DNA from: Oscillospiraceae bacterium
Lineage (GTDB): Bacteria; Bacillota; Clostridia; Saccharofermentanales; Saccharofermentanaceae
Assembly: GCA_902776845.1 (NCBI GenBank)
Contig: CACYRM010000024.1
Location: 1 to 39,638 of the forward strand
Direction: 5' to 3'
Length of the DNA stretch: 39,638 nucleotides
The notes beneath the pieces are model-generated. The model was not told the origin of the DNA. It saw nothing but the letters and a program-made list of their open reading frames with translations, and did no database searches. Positions 1 through 39,638 of the stretch are shown piece after piece; positions within the stretch are counted from its first letter, which is position 1, and the number at the start of each line of letters is the position of its first letter. The position numbers were made by a program, and so were the translations under genes.

Positions 1-395
1 GCACAATCGATTATCCTCAGATTCCTAATATCGTCTATGGCGACGCCCTGGTACAGGGGGTGCAGCTTGATCCCTTTTATACCCGACTCTGCAAGATCTT
101 TCAGGATTATCCTGTAATTTTCATTATCAGGATGAATCCCGCCAAATGACAAAAGCCGCGGGAAATATCTGTCATTTACATCCTTAGCTACTCTGTTTAT
201 CGTTTCACACTGAGAAGGCTTAGTTACAACAGGCAAAATAACGCTCATGTCAACAGCTGCCCTGTCCATTGATTCCAAAAGTGATGAATTAGTACCCTCG
301 GTATAATGACGGATAGACGCATCACCGGCAATCTTCAGGATAACCTTATTTGCCAGTTCATCGGGGAAAGTATGTGTATGAAAATCTATCAACAT
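1..395 (-). CDS. Amidohydrolase-2-type metal-dependent hydrolase (3' end cut by window edge)
   Basis: The reading frame starts at an ATG at 393-395 and runs off the left edge, giving the first 131 residues. It opens with MLIDFHTHTFPD, the HxH metal-binding motif on the first strand of the TIM-barrel amidohydrolase fold. It continues with a GGIHPD segment and a GIKGIKLHP segment, both typical of amidohydrolase family 2 (Pfam Amidohydro_2, the ACMSD-like hydrolases and decarboxylases). A CAGGAG ribosome site lies about 9 nt before the ATG. The catalytic C-terminal half is outside the window, so the substrate cannot be inferred. The gene lies just downstream of the terminator of the tRNA-Ser gene. 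Confidence 0.8.
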   Translation of the reverse strand, partial: MLIDFHTHTFPDELANKVILKIAGDASIRHYTEGTNSSLLESMDRAAVDMSVILPVVTKPSQCETINRVAKDVNDRYFPRLLSFGGIHPDNENYRIILKDLAESGIKGIKLHPLYQGVAIDDIRNLRIIDC

Positions 396-415
396 CTTGT
401 TTTTCTCCTGGTTTG

Positions 416-450
416 AAATAAAAAACCGCAAACAGTTAAGTCTGCGGTTT
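416..450 (-). terminator. Intrinsic terminator of the tRNA-Ser gene
   Basis: On the minus strand AAACCGCA (443-450) pairs with TGCGGTTT (423-430) across a 12-nt loop and runs into a T-rich tract (TTTTTTATTT including the stem end). It lies 8 nt beyond the encoded CCA of the tRNA, so it most likely ends the tRNA transcript. Confidence 0.75.
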
Positions 451-457
451 GATATTA

Positions 458-548
458 TGGCGGAGACGGAGGGATTCGAACCCTCGAGCCGGTTACCCGA
501 CAAACGCATTTCGAGTGCGCCCCGTTATGACCACTTCGATACGTCTCC
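458..548 (-). tRNA. tRNA-Ser (anticodon CGA)
   Basis: The minus-strand sequence folds as a class II tRNA. The acceptor stem GGAGACG (542-548) pairs with CGTCTCC (462-468), the discriminator is G and the 3' CCA is encoded (458-460). The anticodon stem is GCGCA/TGCGT around the loop CTCGAAA, giving anticodon CGA, which reads UCG. A long variable arm (GTCGG-GTAA-CCGGC) is the serine hallmark. The T arm GAGGG-TTCGAAT-CCCTC is intact. The gene has its own promoter and terminator. Confidence 0.97.
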
Positions 549-559
549 AAACGCACGCT

Positions 560-588
560 ATTGTAAATGATTTATGTTGATTATTCAA
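560..588 (-). promoter_or_regulatory. Promoter of the tRNA-Ser gene
   Basis: On the minus strand a TTGAAT -35 box (583-588) and a TACAAT -10 box (560-565) are separated by 17 nt. The predicted start lies a few bases before the mature tRNA 5' end at 548. Confidence 0.75.
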
Positions 589-600
589 CTAAAAAAGCAA

Positions 601-615
601 TGTAACAATGTTACA
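601..615. repeat. Perfect 6-bp inverted repeat TGTAAC-AAT-GTTACA
   Basis: A 15-bp inverted repeat lies between the 3' end of the DJ-1 gene and the tRNA promoter. On the minus strand it is followed by TTGCTTTTTT, so it could be a weak terminator of the mntP/DJ-1 transcript. The symmetry could also fit an operator. The sequence alone does not decide between these. Confidence 0.45.
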
Positions 616-643
616 CACGTGCAGAATCAGGTTTTTCCGGGGC

Positions 644-1204
644 TTAATTATAGAATCTGACGTTAGCCTTCAGAGCCTCTTTTTCTTCCTCGCCGCAGAG
701 GTAACCCACAAGCGCGAGGCCGAAATCAACCGATGTTCCCATGGCCTGGCTCGTGATGATGTTGCCGTTAACGACGACTTTGGAATCCTCGATCACATTG
801 GCACCGCCTGCGCGGAGCTCATCCCAGAAACCCGGGTTGCATGTTGAGGTCTTGCCGTTAAGAAGTCCGAGACCTGCAAAGATCGAAGGAGCTGCGCAGA
901 TTGCCGCGATCCCCTTGCCCTGATCGTTGAAGCGGACGATCTGCTTCTTGAGTTCTTCGTTGGCATTGAGGTTATTTGTCCCTCTGATTCCGCCCGGAAG
1001 GACAAGCAGATCGTATTCATCAAAGTCGATCTCGCCAATCAGCTTATCCGCCGTGATCTTAACATTTCTTGAAGCTGTGATCTCAAGTTCCGGCATAACG
1101 GATACGACATCAACATCCACCTTTGCTCTTCTTAAAAGGTCAACAGGTGTGATAGCCTCAACCTCTTCACTGCCGTCTGCTATAAAAACTGCTGCTTTAG
1201 CCAT
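644..1204 (-). CDS. DJ-1/PfpI family protein (class I glutamine amidotransferase-like)
   Basis: This 186-residue protein has the usual length for the DJ-1/ThiJ/PfpI superfamily. The nucleophile-elbow cysteine is Cys103 in AAICAAPS. The acidic residue that pairs with it in DJ-1 fits Glu16 in GSEEVEA. A GGIRGTNNL loop sits near residues 71-79. The family includes protein and nucleotide deglycases, chaperones and oxidative-stress sensors, and the exact activity cannot be read from the motifs. A GGAGG site lies about 6 nt before the ATG. The gene begins 15 nt after mntP and probably shares its manganese-responsive transcript, which would place a thiol-stress-type protein in a metal regulon. Confidence 0.88.
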   Translation of the reverse strand: MAKAAVFIADGSEEVEAITPVDLLRRAKVDVDVVSVMPELEITASRNVKITADKLIGEIDFDEYDLLVLPGGIRGTNNLNANEELKKQIVRFNDQGKGIAAICAAPSIFAGLGLLNGKTSTCNPGFWDELRAGGANVIEDSKVVVNGNIITSQAMGTSVDFGLALVGYLCGEEEKEALKANVRFYN

Positions 1205-1219
1205 ATAATTCCTCCGTTC

Positions 1220-1822
1220 TTAAAGGCCGAAAATGCCTTTGACAAATATCTCTATTCCAATAAATATCAGTATTGCACCTCCGATTATCGTCGCAACACC
1301 GGAAATCTTATTGCCGATCTTCTTGCCGAAAATCAACCCAATTAAGCATATCACAAGAGTTACCACGCCGATTATCAAAGATGAGGCAAAAGCTTGTAAA
1401 ACGTTGTATTCAGATATGGTGAATCCTACCGAGAGAGCGTCGATCGAAGTGGCTATGCCCTGGACGATTAGGGCTCCCCAGGTAAGCTTAGCGGGTGCGT
1501 CCGCCTTCTTCCCTTCTTCGTCTTTTTCTTTTCGCTCTTTAATTCCCTCTATTATCATTTTCCCGCCGATAAACAAAAGCAGGATAAGCGCAATCCAGGG
1601 AATGAATTTGCTGAAAGAAGTAAAGATCCCTTCAAGTGTTGTTACAAGAAACCAGCCGATCAGAGGCATGAGAAACTGGGCAACAGCATAAACACCGGCA
1701 ATCTTGAGCATCCTGATCTTTCTCATATCCGGCTCTATGATGCCGTTGGCAATGGAGATTGAGAATGCATCCATCGCAAGACCAATGCCAAGAAGCAATG
1801 AATTGATTATGAGCTCTAACAC
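1220..1822 (-). CDS. mntP: Manganese efflux pump MntP
   Basis: This 200-residue membrane protein has six hydrophobic segments in two related halves, as in the MntP (DUF204) family that exports Mn(II). Conserved acidic signatures are visible in both halves: GLAMDAFSIS near the N-terminus and GIATSIDALSVG in the middle. The start is a GTG at 1820-1822, preceded by GAGAGG about 9 nt upstream. An ATG between them opens a two-codon frame only (ATG GCT TAA). The gene is directly downstream of a yybP-ykoY riboswitch, which independently supports the manganese role. The DJ-1 gene follows after 15 nt. Confidence 0.93.
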   Translation of the reverse strand: MLELIINSLLLGIGLAMDAFSISIANGIIEPDMRKIRMLKIAGVYAVAQFLMPLIGWFLVTTLEGIFTSFSKFIPWIALILLLFIGGKMIIEGIKERKEKDEEGKKADAPAKLTWGALIVQGIATSIDALSVGFTISEYNVLQAFASSLIIGVVTLVICLIGLIFGKKIGNKISGVATIIGGAILIFIGIEIFVKGIFGL

Positions 1823-1846
1823 TTAAGCCATCCTCTCTGCCCGGGC

Positions 1847-1882
1847 AAAAAAATAACCCAAGGCCGCTAAATTGCCTTGAGT
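1847..1882 (-). terminator. Riboswitch-controlled intrinsic terminator before mntP
   Basis: On the minus strand ACTCAAGGC (1874-1882) pairs with GCCTTGGGT (1856-1864) across a 9-nt loop and is followed by TATTTTTTT. Its 5' arm contains CTCAA, which is also the 3' strand of aptamer helix P1. The two structures are therefore mutually exclusive, and metal binding should favour read-through. Confidence 0.85.
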
Positions 1883-1964
1883 CTCGCAATGGAAGAATAA
1901 GCCAGGATATAACCAGTATGTTGACTTATACAACGCCTTTACCGCGTCTGCTACTCCCTCAATG
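1875..1964 (-). ncRNA. yybP-ykoY manganese riboswitch aptamer
   Basis: The minus-strand leader of mntP carries the conserved blocks of the yybP-ykoY family in order: GAGGGAGTAGC (1950-1960), a variable hairpin, AAGTCAACATACTGG, then a CTGGC segment and GCGAGACTCAAGG. Helix P1 forms between TTGAG (1958-1962) and CTCAA (1877-1881). This family is established as a Mn(II) sensor and commonly controls mntP. The overlap of P1 with the terminator indicates a transcriptional ON switch. Identification rests on pattern matching by eye. Confidence 0.9.
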
Positions 1965-1970
1965 TTCAAA

Positions 1971-2000
1971 ATTCTATCAACGGGCAGTCGAGTTAGTCAA
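1971..2000 (-). promoter_or_regulatory. Promoter of the mntP/DJ-1 operon
   Basis: The -35 box TTGACT (1995-2000) and -10 box TAGAAT (1971-1976) are separated by 18 nt on the minus strand. The predicted start falls at about 1964, right at the 5' edge of the aptamer. The 332-base gap between mntP and the regulator gene (1823-2154) thus holds the riboswitch, its terminator and two divergent promoters, with no gene seen. Confidence 0.7.
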
Positions 2001-2098
2001 TCTAAACTTTAGTCGTTATGTCGTACCACGCAAGCGAACTTCCGCTTTCTTTATGTGGATATGTTCCAATGCGCGCGCGAGCATAATTTAATATTATT

Positions 2099-2107
2099 TG
2101 GTATAAT
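2099..2107 (+). promoter_or_regulatory. Extended -10 promoter of the XRE-cupin gene
   Basis: TGG-TATAAT at 2099-2107 is a perfect -10 hexamer with an extended -10 TG. No good -35 box is seen 17 nt upstream. It lies 47 nt before the ATG of the regulator. Confidence 0.6.
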
Positions 2108-2154
2108 ACTCAATCGCTATAAGTATCAACGCACTGAATAATCAGGAGGCCAAT

Positions 2155-2700
2155 ATGAACGAATACATTAAGCAGATATCTGACAGGATCAGAGAGCTTA
2201 GAGACATTCTTGACTTGACTGCAGAAGAAATAGCTACAGGCTGCGGCGTGAGCACAGAAGAGTATTTAGCATATGAGAACGGCGAGAAAGAGATCCCGAT
2301 CAGCATCCTTTATAAGGTTGCAAGCATTTTCAAGGTGGATCCCACAGTCCTGATGACAGGTGATGTCCCGAGAATGGATGATTATACAGTGGTAAGAGGC
2401 GGCAACGGCGTCAAGGTAGAGCGTTATCCGGGCTATTCTTTCAGCGCCCTCGCCTTCAACTATAAGCACAGACAGATGGATCCTATGATCGTTACCCTGT
2501 CCAAGTCTGAGACAGCGGAACTCGTACGCCACGGCGGACAGGAGTTCAACTATGTCATCGAAGGTGCCATCAAGGTAGTCGTCGGTGACAGAGAGTTCAC
2601 TCTTGAAGCTGGAGACTCCATTTACTTCAATCCGGAAAAGCCTCACGGACAGCGTGCCGTGACGGAGACTGCTAAGTTCCTCACGATAATCAACGAGTGA
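2155..2700 (+). CDS. XRE-family regulator with C-terminal cupin domain
   Basis: The protein has 181 residues. Residues 6-68 form a helix-turn-helix of the XRE/Cro type (RIRELRDILDLTAEEIA, then GVSTEEYLAYENGEKEIP). Residues about 105-178 form a cupin_2 barrel (HGGQEFNYVIEGAIKV, EAGDSIYFNPEKPHGQ). This HTH-cupin architecture is typical of small-molecule-responsive regulators. The ligand pocket presumably senses a metabolite, possibly linked to the acyl-CoA synthetase downstream. An AGGAGG site lies 6 nt before the ATG. The synthetase follows 58 nt later on the same strand, so the two are probably co-transcribed and the regulator may control itself. The ligand is unknown. Confidence 0.9.
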   Translation: MNEYIKQISDRIRELRDILDLTAEEIATGCGVSTEEYLAYENGEKEIPISILYKVASIFKVDPTVLMTGDVPRMDDYTVVRGGNGVKVERYPGYSFSALAFNYKHRQMDPMIVTLSKSETAELVRHGGQEFNYVIEGAIKVVVGDREFTLEAGDSIYFNPEKPHGQRAVTETAKFLTIINE

Positions 2701-2758
2701 TTTAGCAGTTCTGCCCCAAAACACGGAAATTTTGAAGTAGAAAAGGAATTATATACCC

Positions 2759-4453
2759 ATGGATTTATTAAACAGATTTGTAAATAGGATTGAGTTCGAC
2801 AGTTACGAGGATTTTAAACAGAATTTCAAGATAAATGTTCCGGAGGATTTCAACTTCGGGTTTGACGTTGTAGATGTATATGCCAAGGAGGATCCCGAGA
2901 AGGAAGCTCTAATATGGTGTGATGACGACGGCAACGAGAGACATTTCACGTTCAGGGATATAAGCGAGAAGAGCAACCGAGTTGCCAATATGTTCAAGGG
3001 ACTGGGAATCAAAAAGGGCGACAGAGTCCTTATGATGCTCCGCCAGCGTCCCGAAGTATGGTTCACGATGGTAGGTCTTCATAAGCTCGGCGCTCTGGTC
3101 ATTCCCGCCACGTTCCAGCTTCTTTACCACGACATCGTTTACAGATGCAATGCGGCAGACGTTAAGATGATCGTATGCGCTGACGATGAGCAGATCATCG
3201 AGCACGTTAACAAGGCACGTCCCGACTGCAAGACGGTTCAGTATTGCAGTGTTATCGGCAAAGCACCTGAAGGATGGAGATCGCTGACCGATGATATTGA
3301 TAACGCATCCCCTGTTTTTGAGCGTCCCACCGGTGAAGAAGCTACACACGCATATGATCCGATGATGATATATTTCTCATCCGGTACTACAGGTGAGCCT
3401 AAGATGATCCTGCATGACTATACTCTGCCTTTGGGTCACATCGTAACAGCCAAGTACTGGCAGCAGGTTTACGACGGATGCAGACACCTGACGCAGGCTG
3501 ATTCAGGATGGGCAAAGTTCGCATGGGGCAAGATCTACGGCCAGTGGATCTGCGGCGCGGTTAACGTTACTTACGATACACAGAAGTTCAAAGCAGCAAG
3601 AATGCTCGAGATCATGGAAAAGCTCAAGCTCAATTCCTTCTGCGGACCTTCCACTATCTACAGATATCTTATCCAGGAAGATCTTACAAAGTATGACTTC
3701 TCCTCCATTAAGCACTGCTCCATGGCAGGCGAGCCTCTGAATCCTGAAGTATTCTATAAATGGCAGAAGTATACAGGACTTGAGATCCGCGAAGGATTCG
3801 GTCAGACAGAAGGAAGCGTCCTGTTCGCCAACTTCCCGTGGATCGATGTAAAACCCGGTTCAACAGGTATGCCCACACCTATCTACGACATCCAGCTGGT
3901 TGACGACAATGGTGTTCCGGTTGAAGATGGTATCGTAGGAAATATCGTTATAAAGAATGCTTCTTCAAAGCCTACAGGCCTCTTCCGTGAATACTACAAG
4001 AATCCTGAAGCAATGGCAGATCAGTGGCCCGGCGCAGACTACAGCACAGGCGATACTGCCTGGAGAGATCCTGAGGGTTATATCTGGTTCGTAGGAAGAA
4101 ACGACGACGTTATCAAGTGCTCCGGTTACCGTATCGGACCTTTCGAGGTAGAGAGCGCTCTCATGACTCACGATGCAGTTCTTGAGTGCGCCGTAACAGC
4201 TGTTCCCGATCCTATGAGAGGTCAGGTCGTTAAGGCAACTGTTGTCCTTACAAAAGCTTACAAGGATAAGGCTTCACCGGAACTTGTAAAAGAGCTCCAG
4301 AATCACGTTAAGAATGCCACGGCGCCTTATAAGTATCCGAGGGTTATCGAATTCGTAGACGAGCTTCCCAAGACCACCAGCGGCAAGATAATGCGTACCG
4401 CAATCAGAAAGGCCGACGAGGAAAAATACAGAGCATCACAGGCTCAGGGTTAA
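2759..4453 (+). CDS. AMP-forming acyl-CoA synthetase (medium-chain/acetyl-CoA synthetase-like)
   Basis: This 564-residue member of the adenylate-forming ANL superfamily should join a carboxylic acid to CoA through an acyl-AMP. The core motifs are present in order: P-loop FSSGTTGEPKM (206-216), GFGQTEG (346-352), YSTGD (428-432), hinge region GRNDDVIKCSGYRIG (446-460) and PKTTSGK with the catalytic Lys543. The overall pattern (RQRPEVWF, GALVIPAT) is that of medium-chain acyl-CoA synthetases, but the acid substrate is not readable. The ribosome site is modest (AAGGAAT). The gene follows the XRE-cupin regulator and its stop codon overlaps the stop of the convergent hemW gene. Confidence 0.9.
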   Translation: MDLLNRFVNRIEFDSYEDFKQNFKINVPEDFNFGFDVVDVYAKEDPEKEALIWCDDDGNERHFTFRDISEKSNRVANMFKGLGIKKGDRVLMMLRQRPEVWFTMVGLHKLGALVIPATFQLLYHDIVYRCNAADVKMIVCADDEQIIEHVNKARPDCKTVQYCSVIGKAPEGWRSLTDDIDNASPVFERPTGEEATHAYDPMMIYFSSGTTGEPKMILHDYTLPLGHIVTAKYWQQVYDGCRHLTQADSGWAKFAWGKIYGQWICGAVNVTYDTQKFKAARMLEIMEKLKLNSFCGPSTIYRYLIQEDLTKYDFSSIKHCSMAGEPLNPEVFYKWQKYTGLEIREGFGQTEGSVLFANFPWIDVKPGSTGMPTPIYDIQLVDDNGVPVEDGIVGNIVIKNASSKPTGLFREYYKNPEAMADQWPGADYSTGDTAWRDPEGYIWFVGRNDDVIKCSGYRIGPFEVESALMTHDAVLECAVTAVPDPMRGQVVKATVVLTKAYKDKASPELVKELQNHVKNATAPYKYPRVIEFVDELPKTTSGKIMRTAIRKADEEKYRASQAQG

Positions 4454-5649
4454 AGGAAATCCTCTATAACTTTATTTGCAAGATCAAGACCGCTCCGAGT
4501 TAACCGGAGCGTTCTTTCTTTGCGCTCAAGAAGACCCTTTTCGATATTGGTCTTCACAGCCTGTCCGAATACATCTTCGAATTCGACACCGAATACGTTT
4601 TTGAATTCGTCCAACAGAATACCTTCATCTGTTCTGAGCCTTAAGAAAGGCACTTCACGCATCTTATCCTCTTCGGAAAGGATCTCTTCAACATATAAAG
4701 AACTCAACCGGTCATTGCCTTCAAGAAATGCCCTGTAGTCCTCTTCACTGACAGAATTCATCTCTTCGATATATGCGTGTATATCATCTTCGTGACCGTA
4801 TCTGACATTGCCGAGATAACCGTGCGAGCCTGCCCCGACAGCAAGATACTCACAAGAATTCCAATATGCCGAATTGTGTATGCTCCTGTATCCCGGAAGA
4901 GCGCTGTTGGATATCTCATAAGTCTCGTAGCCCAGGCTCCGTAAGCAATCACGTGTTCCGTGATACATCTCTCGCTCTTTTTCCGGAGGCATGAGATCCT
5001 CGATCGTTTTACCGTATCTTTCGAAAAATACAGTTCCCTCTTCCAGCATAAGTGAATAGGTGCTTATATGTTTTACTCCGAGCGAATAAAACGTATTTAT
5101 ATCTTTTTTTATCCCATCAAGAGTCCCGCCTGGAACTCCTGTGATCAGGTCTGCGGATACATTATTGAACCCGGCAGCTGTTATCCTTTTTATCGCATCA
5201 ACAGCGTCTTTTGAATCATGAAGTCTTCCCAGCCTTTTAAGCACTTCATCGTCCAAGGACTGGACCCCGGCGGATATACGGTTAAATCCCGCCAGTTTAT
5301 AGTCTGAAAGCTTTTCATCCGTTACGGATGACGGATTGACTTCTATGGTTATCTCCGCGTCAGAAGAAATGCTGAAGGCATCCAGTATTCCGGATAAAAG
5401 ATCACATATAAGTCTGCTGTCCGGGACCGACGGAGTCCCGCCTCCGAAATAAACCGTATCCCTGTCATCTCTGTCATTGATATGATCCTTTCCGGAAGAA
5501 TCCTTCATGATCTCTCCGAGCAGTTTTGCCTCTCTCAACGCCGCCTTGTAGAAAGCGTTACTCTCCGAAGTATCAGCGACCGAATAAAAATCACAGTAGG
5601 GACACTTCCTTGCGCAGAAAGGATTATGAACATATATATGCCGTGCCAT
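4450..5649 (-). CDS. hemW: Haem chaperone HemW (radical SAM, HemN-like)
   Basis: This 399-residue radical SAM protein carries the cluster motif C12-x3-C16-x2-C19 in NPFCARKCPYCDFYS near its N-terminus. It also has the SAM-binding motif VYFGGGTPS and the family segment SAGVQSLDD. The length and N-terminal YVHNPF pattern match HemW rather than true coproporphyrinogen dehydrogenase HemN. HemW binds haem and is thought to deliver it to respiratory enzymes. The ATG overlaps the stop of the upstream TOPRIM-like gene (TGATG), so translation is probably coupled. The stop overlaps that of the convergent acyl-CoA synthetase gene, leaving no room for a separate terminator. Confidence 0.9.
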   Translation of the reverse strand: MARHIYVHNPFCARKCPYCDFYSVADTSESNAFYKAALREAKLLGEIMKDSSGKDHINDRDDRDTVYFGGGTPSVPDSRLICDLLSGILDAFSISSDAEITIEVNPSSVTDEKLSDYKLAGFNRISAGVQSLDDEVLKRLGRLHDSKDAVDAIKRITAAGFNNVSADLITGVPGGTLDGIKKDINTFYSLGVKHISTYSLMLEEGTVFFERYGKTIEDLMPPEKEREMYHGTRDCLRSLGYETYEISNSALPGYRSIHNSAYWNSCEYLAVGAGSHGYLGNVRYGHEDDIHAYIEEMNSVSEEDYRAFLEGNDRLSSLYVEEILSEEDKMREVPFLRLRTDEGILLDEFKNVFGVEFEDVFGQAVKTNIEKGLLERKERTLRLTRSGLDLANKVIEDFL

Positions 5650-6329
5650 CAGAACTCGCGCCTTCGGTATATGGGAACAGGGTTCTTCAATGCCGTGATC
5701 AGGGCCATCCTGAATGTATTAAAGCTCGGTGAGACGTTCTTTTGCGGAACCATATAACGTGAGATATTCTCAGCCCACAAAGCCTTGTAATGACCGATTG
5801 CGGGATATCCGATATCAATAAGTTCTTCCGCATTATCACTTATTACCCTGCAGAGGACCTCCCACGTTCCGCATACGGAATCCTGAACATAAGAATCCAG
5901 TATTTCCTTTTTACAGTCAGGATATGCATCATATACAGCTGCCTTATCACCGAGCATCCAGGCTTCGATCTCCTCAGTGCTTAATCCGACAACACTCCTT
6001 ATATCAGGAGCATAGGCAGATGCACAGGAATAGATCTCCTGTCTTATGGTCTGGGGATCGTTATCATCGGAATCCAGCGCAATGATAAGGATAAATTCCT
6101 TGCCCCCGTATACTTTGTTATACGCTCTGAGTTTTGCGGGAAGAAGATCGAGCAGTGAGCTTGCAAACCTCGGAGGTTTTGCCGCCATATCTTTTGGAAG
6201 GCTTCCGCAGCCCCTGTGAGGATGGACGTTGACCTTGACTTCCGCCCCTTCACTCTCTGCTATCCGTTCGGCAAGACGCTGTACAACAACAGCTCCCGAC
6301 TTATCTTCTGAAAGTATTTCTATCAGCAT
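5649..6329 (-). CDS. TOPRIM-like protein, DUF4276 type (putative nuclease partner of the upstream ATPase)
   Basis: This 226-residue protein has the layout of a TOPRIM fold: an N-terminal strand ending in Glu8 (LIEILSEDKSG), a hydrophobic strand with an acidic cluster at Asp86, Asp88 and Asp89 (IIALDSDDND), and the signature TEEIEAWMLGD at 118-128. The last resembles the E-x-EAWLLAD motif of DUF4276 and RloB-like proteins. In related systems such proteins pair with an SMC/ABC-type ATPase, as here, where the ATPase ends 14 nt upstream. Some of these pairs act in phage defence (for example PARIS), but that role is only inferred for this pair. The 3' end is coupled to hemW by TGATG. Confidence 0.6.
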   Translation of the reverse strand: MLIEILSEDKSGAVVVQRLAERIAESEGAEVKVNVHPHRGCGSLPKDMAAKPPRFASSLLDLLPAKLRAYNKVYGGKEFILIIALDSDDNDPQTIRQEIYSCASAYAPDIRSVVGLSTEEIEAWMLGDKAAVYDAYPDCKKEILDSYVQDSVCGTWEVLCRVISDNAEELIDIGYPAIGHYKALWAENISRYMVPQKNVSPSFNTFRMALITALKNPVPIYRRREF

Positions 6330-6343
6330 AAATATCGCCTTTT

Positions 6344-7543
6344 TCAGTCATCCTCCGGTCTGGTATCCAGGTGTCCGCCATACCATATGGCACCCATTCC
6401 GACGCCCTGGTTGAACATTTCCATAACCAGCGGATCTTCACCGGCGCAACGGATCCTCACGTCACCGTCGTCTTTTTCGAAAGATCTCTCGAAGATCCAT
6501 ATCTCCTTTGGAGACAACGACTCGATAATGTACGGATTGTGTGTGGAAAAGATGATCTGGCAATAATGGTTCTTCATCGTATACTCGCGCATTTCATCAC
6601 TTAAGACATCTACCATATCGTGGTAGAGATCCTTGTCCGGAGTCTCAATAAAAATGGTGGATCTCGGACTCGCGTCGCGGAGAAGAAGAAGATACAGGAA
6701 AAGCTTATCTGGACTTTCCTTAAGTGCCAGAGGAAGATTCTTTTTGCGTTTCATCGCGGGGATCTTATCTTTGATCTCGGTAACGATACGTTCGTATTCC
6801 TCTTCATCATTCATCTTAATATATTCAAGCACGTTTCCGACATTGGAGCCTGTACTGTTCAGGTGTTTATGTCCGCCCGGAGCACCGCCTTCATAAAAAT
6901 ACGAACTCTGCTCTTCAGAAGAGAAACTGCAGAAAAACCACGAGGATATCTCTTTATATAACAAAACAAAATCCCTGTATCCTGTTATCATTCCGTACAG
7001 GCTCAAAGCCGTGAGATGTTCATCCTCGACACCTATTGCCGTCTTATCAGCGGCATCCTCAAGATTTATGATATAACCTTCCCCGCCCTTCATATCAAGG
7101 ATGGTAAGGGCTTTCTTCTCACCTTCGATATCAACAGCAATCTTGATCTTCTCTTCATCGATAATCGGGCTCATATACTTGCTGGTAACAATTCCGAGTT
7201 CATACTGAATGAACTTGGGCTCGCCCGTCTTTTTATCCTCAAGCTTGAAAAAGACTTTGAACACGGAAGGTCTTGAGATATCGGGCGTCATATTCGCAAA
7301 ACCGGGTCTACCGTAAATGATGGAAGCGCTCGCACAGCCCTGCGTTATACAGTCTTTAAGGAATGCCATACAGCCCATGAAGGATGTCTTTCCTGTATTG
7401 TTGCGTCCGATAAGCGCATTCAGACCGCGAAGCGGATCAGAAGTGTTTCCCGGCTCCTTTTCGGAGATATAATCATCAATAAGGATTCCCGCCTTATCCT
7501 GGTCGAACACATCGAAGTTCCGGATCTCAATTCCGAGGATCAT
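6344..7543 (-). CDS. AAA/ABC-type ATPase, OLD/RloA-like, with altered Walker B
   Basis: This 399-residue ATPase resembles the AAA_15/AAA_21 (SMC/RecF-like) group. It opens with IEIRNFDVF and a Walker A motif GRNNTGKT (46-53) in NALIGRNNTGKTS. The C-terminal half has a Walker B-like strand TIFIETPD (296-303) and a switch histidine His335 in FSTHNPYIIESL. The residue that is normally the catalytic Glu is Thr301, and the signature region (LALKESPDK, 272-280) is degenerate. An AAAGGAGG site precedes the ATG. Upstream is the terminator of the coaD operon, so this gene starts a separate unit with the TOPRIM-like gene and hemW. No clear promoter was found. Confidence 0.75.
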   Translation of the reverse strand: MILGIEIRNFDVFDQDKAGILIDDYISEKEPGNTSDPLRGLNALIGRNNTGKTSFMGCMAFLKDCITQGCASASIIYGRPGFANMTPDISRPSVFKVFFKLEDKKTGEPKFIQYELGIVTSKYMSPIIDEEKIKIAVDIEGEKKALTILDMKGGEGYIINLEDAADKTAIGVEDEHLTALSLYGMITGYRDFVLLYKEISSWFFCSFSSEEQSSYFYEGGAPGGHKHLNSTGSNVGNVLEYIKMNDEEEYERIVTEIKDKIPAMKRKKNLPLALKESPDKLFLYLLLLRDASPRSTIFIETPDKDLYHDMVDVLSDEMREYTMKNHYCQIIFSTHNPYIIESLSPKEIWIFERSFEKDDGDVRIRCAGEDPLVMEMFNQGVGMGAIWYGGHLDTRPEDD

Positions 7544-7623
7544 GATATAACACCTCCTTTGATACTAACCAAATGCATCTTCTAATATTTTACGCCATAT
7601 AATGCGGTTTAGCTTAATGTAAT

Positions 7624-7654
7624 TAAAAAGAAAAGGCCGCAGATGTTTGCGGCC
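7624..7654 (-). terminator. Intrinsic terminator ending the ftsZ-to-coaD gene run
   Basis: On the minus strand GGCCGCA (7648-7654) pairs with TGCGGCC (7635-7641) around a 6-nt loop and is followed by TTTTCTTTTT. The stem is GC-rich and perfect. It lies 28 nt after the stop of the coiled-coil gene. Confidence 0.9.
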
Positions 7655-7681
7655 GTATTAACGCTTAATTATATATGATCC

Positions 7682-8176
7682 TCAATCGGTCTCTTCAAGT
7701 GTTGAATTGATCTCGGAAAGGTTTGTCTGGATCTTGGCGATGTTATCGGAAAGTGTCTCATTAACATTTTCAAGGAGAGACTTAACATAGATGTGGGCAT
7801 TTCTTCTGAGCTCTTCTGCCTGGGCCTCGGCATTGGCAATGATCTGGGCAGCTTCTTCCCTTGCGCCTCTGGTGATCTCGTGATCGTTGACCTTCATGGC
7901 ATACATGCGGTTGGCGTCATCAATGATCTTCTTATTCTTCTCTCTTGCGGTACTGATGATGTCCTGTGCCCTTGCAACAATATCATTCGACTGGGCAACG
8001 GAAGCCGGAAGGTTATTCTTAAGGATCTGAAGTGAATTGATAGTCTCTGTTCTCTCGATAGAGCACTTATCCGAGAAAGGAACACTTGATGCATCCTTTA
8101 CCATATCGATAAGATAATCGATATGTTTGATTGCGTCATAACGCTGTCCGCCCTGATTGAAATTGCTGTTCTCCAT
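7682..8176 (-). CDS. Coiled-coil protein of unknown function, encoded after coaD
   Basis: This 164-residue protein has no signal peptide or membrane segment. Its middle (about residues 60-125) is rich in Ala, Glu, Arg and Ile (REEAAQIIANAEAQAEELRR) and should form a long coiled coil resembling DivIVA or the b/H subunits of rotary ATPases, a likeness that often gives misleading annotations. The N-terminal segment (YDAIKHIDYLIDMVKDA) recurs in Firmicute proteins of this kind. It starts 2 nt after coaD with a GGAAGGAAA site inside the coaD end and is the last gene before a strong terminator. The function is unknown, and a scaffold or envelope role is only a guess. Confidence 0.75.
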   Translation of the reverse strand: MENSNFNQGGQRYDAIKHIDYLIDMVKDASSVPFSDKCSIERTETINSLQILKNNLPASVAQSNDIVARAQDIISTAREKNKKIIDDANRMYAMKVNDHEITRGAREEAAQIIANAEAQAEELRRNAHIYVKSLLENVNETLSDNIAKIQTNLSEINSTLEETD

Positions 8177-8178
8177 TA

Positions 8179-8673
8179 TTATTTCCTTCCTTTCAAAAGT
8201 TTTTCCTTAACTAAATCCAATATCTCAGCCGGAACCATCTTTGATATGTCTCCGCCGTATGAGCCGACTTCCTTCACCATAGATGAACTTATAAGTGACA
8301 GATCATCTCTGCAGGGCAGAAGGACCGCATCATATCCGGAGAAAAGAAGACGGTTGGCAAGCGCATGTTCAGATTCATATCTGAAATCAGACTCTGACCG
8401 TATTCCTCTTACTGAAGCGCAGCAGCCGAGATCCTGATAAAGATCGACCAAAAGACCTCCCCATGCCATTACCTCAACATTATCAAGCTGATCATTCTCC
8501 AAAGAACGTTTTATAAGTTCCACTCTTTCTTCAGGCGTAAACATCGGAGTCTTGGCAGCATTCTCCATAACTGCGATGACAAGCTTATCACAGAGCCTTG
8601 AAGCCCTTCTCGCAATGTCCCTGTGTCCCCTAGTAAAAGGATCAAATGTACCGGGAAAGAGCATTACTTTCAA
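8179..8673 (-). CDS. coaD: Phosphopantetheine adenylyltransferase CoaD
   Basis: This 164-residue nucleotidyltransferase makes dephospho-CoA from 4'-phosphopantetheine and ATP, the fourth step of CoA synthesis. Visible motifs are PGTFDPFTRGH (the TxGH ATP site), VRGIRSESDFRYE and ISSSMVKE, all in the expected places. The start is a TTG at 8671-8673, supported by GGAGG 8 nt upstream. The next ATG (8662-8664) would be 17 nt from that site and would shorten the first strand. The gene follows rsmD with an 18-nt gap, a frequent bacterial pairing (rsmD-coaD). Confidence 0.95.
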   Translation of the reverse strand: MKVMLFPGTFDPFTRGHRDIARRASRLCDKLVIAVMENAAKTPMFTPEERVELIKRSLENDQLDNVEVMAWGGLLVDLYQDLGCCASVRGIRSESDFRYESEHALANRLLFSGYDAVLLPCRDDLSLISSSMVKEVGSYGGDISKMVPAEILDLVKEKLLKGRK

Positions 8674-8691
8674 ACCGACACCCTCCGAATT

Positions 8692-9255
8692 TTATTCCTT
8701 AAAAAATGTTATCACTGTAATCCCGTAACTACAAGAACGAACACGTCTTAAGCCGTTAAGTTCCTCCGGCGGTTCATAGTCCCTGTCATGTTCCAGGATG
8801 AGCATTCCGCCATTTGCGAGCAAACCGTATTCGCTGATCAGCTTTGTTTCTTCCTCAAGTCTCAAAGCGGCATCTTTGTAAGGCGGATCCATAAATATAA
8901 TATCAAATTTCTCACCGTCTTTCCCCAGCAGTTCAAGCACCTGTGCAGCATTCATCTTATAAAAACGGATCTCGTCGGAACCGTCGAGCCTTACCTTGCT
9001 TATGTTCCTCGATATAATACCTGCCGCCTGTCCGCTCTTATCGACCAGCGTTGCCCGCTTTGCTCCCCTGCTGAGAGCTTCGATGCCTATCTGTCCCGAG
9101 CCTGAGTAAAGATCAAGAAATTCGGCATCAGGAACATCCGTCTGTATTATCGAGAACAGAGCCTCCTTAACCTTATCGGTGGTAGGTCTTGTCCTGTCTC
9201 CTTCAGGCGCCTGCAATATCGTTCCTCTGAACCTTCCCGTTACTACTCTCGGCAT
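8692..9255 (-). CDS. rsmD: 16S rRNA (guanine966-N2)-methyltransferase RsmD
   Basis: This 187-residue Rossmann methyltransferase has the SAM-binding motif DLYSGSGQIGIEALSRGA (48-65) and the catalytic DPPY (123-126) of N2-guanine/N6-adenine methyltransferases. The N-terminal segment RVVTGRFRG and TRPTTDKVKEALF are typical of RsmD. It should modify G966 of 16S rRNA during 30S assembly. The ATG overlaps the recG stop (TGATG), indicating coupled translation. Confidence 0.95.
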   Translation of the reverse strand: MPRVVTGRFRGTILQAPEGDRTRPTTDKVKEALFSIIQTDVPDAEFLDLYSGSGQIGIEALSRGAKRATLVDKSGQAAGIISRNISKVRLDGSDEIRFYKMNAAQVLELLGKDGEKFDIIFMDPPYKDAALRLEEETKLISEYGLLANGGMLILEHDRDYEPPEELNGLRRVRSCSYGITVITFFKE

Positions 9256-11432
9256 CAGATCTGCTCCATCTTTCTGGCGAACCTCAGTTCGAACATTTTC
9301 TTTATCGCATCATTAAGGCGGTCCGCTTCTTCACCGCCCTCTTCTATTATCCTGTTGACAGCCTCAGTGGCTTCCGTGGCTATCTTCATATCAGTATACA
9401 GGTTTGCTGCCCTTAATGTCGGTATGCCGTGCTGTCTTGTTCCGTAAAAATCTCCGGGACCCCTTAATTCCAGGTCTTTCTCGGCCAGCTCAAATCCGTC
9501 AGAAGACTCACACATCATCTTCATGCGCGAAAGAGCCAGTTCCGATCTGGATTCCGATACCAGAAGGCAGAAAGATTTTTTATCTCCTCTTCCGATCCTT
9601 CCTCTTAACTGGTGAAGTGTTGACAGACCGAACCTGTCCGCATCCATGATGATCATTACATTGGCATTAGGATTATCGACACCTACTTCTATTACTGTCG
9701 TGGAGATCAGTATCCTGATATCACCCGAAATAAACTTTTCCATTGTATCGAGCTTGTCCTTTTCCTTCATGGAACCGTAAAGAACGGCACTCGGATATTT
9801 TGAAAGATTACTCATTGAATCCACGATCTTTTTCATCTCGAAAACACTGGTTACGGAACTGTCGTCTGTAACAGGATCTCCTACCATGTTATCGGCGCCT
9901 GCTTCAGCCTCATCAGTATCGATCTTGGCACAGACAATATAGACCTGCTCACCGGCATCAAGCTTAATGCTCATCATCTCTTCTATCGCCTTGCTCTTCT
10001 TCGAATTGACAAACCATGTCGTGATCTCCTGCCGTCCTTTCGGCTTCTGTCTGATCACGGATGTCGCCATGTCTCCGTATATCACCATGGCAAGGGTTCT
10101 CGGGATCGGTGTGGCTGTCATTACAAGATTATGAACGCTCTTAACCGTTCCGTCTTTCAGGGTATCCTTAAACAGCAGTTTTTCTCTTTGCTTAACACCG
10201 AAACGGTGCTGCTCATCCGCAATAACAAGAGCAAGATCATTGAACTTTATGTCATCGGTAAGAAGCGCATGCGTACCGATGATCACTCTTGCACTTCCGT
10301 CTTCTATCTTCTCTTTTATATCTGCTTTCTCCGAGGCTTTAGTCTTTCCGAGAAGAAGTACCGGCTCCATGCCGCTGTTTCTCATAAGATTTGAGATCGT
10401 CTTATAATGCTGGGTTGCAAGAACCGAGGTCGGTGCCAAAAGAACTGCCTGCTTTCCCATCAATGCGGTTATCAGCATTGAGAGTGCCGCCACCATAGTC
10501 TTTCCAGAGCCTACATCACCCTGGATCAGCCTGTTCATTGGAGTTGTGGACATAAGATCCGTCTGAACATCGCGGAAAGCCGCTGCCTGATCCTCCGTGA
10601 GCGCAAATCCGAGATTGCTCTTTATTACTTTCCATCTGTTTCTGGAATCAATGCCGATACCGTCCTGACCTGAAGGAATAACCTGCTCAGCGATCTCCTT
10701 AACACCATGACCGGAACTGTACAGCTTCATTCCGATCCCCAAAAGGATCAGTTCCTCATACGCAAGCTGTTCCCTTGCTCTGCGTGCCTCATCAAGAGAA
10801 GAAGGGAAATGAGCCATCTCATAAGCCTGTTTTGGCGGAACGAATCCCTTTTGCTCAGCTATGCTTACCGGAATGCATGACAGCAATTCGTCGCCGCAGA
10901 GCTTTAATGCCGTCCTGACCCACTTGGAAATATTATTTGAAGTAAGACCTGAGGTAAGATGGTAGACCGGTCTTACAAGCGCGCTGTCTTCTATTTTTTC
11001 CGCTTTCTCGATATAAGGATTGACCATCTGCATCTGACCGTTAAACAGCGTAACGGAACCGTGCACAAAACAATCGTCACCCAAAGCGAATTTTCCAGAC
11101 AGATAAGGGGAATTAAAAAAAGTAAGCTTTATCCTTCCGGTACCGTCACTTACAAAAAAGCTTAAAGGCTTCTTCCTGCTCGTAACATTAACTGAAGGAT
11201 TGGTGGAGACTGTGCCTCTGAAGGACAGATCATAACCGGCATTGTCGGCAAAGCGGTCAGCCATGTCAAAAGAAGAGATCGTTCCGACATTCGACCAGTC
11301 GTCATAGCGCCAGGGAATAAACGAGATAAGATCATATACCGTATATATGTCGAGCCTGGCAAGTTTCTCCTCAGCAGAAGGACCGATACCGTACAGATCG
11401 GTAACAGGGCTGGACAAATGTATTGCAGCCAT
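9255..11432 (-). CDS. recG: ATP-dependent DNA helicase RecG
   Basis: This 725-residue protein regresses stalled replication forks and resolves branched DNA. An N-terminal wedge/OB region (about 1-150) precedes the helicase domains. Walker A is QGDVGSGKT (304-312), Walker B is DEQH (406-409), motif III is MTATPIPRT and motif VI is QLRGRIGRGDKKSFCLL. It is somewhat longer than the usual 680-695 residues, with extra acidic sequence in the C-terminal helicase lobe (after VCAKIDTDEAEAG). An AAGGAGG site sits inside the end of nth and gives the ATG start. Four nt separate it from nth. Confidence 0.96.
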   Translation of the reverse strand: MAAIHLSSPVTDLYGIGPSAEEKLARLDIYTVYDLISFIPWRYDDWSNVGTISSFDMADRFADNAGYDLSFRGTVSTNPSVNVTSRKKPLSFFVSDGTGRIKLTFFNSPYLSGKFALGDDCFVHGSVTLFNGQMQMVNPYIEKAEKIEDSALVRPVYHLTSGLTSNNISKWVRTALKLCGDELLSCIPVSIAEQKGFVPPKQAYEMAHFPSSLDEARRAREQLAYEELILLGIGMKLYSSGHGVKEIAEQVIPSGQDGIGIDSRNRWKVIKSNLGFALTEDQAAAFRDVQTDLMSTTPMNRLIQGDVGSGKTMVAALSMLITALMGKQAVLLAPTSVLATQHYKTISNLMRNSGMEPVLLLGKTKASEKADIKEKIEDGSARVIIGTHALLTDDIKFNDLALVIADEQHRFGVKQREKLLFKDTLKDGTVKSVHNLVMTATPIPRTLAMVIYGDMATSVIRQKPKGRQEITTWFVNSKKSKAIEEMMSIKLDAGEQVYIVCAKIDTDEAEAGADNMVGDPVTDDSSVTSVFEMKKIVDSMSNLSKYPSAVLYGSMKEKDKLDTMEKFISGDIRILISTTVIEVGVDNPNANVMIIMDADRFGLSTLHQLRGRIGRGDKKSFCLLVSESRSELALSRMKMMCESSDGFELAEKDLELRGPGDFYGTRQHGIPTLRAANLYTDMKIATEATEAVNRIIEEGGEEADRLNDAIKKMFELRFARKMEQI

Positions 11433-11436
11433 TACG

Positions 11437-12084
11437 TTAAATCCTCCTTCTGCAGAAAGATGCGAGCGGACATTCCCCGCACTTCGGGGATTTGGCCGTG
11501 CAGTACTTCCTTCCGAGATCGACTGAAAGATGTCCTATACTGATCCACTGTTCTTCAGGAAATACCTTCATTATGTCCTGCTCAACTTTGGCAGGATCAT
11601 CGCTGTCTGTTATTCCTGTCCGCTTCATCACGCGTTTGCAGTGCGTGTCGACAACAACCGCAGGTGTTCCGTATATCTCTCCGACTATGAGGTTGGCGAT
11701 CTTCCTTCCGATACCGGGAACTTCCATAAGAAGTTCCACATCATTAGGAACGCGGCCGCCCCATTCTTCAGTCATCTTCTTCGCAAATGTCATTACGGAT
11801 CTGGTCTTGGAAGCTGTCAGGCCGCAAGGCTTGATGATACCTGCGATCACTTCGGGATCCTCATCCGCGATGGACTTCATATCAGGATATCTTACGAAAA
11901 GATCCGCTGCAGTTATATTAACCCTTTTGTCGGTGCATTGTGCGGACAATATTCCCCTGATGGCAAGGTTTTGCGGACAATCGTAATCCAGTGAACAAGT
12001 GCTGTCAGGGAATTCAGTTGACAGGGCGTTATATATCTGCTTTGCCAGAGTCTTATTTTTCGAGTTATAACTGCCCAAGATCAC
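11437..12084 (-). CDS. nth: Endonuclease III (DNA glycosylase/AP lyase)
   Basis: This 215-residue base-excision repair enzyme removes oxidised pyrimidines. It has the helix-hairpin-helix EVPGIGRKIAN with catalytic Lys128, the catalytic Asp146 in VVVDTHCKR, and a complete [4Fe-4S] motif at Cys195-x6-Cys202-x2-Cys205-x5-Cys211. The start is a GTG at 12082-12084 that overlaps the TGA of the histidine kinase gene (GTGA). It forms a repair pair with recG downstream. Confidence 0.95.
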   Translation of the reverse strand: MILGSYNSKNKTLAKQIYNALSTEFPDSTCSLDYDCPQNLAIRGILSAQCTDKRVNITAADLFVRYPDMKSIADEDPEVIAGIIKPCGLTASKTRSVMTFAKKMTEEWGGRVPNDVELLMEVPGIGRKIANLIVGEIYGTPAVVVDTHCKRVMKRTGITDSDDPAKVEQDIMKVFPEEQWISIGHLSVDLGRKYCTAKSPKCGECPLASFCRRRI

Positions 12085-13634
12085 TGCTCCTGCTTCTCAG
12101 GCGGATAAGGGAACGAGAAAACGAATTTAGCGCCGCCCAGTTCTCTGCCCTCATCGCAAATGATCGTCTGTCCGTGACCTGCAAGGATCTGCTTGCAGAT
12201 ATAAAGTCCCAGACCGAAGCCCTCAGACTTTCTCGAGGGATCTGCCTGGTAGAAACTCTCAAATATTCTCTGTCTTTTCGACTCCTCTACGCCCGCGCCG
12301 GAATCCTCAACCGATATGAAAACTTTTCTCGCCTTCATACTGGTTTCAGTGGATATTTTTATCTCACCGTTCATAGGCGTGAACTTGATGGCATTTGTAA
12401 TAATATTGATTATTACCCTGCAGAGCTGCTGTGCTTCACCGTAGACCATAATGCCCGGTCCGGGATCCAGTGACTTTATTACTCTGATCTGCTTGTCCGT
12501 AAGCTGTGCTTCAAGATTATCAACGATATCATTGATCATATCGTTGATATTGAACTCCTCCATCATATCAGGATCAGGATGCGACAGAGATGAGGCTTCG
12601 GTCATCTGTGTAACAAGCGTTCTGATCCTGTCAGTCTGCTGCTTGATCAGTTCAAGGTAATGAGACTTCTTATCTTCGGGAATGGTACCGTCGAGCATAG
12701 CGGTAACAAATCCGTTTATAGATGTAAGCGGGGTCCTGATGTCATGTGCAATGGACGATATGAACATCTCTCTGTCGTGTTCCTGGTTCTCCAGGGATTC
12801 GATCATCTTGTTGACTGTCCGGCCCATCTCCGTAAACTCCGAAGAAACAGACAGAGTCGTATAGTCATTCGGATCCGAATACTTCGGACTTACCCTGACT
12901 GAATAGTCTCCTTCGGCAACCTTGGCTATTGCCTGCGAGATATCCTTTACCGGCTTAAGGCTGAAATAGACAAACACAACATAGAGAACTATCGCAATGA
13001 TCATAGCGACCATCGAAGGTATCAGTATGATGTTTACATACTCCACCTTAGTCTCCTTTGTATCCTCGCTGTTGCTTACGATACAAAAGTACGGAGTGCC
13101 CGATATCTTGACGCAGTTAATGGAAACCACTCTTCCGGTATTATGCGATCCGGTCCTTGCAAAACCGTCAACATCAGCCTGTTCCAGGAGTTCAAGAACA
13201 TTCTGCTGGGATATAAGCATCGGACCGTTCTCTGTAGTCAGAAGGTTGTCTGACACATCCATAACATAGGAATTGCGGCTGTAGACCTTTCCCTGCCTGT
13301 CAGTGATATATACGGAGCCGTTTGAGCGGTATGTCTGTGAATTGACGAATTTATCTATTATCCTTGAATTCTTGAAATTATCTGTTCCGTCGTCATTTAT
13401 CGTATATTCAAACGGAATGCTCTGAAGAGAGGTTATGGATGTGATATCGGAAGCCAGATCATTTGCTGCAGACCTGGTCTCAGATTCAACTTCAACAATG
13501 AGATTGTTATACATATTCTCATACGAAAGGAACAGCAGGACCGCAAAAACGATCAATGTTGTCAGTACGAGAAATGTTATGAGAAAAACGGCAAAGCCCG
13601 CCGATATCTGCTTACCGTCAGCTCTCGGCGCCAT
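12081..13634 (-). CDS. Two-component sensor histidine kinase with extracytoplasmic sensor and HAMP
   Basis: This 517-residue protein has a membrane segment at 14-36, an extracytoplasmic region of about 165 residues, a second membrane segment at 202-224 and a HAMP linker. The HisKA domain holds the phospho-accepting His297 (SSIAHDIRTPLTSI). The HATPase domain shows its N box (INIITNAIKF), G1 box (EDSGAGV) and G2 box (GFGLGLYICK). The outer region resembles Cache/PAS-type sensors (SVYITDRQGKVYSRN), but no ligand can be named. It lies 7 nt after its cognate response regulator and overlaps nth by 4 nt. Its position between nrdR and repair genes in a division operon suggests an envelope or stress signal, which is inference. 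Confidence 0.92.
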   Translation of the reverse strand: MAPRADGKQISAGFAVFLITFLVLTTLIVFAVLLFLSYENMYNNLIVEVESETRSAANDLASDITSITSLQSIPFEYTINDDGTDNFKNSRIIDKFVNSQTYRSNGSVYITDRQGKVYSRNSYVMDVSDNLLTTENGPMLISQQNVLELLEQADVDGFARTGSHNTGRVVSINCVKISGTPYFCIVSNSEDTKETKVEYVNIILIPSMVAMIIAIVLYVVFVYFSLKPVKDISQAIAKVAEGDYSVRVSPKYSDPNDYTTLSVSSEFTEMGRTVNKMIESLENQEHDREMFISSIAHDIRTPLTSINGFVTAMLDGTIPEDKKSHYLELIKQQTDRIRTLVTQMTEASSLSHPDPDMMEEFNINDMINDIVDNLEAQLTDKQIRVIKSLDPGPGIMVYGEAQQLCRVIINIITNAIKFTPMNGEIKISTETSMKARKVFISVEDSGAGVEESKRQRIFESFYQADPSRKSEGFGLGLYICKQILAGHGQTIICDEGRELGGAKFVFSFPYPPEKQEQ

Positions 13635-13641
13635 TAACTAC

Positions 13642-14361
13642 TTACCTCGTCTCGAATTTATAACCCTTGCTCCAGACTGTCTTAATGCTCCAGTTCTGTT
13701 CCCTGTCGGGATTCTCGATCTTCTCTCTGATACGCTTGATATGGACATCAACAGTACGTGATTCTCCGTAAAAATCGTAACCCCAGACATTCTCCAAGAG
13801 CTGCTCTCTGGTAAATACCCTGTTCGGATTGGAAGCAAGGAAAAACAGAAGTTCAAGTTCCTTGGGCGGCATGTAGATCTCATTGCCGTCAACACTTACA
13901 ACGTAACGGATCTTATCAACGGAAAAACCGGGATAAGTAATGACATCGGTCGAACCGTCTTTACTCTCGGAAGCGGCAGGTGCTGCGTCACGCTTGTCAG
14001 TACGTCTTAAGACAGCCTTAACTCTTGCAAGGACCTCCTTAGGTTCAAACGGCTTGGGAATATAGTCATCGGCACCGAGTTCCAGTCCGACGATCTTATC
14101 CAGCGTATCTGTCCTTGCCGTCAGCATAATGATCGGACAATCAGATGTCTTTCTGATCTCACGGCAGATATCGTTACCGTCCATACCCGGAAGCATAAGA
14201 TCCAGGATCACAATGTCAGGTGCAAAACTGTGGAAAGCCGGAACGGCTTTGTCACCCTGCATGCAAGAGGAAACCTGATATCCCTCTTTCTCAAAATAGA
14301 GTTTAAGAACTTCAATGATGCCCGGATCATCGTCAACGAGCAAAACCTTGTTAGCAGCCAT
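13642..14361 (-). CDS. OmpR/PhoB-family response regulator
   Basis: The protein has 239 residues. The receiver domain carries the acidic pocket LVDDDPG, phospho-acceptor Asp54 (VILDLMLPG), switch Thr81 and Lys103 (YIPKPF). A linker of about 30 residues leads to a winged-helix DNA-binding domain (PPKELELLFFLASNPNRVF, YGESRTVDVHIKRIREKI). It should bind promoters when phosphorylated by the adjacent kinase. The ribosome site is GGGGTGAT. The 63-nt gap before it contains a small inverted repeat, GTTTGT...ACAAAC, but no convincing promoter, so it is probably read from ftsZ-nrdR. Confidence 0.95.
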   Translation of the reverse strand: MAANKVLLVDDDPGIIEVLKLYFEKEGYQVSSCMQGDKAVPAFHSFAPDIVILDLMLPGMDGNDICREIRKTSDCPIIMLTARTDTLDKIVGLELGADDYIPKPFEPKEVLARVKAVLRRTDKRDAAPAASESKDGSTDVITYPGFSVDKIRYVVSVDGNEIYMPPKELELLFFLASNPNRVFTREQLLENVWGYDFYGESRTVDVHIKRIREKIENPDREQNWSIKTVWSKGYKFETR

Positions 14362-14424
14362 AAGATCACCCCTGCTCTATAACTTCTTAGGTTTTCCTGT
14401 TTGTAACCTGAGTCACAAACCTTT

Positions 14425-14898
14425 TTATCCTTCGCCTTCAGCACCGCTTCCGACGTCGAAATTGTTGATCTCGGCAGTATAAGAATCCAGATCAGTGAAA
14501 TTCTTATATACCGATGCGAAGCGGACATAAGACACACGGTCTATATCCATCAGCTTCGACATAATAAACTCGCCTATCTCTGACGAGGTTATCTCTTTAT
14601 TAAATCTCCCGTCAACCAAATGGGTAATGTCAGAACAGATATTCTCTTTGACCTGTTGTGACACACCGCGTTTCTGACAGGCAACGTCCAGACTTCTCAA
14701 TATCTTGTCCGGATCATAGGGTTGCTTGGACCCGTCCTTCTTTACGACCATCGGCTTTAAGCCTTCTATCTTCTCGATGGTGGAGAATCTGGCTCCGCAA
14801 ACAAGGCAAACACGTCTTCTTCTGACAGCAAAACCGTCATCCGTCGGTCTTGAATCCAGGACCTTGTCATCGTTCTCGCCGCATTTGGGACAGATCAC
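14425..14898 (-). CDS. nrdR: Transcriptional repressor NrdR
   Basis: This 157-residue protein represses ribonucleotide reductase genes in response to ATP/dATP. The N-terminal zinc ribbon uses Cys3, Cys6, Cys31 and Cys34 (ICPKCGEND...CLVCGARF), and an ATP-cone domain fills about residues 49-139. The start is a GTG at 14896-14898 with GAGGAG 7 nt upstream. It follows ftsZ after a 17-nt gap, so it links nucleotide supply with division. Confidence 0.95.
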   Translation of the reverse strand: MICPKCGENDDKVLDSRPTDDGFAVRRRRVCLVCGARFSTIEKIEGLKPMVVKKDGSKQPYDPDKILRSLDVACQKRGVSQQVKENICSDITHLVDGRFNKEITSSEIGEFIMSKLMDIDRVSYVRFASVYKNFTDLDSYTAEINNFDVGSGAEGEG

Positions 14899-14915
14899 GC
14901 AACTACTCCTCTAAA

Positions 14916-16142
14916 TTACTGTCCGTCCTTACCGAACATGAACCAGGGCTTAGCGGATTTCTGAGCCTTCTCGTCAGCCTGGGGAGCTACGTTAGCCTGA
15001 GGTCTGCCGCCCATCTGAACAGGCTGCTGTGCAGGCATCTGAACGGGCTGCTGGGGAACCTGCTGAACAGGTACCTGCTGTACGGGAACCTGCTGAACGG
15101 GTACCTGCTGTACGGGAGCGGGTGCCGGTGCAGGCTGTGCAACGGAATCGTCACCGAATCTGAAACCGGGCTGCGGTCTCTGAACCGGTACAGGCGCGGG
15201 CTCAGCCTGTCTGGGTGTATAGTCAGTTCTCGGCTGGGGAGCTGCAGGCTGTCTCGATGTGATCAGTGTAGGGTTCTCTCTGGAAAGAACCGATGTGCTT
15301 GCTCTGTGTCCTGCAGATGCATTTACTGTTCCGTCAAAGCCGGAAGCGATTACAGTGATCATGAGCTCATCTTCAAGGGAATCGTCTACAACGGCACCAA
15401 CGATGATCTCTGCTTCGGGAGCTGCAGCCTGACGTACGATCGATGAAGCTGCATCGATCTCGGAAAGACGCATTCCGCGTCCGCCTGTGAAGTTAAGGAT
15501 AACACCTGTAGCTCCGTCGATCGTTGTGTCGAGGAGAGGTGAATTGATAGCCTGCTTGATGGCAACTGTAGCTCTGTCCTCGCCGGAAGCGCGGCCGATA
15601 CCCATATGGCAGATGCCTGCATCTTTCATGACACGGGTAACGTCAGCAAGGTCAAGGTTAATGAGTCCGGGGATAGCTACGAGGTCTGAGATTCCGGCTA
15701 CACCGAACTTCAGTACCTGGTCTGCCATATTGAATGCTTCTTCGAAGCTTGTATTGTCATCAACTACGTCAAGGAGCTTATCATTGGAAACTATGATGAG
15801 GGAATCGACTGACTTCTGGAGTTCTCTGATTCCGCGCTCTGCGTTTGCTGCTCTCTTGGCACCCTCAAAAGTAAACGGGCTTGTAACAACTGCTACTGTG
15901 AGGATTCCGAGATCTTTTGCGATCTGCGCTACTACGGGAGCTGCGCCTGTACCGGTTCCGCCGCCCATGCCGGCTGTGATGAAAAGCATGTCCGTATTGG
16001 CAATAGCTTCCGCGATCTCATCTCTGGACTCTTCAGCAGCCTTCTCGCCTACGCTGGGGTCTGCGCCGCAGCCAAGACCTCTTGTAACCTTCTCACCGAT
16101 CTGTATCTTGATCTCTGCCTTATTGCGTAATGCTTGCAACAT
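14916..16142 (-). CDS. ftsZ: Cell division GTPase FtsZ, lacking its N-terminal block
   Basis: From an ATG at 16140-16142 this frame gives 408 residues that match FtsZ from the [17 protein letters not shown] helix onward. The tubulin signature GMGGGTGTG is at 58-66 and the T7 loop NLDLADV at 162-168. Missing is the block of about 33-34 residues that normally precedes this point: the first strand, the GGGGxN phosphate loop, helix H1 and the NTD strand. Without it GTP binding should fail. A promoter, a GGAGG site and an ATG (16180-16182) lie just upstream, but that frame is shifted. The C-terminal linker (about 271-395) is Pro/Gln-rich and the tail ends [11 protein letters not shown], unlike the usual DIPxFL peptide. 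It is either a true lesion or an assembly gap. Confidence 0.85.
15057..15116 (-). repeat. Four 15-bp tandem repeats encoding PVQQV in the FtsZ linker
   Basis: Residues 343-362 of the FtsZ frame repeat PVQQV four times. The DNA repeats show alternating variants (gtacctgctg / gaacctgctg). The repeat lies in the disordered linker, where length changes are usually tolerated, so it is a candidate for copy-number variation. Confidence 0.85.
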
Positions 16143-16182
16143 TAGATTCGTCCATTGAATAGCTGTGCTTGCTCTCAGACAT
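16120..16182 (-). other. Orphan ftsZ-like start with out-of-frame 20-codon reading frame
   Basis: GGAGG at 16191-16195 sits 9 nt before an ATG (16180-16182) that opens [14 protein letters not shown], a plausible hydrophilic FtsZ N-terminus of about 13-14 residues. The frame then reads into the FtsZ LQAL segment in the wrong phase and stops at 16120-16122. This is what a deletion of roughly 100 bp, not a multiple of three, would leave. Confidence 0.65.
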
Positions 16183-16266
16183 CCTTTTGTTCCTCCGTAC
16201 TCTTTTATAGTTCCAACCGATAATTGAAAGAATTCTTGATTAAATAAATATTATTAACCATTCAAA

Positions 16267-16295
16267 ATTTTAACCCAAACACAGGTTTCAATCAA
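16267..16295 (-). promoter_or_regulatory. Promoter of ftsZ
   Basis: On the minus strand the -35 box TTGATT (16290-16295) and -10 box TAAAAT (16267-16272) are 17 nt apart. The promoter lies in the 234-nt gap between ftsQ and the ftsZ frame, about 85 nt before the original-looking ftsZ ATG. No convincing terminator for ftsQ is seen in this gap, so read-through from the dcw operon is likely. Confidence 0.7.
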
Positions 16296-16376
16296 TACAA
16301 ACCATGTGAAATACTTTGTGATTGTAAAGAAACTTTCATATAAAGCATGTCACTAAGCGCTCAAACCCTTCTGTTT

Positions 16377-17759
16377 TCAATCATATTCGTCGAAAATATA
16401 CTCATCGCCGGTCATATCGAGAGCTCCGTCCACGGTAACCTTGTCAAAAGCATCGGCATTAAAAGCATACAAGAGCCATGCCATATCGTCTCCGATGGAA
16501 TCCGTGCTGTTCAGTTTTATCTGGATCAGGTTGCCTGACGGGGAATAGATCGTCAGGAAGATATATCCGCTCGGGAGGATCCTTACTTCGGAAGTGTTTT
16601 CGAACATTGAATAATCGCCGCCGACACTGGCATTGTCCGCAGCGAGGATCGCTCCGAGCACTATGATAGCCTTCTTATAGTCCTTCATATTGTCGATCTT
16701 CACGGGCTTTCCGAGTTCCGCATACTTAACATTCAGGCCGCAGATAACAGGCTGGACGTTTCTTCCGGAATCTGATGAGGAAAGTTCCAGCACTATACCG
16801 TCCCTGTCTAAAGCGGCATACCCGTCAGGAGTCCTGATATAGCATACTTTGCTTCTCTCCCTGACTCTGATATCCACCGTTGAGGGCAGTTTTACGGTGA
16901 TCCTGATATCTTCGATGTAAGGGTTATCCTTCTTGATGCGCTGTTCTGTCTTGCCGTAATCAAGCCTCAGGATATCAAAGATATTGCCGCTTACACCGCT
17001 CATGAGGTGGGCATCATATTCAAGACCCGCTGCTTTCAGGATCTCCTGGTCGGTTAAGACCACATTTCCCTCGACATTCGTATTTCTCACCCTGAATGCA
17101 GGCAGAAACAGGAACAGGACCACCATTATGACTACCGCGAGAGCCAGCATAATAGCCAGAATGCTCTTTCCTGAAAGCGGTATCATCTCTTTTATATCTT
17201 CGATAGTGATCTTCTCATCCGTAACAGGTGTTGTTTTACGGACGGTTCTTTGTTTCTGAACAGGCTTTGAAGACGGCTTTTTCTCCTCAGGTACGTGTTC
17301 TTTTTTCTCTCCGGAATCCTCACCGGGAGCGTCTTCCTTTTCTTTAGCACCGTCAGAGTCATCCCCTGATTCTCCCGGAGACTCTTTTACTTTATCTTCT
17401 GTGTCTTTTCCGCTCTTTTCACCGGTCTCTTTTTCAGGTTTTTCCTCTTTTTCATCCCCTGCAGATTCCCCGTCAGATCCGCCGGAATGATCCTTTTTCT
17501 CTTCAGGTCTGCCGGATTTCAGATCACTTTTCTTATCTTCGGTATCCCCGTCTTTTTCTTCGGGTTCTGCGGTATCAGGTTTCTCCCCGGACTCTTTCTT
17601 AACCGGCTTCTTTTTCCCGGGTTCCTTCTCCACGGTCTCTTTTTTTCCGGGCTTTATTTTTGCGGACACGCTTTTACCGGCCTTGTCATCTTCTTTCAAG
17701 GTCTCTTGGTCGGGAATGCTGTCTTTGCCGAATAGTCTGTCTAATTCGCTGTCATCCAT
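16377..17759 (-). CDS. ftsQ: Cell division protein FtsQ/DivIB with a long charged N-terminal tail
   Basis: This 460-residue bitopic membrane protein has a membrane segment at about 200-220 (LAIMLALAVVIMVVLFLFLP), followed by a POTRA domain starting RVRNTNVEGNVVLTDQEI and a C-terminal beta domain, the FtsQ/DivIB layout. It acts with FtsL in the divisome outside the membrane. Residues 1-190 form an unusual cytoplasmic tail made almost entirely of Lys, Glu, Asp, Pro, Ser and Gly (for example KKPVKKESGEK), far longer than the tail of typical family members. No Shine-Dalgarno sequence is visible before the ATG, which follows murG by 18 nt. Confidence 0.88.
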   Translation of the reverse strand: MDDSELDRLFGKDSIPDQETLKEDDKAGKSVSAKIKPGKKETVEKEPGKKKPVKKESGEKPDTAEPEEKDGDTEDKKSDLKSGRPEEKKDHSGGSDGESAGDEKEEKPEKETGEKSGKDTEDKVKESPGESGDDSDGAKEKEDAPGEDSGEKKEHVPEEKKPSSKPVQKQRTVRKTTPVTDEKITIEDIKEMIPLSGKSILAIMLALAVVIMVVLFLFLPAFRVRNTNVEGNVVLTDQEILKAAGLEYDAHLMSGVSGNIFDILRLDYGKTEQRIKKDNPYIEDIRITVKLPSTVDIRVRERSKVCYIRTPDGYAALDRDGIVLELSSSDSGRNVQPVICGLNVKYAELGKPVKIDNMKDYKKAIIVLGAILAADNASVGGDYSMFENTSEVRILPSGYIFLTIYSPSGNLIQIKLNSTDSIGDDMAWLLYAFNADAFDKVTVDGALDMTGDEYIFDEYD

Positions 17760-17777
17760 AACTACTATTTTAACAGT

Positions 17778-18890
17778 TTAGGGATTATTACCAAGTGCCG
17801 ACCTGATGGCATCTGTTATACGGCTGCCGGTATCCGTGATCGCAAGTCCCAGGCTTGCTTTTCTGATAGCGTCCTGCCTTCCGGGATCATTGAGAAGATC
17901 AGTGAGTACACTTTCCAGACGGCCCGCTTTCACGTCATCATCGCTGACTACTATCCCCGCGCCTTTTCCTGCGAGAGAATTCGCATTATAGCTCTGATGG
18001 TCATGAGCGGCATACGGATAAGGCACCATTATCGCACAGGCTCCGGTCGCGGTGATCTCCGCGCAAGTGACCGCCCCGGCCCTGAGGATCGAACAATCCG
18101 CAGCTGACATATAAAGATCAGGTCTGTCAATATATTCCCTGATCTCAAGATTCGGAATATTTCTGACTTCATCTGTTATCTCGACCGAATTATGTTTGCC
18201 TACTGAGATAACAAAATGAACGTCTTTAAATGCCGTTTTTCCGGCATTCCCGAAAACAAAATTCGTAAGTGTCGCGGAACCCAGGGAACCTCCCATTACA
18301 AACACCAGTTTGCTTTCAGGATCTATTCCGAGTTCCTTTCTGGACCCTTCCTTTGTTCTGCCGAACATATTGCTCCTTACGGGATTTCCGGTATATACGA
18401 CTCTCTTTGCTTTCGAGAATATAGTTTCCTGTCCCGGGAAGCCTGTCATTACCAGAGCGCAGCCCTTTGCAAATAACTTATTTGCTCTTCCGGGAAATGC
18501 ATTGGCTTCGTGAACCATCACCGGAATATTCTTCTTTTTCGCGGCCATAATAAGAGGAGCGCTTACATAACCTCCGGTGCTTATGACGCAGTCCGGCCTG
18601 ATCTCATCAATCAAGGCAAGGCACTGCTTTTTGCCGCGCATATTTGCACTTACTGCTTTAATGGCTGATGGTGTGGGTTTATAAGGCATGGGAAGCGCTT
18701 CAACATCCCTGAATTCGTAGCCGGCTTTAGGGACCAGTTCACCTTCAAGACCGGTCTTTTTTCCGGTAAAGACTATCCTGCACGTATCACCGTTTTTTTC
18801 AGCTTCCTCTTTCAGGAGATCAGCTATGGCAAGCGCCGGATTGATATGTCCCGACGTCCCTCCACCGGTTATCATATATATCTTTTCCAT
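17778..18890 (-). CDS. murG: UDP-GlcNAc: lipid I N-acetylglucosaminyltransferase MurG
   Basis: MurG adds GlcNAc to lipid I to give lipid II at the inner membrane face. The N-terminal glycine-rich loop MITGGGTSGHINPAL, a second loop GGSLGSATLTNF and the donor-site segment YPYAAHDHQSYNA identify it. I place the start at the ATG 18888-18890, with GGAG 10 nt upstream, giving 370 residues. A GTG at 18897-18899 that overlaps the ftsW stop would add three residues, but its spacing to GGAG is only 1 nt. The gene lies between ftsW and ftsQ, as in many Firmicutes. Confidence 0.94.
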   Translation of the reverse strand: MEKIYMITGGGTSGHINPALAIADLLKEEAEKNGDTCRIVFTGKKTGLEGELVPKAGYEFRDVEALPMPYKPTPSAIKAVSANMRGKKQCLALIDEIRPDCVISTGGYVSAPLIMAAKKKNIPVMVHEANAFPGRANKLFAKGCALVMTGFPGQETIFSKAKRVVYTGNPVRSNMFGRTKEGSRKELGIDPESKLVFVMGGSLGSATLTNFVFGNAGKTAFKDVHFVISVGKHNSVEITDEVRNIPNLEIREYIDRPDLYMSAADCSILRAGAVTCAEITATGACAIMVPYPYAAHDHQSYNANSLAGKGAGIVVSDDDVKAGRLESVLTDLLNDPGRQDAIRKASLGLAITDTGSRITDAIRSALGNNP

Positions 18891-18895
18891 GCGGA

Positions 18896-20335
18896 TCACA
18901 CTCCGTGCTTTGAAGCCTGTGCGGAGGCCTTCAGTCTCTTCTTTTCCCTTTGAAGCGTTCCGCTTCTGGATACGGAAAGTATGAGGCCGTAAGCTATAAG
19001 AAGACTGATCTGCGCCGTACCGCCGTAGCTTATAAAAGGAAGCGTTACACCGGTGGCGGGAATGACCTGAAGCTCAACCGAAAGGTTCATCAGCACTTCG
19101 ACGAATATCAGCGCCGTACATCCGGTCGCGATCGTCCTCGAGAAAACATCTTTCGCGCGCCAGCACACGGCCAGGCACATGAAGAACATGACCAGATACA
19201 TAAGTATCAGCACAACCCCTCCTATAAAGCCTGTCTCCTCGATATATATTGAAAAGATATAGTCGTTCTGCGCCTCCGACACATAATTGTATTTGGATCT
19301 TGAATTGCCGAGTCCGACACCCCAGAGGCCTCCGGAACCCAACGCGTTGTGGGCATTATCAACCTGTCTGGTATCGTCTCTTGTAAGTCCCTCCTCCTCG
19401 TTGTCAAGCTCCTCATCATCAGCCGTAAAGATCGCAAGACGCTTAAAAACGTGAGCGTAGTTATTCATGAATCTTTCGCGTCTTTCAGCAGGTGCCGCAG
19501 CGAGAATCACGGCACCGGCGGCTCCACCCGCAAGCGCTATTATCAGCGAACCGACGATCCATGACTTGAGCGGGATCTCGGAAACGAGAGCACACATGAA
19601 AATAACCGCAGCCACGATGATAAAACAGGATACGTGAGGCTGGAGAACGATTACGATATCGACCAGAACGCAAAAGCCTACCGGGATAATAAAATCTATC
19701 GCCGCGTTCTTAAGGAACTTCGCAAGATCAGACTTCGGTTCCTTTATCTTTCCTTCGCTCCTCATTTTTGCGATAGTCGAACGGTATCCCGCAAATGCAA
19801 CTATCAAAGCAACCTTTATGATCTCCGAGCTCTGGAGCTGGATAGGTCCGATGTTGATCCAGCGGCTCGCTCCGTGCTCACGTCCTACTCCGAGTGCCAG
19901 CGTCGCAAAAGCAAGGCCGATACTTAAGATATATGCGGATAAAGCTATCCATTTCTGCCTGAAGAAATCTATCGGAATGAATGCGACTATGATCATCATT
20001 ATCAGTCCGGCAATGGTAAATCTTATCTGTCTGGCAAGGAACCATGACGAATCCTGGAACTGTCCGTACGCGTCAGGACCCGACACTGAATAAAGGATGA
20101 TAAGTCCGAAAACGAGCATGACAAAGATCATCAGGATCATCGGTATATTCGCGGATTTTACCGCCTTTTCGATGGAAGCCGCATTAACTCCTTCAATGCC
20201 GTGCTTTGCAGGCGGTTCGATAAGGCTGTCGATATCAGTGATTGCCGTGCCGTTTGCCTTAGGTGAATGATCTTTATCATTCACTTTGGTGACGGGCATA
20301 TCCGGTATTATGGAATGTCTGTTTTTCTCAGGCAT
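18896..20335 (-). CDS. ftsW: SEDS peptidoglycan glycosyltransferase FtsW (SpoVE-like)
   Basis: This 479-residue polytopic membrane protein polymerises septal glycan with its cognate class B PBP. SEDS hallmarks are GASRWINIGPIQLQSSE, EAQNDYIFSIYIEETG with the probable catalytic Asp358, and LPFISYGGTAQISLL. Two features are unusual. The common QPD(L/F)G segment reads QPHVS (232-236), and the large outer loop carries an acidic insert (DDEELDNEEEGLTRDD). A hydrophilic tail of about 60 residues precedes the first membrane segment. The gene follows murF by 3 nt, where mraY and murD would normally lie. Confidence 0.93.
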   Translation of the reverse strand: MPEKNRHSIIPDMPVTKVNDKDHSPKANGTAITDIDSLIEPPAKHGIEGVNAASIEKAVKSANIPMILMIFVMLVFGLIILYSVSGPDAYGQFQDSSWFLARQIRFTIAGLIMMIIVAFIPIDFFRQKWIALSAYILSIGLAFATLALGVGREHGASRWINIGPIQLQSSEIIKVALIVAFAGYRSTIAKMRSEGKIKEPKSDLAKFLKNAAIDFIIPVGFCVLVDIVIVLQPHVSCFIIVAAVIFMCALVSEIPLKSWIVGSLIIALAGGAAGAVILAAAPAERRERFMNNYAHVFKRLAIFTADDEELDNEEEGLTRDDTRQVDNAHNALGSGGLWGVGLGNSRSKYNYVSEAQNDYIFSIYIEETGFIGGVVLILMYLVMFFMCLAVCWRAKDVFSRTIATGCTALIFVEVLMNLSVELQVIPATGVTLPFISYGGTAQISLLIAYGLILSVSRSGTLQREKKRLKASAQASKHGV

Positions 20336-20338
20336 CTG

Positions 20339-21793
20339 TCAGGCATTTCCCTTCGCGATAAAATACTTTGCAACGTCCTCGAAGCCGAAGCTGTGCGAGG
20401 CCTTGAAGAGCAGCGCATCTCCGTCTCTGACATAATCCTCGAGACGCTTCTTCACTTCTTCAGTATCTTTACATTTTACTATTTCAAGCTTCATATTGAT
20501 CATGTGAGCTCCTCTGATAAAATCATCGGAATTCTCACCGGTTACAAAGACTCTGTCAAAAGCATAGGAGGCACAATCCTTCCCCGTAAGTTCATGAAGA
20601 CCCGAGGCCGCATCGCCCAGTTCGAGCATTCCGCCCAGAGCGAGCACTTTGCGTCGTCCTTCAGCCTTTTTATAGAAATTCAGGAAAGCATTTGACATTG
20701 ATTCCGGAGAAGCATTATAAGCATCGTTCATGACCATATACTTTGCGGTCTCTGTTATTGCCCCTCTGCCGTCCATAGCGCTTCTTTCAGCTATAACTTC
20801 CGCGATCTTTTTCTGAACCTCAGGGGACTTTGTAATTCCGGTCATATATGCGCAGAAGACCGCGAAAAGCGCATTCCTTATATAACTCGGACCATATGTT
20901 CCGACACTCAGACGGATCGGGAACTCTGACCTTTCGCCCATTCTCCTGAGAACCGCACCGAAAGCAGTTCCATTTCCTGTCTCTTCCACGTCAGATGCGG
21001 AAATCACTATCGGACATGGAAGGTCGTCATCGGATCCGGCCATGATCCCCGCGATAAGATTATTAATGGGAAGTTCCTTTACACAGTGGTCAAAGAGTTT
21101 TCTGTCATCAGCGTTTACAGCGATGATGCCGCCGTCGGTAAGACCTTCACAGATCTCCATCTTGGCGTTCATGATAGCTTCCTTGCTTCCCAGTATTCCT
21201 ATATGCGAATATCCGACGTTGGTTATTATCGCGATGTCAGGTCTTGCGATCTTCGTGAGATATGCGATCTGGCCAGCTCCTCTCATTCCCATCTCTACGA
21301 CGATAACATCCGAATCGGCCGGAGCCGAAAGGATAGTCTTGGACATACCGATCTCGTTGTTGTTGTTTGCATGTGTGGAATGAACTTTAAGTCCGGTCTT
21401 AAGCACCTCGGTGATCATATTCCTTGTGGATGTCTTTCCCACGGAACCCGTAACGGCAATAACCTTGCAGCCGATCTTGAATCTGTAGTGATTGGCAAGA
21501 AGGCCGAGCGCGGCGACCGTATCATCAACAACGACCGCTACAGCATTTCCGGGCACTCTTCTCTCATCATCCGTTATTACGGCGCAGGCACCGAGTCCGA
21601 TCGCTTTTGCAAGATAATCGTTACCGTCAAAATTCTCTCCTTTAAGCGCGATAAAAAGATCTCCCGGAACCAGCGTTCTCGTATCTGTCGATACCCCGCT
21701 GACTTCTATCGATGTCGCGAAAACCACGGAACCGGTCGTTGAGACCAGTTTTCCTCCGACGGCTTTCTTAACTTCCTCAAGTGTAAACATCAT
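20339..21793 (-). CDS. murF: UDP-MurNAc-tripeptide:D-Ala-D-Ala ligase MurF
   Basis: This 484-residue Mur ligase adds the D-Ala-D-Ala dipeptide to the UDP-MurNAc-tripeptide. The ATP loop is GSVGKTSTR (116-124) and HANNNNEIGMSKTIL is the substrate-side signature. NDAYNASPESM is the conserved C-terminal domain motif of MurF. Two consecutive ATG codons open the frame. The first overlaps the murE stop (ATGA). The second has better spacing (8 nt) from AAGGA, so either may be used. Confidence 0.95.
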   Translation of the reverse strand: MMFTLEEVKKAVGGKLVSTTGSVVFATSIEVSGVSTDTRTLVPGDLFIALKGENFDGNDYLAKAIGLGACAVITDDERRVPGNAVAVVVDDTVAALGLLANHYRFKIGCKVIAVTGSVGKTSTRNMITEVLKTGLKVHSTHANNNNEIGMSKTILSAPADSDVIVVEMGMRGAGQIAYLTKIARPDIAIITNVGYSHIGILGSKEAIMNAKMEICEGLTDGGIIAVNADDRKLFDHCVKELPINNLIAGIMAGSDDDLPCPIVISASDVEETGNGTAFGAVLRRMGERSEFPIRLSVGTYGPSYIRNALFAVFCAYMTGITKSPEVQKKIAEVIAERSAMDGRGAITETAKYMVMNDAYNASPESMSNAFLNFYKKAEGRRKVLALGGMLELGDAASGLHELTGKDCASYAFDRVFVTGENSDDFIRGAHMINMKLEIVKCKDTEEVKKRLEDYVRDGDALLFKASHSFGFEDVAKYFIAKGNA

Positions 21794-23301
21794 AGTGTTC
21801 CTTCCAGCTCTATTACCGCATTTCTCGCCTGCTCGCAGTCATCGAAATGTATCGTCCTGTCCGCAAAGATCTGATAATCCTCATGACCTTTTCCGGCAAT
21901 AAGCACGGTGTCGCCTTTTTTCGCGGATGAGACTGCAAGCCTTATAGCTTTGCTCCTGTCCGGTTCGATCTCATATTCGCCGTTTGTTTTCGAGATACCC
22001 GTGACTATATCCTGAATGATCGCGCCGGGTTCTTCGTTTCTCGGATTATCAGAGGTGATTATAGTGTGATCGGAAAGATTGCCGGAGACCTCACCCATCT
22101 CAAAGCGTCTAGTTCTCGAGCGGTTCCCGCCGCATCCGAAAACCGTTATGATCCTGCCTTCCGTATACTCTTTGAGAGTAACAAGGACATTCTCAAGCGC
22201 GGCAGCATTATGAGCATAGTCAACAAGGATATTGACGCCGAAATTATTCTCCACCGGCTGCATCCTTCCCGGAACGCTGATGTTTTCCAGCGCCGACTTA
22301 ACAACTTCAATATCTATACCCTCCTTGTATGCGGTGCAGACCGCGCAAAGAGCATTATAGACATTGAACTTGCCGGGAAGCGCCACAAAAAGGTCGCCTT
22401 TGTAATACTCCGAATCAAGCTCGAAGACCGTACCCGTGACGTGACCCCTTCTCTCAGGTCTCAGATTCCCTGCGGTAAGATCGGCCTTGCCGCCGATCGA
22501 ATAAGTCAGCAGATCTGTCTTTCCCCTGCAGTAATCAATGACCCTGCCGGCGGCACTGCAGTCAAGGTTAAGGATACCGGTATCACTGCTGTCAAAGATC
22601 TTGAGCTTGCAGGATATATAGTCTTCCATATCAGGATGCTCATTCGGAGCAATATGGTCTTCATATATGTTTGTGAAAGCCGCCGTCCTGTATCTGACGC
22701 CTCTTACCCTGTCAAGCTTAAGTGCCTGCGATGAGACCTCCATGACAAGATCTTCCGACCCGCACCTGACAAGTCTGTCCATCATCTCAAAAAGGTCCCT
22801 GGATTCGGGCGTAGTGTGTGATGAATGTGTTTTTTCGCCCGCGATGATATTGCAAACGGTCCCTATAAGACCTGTATTCTTTCCGTTTCTTTCCAGGATC
22901 TCTCTCAACATAAAAGCCGTTGTCGTCTTACCTTTGGTTCCGGTTATTCCATAGACCGAAATCCTCTTCTCGGGATGATCATACAGATTGGCACAGAGAT
23001 CAGCCAGAAGCTTATGGGTATCCCCGATCTCAACAACACTGATGTTATAAGTGCCGGACAGCCTTGCTAATTCCTCATCCGGAAAGCCTGCCCTTCTGCT
23101 GTCGACAGCCAGTGCTGAAGCACCCTGTTCAGCTGCCTTCGCCGCAAAGGAATGTCCGTCCACGGTAAATCCCCTGACACATACAAAAAGCGAACCGCTG
23201 CCGGCCTTGCGGGAATCATATTCAACTGATGTGATCTCCCTTTCAAGATCACCTGCGATCAGTCTGAAATCTGTATCTTTAAGAACATCAACGAGTCTCA
23301 T
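21790..23301 (-). CDS. murE: UDP-MurNAc-L-Ala-D-Glu:meso-diaminopimelate ligase MurE
   Basis: This 503-residue Mur ligase adds the third stem-peptide residue. The ATP loop is GTKGKTTT (121-128), and the lysine expected to be carbamylated is Lys232 in ISCKLKIF. The amino-acid selectivity motif is DNPR (418-421, TSDNPRNEEP), which in characterised enzymes marks meso-diaminopimelate rather than lysine. The peptidoglycan is therefore predicted to be of the mDAP type. An AAAGGAAAG site precedes the ATG. Confidence 0.94.
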   Translation of the reverse strand: MRLVDVLKDTDFRLIAGDLEREITSVEYDSRKAGSGSLFVCVRGFTVDGHSFAAKAAEQGASALAVDSRRAGFPDEELARLSGTYNISVVEIGDTHKLLADLCANLYDHPEKRISVYGITGTKGKTTTAFMLREILERNGKNTGLIGTVCNIIAGEKTHSSHTTPESRDLFEMMDRLVRCGSEDLVMEVSSQALKLDRVRGVRYRTAAFTNIYEDHIAPNEHPDMEDYISCKLKIFDSSDTGILNLDCSAAGRVIDYCRGKTDLLTYSIGGKADLTAGNLRPERRGHVTGTVFELDSEYYKGDLFVALPGKFNVYNALCAVCTAYKEGIDIEVVKSALENISVPGRMQPVENNFGVNILVDYAHNAAALENVLVTLKEYTEGRIITVFGCGGNRSRTRRFEMGEVSGNLSDHTIITSDNPRNEEPGAIIQDIVTGISKTNGEYEIEPDRSKAIRLAVSSAKKGDTVLIAGKGHEDYQIFADRTIHFDDCEQARNAVIELEGTL

Positions 23302-23440
23302 ATTCTTTCCTTTGTCAGCACCGGATCACCTTATCCGGAAATCAGCCGTCAACTATATTAAAACAAATAATACAAACTCCAATGTGGCAAAAAGGATGAA
23401 TTTACCGCAGCGGCACCTCCTATGTTTGTGCGTCAGTCAA
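23302..23440 (-). other. Gap between pbp2 and murE with a perfect hairpin
   Basis: This is the only sizeable gap inside the dcw operon. It holds the perfect inverted repeat CCGGAT-(6)-ATCCGG at 23324-23341, just before the murE ribosome site and not followed by a T run. Upstream on the minus strand is a weak promoter-like pair (TTGGAG, 16 nt, TAATAT). The hairpin may affect murE translation or mRNA stability, or the gap may hold an internal promoter. Neither is certain. Confidence 0.4.
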
Positions 23441-25894
23441 TTAATCATCCTCTTCATCATGATTATCAGGCGGCAGCGCATCCGTACTTCCGACATCTGC
23501 GGATCCGTCATCCTGTTCTGTGCTTTCCAAAGTAACATAGATGATCTCTCCCGCTTTTACGATCGATCCCGATGTTACGCTCTGCGCAACACATACTCCC
23601 TTAATATCGCTGTCACTGTCTATCTTGCAGTTGAGATTCATCTTAAGGCATGCCTCTATGCATTCTATCGCGGACATTCCGGTCATGTTGGGTACTCTTG
23701 TTGTAAGCATCTGGTCTTCGGTTATTCCGTCCGGATAGAGAACAACAACACCGGTTTTATAAAGCGTATGGTAGAAGTCAGGATATGTTCTCATGATTAT
23801 CGTGTCAGGTGTCATATCCATCGTTCCGTAAAGCGTTGACAGACCGTTGACGGAGATCCTTGAAGCTGCCTGTGATGCCGGCAGTCCGTCAACTTCCTGT
23901 ACATACCACTCTTTGAGGAGCTGGGCGTATTCCTCCTCGGTAAGCCTTCTCTCAACACCCATATACGAGAGCGTGCCTTCTACTATTTTCGCTGCGGTCG
24001 AAGCGGCAGAAGAAGAGCCTACGGCATGGTCTCTCGGCTTGTTGATAACAACAAGGACCGCTATCTTCGGATCGTATGAAGGCGCATAGCATGAGAACGA
24101 AAGAACGTGAGCACCCTTAAGTTCACCTACGTCGATCGTTGATGTTGATGTCTTTCCCGCTACAGAATAACCCGCAACCTTACCTGCGGAACCGGTACCG
24201 TCGGATACAACGCCTTCCATCAGCACTCTTACACGCTTACATGTATCTTCCGAGAATACAGTACGGACAACTTCAGGCTCGATCTCATCAATGATGTTTC
24301 CTTCAGGATCGGTGATATATTTTACGATGTGCGGAACAAGAAGATCGCCGCCGTTGATAATAGCGCAGTAAGAAGTGATCAGCTGTATCGGGGTTACCGT
24401 GGAAGACTCGCCGTATGCAAGAACCGCCATATCGACCGAGGTCGGTTCACTGTGGAAGATGCCCTTTCCCTCCGCAGGGAGATCTATTCCGGTCTTGTCA
24501 TAGAATCCGAGCATTCTTACATACGAATAATATTTTGTAAGACCTATCCTGTATGCGAGCTGGGTAAAGACAGGGTTGCAGGAATTGTGGAATGCATCCT
24601 CCAAAGATTCCGTACCGTGGTTATATCCTCCGGATTTCTGGAGCCAGCATGAGATCGTATGCTGTGACGAGATTGCGATCGGCGCATCACTGAACATCTC
24701 ATCTTCCCTTGCGAGGTTTTCCTCAAAAGCCATACATGTGGTAAGGGATTTAAATGTTGAACCCGGCTCATATGTATCCGAAACGCATCTGTTACGCCAG
24801 GCGTTTGCCATTACATATTGGACCCGGTCATCCGCGCTCATAAGGTCCCACTCATTTAGACTGGTTCCGAAAGGCATCGCATAAGGATCATTACAGTCAT
24901 AATTAGGAAGTGATACCATCGCATATACCGCGCCCGTGTACGGGTTCATTACTATTGCGCATACGCCGTCGATCGGATCGTATTTCTCGTATGCCTCCTT
25001 GGCTGCTTCCTCCGCAATTCTCTGAATGCTGATATCGATATTGGTTACAATGTTATTGCCGTCAGATACGTCTATGGAAGTCGCGTCAGAATACGGAAGC
25101 ACGCCGCCGGTGATCTCATCCGTCTCTGAATACCTGTATCCGTCTTCTCCGGACAGAACGTCATTGTAATAAGCCTCCAGACCATACAGACCGTTAAGGC
25201 TCACACCGTCATTTCTTGCGTAACCGATAACCTGTGATGCCAGAGAACCGTAATTGTAGTAGCGCTGGGGAACGGCAACAAATCCGAATCCTTTGACCTT
25301 GTTATCTTTGAGAAACTTATCAAATTCATCCTTTGTTTCCTGCGGGACATTCTTTACAACGTCGCAGCCCGCAACATCGTTTCTCTTATCATTCTTGTCC
25401 GTGACATCAACAGGCAGGATCGAATCGATCTTCTCGTAAGAAACTCCGAGGATCGATACAACACCCTGCATTATCTCTTCTCTCGTAAGGATCGTGGAAG
25501 TGACCATCTTGGGTGAACAGATTACCGTAAAATCGTATGTGTTTGATGCGAGCGGAACGAGATTGGAATCGTAGATCATTCCCCTGTTCGCGCTGTATGT
25601 CATAAGTGTCCACTGTTCGTCCGCAGCTGCTCTCGCGTACTTTTCGTAATCGGTCACGGTGGTGCGGTACAGATTGTAGATCAGATAGAAAGAATATGCG
25701 AAAACCGATGTGGCGACGACCGCGATCCAAAACTTGGCAAAGAAAGAAGACCAGGCATGTTTTTTCACCTTATCCTTTGTCTCTCCAACGTTTTCCGGAG
25801 CAGACTTGGAAGGCTCACTCTCCTGCGGTTCCTTATTGATCAGCGGAGCTCCGTTCAGGGGCTTCTTCTTTTTACTTATCGGGATTTGCTGCAT
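23441..25894 (-). CDS. Class B penicillin-binding protein with PASTA domain (FtsI/SpoVD-like)
   Basis: This transpeptidase crosslinks septal peptidoglycan with FtsW. With the start at the ATG 25892-25894 it has 817 residues. A basic cytoplasmic tail (SKKKKPLNG) leads to a membrane segment at about 51-74. The dimerisation domain is followed by the transpeptidase domain with Ser379-T-F-Lys382, Ser438-C-Asn440 and Lys581-T-S583, the last in place of the textbook KTG. One PASTA domain (about 735-795) precedes an acidic tail. An ATG at 25934-25936 would add 14 residues and overlap ftsL by 65 nt. The nearer ATG overlaps by 23 nt. No strong ribosome site marks either, so the start is uncertain. Confidence 0.9.
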   Translation of the reverse strand: MQQIPISKKKKPLNGAPLINKEPQESEPSKSAPENVGETKDKVKKHAWSSFFAKFWIAVVATSVFAYSFYLIYNLYRTTVTDYEKYARAAADEQWTLMTYSANRGMIYDSNLVPLASNTYDFTVICSPKMVTSTILTREEIMQGVVSILGVSYEKIDSILPVDVTDKNDKRNDVAGCDVVKNVPQETKDEFDKFLKDNKVKGFGFVAVPQRYYNYGSLASQVIGYARNDGVSLNGLYGLEAYYNDVLSGEDGYRYSETDEITGGVLPYSDATSIDVSDGNNIVTNIDISIQRIAEEAAKEAYEKYDPIDGVCAIVMNPYTGAVYAMVSLPNYDCNDPYAMPFGTSLNEWDLMSADDRVQYVMANAWRNRCVSDTYEPGSTFKSLTTCMAFEENLAREDEMFSDAPIAISSQHTISCWLQKSGGYNHGTESLEDAFHNSCNPVFTQLAYRIGLTKYYSYVRMLGFYDKTGIDLPAEGKGIFHSEPTSVDMAVLAYGESSTVTPIQLITSYCAIINGGDLLVPHIVKYITDPEGNIIDEIEPEVVRTVFSEDTCKRVRVLMEGVVSDGTGSAGKVAGYSVAGKTSTSTIDVGELKGAHVLSFSCYAPSYDPKIAVLVVINKPRDHAVGSSSAASTAAKIVEGTLSYMGVERRLTEEEYAQLLKEWYVQEVDGLPASQAASRISVNGLSTLYGTMDMTPDTIIMRTYPDFYHTLYKTGVVVLYPDGITEDQMLTTRVPNMTGMSAIECIEACLKMNLNCKIDSDSDIKGVCVAQSVTSGSIVKAGEIIYVTLESTEQDDGSADVGSTDALPPDNHDEEDD

Positions 25895-26549
25895 AGTAAT
25901 CAGCCAGAGCATCTTTGGAATCGTTGAACGCTTCATCGCTGATTCCGTCTGAATTATAGTTTGCTCTTGTCTTTAACGAATCGGTATTGGGAACAGGAAG
26001 ATTAATTACCTGGTTCTGGTTCGGATCCTGCATGCCGAGCGCGATAGCCTGGGCGCGTATAACGTCCATGTCGGCGATTCCGTTCGCATTTTCTTCCGCA
26101 TTTACGATCTCTCTTTTGGCCGTGTTTATCTGGTCCTTAAGATTTGAATTATCTCTCGCAAGCTCGGAAACCTCTGTCTGGGGATAGAGCAGCAGCATTA
26201 CGAAGAATCCCAGGAGTATTACAAGAATGATCGAGAATATCGTCTCGAAAAGCTTTCTTCTTGTAAGTTTCCTTGTCTTCTTCCGGTTCTCCATCTTTAA
26301 CTGTGCATCCTCATGTTCCATTACATATCTGACAGATCTTTCATGAACATCTTCATAGGATACAAGTGTCGGGTTTTCCTCTATGATCAGAGGCTGATCC
26401 TCTATCAAAAGGGTGGAATCAGAGAGCACTTCCCCGTTTTTATAAACGAGATTTGTCTTTCCGGCAGACAGCACTTCGTTAAGCGCCTCATCTTCCGCGC
26501 CTACATCGAAGCTATTTATCTTTCTTTTCGATGCTGTCTTAATTGCCAT
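25872..26549 (-). CDS. ftsL: FtsL-like cell division protein (septum formation initiator type)
   Basis: This 225-residue bitopic protein has a hydrophilic N-terminal half, a basic stretch (KKTRKLTRRKL) and one membrane segment at about 101-122. A leucine/asparagine-rich coiled coil follows (ELARDNSNLKDQINTAKREI), then the ADMDVIRAQAIALGM segment typical of FtsL/DivIC proteins. Sequence identity in this family is low, so the name rests on architecture and on its place between rsmH and the class B PBP gene. The roughly 100-residue cytoplasmic tail is longer than in model FtsL proteins. Confidence 0.8.
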   Translation of the reverse strand: MAIKTASKRKINSFDVGAEDEALNEVLSAGKTNLVYKNGEVLSDSTLLIEDQPLIIEENPTLVSYEDVHERSVRYVMEHEDAQLKMENRKKTRKLTRRKLFETIFSIILVILLGFFVMLLLYPQTEVSELARDNSNLKDQINTAKREIVNAEENANGIADMDVIRAQAIALGMQDPNQNQVINLPVPNTDSLKTRANYNSDGISDEAFNDSKDALADYYAANPDK

Positions 26550-26570
26550 TACTCTGTTCTCATCCTGTTA

Positions 26571-27539
26571 TCAGTTATATTGTTCGTTATCGTTCCTCTC
26601 GAACACTCTGAGTTTTGAACTTCTCGCTCTCGGATTGATCTCTATCTCCTCATCTGTCGGTTCGATAGGCTTCTTGGTTATTACCGTTCCTAGCGATTTC
26701 TTTCCGCAAACGCATACCGGGAAATCCCTGGGACAAGTGCACGGGCTCTCGGCCGTTCTGAAAGATTCCTTGACGATCCTGTCCTCCAGCGAATGGAAGG
26801 AGATTACCGCAAACCTTCCGCCGGGTTTAAGCTTCCTTATTCCGTCATTGAGCAGTGCTTCAAGACCGTCAAGCTCATGGTTTACCTCGATCCTGATAGC
26901 CTGGAAACATCTCTTTGCGGGATGCTGATCCTCACCTCTGCCATGACCGGGCATATATTCTTTAATTGCGGCAGCAAGTTCAGTCGTTCTTGTAAACGGC
27001 TTGGTTCTGCGTCTTTCGACAATACCGTCCGCGATCCTTCCGGCATGATGTTCTTCGCCGTATTCCCTGAATATCCTCTCGAGATCGTCTCTTGAGTATC
27101 TGTTTACGACTTCCGCAGCAGTAAGCCACTCATCGGCATCCATGCGCATATCAAGAGGACCGTTCTTCATGTATGAGAAGCCTCTCTCCGCAGTATCAAG
27201 CTGATATGATGAAACGCCGAGGTCTGCCATGATACCGTCGACTTTGCCTATCTTAAGGCTGCGGATGATGTCATCGATATCTTTATAGTCAGACTTGACG
27301 GGCATCCAGTCGATCCCCGCGAAAGCTTCTCTGCGTTCCATGCAGGCTGCAAGCGCAGCGCCGTCTTTATCTATGGATACAAGGATCCCCTTGCCCTTCA
27401 TTCTTCTTGCTATCTCTGCACTGTGACTTCCTCCGCCTGCGGTACAGTCAACATAGATGCCGCCCGGTCTGACGTTCAGAGCATCGACCGTCGGATAGAG
27501 TAGTACGGGAATATGTTCAAAATCAGAGGCCTTCAACAT
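26571..27539 (-). CDS. rsmH: 16S rRNA (cytosine1402-N4)-methyltransferase RsmH (MraW)
   Basis: This 322-residue methyltransferase has the family opening HIPVLLYPTVDAL, the SAM loop DCTAGGGSHSAEIA and MADLGVSSYQLD. The C-terminal signature VISFHSLEDRIVK is also intact. It methylates C1402 of 16S rRNA. The ATG (27537-27539) overlaps mraZ by 17 nt and has GGAG 10 nt upstream. The order mraZ-rsmH-ftsL is the classic start of a dcw cluster. Confidence 0.96.
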   Translation of the reverse strand: MLKASDFEHIPVLLYPTVDALNVRPGGIYVDCTAGGGSHSAEIARRMKGKGILVSIDKDGAALAACMERREAFAGIDWMPVKSDYKDIDDIIRSLKIGKVDGIMADLGVSSYQLDTAERGFSYMKNGPLDMRMDADEWLTAAEVVNRYSRDDLERIFREYGEEHHAGRIADGIVERRRTKPFTRTTELAAAIKEYMPGHGRGEDQHPAKRCFQAIRIEVNHELDGLEALLNDGIRKLKPGGRFAVISFHSLEDRIVKESFRTAESPCTCPRDFPVCVCGKKSLGTVITKKPIEPTDEEIEINPRARSSKLRVFERNDNEQYN

Positions 27540-27954
27540 AATACTTTGTCTCCAATCCTTCTATGCCGCTTAAGTTGTGATCCTCATTGTCATAGAATTC
27601 CTTCGTGCAGATATCCAGTTTGCCGTCATCATTAAAAACACAGATCTCGTCACCGGGCTTAGCTCCGATCCTGTCCCAAAGCTCGCTGTTAACAGAGATA
27701 CGGCCCTGGGAATCAACCGTTACTTCGCAGGCCTCACCGATGATGGCTCTCTTGATCTTACGGACATTTGAATCCATCACATTGAGTTTTGCGAACTGTG
27801 TCTTTACAACATTCTCAAAATGAGCCTTTGAGTAAACGCAGAGATAACCGGTATCGAGACTGTTGGTAACAACAACCTCTTCGCCGATCGCTTCTTTCTG
27901 CTTTGAAGGGATAAAGAACCTTCCCTTCGCGTCTACCTTCTTAATGTCTCTCAT
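27523..27954 (-). CDS. mraZ: Transcriptional regulator MraZ
   Basis: This 143-residue protein has two SpoVT-AbrB-like repeats: VDAKGRFFIPSKQKEAIG in the first and VDSQGRISVNSELWDRIG in the second. MraZ forms rings that bind the operon's own leader and repress or tune the dcw genes. The N-terminus is a few residues shorter than in most homologues (MRDIKKVDAKGR), and no in-frame start codon was found just upstream. The ribosome site is weak. Confidence 0.94.
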   Translation of the reverse strand: MRDIKKVDAKGRFFIPSKQKEAIGEEVVVTNSLDTGYLCVYSKAHFENVVKTQFAKLNVMDSNVRKIKRAIIGEACEVTVDSQGRISVNSELWDRIGAKPGDEICVFNDDGKLDICTKEFYDNEDHNLSGIEGLETKYYVEGL

Positions 27955-28012
27955 TCTGAGTCTCTTAAAACTTGAATTTGTGGTAAAGTGAGGATCGCGG
28001 CCCTTAATTCAG

Positions 28013-28059
28013 CCACTTTCCTCCACCAGAGCGGGAAATATCTCCCCAAATCACCACAC
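28013..28059 (-). promoter_or_regulatory. Candidate MraZ-binding repeats in the mraZ leader
   Basis: The minus-strand leader just after the predicted transcription start carries several G-rich TGG boxes: GTGTGG (28054-28059), TTTGGGG (28044-28050), CTGGTGG (28023-28029) and AAAGTGG (28013-28019). MraZ of other bacteria binds clustered TGGG-like direct repeats in this position. The spacing here is not perfectly regular, so the call is tentative. Confidence 0.35.
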
Positions 28060-28065
28060 AACTGT

Positions 28066-28094
28066 ATTCTATTCGTAACTTTCTTTTAATGCAA
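28066..28094 (-). promoter_or_regulatory. Promoter of the mraZ (dcw) operon
   Basis: On the minus strand TTGCAT (28089-28094) and TAGAAT (28066-28071) are 17 nt apart. Transcription should start near 28059, about 105 nt before mraZ. The 427-base gap between mraZ and rodA (27955-28381) holds this promoter, the TGG boxes, a terminator at 28201-28222 and possibly another at the rodA stop. No gene is supported in it. Confidence 0.8.
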
Positions 28095-28200
28095 GGGGAA
28101 TTTTAGTAATTTTCCGGAAATTTGTTAAATATTTTTTCCAAAGCGAAAACCCATGAAAAATGCTCATGGTTACAGGGATATTATTTCTCGAAAAGGCATA

Positions 28201-28222
28201 GAAAAAGCCTGCAAATACAGGC
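28201..28222 (-). terminator. Intrinsic terminator between rodA and the mraZ promoter
   Basis: On the minus strand GCCTG (28218-28222) pairs with CAGGC (28207-28211) around a 6-nt loop, followed immediately by TTTTTC. The stem is short but GC-rich. It separates the lgt-rodA transcript from the dcw promoter. Confidence 0.6.
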
Positions 28223-28365
28223 AATGGAAGCTTTTTGAACCTGTTTCGCGATAAGCTCGAAGGCAATGCGTAATAATCCCGGCGGTTCTCACGGCTCACA
28301 CCATGATATCTGCCCTGATTTCCGCTTCTGACAGGTTGTCTGAGTTTTCGAAATTACGGAATCTA

Positions 28366-28391
28366 CAAAAACGGCCACGTGTCAGGCGTTT
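28366..28391 (-). terminator. Possible terminator overlapping the rodA stop codon
   Basis: AACGCC at the end of rodA can pair with GG-CGTT beyond the stop, with one bulged C, and is followed by TTTTTG on the minus strand. It is less regular than the terminator 150 nt further on. Confidence 0.35.
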
Positions 28392-29512
28392 CTGGACATG
28401 GAAATATTCAGGATGATGCCGAATGCAAGATAATTGATCAGCATGGCAGAACCGCCGAGACTGATAAACGGCAAAGGGATTCCGGTGATCGGGAGAAGAC
28501 CTACGGCCATCCCCATATTCTCGATATAGTGGAAAGCGAAATAAGCGGCAAGGCCCGTAAGTGCATACGAGGCGGAAGCCGACTTCGGCAGGATCTTTGC
28601 CGCAACAAAGAGGCATCTGCAAAGGAAAAAGAAAGCGAGAATGATAACCGCCGTCGTTCCGATAAATCCCATGTGCTCGGAAATGGCGGCAAAGATAAAG
28701 TCACTTTCCTTAACCGGTACGGTCGTTAAGATACCCGTATGGTTGCCCGTAAGACCGCCTGAAGCGATAGCAGCTTTTGACTGCATCAGATTGTACTCGG
28801 ATCTCGGGTCAGAACCCTGGAAAACAAGCGAGAGGATCCTGTCTTTCTGATAAGGCTTCAGATAGAAGGTCCATACCGCGGGAATAACGATAACGATAAA
28901 TGATGAGAAAGCCAGCAAAAAGTATCTGTATCTGACGCCCCATGCAAACAGCATACATACAAAAGTAAAAGCGATAACCATCGCAGTACCGAAGTCGGGC
29001 TGCGTAAGGATAAGCAGCATCGGAGGAGCATAGACCGCAGCCATTATACCGAAGCCCTTAAGTAAGGAATATTCCTTCTTGTGCATCGCTTCAAAGATAT
29101 CGGCAGCGACAACGATAAGACCTATCTTCGCAAGCTCCGAAGGCTGGAAGTTACCGATAACCGGAAGATTAAGCCAGGAATCCGCGCCCCAGGAAGCTGC
29201 AAGTGAATATCCGTCGATCGGAACCAGGATCAGGAGAAATAACGAGACTGCATAGATAAGACGGCCGACGACTCTTAACAGATGCTCATCGAGAAGACTT
29301 ATTATCAGCGCGCCGATGATACCGCCTACAGTCGCCACTATCTGCCTGTAGTAGTTTCCCGGATATGCGGCGTAGCCTTTTGACAATACCTTCTGAAGGA
29401 CATAAAGACCGATTATCGTCATTGCCAGAACCGGCACGACAAGATAATAGTCAACGGTCTTAAGGCCGTTTCTCCCGCGAAGTTTTACAACGCCGGAACC
29501 AGCATTATCCAT
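28382..29512 (-). CDS. rodA: SEDS rod-shape glycosyltransferase RodA
   Basis: This 376-residue polytopic membrane protein is the second SEDS enzyme in the window. It shows LNLPVIGNFQPSELAKIG, LTQPDFGTAMV, VKESDFIFAAISEHMG with the likely catalytic Asp, and LPFISLGGSAMLINYL. RodA polymerises lateral-wall glycan with class B PBPs of the elongasome. It keeps the QPD motif that the FtsW here lacks. Its ATG overlaps the lgt stop (TAATG). Confidence 0.92.
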   Translation of the reverse strand: MDNAGSGVVKLRGRNGLKTVDYYLVVPVLAMTIIGLYVLQKVLSKGYAAYPGNYYRQIVATVGGIIGALIISLLDEHLLRVVGRLIYAVSLFLLILVPIDGYSLAASWGADSWLNLPVIGNFQPSELAKIGLIVVAADIFEAMHKKEYSLLKGFGIMAAVYAPPMLLILTQPDFGTAMVIAFTFVCMLFAWGVRYRYFLLAFSSFIVIVIPAVWTFYLKPYQKDRILSLVFQGSDPRSEYNLMQSKAAIASGGLTGNHTGILTTVPVKESDFIFAAISEHMGFIGTTAVIILAFFFLCRCLFVAAKILPKSASASYALTGLAAYFAFHYIENMGMAVGLLPITGIPLPFISLGGSAMLINYLAFGIILNISMSRNA

Positions 29513-30405
29513 TACTTCTTCTTTCCTGCTCCCGCAGAAGCCTCAGCATAAAGTTTTTCAGGGAAACCCTTCTTCTCAAACTTTTTACTTCTCGCAAATG
29601 CAATGTAAATAAGAGCTGCAACCACGAATACGAGCGACAGGAGCTGTGAGATCCTGATGCTGGTATGACCGAGATAGAGTGAATCGGTCCTGAGACCTTC
29701 TATGAAGAATCTTGCAGTTCCGTAAAGAACGAAATAAACGCATGATGTCTCGAAAGGGACCTTCGAATGTTTTCTGACATAAAGAAGAACAAAGAAGATT
29801 GCGAGATCGGCAAGCGACTCATAGAGGAATGTGGGATGGACCGGCATAGTGGAGACCAGTGTCGGGCATGTGCTCTTCAGATAACTCTCGATCGTGGAGC
29901 TGGTCATTCCCCAGGGAAGATTGGTGGTAGTGCCGAAGCACTCCTGGTTAAAGAAATTACCCCATCTTCCGATTGCCTGTCCTAAAGGAAGATAAACAAC
30001 GCAGTAATCGGCAAGTTCCCTGAAAGGTATCTTTCTTATATAACACATTGCGAATCCGCCGATAAAAACAAGTATAACGCCGCCGTAGATAGCAAGTCCG
30101 CCGGATCTGAGATCAAATATGGCTTTAAGATCCTTGCTGTAGTAATCCCAGTTGCATGCGACAAAATAAGCTCTGGCACCGATGATAGCGCAGGGAATGA
30201 TCATGAGGATCGTATCATATACAAGTCCTTCGGGGAAATTCAGTTTCTTGGCCTGCTTTACGGCAAGGACTACGCTTAACACGATTGCCAAAGCGATCAG
30301 AAGACCGTACCAGTATACTTCGATGCTTCCAATCCTGAAAGCAACAGGATTAACATTCAGGACCCAGCCGAGTCCGGGAAACTTAACTTCTACGTAATTT
30401 ATCAT
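29512..30405 (-). CDS. lgt: Prolipoprotein diacylglyceryl transferase Lgt
   Basis: This 297-residue multi-pass membrane enzyme moves diacylglycerol from phosphatidylglycerol to the lipobox cysteine of prolipoproteins. Motifs include VYWYGLLIALAIV, DLRSGGLAIYGGVI and the signature GRWGNFFNQECFG with its essential Arg. The ribosome site is AGGATAAGG. The 97-nt gap to ribF holds only short hairpins (GGGC-ATAAA-GCCC) ahead of a TTCTTTTT run, a weak terminator candidate. Confidence 0.95.
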   Translation of the reverse strand: MINYVEVKFPGLGWVLNVNPVAFRIGSIEVYWYGLLIALAIVLSVVLAVKQAKKLNFPEGLVYDTILMIIPCAIIGARAYFVACNWDYYSKDLKAIFDLRSGGLAIYGGVILVFIGGFAMCYIRKIPFRELADYCVVYLPLGQAIGRWGNFFNQECFGTTTNLPWGMTSSTIESYLKSTCPTLVSTMPVHPTFLYESLADLAIFFVLLYVRKHSKVPFETSCVYFVLYGTARFFIEGLRTDSLYLGHTSIRISQLLSLVFVVAALIYIAFARSKKFEKKGFPEKLYAEASAGAGKKK

Positions 30406-30502
30406 TTTTCCTTATCCTCCCTGCCCTTCAAAAGGGTCAGTAAATCTTTGATATATTACCACAAAAAGAATCATATGGGCTTTATGCCCGTCATTTCACG
30501 GT

Positions 30503-31435
30503 CTAAATGAGGTTTTTGATATAATCCCGCGCCTGTTTCTTGTTGTTTTCCACCGCTTTGATCAGTTCGTCTTTACTCTTGTACTGTTCTTCGGGTCTTA
30601 AGAAATGCATCAGTTCAACGGTAAACTTTGCTCCGTATATATCCTCATCGAAATCAAAGATATATGTCTCGGCCACATCATTTACCGCATCCTCAAGAGT
30701 AGGTCTCCGGCCGATATTCGTGACCCCGTACAATACCCTGTGTCCCAAAAGGACACGTGAGACATAAACGCCTCTCCGGACAACATATTTATCATCAGGA
30801 ATATTGATATTCGCCGTCGGGAATCCCATGGTCCTTCCGAGCATCTTGCCATGAACACAGTAACCGGAATATGAGTAGTATCTTCCGCCGCAAAGATCTT
30901 TGGCAAGATCAGCATCGCCTTTGCCCAGAGCCTGGCGGAGCCATGTGGTGGATATCTTTTTCCCGGTGCCTTCAAGCAGTCTGTCATTTACGACTATCAC
31001 GCGGATATCATTTGCTTTGGCGAACTCCCTGATCATATTGACATCGCCCTTTGCGTCTTTGCCGAACCGGTAATCATTACCCATAACGATAGTATCCGCA
31101 ACAGCCCGGTACAGAATGATATCCGTAAGATACTGCTCAGGCTCCATGTTCTTTACGGCATCGAAATCCAGCACCAGCAGTTCCTCCGCGCCGAGGTTTC
31201 CAACGATTCCGAGTCTCTCTTCATCCGTATATAAAGACCTGGAATCCGTTTTGATCAGATTTTTAAACGTCTGGACAGTTGAAGTAAGGCCGTCCCTTTC
31301 TGCTGTCGCGACCGTCTTTTTTATAATGTCCATATGGCCCTGATGTATCCCGTCGAAAAGGCCGAGCGCTATCACTCTTCCCTTTGTCCCGAGCGGGAGA
31401 TCATTAAGGCTGAATGTGTTGCATACTTTAATCAT
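30503..31435 (-). CDS. ribF: Bifunctional riboflavin kinase/FAD synthetase RibF
   Basis: This 310-residue enzyme makes FMN and then FAD. The N-terminal nucleotidyltransferase half has GLFDGIHQGHMDIIKK and GNDYRFGKDAKGD. The C-terminal riboflavin kinase half has GFPTANINIPDDKYVVRRG and GRRPTLED. It overlaps truB by 8 nt and is the last gene of the ribosome-maturation operon. Confidence 0.95.
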   Translation of the reverse strand: MIKVCNTFSLNDLPLGTKGRVIALGLFDGIHQGHMDIIKKTVATAERDGLTSTVQTFKNLIKTDSRSLYTDEERLGIVGNLGAEELLVLDFDAVKNMEPEQYLTDIILYRAVADTIVMGNDYRFGKDAKGDVNMIREFAKANDIRVIVVNDRLLEGTGKKISTTWLRQALGKGDADLAKDLCGGRYYSYSGYCVHGKMLGRTMGFPTANINIPDDKYVVRRGVYVSRVLLGHRVLYGVTNIGRRPTLEDAVNDVAETYIFDFDEDIYGAKFTVELMHFLRPEEQYKSKDELIKAVENNKKQARDYIKNLI

Positions 31436-32369
31436 TAGCGTAAAGCCTTTCGATACGCATTATAAGCGAACCCTTTTCCTCGGAAGGATAAACGACAGCT
31501 ATCAGTTTTCCTTCAAATGTGGTCCTGTAATAGATCCTTGAATCACCGCTTAACTCTACCGGGAACGGAAACGCTATCTTTCTTCCGAACATAATGTCTT
31601 TCGCCTGTTTTGGATCAAGCTTTATCTCCGGAAGAAAACTGATGGTCTCGGAGGCATCCCTTACGAATGAGAAATCACCCTCTCCAGCCATCTTTTCCAG
31701 CTGTTCGGGTGTATATGCGTCCTTAACATTGAACTGTCCGTTCACGGTCCTTCTCAAAGATTCGGCATACGCACCGTAACCTGTAACAGCGCCAAGATCA
31801 GAGCAGATGGTCCTGATATATGTTCCCTTTGAACACATGCAGTCAAAATCAACCGCAAATCCCTTTTCGCGTTTTTCGATCCCGGTAACACCGAGCGAAT
31901 AGATATTGACAGGCACAGGCTTAAGGTCAGGCATCTCGCCTTTCCGCGCGAGCTCATAGGCTTTCCTGCCGTCGATTTTCTTTGCGGAATATGCGGGCGG
32001 GAGCTGTTCTTTTGTCGCCTTCACCTTCTCCATGGCATAACGGATCATTTCGTAGTCAGAGTTTTCGAGCGACTCAATATCAGATGCGGAAGGATAATTC
32101 TCCGAGATGATCTCACCGGTCTTATCCATCGTATCCGTCCCGGCACCGAAAACACATTTGCAGGAATAACCCTTGTCGAATCCCTCGCAGAATCTTAAGT
32201 ACTTCAGACCCTTTCCGGCAAACACCGGCAGGAGGCCCGTGGCAAAAGGATCCAATGTTCCGAGATGGCCCACTTTGCGCGTGCCCAAAAGTCCGCCGAT
32301 AAAGCGGTCAGTCTTAAAGGATGTCCATCCTTCAGGCTTGTCTACGAGGATAAATCCGTCCTGAATCAT
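31428..32369 (-). CDS. truB: tRNA pseudouridine55 synthase TruB
   Basis: This 313-residue enzyme isomerises U55 in the T loop of tRNAs. The N-terminal VDKPEGWTSF and KVGHLGTLDPFATGLLPV with the catalytic Asp are unmistakable, followed by PPAYSAKKIDGRKAYELAR. A C-terminal PUA-like region ends the protein. It overlaps nrnA by 4 nt upstream and ribF by 8 nt downstream. Confidence 0.96.
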   Translation of the reverse strand: MIQDGFILVDKPEGWTSFKTDRFIGGLLGTRKVGHLGTLDPFATGLLPVFAGKGLKYLRFCEGFDKGYSCKCVFGAGTDTMDKTGEIISENYPSASDIESLENSDYEMIRYAMEKVKATKEQLPPAYSAKKIDGRKAYELARKGEMPDLKPVPVNIYSLGVTGIEKREKGFAVDFDCMCSKGTYIRTICSDLGAVTGYGAYAESLRRTVNGQFNVKDAYTPEQLEKMAGEGDFSFVRDASETISFLPEIKLDPKQAKDIMFGRKIAFPFPVELSGDSRIYYRTTFEGKLIAVVYPSEEKGSLIMRIERLYAND

Positions 32370-33433
32370 AATGTGTTCTGAACTCTTTTTATGATCTCTT
32401 CGGCAACATCATTTATGTCAGCATCCCTGACAGTAAATCCTGCTGCTCTCATATGTCCGCCGCCGCCGAAGCCCTCAGCGAATCTGCAGCAGTCAAAGTA
32501 TTCCTGTGATCTGACATTTCCCCTGATCTCACCGTTCTGAAGCTGTCTTAAGACGATAGCGAGTTCAACTCCGTCTATATCGCGCATTGCGGATACGACA
32601 TCATCGACACCGTCAGGTCCGGCACCGTAAAACTCAAACTGTTCATATGGAACAACGGTAAGCGCAAACCTGTCATCACAAAAGAACCTGACTTCTGATC
32701 TGGCCTTTGCGGACAGGCGGAATTTCTGCTTTGTTTTGCGGTCGAAAAGATTGTAACAGACATCCGAAATGTCACCGCCGAGGTCGATAAGAGCGCCTGC
32801 TGTCTCAAGTGTCTCCGGACGGGTATTCTTGAAAGTAAATCTTCCCGTATCAGTTACAATACCCGCAAGGACCGCTCTGGCGGCATTGGGGGTGAGGATA
32901 TCATTAAGGGCTTTTCCGGTAAATTCAGCCACCTTCTCGGCGACATAGAAAACCATCTCGCATGCCGAAGACGCATCCGGATCGATCCACATGTTATCTG
33001 ATCTTGAAGTTACTGATGCGTGATGGTCTATAACGATCTTCGTTTCCACGGAATCAAAGATCTCTCCGCTTAAACCCATTCTGGAGCTTTCCGAAATATC
33101 CGTGGCGATAACCGCGCTGACTTTCTTGCCGCCGATGGTTCTGTTTGCCCTGAATTCTTTCGCAGCATCGGAATCACCGTCAGGACGGAAGAGCATGTCG
33201 TTGATGCCGAGGAAAGACATATTCTCAGGTAATTCTTCGGGAATAGCTGTATAAGCATCTACTCCCAAAGCCCTGATAATACTTACGATACCTGAGGACG
33301 AACCGACACAGTCTCCGTCAACGCTCCTGTGGAGGAAAACGAGAATGAGTCCGTTATCCGCCTTCGCCTTCTCTATAACGCTTAAGATGTTTTTCGCGCT
33401 TCTGGCGCTTCCTTCTTTATAGCGTTCTCTCAT
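32366..33433 (-). CDS. DHH-family nanoRNase/bisphosphate phosphatase NrnA-like
   Basis: This 355-residue DHH phosphoesterase shows metal-binding motifs LHRSVDGDCVGSSSG (in place of the more usual PDGDA), ATDISESSRMG and VIDHHASV. The C-terminal DHHA1 domain ends with FGGGGHMRAAG. Homologues degrade short oligonucleotides or pAp, and some cleave cyclic dinucleotide products. The position rbfA-nrnA-truB is standard in Firmicutes. It lies 31 nt after rbfA. Confidence 0.9.
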   Translation of the reverse strand: MRERYKEGSARSAKNILSVIEKAKADNGLILVFLHRSVDGDCVGSSSGIVSIIRALGVDAYTAIPEELPENMSFLGINDMLFRPDGDSDAAKEFRANRTIGGKKVSAVIATDISESSRMGLSGEIFDSVETKIVIDHHASVTSRSDNMWIDPDASSACEMVFYVAEKVAEFTGKALNDILTPNAARAVLAGIVTDTGRFTFKNTRPETLETAGALIDLGGDISDVCYNLFDRKTKQKFRLSAKARSEVRFFCDDRFALTVVPYEQFEFYGAGPDGVDDVVSAMRDIDGVELAIVLRQLQNGEIRGNVRSQEYFDCCRFAEGFGGGGHMRAAGFTVRDADINDVAEEIIKRVQNTL

Positions 33434-33464
33434 TAACTGCTCCGTTCTGATCAGTTGTCAGGAC

Positions 33465-33875
33465 TTAAATATCCTGATCTTCTTCCTTCTTGCCTTCACG
33501 TTCTTCTCTCGCAAGTCTCCTTGCCTCATCTTCCCTGATCGTCTTCTCGATCAAAGACTCCATCCTGAGGGCTTCGTTGAGCGTGTTATCCAATTTGAAG
33601 CTCAGCTCAGGAGCGATTCTCAGATTGATCTGCTGGACAGTCTCATAGCGGATAAAACCCTTCGCATGCTCAATAGCCTGCATGGCTTCCTTCTGTGTGT
33701 TCTCATCACCGTAAACGGAGATGAAAACAGTCGCATGAGATAAGTCACGGCTCATCTTTACGGATGTAACCGATGTCATTATCGGAACCCTGGGATCTTT
33801 CAGCTTTGTCGAGATGATCGTCGAGATGATCTTCTGTATCTCATCTCCGACGATCTCAGGTCTTCTGTTTTTCAT
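33465..33875 (-). CDS. rbfA: Ribosome-binding factor A RbfA
   Basis: This 136-residue KH-like protein helps mature the 30S subunit. It shows the family pattern VGDEIQKIISTIIS, LKDPRV, VTSVKMSRDLSHATVFISVYG and IRYETVQQINLRIAPELSFKLDN (only partly quoted motifs). The C-terminus is a charged tail. It starts 1 nt after the infB stop. Confidence 0.94.
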   Translation of the reverse strand: MKNRRPEIVGDEIQKIISTIISTKLKDPRVPIMTSVTSVKMSRDLSHATVFISVYGDENTQKEAMQAIEHAKGFIRYETVQQINLRIAPELSFKLDNTLNEALRMESLIEKTIREDEARRLAREEREGKKEEDQDI

Positions 33876-33876
33876 A

Positions 33877-36723
33877 TCAGTCCCTCTTAACTTCGACGTT
33901 TCCGAACGCTTCGATAACGTCTCCGATCTTTATGTCGTTATATCTCTCGACAGTAAGACCGCACTCATGTCCGGATACAACTTCCCTGACGGAATCCTTC
34001 TCGTGCTGAAGTGAACCAAGGGCACCCGTATAAACAACAACATCATCTCTGATGACTCTTACATTGGAAGATCTCTGGATCTTACCGTCGGTAACATAGC
34101 AGCCGCCGATAGTACCGATACCGCTGACCTTGAAGAGCTGTCTGACTTCCGCATGACCCCAGATGACTTCTTCGATCTTGGGTGCAAGCATACCCTTCAT
34201 AGCGTTCTCGACATCTTCGATAGCGTTATAGATGACGCTGTAAAGTCTGATGTCAACGCCGGTCTCCTTCGCCTTATCGATGATCATCTGTGAAGGTCTT
34301 ACGTTGAAGCCGATGATGATCGCGTTGGAAACGTCAGCGAGTACGATATCTGATTCGTTGATCGCACCGACCGCACCGTGGATAACGTTGATCTTAACTT
34401 CCTCATTTGTAAGCTTCTCAAGAGACTGCTGAACGGCTTCGACAGAACCCTGAACATCAGCCTTGATGATGATATTAAGATCCTTAACATCACCTGCCGC
34501 CATCTGCGCAGCGAGTGTATCAAGGCTCATCTTGGATGATCTGTGGAGCTGCTCTTCCCTCTGCTTGATCTTACGCTTTTCGACAAGCTGTCTTGCTGTC
34601 TTATCGTCATCAACCGCGAAAAGGATCTCGCCTGCCTGCGGAACCTCAGGAAGACCTAAGATCTCAACAGGGATAGAAGGACCTGCCTTCTTGATAGGCA
34701 TACCCTTATCGTCATACATAGCTCTTACGTTACCAAGGATAGGGCCGCATACGACAGTATCGCCCTGTCTCAGAGTACCGCGCTGGATGAGAACTGACGC
34801 AACGGCACCTCTGTTCTTATCAAGCTTAGCCTCGATTACCGCGCCCTTTGCCTGACCCTTGGGATCTGCCTTGAGCTCCATAATGTCTGCAGTGAGAAGT
34901 ACGTTCTCAAGAAGGTCATCAATACCTGTTCCCTGCTTTGCGGAAATAGGCACCATGATCGTCTGACCGCCCCACTCTTCGCAGATAAGTCCGTAGTTTG
35001 TAAGCTCCTGCTTAACTCTGTCAGGATTTGCGCCCGGCTTATCGATCTTGTTGATTGCAACGATGATCTCAGTATTTGCAGCCTTTGCGTGGTTGATAGC
35101 TTCGATCGTCTGGGGCATTACACCGTCGTCTGCAGCAACTACGAGGATAGCAATATCCGTGAACTGCGCACCTCTTGCTCTCATCGTGGTAAACGCTTCG
35201 TGACCGGGGGTGTCGAGGAATGTGATCTGACGGCCCTTGAGTCTTACCGTGTAAGCACCGATCTTCTGTGTGATACCGCCGGCCTCGCCTTCGGTAACAT
35301 TGGAAGACCTGATCTTATCGAGGAGTGATGTCTTACCGTGGTCAACGTGACCCATAACAACAACTACCGGAGGTCTTGTCTCGAGGTTCTCAGGATTATC
35401 CTCATCGTTGAAAAGAATATCTTCCTCTGTCTTCTCTTCAAGAAGCTCAGCGTTGATACCGAAACTGTCAGCAACGAGGCATGCCGTATCGAAATCGAGT
35501 TCCTGGTTGATGGTAGCCATAACACCAAGCTTCATCAGAGCCATGATGATATCAGAGCTCTTCTTGCCGATACCTTCGGCAAATTCCTTGACCGTAATGA
35601 ATGCGGGGATCTTGATCTCTGTGATCACCTGCTCGACAACAGCCTGCTGTGCTTCCTGCTTCTTCTTTTTCTTTTTGAATGAGAAATCATCATAATCACC
35701 GTCACTGTTAACGCGTCCCGTAAACTGTGAGGTGCGTGACTGCTTTCTCTTATCTATGTTGGCATTCTTCTCGCCGTCTCTTCTGTCGGCATTGTTATGC
35801 TTCTTATCGAAAGCGCTCTTTTCGGCATAGGAGGATCTGCTCTTCTTTGCATCTTCGATCGGGGATTCCGTTCTCGGCTTGGGAGCTCTCTTGAACTGGG
35901 GACGTGTATTATCATCATCCTTATCCTTATCGAAGCTGCCTCCCTGCTTCTGGAAGCCGCCTCTGTTCTGATATCCGCCGGGGCCGCCGCTCTTTACAGG
36001 GCTCTTCTTATCACGTCCTGCATATGTGATAACCGTGGAACTTCTGATCGTCTCGCCTCTTGCGGGAACGTCAGGAAGTGAGATAACGGCAGATGAAAGC
36101 CTCGGCTTGGCAGCAGGCTTAACCTCAGGCTTCTTTTCCTCTGCTGCGGGTTCAGCCTTGGCTTCCGGCTTCTCCTCAGGTTTTTCCTCTTTCTTATTCT
36201 CTTCCCTGACTTCGGGCTCCTTTACTTCAGGCACCTTAGTCTCGGGTTCTTCCTTCTTCTCGTCTTTAGGCTCTTCCTTGACTGTTTTTGCCGGAGCTGC
36301 CTTTTTAGCAGGTTTCTTCTCCTCCGAAACGGGCTTCTCAGCCTTTGCCTCGGATTCTTTTTTCTCTGTTTTATCAGCAGTCTTCTTTGCTGCGGGCTTC
36401 TTGGCTGCAGTCTCTGCCTTTTCAGAAGCTTTCTTTGCAGGTTTCTTCTCTTCAGCAGGCTTCTCATCAACCGCTTTTTCTTCGGTCTTCTCTTCAGCTG
36501 TCACCTTTTTTACTGCCGCTTTTTTAGCAGGCTTAACTTCCGCTTCCTGTATAGGAGCGGGTTCGGTTACAGCAGGTTCAACCTTTGCTTCAACTGCGGC
36601 TGCAGGAGCTTCAGGTGCATCTTCCGTCTTTTTCTTATGTACGCGTCCGAGCCTCATCTTCTTGCTGCCGGATACGCCGCCGACAGTCAGACCGCTCTTC
36701 TTGTTCTCATTATCTTCACTCAT
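33877..36723 (-). CDS. infB: Translation initiation factor IF-2
   Basis: This protein of about 948 residues delivers initiator tRNA to the 30S subunit. Residues 1 to about 355 are a low-complexity Lys/Glu/Ala/Pro-rich region with a Gly/Arg/Asp-rich end. An IF2_N segment ([19 protein letters not shown]) follows, then the G domain with GHVDHGKT (about 458-465), [11 protein letters not shown] and NKIDKPG, and domains II-IV. I prefer the ATG at 36721-36723, which overlaps the ylxQ stop as TGATG and has GGAGG 10 nt upstream. A TTG one codon earlier is also possible. Confidence 0.96.
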
Positions 36724-37055
36724 CAAGTATCGTCCTCCCCGTTGATATTCTCGAGTATGGCGGAAATCCCTTCCGCAAAGCTTTTGTCCGTAATAGCCGC
36801 AACTGTTCTGTTTGGCTTGCCTAATGCATCTCCTAATTCATCTGATGCCCCAAACCTGTAGCAGATAATCTCTTTGTCACCTGTAAGGTTTTTCAATACC
36901 TTTTCGAGAGAGTTCCTGGAGATGTCACGGGTGATTATCAGAAGCTTCACATTGCCTGAACGTATCGCTCCGGCCACGGCATCACTTCCCGATACCACCT
37001 TTCCCGCTCGGGCTGCAAGCCCGATCATTCCGAATGCTCTTTCTTTGTCTGTCAT
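36723..37055 (-). CDS. ylxQ: YlxQ, L7Ae/L30e-family RNA-binding protein
   Basis: This 110-residue protein has the compact L7Ae fold pattern: [34 protein letters not shown] and GRTVAAI-like sequence ([10 protein letters not shown]). Members encoded next to infB are predicted kink-turn or rRNA binders of unclear role. Both ends overlap their neighbours by one base (TGATG with ylxR and with infB). Confidence 0.9.
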
Positions 37056-37330
37056 CAGCTTGTCTTTATGCTCCCCAAAAGCGAACCAGCAAGTTCTTTG
37101 ATCTCTTCATCTGTCAAAGGCTTCTTTAATCCTTTGGAAAGCTTTGCTGCCTTCTTAAGCTCAGTCGTTATGCATTTCTCGTCAGGGCAAAGATATGCTC
37201 CTCTTCCGGAAAGCTTTCCGGAAGGATCATAAACAACGTCCCCCTCGGGTGTCACTACAATACGGAGGAGATCTTTCTTATCCCTTACCGTCCTGCATGA
37301 TACACAACTTCTTTGCGGCTTTTTCTTCAT
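37055..37330 (-). CDS. ylxR: YlxR (DUF448) RNA-binding protein
   Basis: This 91-residue basic protein has the family motifs SCVSCRTVRDKKDLLRIV and GRGAYLCPDEKCI, which include the conserved Cys and Arg residues of DUF448. In Firmicutes the gene sits between nusA and ylxQ, as here. It is thought to bind RNA or act in nucleoid and transcription control. No strong ribosome site is visible. Confidence 0.93.
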   Translation of the reverse strand: MKKKPQRSCVSCRTVRDKKDLLRIVVTPEGDVVYDPSGKLSGRGAYLCPDEKCITTELKKAAKLSKGLKKPLTDEEIKELAGSLLGSIKTS

Positions 37331-37353
37331 ATCTTCAAACGCTCTGCTAAAGA

Positions 37354-38526
37354 TTATTCCTCTTTGCCGGATTCATCATCAACGACAGTAAAGTCATCGA
37401 TAAGTGCCTTTGATGCCTCAACGCTCTCATCAGACTCCTTCTTGATATCGATCTTGAAGCCTGTAAGTCTTGCTGCGAGACGGACATTCTGACCGCTCTT
37501 GCCGATAGCAAGTGAGAACTGCTGGTCAGGTACGATAACCTTTGCATATCTCTCTACTTCACCGTTCTCGTTTGTCGTGATCTCGGTATCAACTCTTGAT
37601 ACCTTGGCAGGCTGGAGCGCCTCACTGATAAAGAGTGCGGGGTCTTCCTTCCAGTCAACGATGTCGATCTTCTCCTCAGCAAGCTCGTTCATGATCTGCT
37701 GGACTCTCTGGCCTCTCTGACCGACGCATGAACCCTTCGCATCGATATCCGGATCCTTGGAGTAAACAGCAACCTTTGTTCTTGAACCTGCTTCTCTTGC
37801 CACGGATCTGATGATTACGTCTCCTGCTTTGATCTCAGGAACTTCAAGCTCGAAAAGCTTTGTTACCAGTCTTGCATCTGTTCTTGAGAGAACAACTGAA
37901 GGCCTTCCGTTAGCTTCCTCAACGCCCATTACGAGGAACTTCATGATCCTGTCCTGATCATAATGTTCATTTCTGTTATTTCTGATCTGACCGTCGTGCT
38001 TAACAATAGCCTCCGCACGGCCGATATTTACATAAACATTTCTTGCGTCCTTACGAACGATGGTGCCTGAAGTGATCTCGCCGATCTTGCCCGAGAATTC
38101 CTTCTCGATCTTCAATGACTCGGCATCCCTGAGCTTCTGGTTGATAGCATTCTTGGCTGCGCTTGCGGCAAGACGTCCCAGATCCTCAACATCGATACCG
38201 ATCTCGATCTCGTCTCCGACTTCAACATCCTCATAGCCCAATTCCTTAGCTGCTTCTATAGAGATCTCGTTGGCATCGTCAACGACATCGTCAACTACTT
38301 CGGCAAGCTTATAAACATAGATCTCGCCTGTCTCTCTGTCGATCTCGGCGCTTACGGACTTGATATCCTGCTTGTTGCCGCCGAACTCACGTCTGTATGC
38401 TGCAACAAGACCGCTCTCGATCGCCTGGAACACTTCCTCCTCATCGATGTCTCTCTCATCTGCAAGGAGCTTAACGAGACTTACTATAGTATCCTTAGGT
38501 TCCTCTTCATTCTTCTTTCTGGGCAT
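37354..38526 (-). CDS. nusA: Transcription termination/antitermination protein NusA
   Basis: This 390-residue protein has the N-terminal RNA polymerase-binding domain (about 1-125), an S1 domain (about 135-200, EITSGTIVRKDARNVYVNIG) and two KH domains (DAKGSCVGQRGQRVQQIM and SLAIGKSGQNVRLAARLTG). It ends in a short acidic tail and lacks the extra C-terminal repeats of E. coli NusA. An AGGAGG site precedes the ATG. NusA stimulates pausing and hairpin-dependent termination, so it may act on the terminator in its own operon leader. Confidence 0.96.
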   Translation of the reverse strand: MPRKKNEEEPKDTIVSLVKLLADERDIDEEEVFQAIESGLVAAYRREFGGNKQDIKSVSAEIDRETGEIYVYKLAEVVDDVVDDANEISIEAAKELGYEDVEVGDEIEIGIDVEDLGRLAASAAKNAINQKLRDAESLKIEKEFSGKIGEITSGTIVRKDARNVYVNIGRAEAIVKHDGQIRNNRNEHYDQDRIMKFLVMGVEEANGRPSVVLSRTDARLVTKLFELEVPEIKAGDVIIRSVAREAGSRTKVAVYSKDPDIDAKGSCVGQRGQRVQQIMNELAEEKIDIVDWKEDPALFISEALQPAKVSRVDTEITTNENGEVERYAKVIVPDQQFSLAIGKSGQNVRLAARLTGFKIDIKKESDESVEASKALIDDFTVVDDESGKEE

Positions 38527-38545
38527 TTTTATATTTCCTCCTGAC

Positions 38546-39010
38546 TTAAAAATCTATGTGACGTACGGCTTTTGCTATTTCATCAAGACCTAAAGTGATC
38601 TCATCGCCGTTATCAAATACAAATGTTGCCTTGCTGTCTTCCGCGCCCTTTATCTCAGCGGTAAAACTTTTCTTTCCTTCCATAGGCTTATAAAGCGACA
38701 CATCGGCTTTCTCGCCTGCGTACCTGTTGTAATCCTTCTCCGTCTCCAACGGTCTTGTAAGTCCGGGAGAAGAGACCTCAAAGAAATCCGGATCTATCGA
38801 GGACTGCGCATCGAAGACCGGATCTATGGCCCTGCTTACGGTCTCACAGTCATCGATTCCTATACCGCCGCGCTTATCAATGTAAAGCGTTAAGACCATG
38901 CCACGTGATTCCTTGACATAAGAACAGTCAACAAGATCAAAACCCAGTTCTGATACCAGGGGTTCCGCCAAATCAAATGCTTCCTGCGCGATCTTTGATC
39001 TTTTAGCCAA
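38546..39010 (-). CDS. rimP: Ribosome maturation factor RimP
   Basis: This 154-residue protein assists 30S assembly. It shows the RimP pattern EPLVSELGFDLVDCSYVKES, VLTLYIDKRGGIGIDDCE, SRAIDPVFD and EVSSPGLTRPL. The start is a TTG at 39008-39010, supported by GGAG 6 nt upstream, and no ATG is suitably placed. It is the first gene of the operon that continues to ribF. Confidence 0.95.
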   Translation of the reverse strand: MAKRSKIAQEAFDLAEPLVSELGFDLVDCSYVKESRGMVLTLYIDKRGGIGIDDCETVSRAIDPVFDAQSSIDPDFFEVSSPGLTRPLETEKDYNRYAGEKADVSLYKPMEGKKSFTAEIKGAEDSKATFVFDNGDEITLGLDEIAKAVRHIDF

Positions 39011-39028
39011 AACAATCTCCTTTTACAA

Positions 39029-39059
39029 CAAAAAACGGACGCGCAAAACGCTGTCCGTT
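39029..39059 (-). terminator. Leader terminator (attenuator) before rimP-nusA
   Basis: On the minus strand AACGGAC (39053-39059) pairs with GTCCGTT (39034-39040). The helix extends by GCG/CGC after one unpaired base, with a 5-nt loop, and runs into a T6 tract. It lies between the promoter and the rimP start, inside the short leader, so it should stop a fraction of transcripts before the operon. The plus-strand side lacks a T run. Confidence 0.8.
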
Positions 39060-39086
39060 CGTAAAAACCCTTTTATGAACTGGCTA

Positions 39087-39115
39087 ATTTTATCACATCG
39101 GGACAGATTGTGCAA
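39087..39115 (-). promoter_or_regulatory. Promoter of the rimP-nusA-infB-ribF operon
   Basis: The minus strand has TTGCAC (39110-39115), a 17-nt spacer and TAAAAT (39087-39092) with an extended -10 TG. The predicted start near 39080 gives a leader of about 70 nt that contains the attenuator. Confidence 0.8.
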
Positions 39116-39150
39116 ACCGAAAAATGTTCCTGTTTTTTTACATTTAAATA

Positions 39151-39179
39151 TTCATTTTAGGTGCTACTTATACTAAAAT
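39151..39179 (+). promoter_or_regulatory. Candidate promoter of the P-loop gene
   Basis: TTCATT (39151-39156) and TAAAAT (39174-39179) are 17 nt apart on the plus strand. The -10 box is good and the -35 box weak. It is divergent from the rimP promoter, with about 35 nt between the two -35 boxes. Confidence 0.45.
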
Positions 39180-39229
39180 ATCTGTATCCAAATATCCAAT
39201 GGAAATATGATCCCCAAAGGAGACATTCT

Positions 39230-39637
39230 ATGATTAAAGTTATTGCAGGACCTAAAGGTACGGGTAAAACAGCTAAGCTCGTTGATGACATCAACGCAGT
39301 TGCAGCTACAGACAGCAACGTCGTATGCCTTGAGAGAGGTAACAGATTAGACCAGCTTCTTAAGCCCACAGTACGTCTTGTAAATATGAAAGAATACCCC
39401 ATCGAAGGTTTTGACCAGGTTCTCGCATTCATTTGCGGCATCTGCTCCAAAGATTACGACTTGACACATATCTATGTTGACGCAATCTGCAAAGTTGCCA
39501 ACAATTACGACCCTGAAGGCCTCGGCGATTTTCTTTTGAAGCTTGACGCATTCCTGAAGGACACACCCGTTGAAGCTACTATCCTTTACAGCGGCGACAT
39601 CAACAGCCTTCCCGAAGAAGCAAGAAAATTCGCATAA
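39230..39637 (+). CDS. Small P-loop NTPase-like protein of unknown function
   Basis: The ATG at 39230-39232 has AAAGGAG 7 nt upstream and gives 135 residues. An upstream in-frame ATG at 39161 is not supported. A Walker A motif GPKGTGKT begins at residue 7 (IAGPKGTGKTAKLVDD), and a Walker B-like strand THIYVDAI lies near residue 80. The rest (FDQVLAFICGICSKDYDLTH) resembles small clostridial proteins often mislabelled as PilT. No membrane segment or DNA-binding domain is seen. The gene is divergent from the rimP-nusA operon and complete in the window. Confidence 0.8.
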   Translation: MIKVIAGPKGTGKTAKLVDDINAVAATDSNVVCLERGNRLDQLLKPTVRLVNMKEYPIEGFDQVLAFICGICSKDYDLTHIYVDAICKVANNYDPEGLGDFLLKLDAFLKDTPVEATILYSGDINSLPEEARKFA

Positions 39638-39638
39638 T

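Follow-up and report, generated by a model that had tools for sequence, protein, structure and literature searches.

Layout of the locus and its leader

The window, i.e., the whole stretch of 39,638 nucleotides analysed here, carries on its minus strand, between positions 2007 and 423 and in this order, a promoter, a leader with an aptamer and a terminator, mntP, a DJ-1 family gene, a tRNA-Ser(CGA) gene, and a terminator-like hairpin. It comes from a draft genome (G000) of 200 contigs that is 80% complete. An earlier note on this DNA had treated positions 1220 to 2000 as the unit, which covers the promoter through mntP but leaves the DJ-1 gene (1204-644) outside. The mntP gene (1220 to 1822, GTG start) follows a Shine-Dalgarno-like AGAGAGGA (1831 to 1838) and encodes a 200-residue protein of the Mn efflux pump family, matching the Mntp profile (PF02659) with an E value of 3.3e-37 and 128 bits against a cut-off of 24.4 and lying below the NCBIfam equivalog cut-off (96.3 versus 214). 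The DJ-1 gene (644 to 1204, 186 residues) starts 15 nt behind the mntP stop with a GGAGG ribosome-binding site of its own (1215-1211), just as the earlier note had described, and its product matches NCBIfam TIGR01383 over the full length (175.6 bits, cut-off 131.25). Glu16 and Cys103, which we take to be the active site of the family, are invariant in 11 of 11 DJ-1 sequences, the window's included, and the cysteine aligns with that of DJ-1 chains. The protein is related to a human Parkinson's disease protein, and its family includes human PARK7 and E. coli YajL; glyoxalase is among the published activities, and the cellular job of DJ-1 is disputed. Since the tRNA-Ser(CGA) gene (458 to 548), which lies 3′ of DJ-1 and outside the switch, comes with a separate promoter-like site (588-560), we let the unit end with DJ-1. 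The hairpin behind the tRNA (423 to 450), found by a terminator scan, is a possible transcript end. Divergent to this unit, an XRE-cupin regulator and an acyl-CoA ligase gene occupy window positions 2155 to 4453, and no manganese link was seen for them. In nine genomes of the genus (L013-L017, L019, L020, L022, and L031), MntP forms the N-terminal part of a protein of 453 to 470 residues, with a C-terminal part that matches the ZIP transporter family in five of the nine and passes the Pfam cut-off in two; these long proteins are apparent exporter-ZIP fusions.

The promoter (1971 to 2000), of the sigma-70 type, combines a -35 TTGACT (2000-1995) and a -10 TAGAAT (1976-1971) across an 18-nt spacer with an extended -10 TG, giving 10 of 12 matches. 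A promoter scan is by itself no proof, given that 5 such sites were observed in positions 400 to 2800 versus 3.5 expected. TTGACTA sits 37 to 38 nt 5′ of the aptamer UUGAG in 23 of 23 aligned loci, which were located by searching for TTGACTA, a string present in every one of the 23 loci tried.

The aptamer extends from the 5′ strand of helix P1.1 (UUGAG, 1962-1958) to its 3′ strand (CUCAA, 1881-1877). The earlier note had called it a yybP-ykoY aptamer, had proposed a covariance-model scan and had named the lack of a hit as an argument against its reading. When the scan was limited to positions 1780 to 2160, the best RF00080 match did fall in the leader (1972-1834, minus strand, E = 4.8e-6), but with 28.1 bits against a gathering score of 45, and a hit is lacking at that score only, at which the whole window gave no match. 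The source-genome search returned the same 28.1 bits (E = 7.8e-6). RF00080 matches at E ≤ 0.1 were found in 17 of 59 genomes (own included), and 0 of 59 reached the Rfam curated score, compared with 2 of 14 control genomes; this score, which is an annotation convention rather than a structural feature, is thus a poor guide in this order. Two weak RF00080 rows (L062 and L068), each showing a GGGGAGUA-like string but lacking the L3 motif, were treated as chance matches, and the mir-12 and SSRC10 matches in the leader were weak. The folding energy of the leader is not unusual either (z = 0.11; 106 of 200 shuffles fold equally well).

The structural features themselves are well kept. The adenosine that contacts Mn in the crystal of the Xanthomonas oryzae RNA, reported as A48 of ACA48UACU (PMC6754395), is present in the window, where the L1 and L3 motifs are intact according to both the sequence and the Rfam alignment. 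We aligned 22 distinct leaders, namely the window, 20 loci of named genomes, and L037 of G005; L093 was omitted because its core repeats that of L091, and the mntP-linked loci L080 and L102, being without an aptamer, are absent. The leaders were selected on GGGAGTAG and GTCAACAT, whose bases are constant for that reason; the remaining L3, P1.1, and P3.1 strands are invariant as well. Around the junction, 99.8% of 440 aptamer cells in P1.1, P1.2, P2, and P3 are standard pairs, and two P2 pairs are changed on both sides, a value reached by 1 of 500 shuffles. When six leaders from a second riboswitch class of the genus were included, 17 cells showed such two-sided changes, a count that none of 500 shuffles reached; they fall within P1.1, P3.1, and P3.2, and 99.8% of cells are again paired. 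Counted by pairs, 3 have changed in this way, and there are 6 pair types; neither count exceeds the shuffles (229 and 494 of 500). P2 was left out of this comparison since the classes do not align there, and the changes count as few events, as they lie between the two classes and the shuffle control ignores kinship. The core pattern of the riboswitch matched 10 of 35 genomes and its reversed control 0 of 35. With the Mn-sensing loops intact and the fold kept by 21 related leaders, the aptamer assignment holds, and, judged by its sequence, the riboswitch is a divergent member of the known yybP-ykoY family.

The second class just mentioned, also a Mn-type riboswitch of the genus, precedes an ABC ATPase (two sorts by eye) at L143 (G000:C60), L144, L145, L147, L150, L154, L156, L158, L181, and L186. 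Where the sequence is long enough, a large second gene follows; the one scanned, in L144, encodes an FtsX/MacB-like protein of 899 residues. We are not aware of another such ABC exporter controlled by a Mn switch. By eye, its platform opposes P1 (CAUGGG:CUCAUG) to a CUAUAC:GUAUAG antiterminator. A weak Mn-riboswitch match also precedes a similar ABC ATPase in L146 (G003:C50, 367-629); another promoter-like stretch comes after the match, and GTTAGTTTATGCTAAC lies between it and the gene. An altered ligand was considered for the second class, which reads GUCAACAUCCU, when the changed base was taken for the Mn-contacting adenosine; the idea was dropped because the X. oryzae structure report places this adenosine two bases earlier, at a base unchanged in both classes (PMC6754395).

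In the leader of the window, the aptamer runs into an intrinsic terminator (1847 to 1881) made of CUCAAGGC (1881-1874), GCCUUGGG (1864-1857), and a U tract (1853-1847). The CUCAA at 1881-1877 pairs with UUGAG at 1962-1958 as P1.1 and also belongs to the terminator, so that the two helices are mutually exclusive; the gene that follows this P1-excluded expression platform, mntP, is a predicted Mn transport gene. All 176 terminator cells in the 22 leaders are paired and invariant, which makes covariation uninformative for this helix. With ligand energy excluded, each of the 22 leaders is more stable in the terminator fold than in the P1.1 fold (-30.7 versus -19.8 kcal/mol in the window), and this fits an OFF default that is turned ON by Mn(II), as in the published model. 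A general terminator scan did not list the leader terminator, probably because its 9-nt loop exceeds the scan maximum of 8. Immediately 3′ of the U tract, GCCCGGGC (1839 to 1846) is conserved in 19 of 23 leaders and could pair with the 3′ strand of the terminator in read-through RNA. The anatomy that the earlier note had drawn for a Mn-ON transcriptional riboswitch is therefore recovered in its parts: the promoter at 1971-2000 has its equivalent, relative to the aptamer, in all 23 aligned loci, and the helix coordinates confirm that terminator and P1 share the CTCAA strand.

Linkage of the DJ-1 gene to mntP

To place the gene pair in its lineage, we searched 35 genomes of the genus, 29 of which have mntP at a total of 30 loci, and scored the riboswitch as GGGAGTAGC within 350 nt upstream of mntP. 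Ten loci have both DJ-1 and the riboswitch, one (L045, in G032) has DJ-1 alone, none has the riboswitch alone, and 19 have neither, so that the two are concordant at 29 of 30 loci. When the DJ-1 alignment was used to search named genomes, a set that overlaps this survey in species, 72 loci were obtained, with mntP directly upstream of DJ-1 in 23 (L071-L091, L093, and L102) and the riboswitch motif in 21 of those. The nearest relatives of the window's DJ-1 among these genomes carry titles such as Saccharofermentans sp. and unclassified Clostridia, and many come from rumen or gut samples. The mntP-DJ-1 gaps measure 10 to 30 nt at 23 of 23 loci, with Shine-Dalgarno-like bases by eye.

Of 148 genomes sampled across the class, 76 had both families by profile among the matches listed, weak YtaF-like Mntp rows included; the genes are adjacent in three of them (G000, G115, and G142), all of this genus, and in 0 of the 72 genomes with both families outside it, again among the matches listed. 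Contigs were compared by hand, and a pair divided between two contigs would go unnoticed. The adjacency survey that the earlier note had suggested thus recovers the pair in this genus and nowhere else among those matches; its description of the pairing as unusual stands, and a general DJ-1/mntP pairing in Clostridia, which we also considered, was set aside. The aptamer pattern itself occurs outside the genus in two genomes of a sample of 245, by eye before an mntP-like gene without DJ-1 (L180) and with a P-type ATPase (L184). A DJ-1 profile search at E ≤ 1e-20, which would miss more distant DJ-1/PfpI relatives, found one DJ-1 in 51 and none in 8 of 59 genus genomes, many of them drafts. In the linked group, the pair therefore seems to hold the only close DJ-1.

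DJ-1 might nonetheless be a passenger of the Mn riboswitch operon, holding an inherited place, served by another promoter and without a role in manganese. The tRNA-Ser(CGA) gene lies downstream in 20 of 23 sources scanned, so that some of the conservation simply reflects a chromosomal location passed on by descent, and other members of the genus (G006, for instance) carry DJ-1 away from mntP. The concordance with the riboswitch and the uniformly short gaps argue against a passenger, as does G032 (L045/L080), where mntP, DJ-1, and the tRNA are retained although the upstream DNA is a different gene cluster without the riboswitch motif. The missing riboswitch in G032 also weighs against the manganese-operon reading favored below, as do L102 (Mageeibacillus), which retains the pair behind a short leader without the riboswitch, and L180, where a riboswitch stands before the mntP-like gene without DJ-1. 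A separate DJ-1 promoter, which the earlier note had considered damaging to joint control, finds no support: 15 internal promoter-like sites were counted in 24 loci versus 16.4 in codon shuffles, i.e., no excess, but a weak TTTAC(A/G)-18-(G/A)ATAAT site does recur, at a fixed position within mntP, in 9 of the 24, the window among them. Taken together, we regard a passenger DJ-1 as possible, though on the unlikely side, and favor a DJ-1 gene that belongs to the operon.

The tRNA region showed a feature of its own. In L072, L075, L077, and L081, at about 4620 to 4930, the 5′ half of tRNA-Ser(CGA) is followed by a different sequence of some 210 nt; three of these loci then carry a complete tRNA-Ser, and L075 ends before a second copy. 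From its arrangement, this insert is an integrated small element or its remnant.

A palindrome over the -35 element

Alignment of the 23 promoters revealed that the -35 element often forms one half of a palindrome. The right half coincides with TTGACTAAC or a near-match in the 23 aligned promoters, and the left half, GTTAG, lies just 5′ of the -35 and is flanked by variable bases. Sixteen of 23 promoters match this left arm exactly, and 21 match it at 4 or more of its 5 bases, compared with only 0 to 1 of 23 promoters reaching 4 GTTAG bases at each offset from -30 to -8. The window and L074 are the two promoters below 4; the copy in the window (GTTTAGATTGACTAAC, 1992 to 2007) is degenerate, with 3 of 5 left-arm bases, so that the iron input discussed below may be lost in the source genome. 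Across 13 genomes of the genus, GTTAG-N6-CTAAC occurs at 113 sites versus 9 for the reversed pattern, an approximately 12-fold enrichment, compared with 19 versus 17 in 8 other genomes of the order. That the palindrome is a mere -35 element with conserved flanks, to which no regulator binds, would explain why its right half contains the TTGACTA required by the promoter and why the left half is poor in the window; it accounts badly for a left arm conserved amid variable bases and for an enrichment seen in the 13 genus genomes and not in the 8 others, and we consider it improbable compared with a regulator-binding site.

The genes behind such sites were examined in seven stretches fetched around them, a non-random set of four site clusters (G007, G002, and G005) and three stretches with the source genome's four sites. 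All 21 sites in these stretches lie within 400 nt upstream of an ORF, 19 of them within 110 nt. The genes include two for ZIP transporters (one scanned), a DtxR-family regulator, an ABC exporter, and a 2Fe-2S protein, together with ABC ATPases, two of which are SufC-like by eye, as well as DUF3793 and DUF6796 genes without a metal link. DtxR-family relatives are present in 17 of 21 genomes searched, and 20 of 21 aligned regulator proteins keep a Cys-x-x-Glu-His motif, which we take to be of the DtxR/IdeR iron type; MntR chains in the structure comparison have Glu in place of that Cys. The one DtxR-family protein found in the source genome (L210) has Asp where many aligned proteins have Met. 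A DtxR/IdeR operator consensus has been reported as TTAGGTTAGCCTAACCTAA (PMC7762939), and, by our own reading, TTAG-N6-CTAA occurs twice within it. The regulator motif, the genes behind the sites, and this shared core lead us to favor an iron repressor, although a manganese or zinc repressor is also possible.

Alternatively, the palindrome could bind a Mn-dependent DtxR-family activator that turns on mntP jointly with the riboswitch. Compared with solved structures, one regulator matches MntR chains best, and MntR is reported to activate mntP in E. coli and mneP in Bacillus subtilis (PMC11647493). The palindrome, however, spans the -35, where binding should block polymerase; the Cys of the regulator motif is not the residue found in MntR chains, and related sites also precede the 2Fe-2S protein and the SufC-like ATPases. 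Such an activator hence appears unlikely to us. We return to a DtxR-family, probably iron-dependent, repressor as the preferred reading: the shared promoter would probably often carry a putative iron-repressor site, adding an iron input to the manganese one, and this input is a lead from relatives that may be absent from the window's own genome. The earlier note is supported in part, its leader anatomy, tight gene pair, and unusual pairing standing as drawn, but its control model missed this second, promoter-level element, which 16 of the 23 aligned promoters carry in exact form.

Proposed control and comparison with known systems

We consider it probable that the region is a manganese-defence operon of mntP and DJ-1, controlled by a Mn-ON riboswitch and, in most aligned relatives, by an additional DtxR-type input at the promoter. 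RNA polymerase would start just 3′ of the -10, and the leader would by default fold into the terminator (OFF). Mn(II) bound in the L1-L3 site of the aptamer would hold P1.1 (UUGAG:CUCAA) and so prevent the terminator, and read-through would then cover mntP and DJ-1 together. MntP would export Mn(II), and DJ-1, the sole close family member found in the genome, would be made along with it and most likely limit carbonyl or oxidised-thiol damage under Mn excess. As the DtxR-type palindrome lies over the -35 in most aligned relatives, the operon there probably needs two conditions, the metal of the repressor (most likely iron) being low and manganese being high: an iron-loaded repressor would block the promoter, a fall in iron would permit the start, and termination in the leader would persist unless Mn(II) is high, so that the operon would be on when manganese threatens iron sites. 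What we observed are the sequence parts, the exclusion between helices, their conservation, the gene linkage, and the palindrome with its enrichment in the genus; from these we infer Mn binding, cotranscription, the identity and metal of the repressor, and the task of DJ-1.

A more far-reaching version, in which an Fe(II) repressor and a Mn(II) riboswitch act as an AND gate that computes the Mn:Fe balance and the sole DJ-1 of the cell is a dedicated manganese-stress protein, a bacterial counterpart of the link seen in animals, is one that we put forward tentatively and would not expect to hold in full. The mntP-DJ-1 operon, by its sequence features, is a new variation on a known arrangement, and the -35 palindrome is newly noticed here; the riboswitch family was already known. 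Among the matches listed in a literature search that left most subscription papers outside, no paper names the mntP-DJ-1 pair in its title or the start of its abstract, DJ-1 was not found alongside yybP-ykoY or mntP, and no serial gate arranged in this way, with DJ-1 under its control, was found. The gene pair makes it possible to ask directly and simply whether DJ-1 responds to manganese damage, and, if the iron site works, the promoter and leader would be compact DNA- and RNA-level metal sensors in series that read a two-metal ratio.

Among known systems, the X. oryzae yybP-ykoY riboswitch (PMC6754395) shares with the window the L1 GGGAGUAGC, the L3 with the Mn-contacting adenosine, and P1.1 as the switch helix. 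It controls transcription, its ligand favoring read-through, and the same direction is predicted for the window leader. The window differs by its score below the Rfam gathering value, its P1.1 of 5 pairs, and the presence of DJ-1 in the downstream pair. The E. coli mntP leader, as reported, combines a riboswitch with MntR, Fur, and Rho (PMC11647493), and its joint control by Fur, MntR, and a riboswitch means that such control is already known in principle; the likeness lies in a Mn riboswitch that works together with transcription factors, an iron regulator among them. In contrast, that report treats the E. coli switch as translational and mntP as activated by MntR, whereas termination control is expected here, and a palindrome of the window type over the -35 leads us to expect repression, unlike activation by MntR. 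The palindrome resembles the DtxR/IdeR operator (PMC7762939) in its TTAG-N6-CTAA core and in the DtxR-family gene behind one genus site; it differs in its genus form GTTAG-N6-CTAAC and in the degenerate copy of the window. The DJ-1 protein resembles the DJ-1/YajL family (TIGR01383) in its full-length match and in the Cys and Glu presumed to form the active site, and it stands apart by its place behind a Mn riboswitch. Chaperone and peroxidase roles have been published for this family, and worm djr-1.1 mutants accumulate Mn, which provides a link between DJ-1 and manganese at the level of the organism (PMC4120679).
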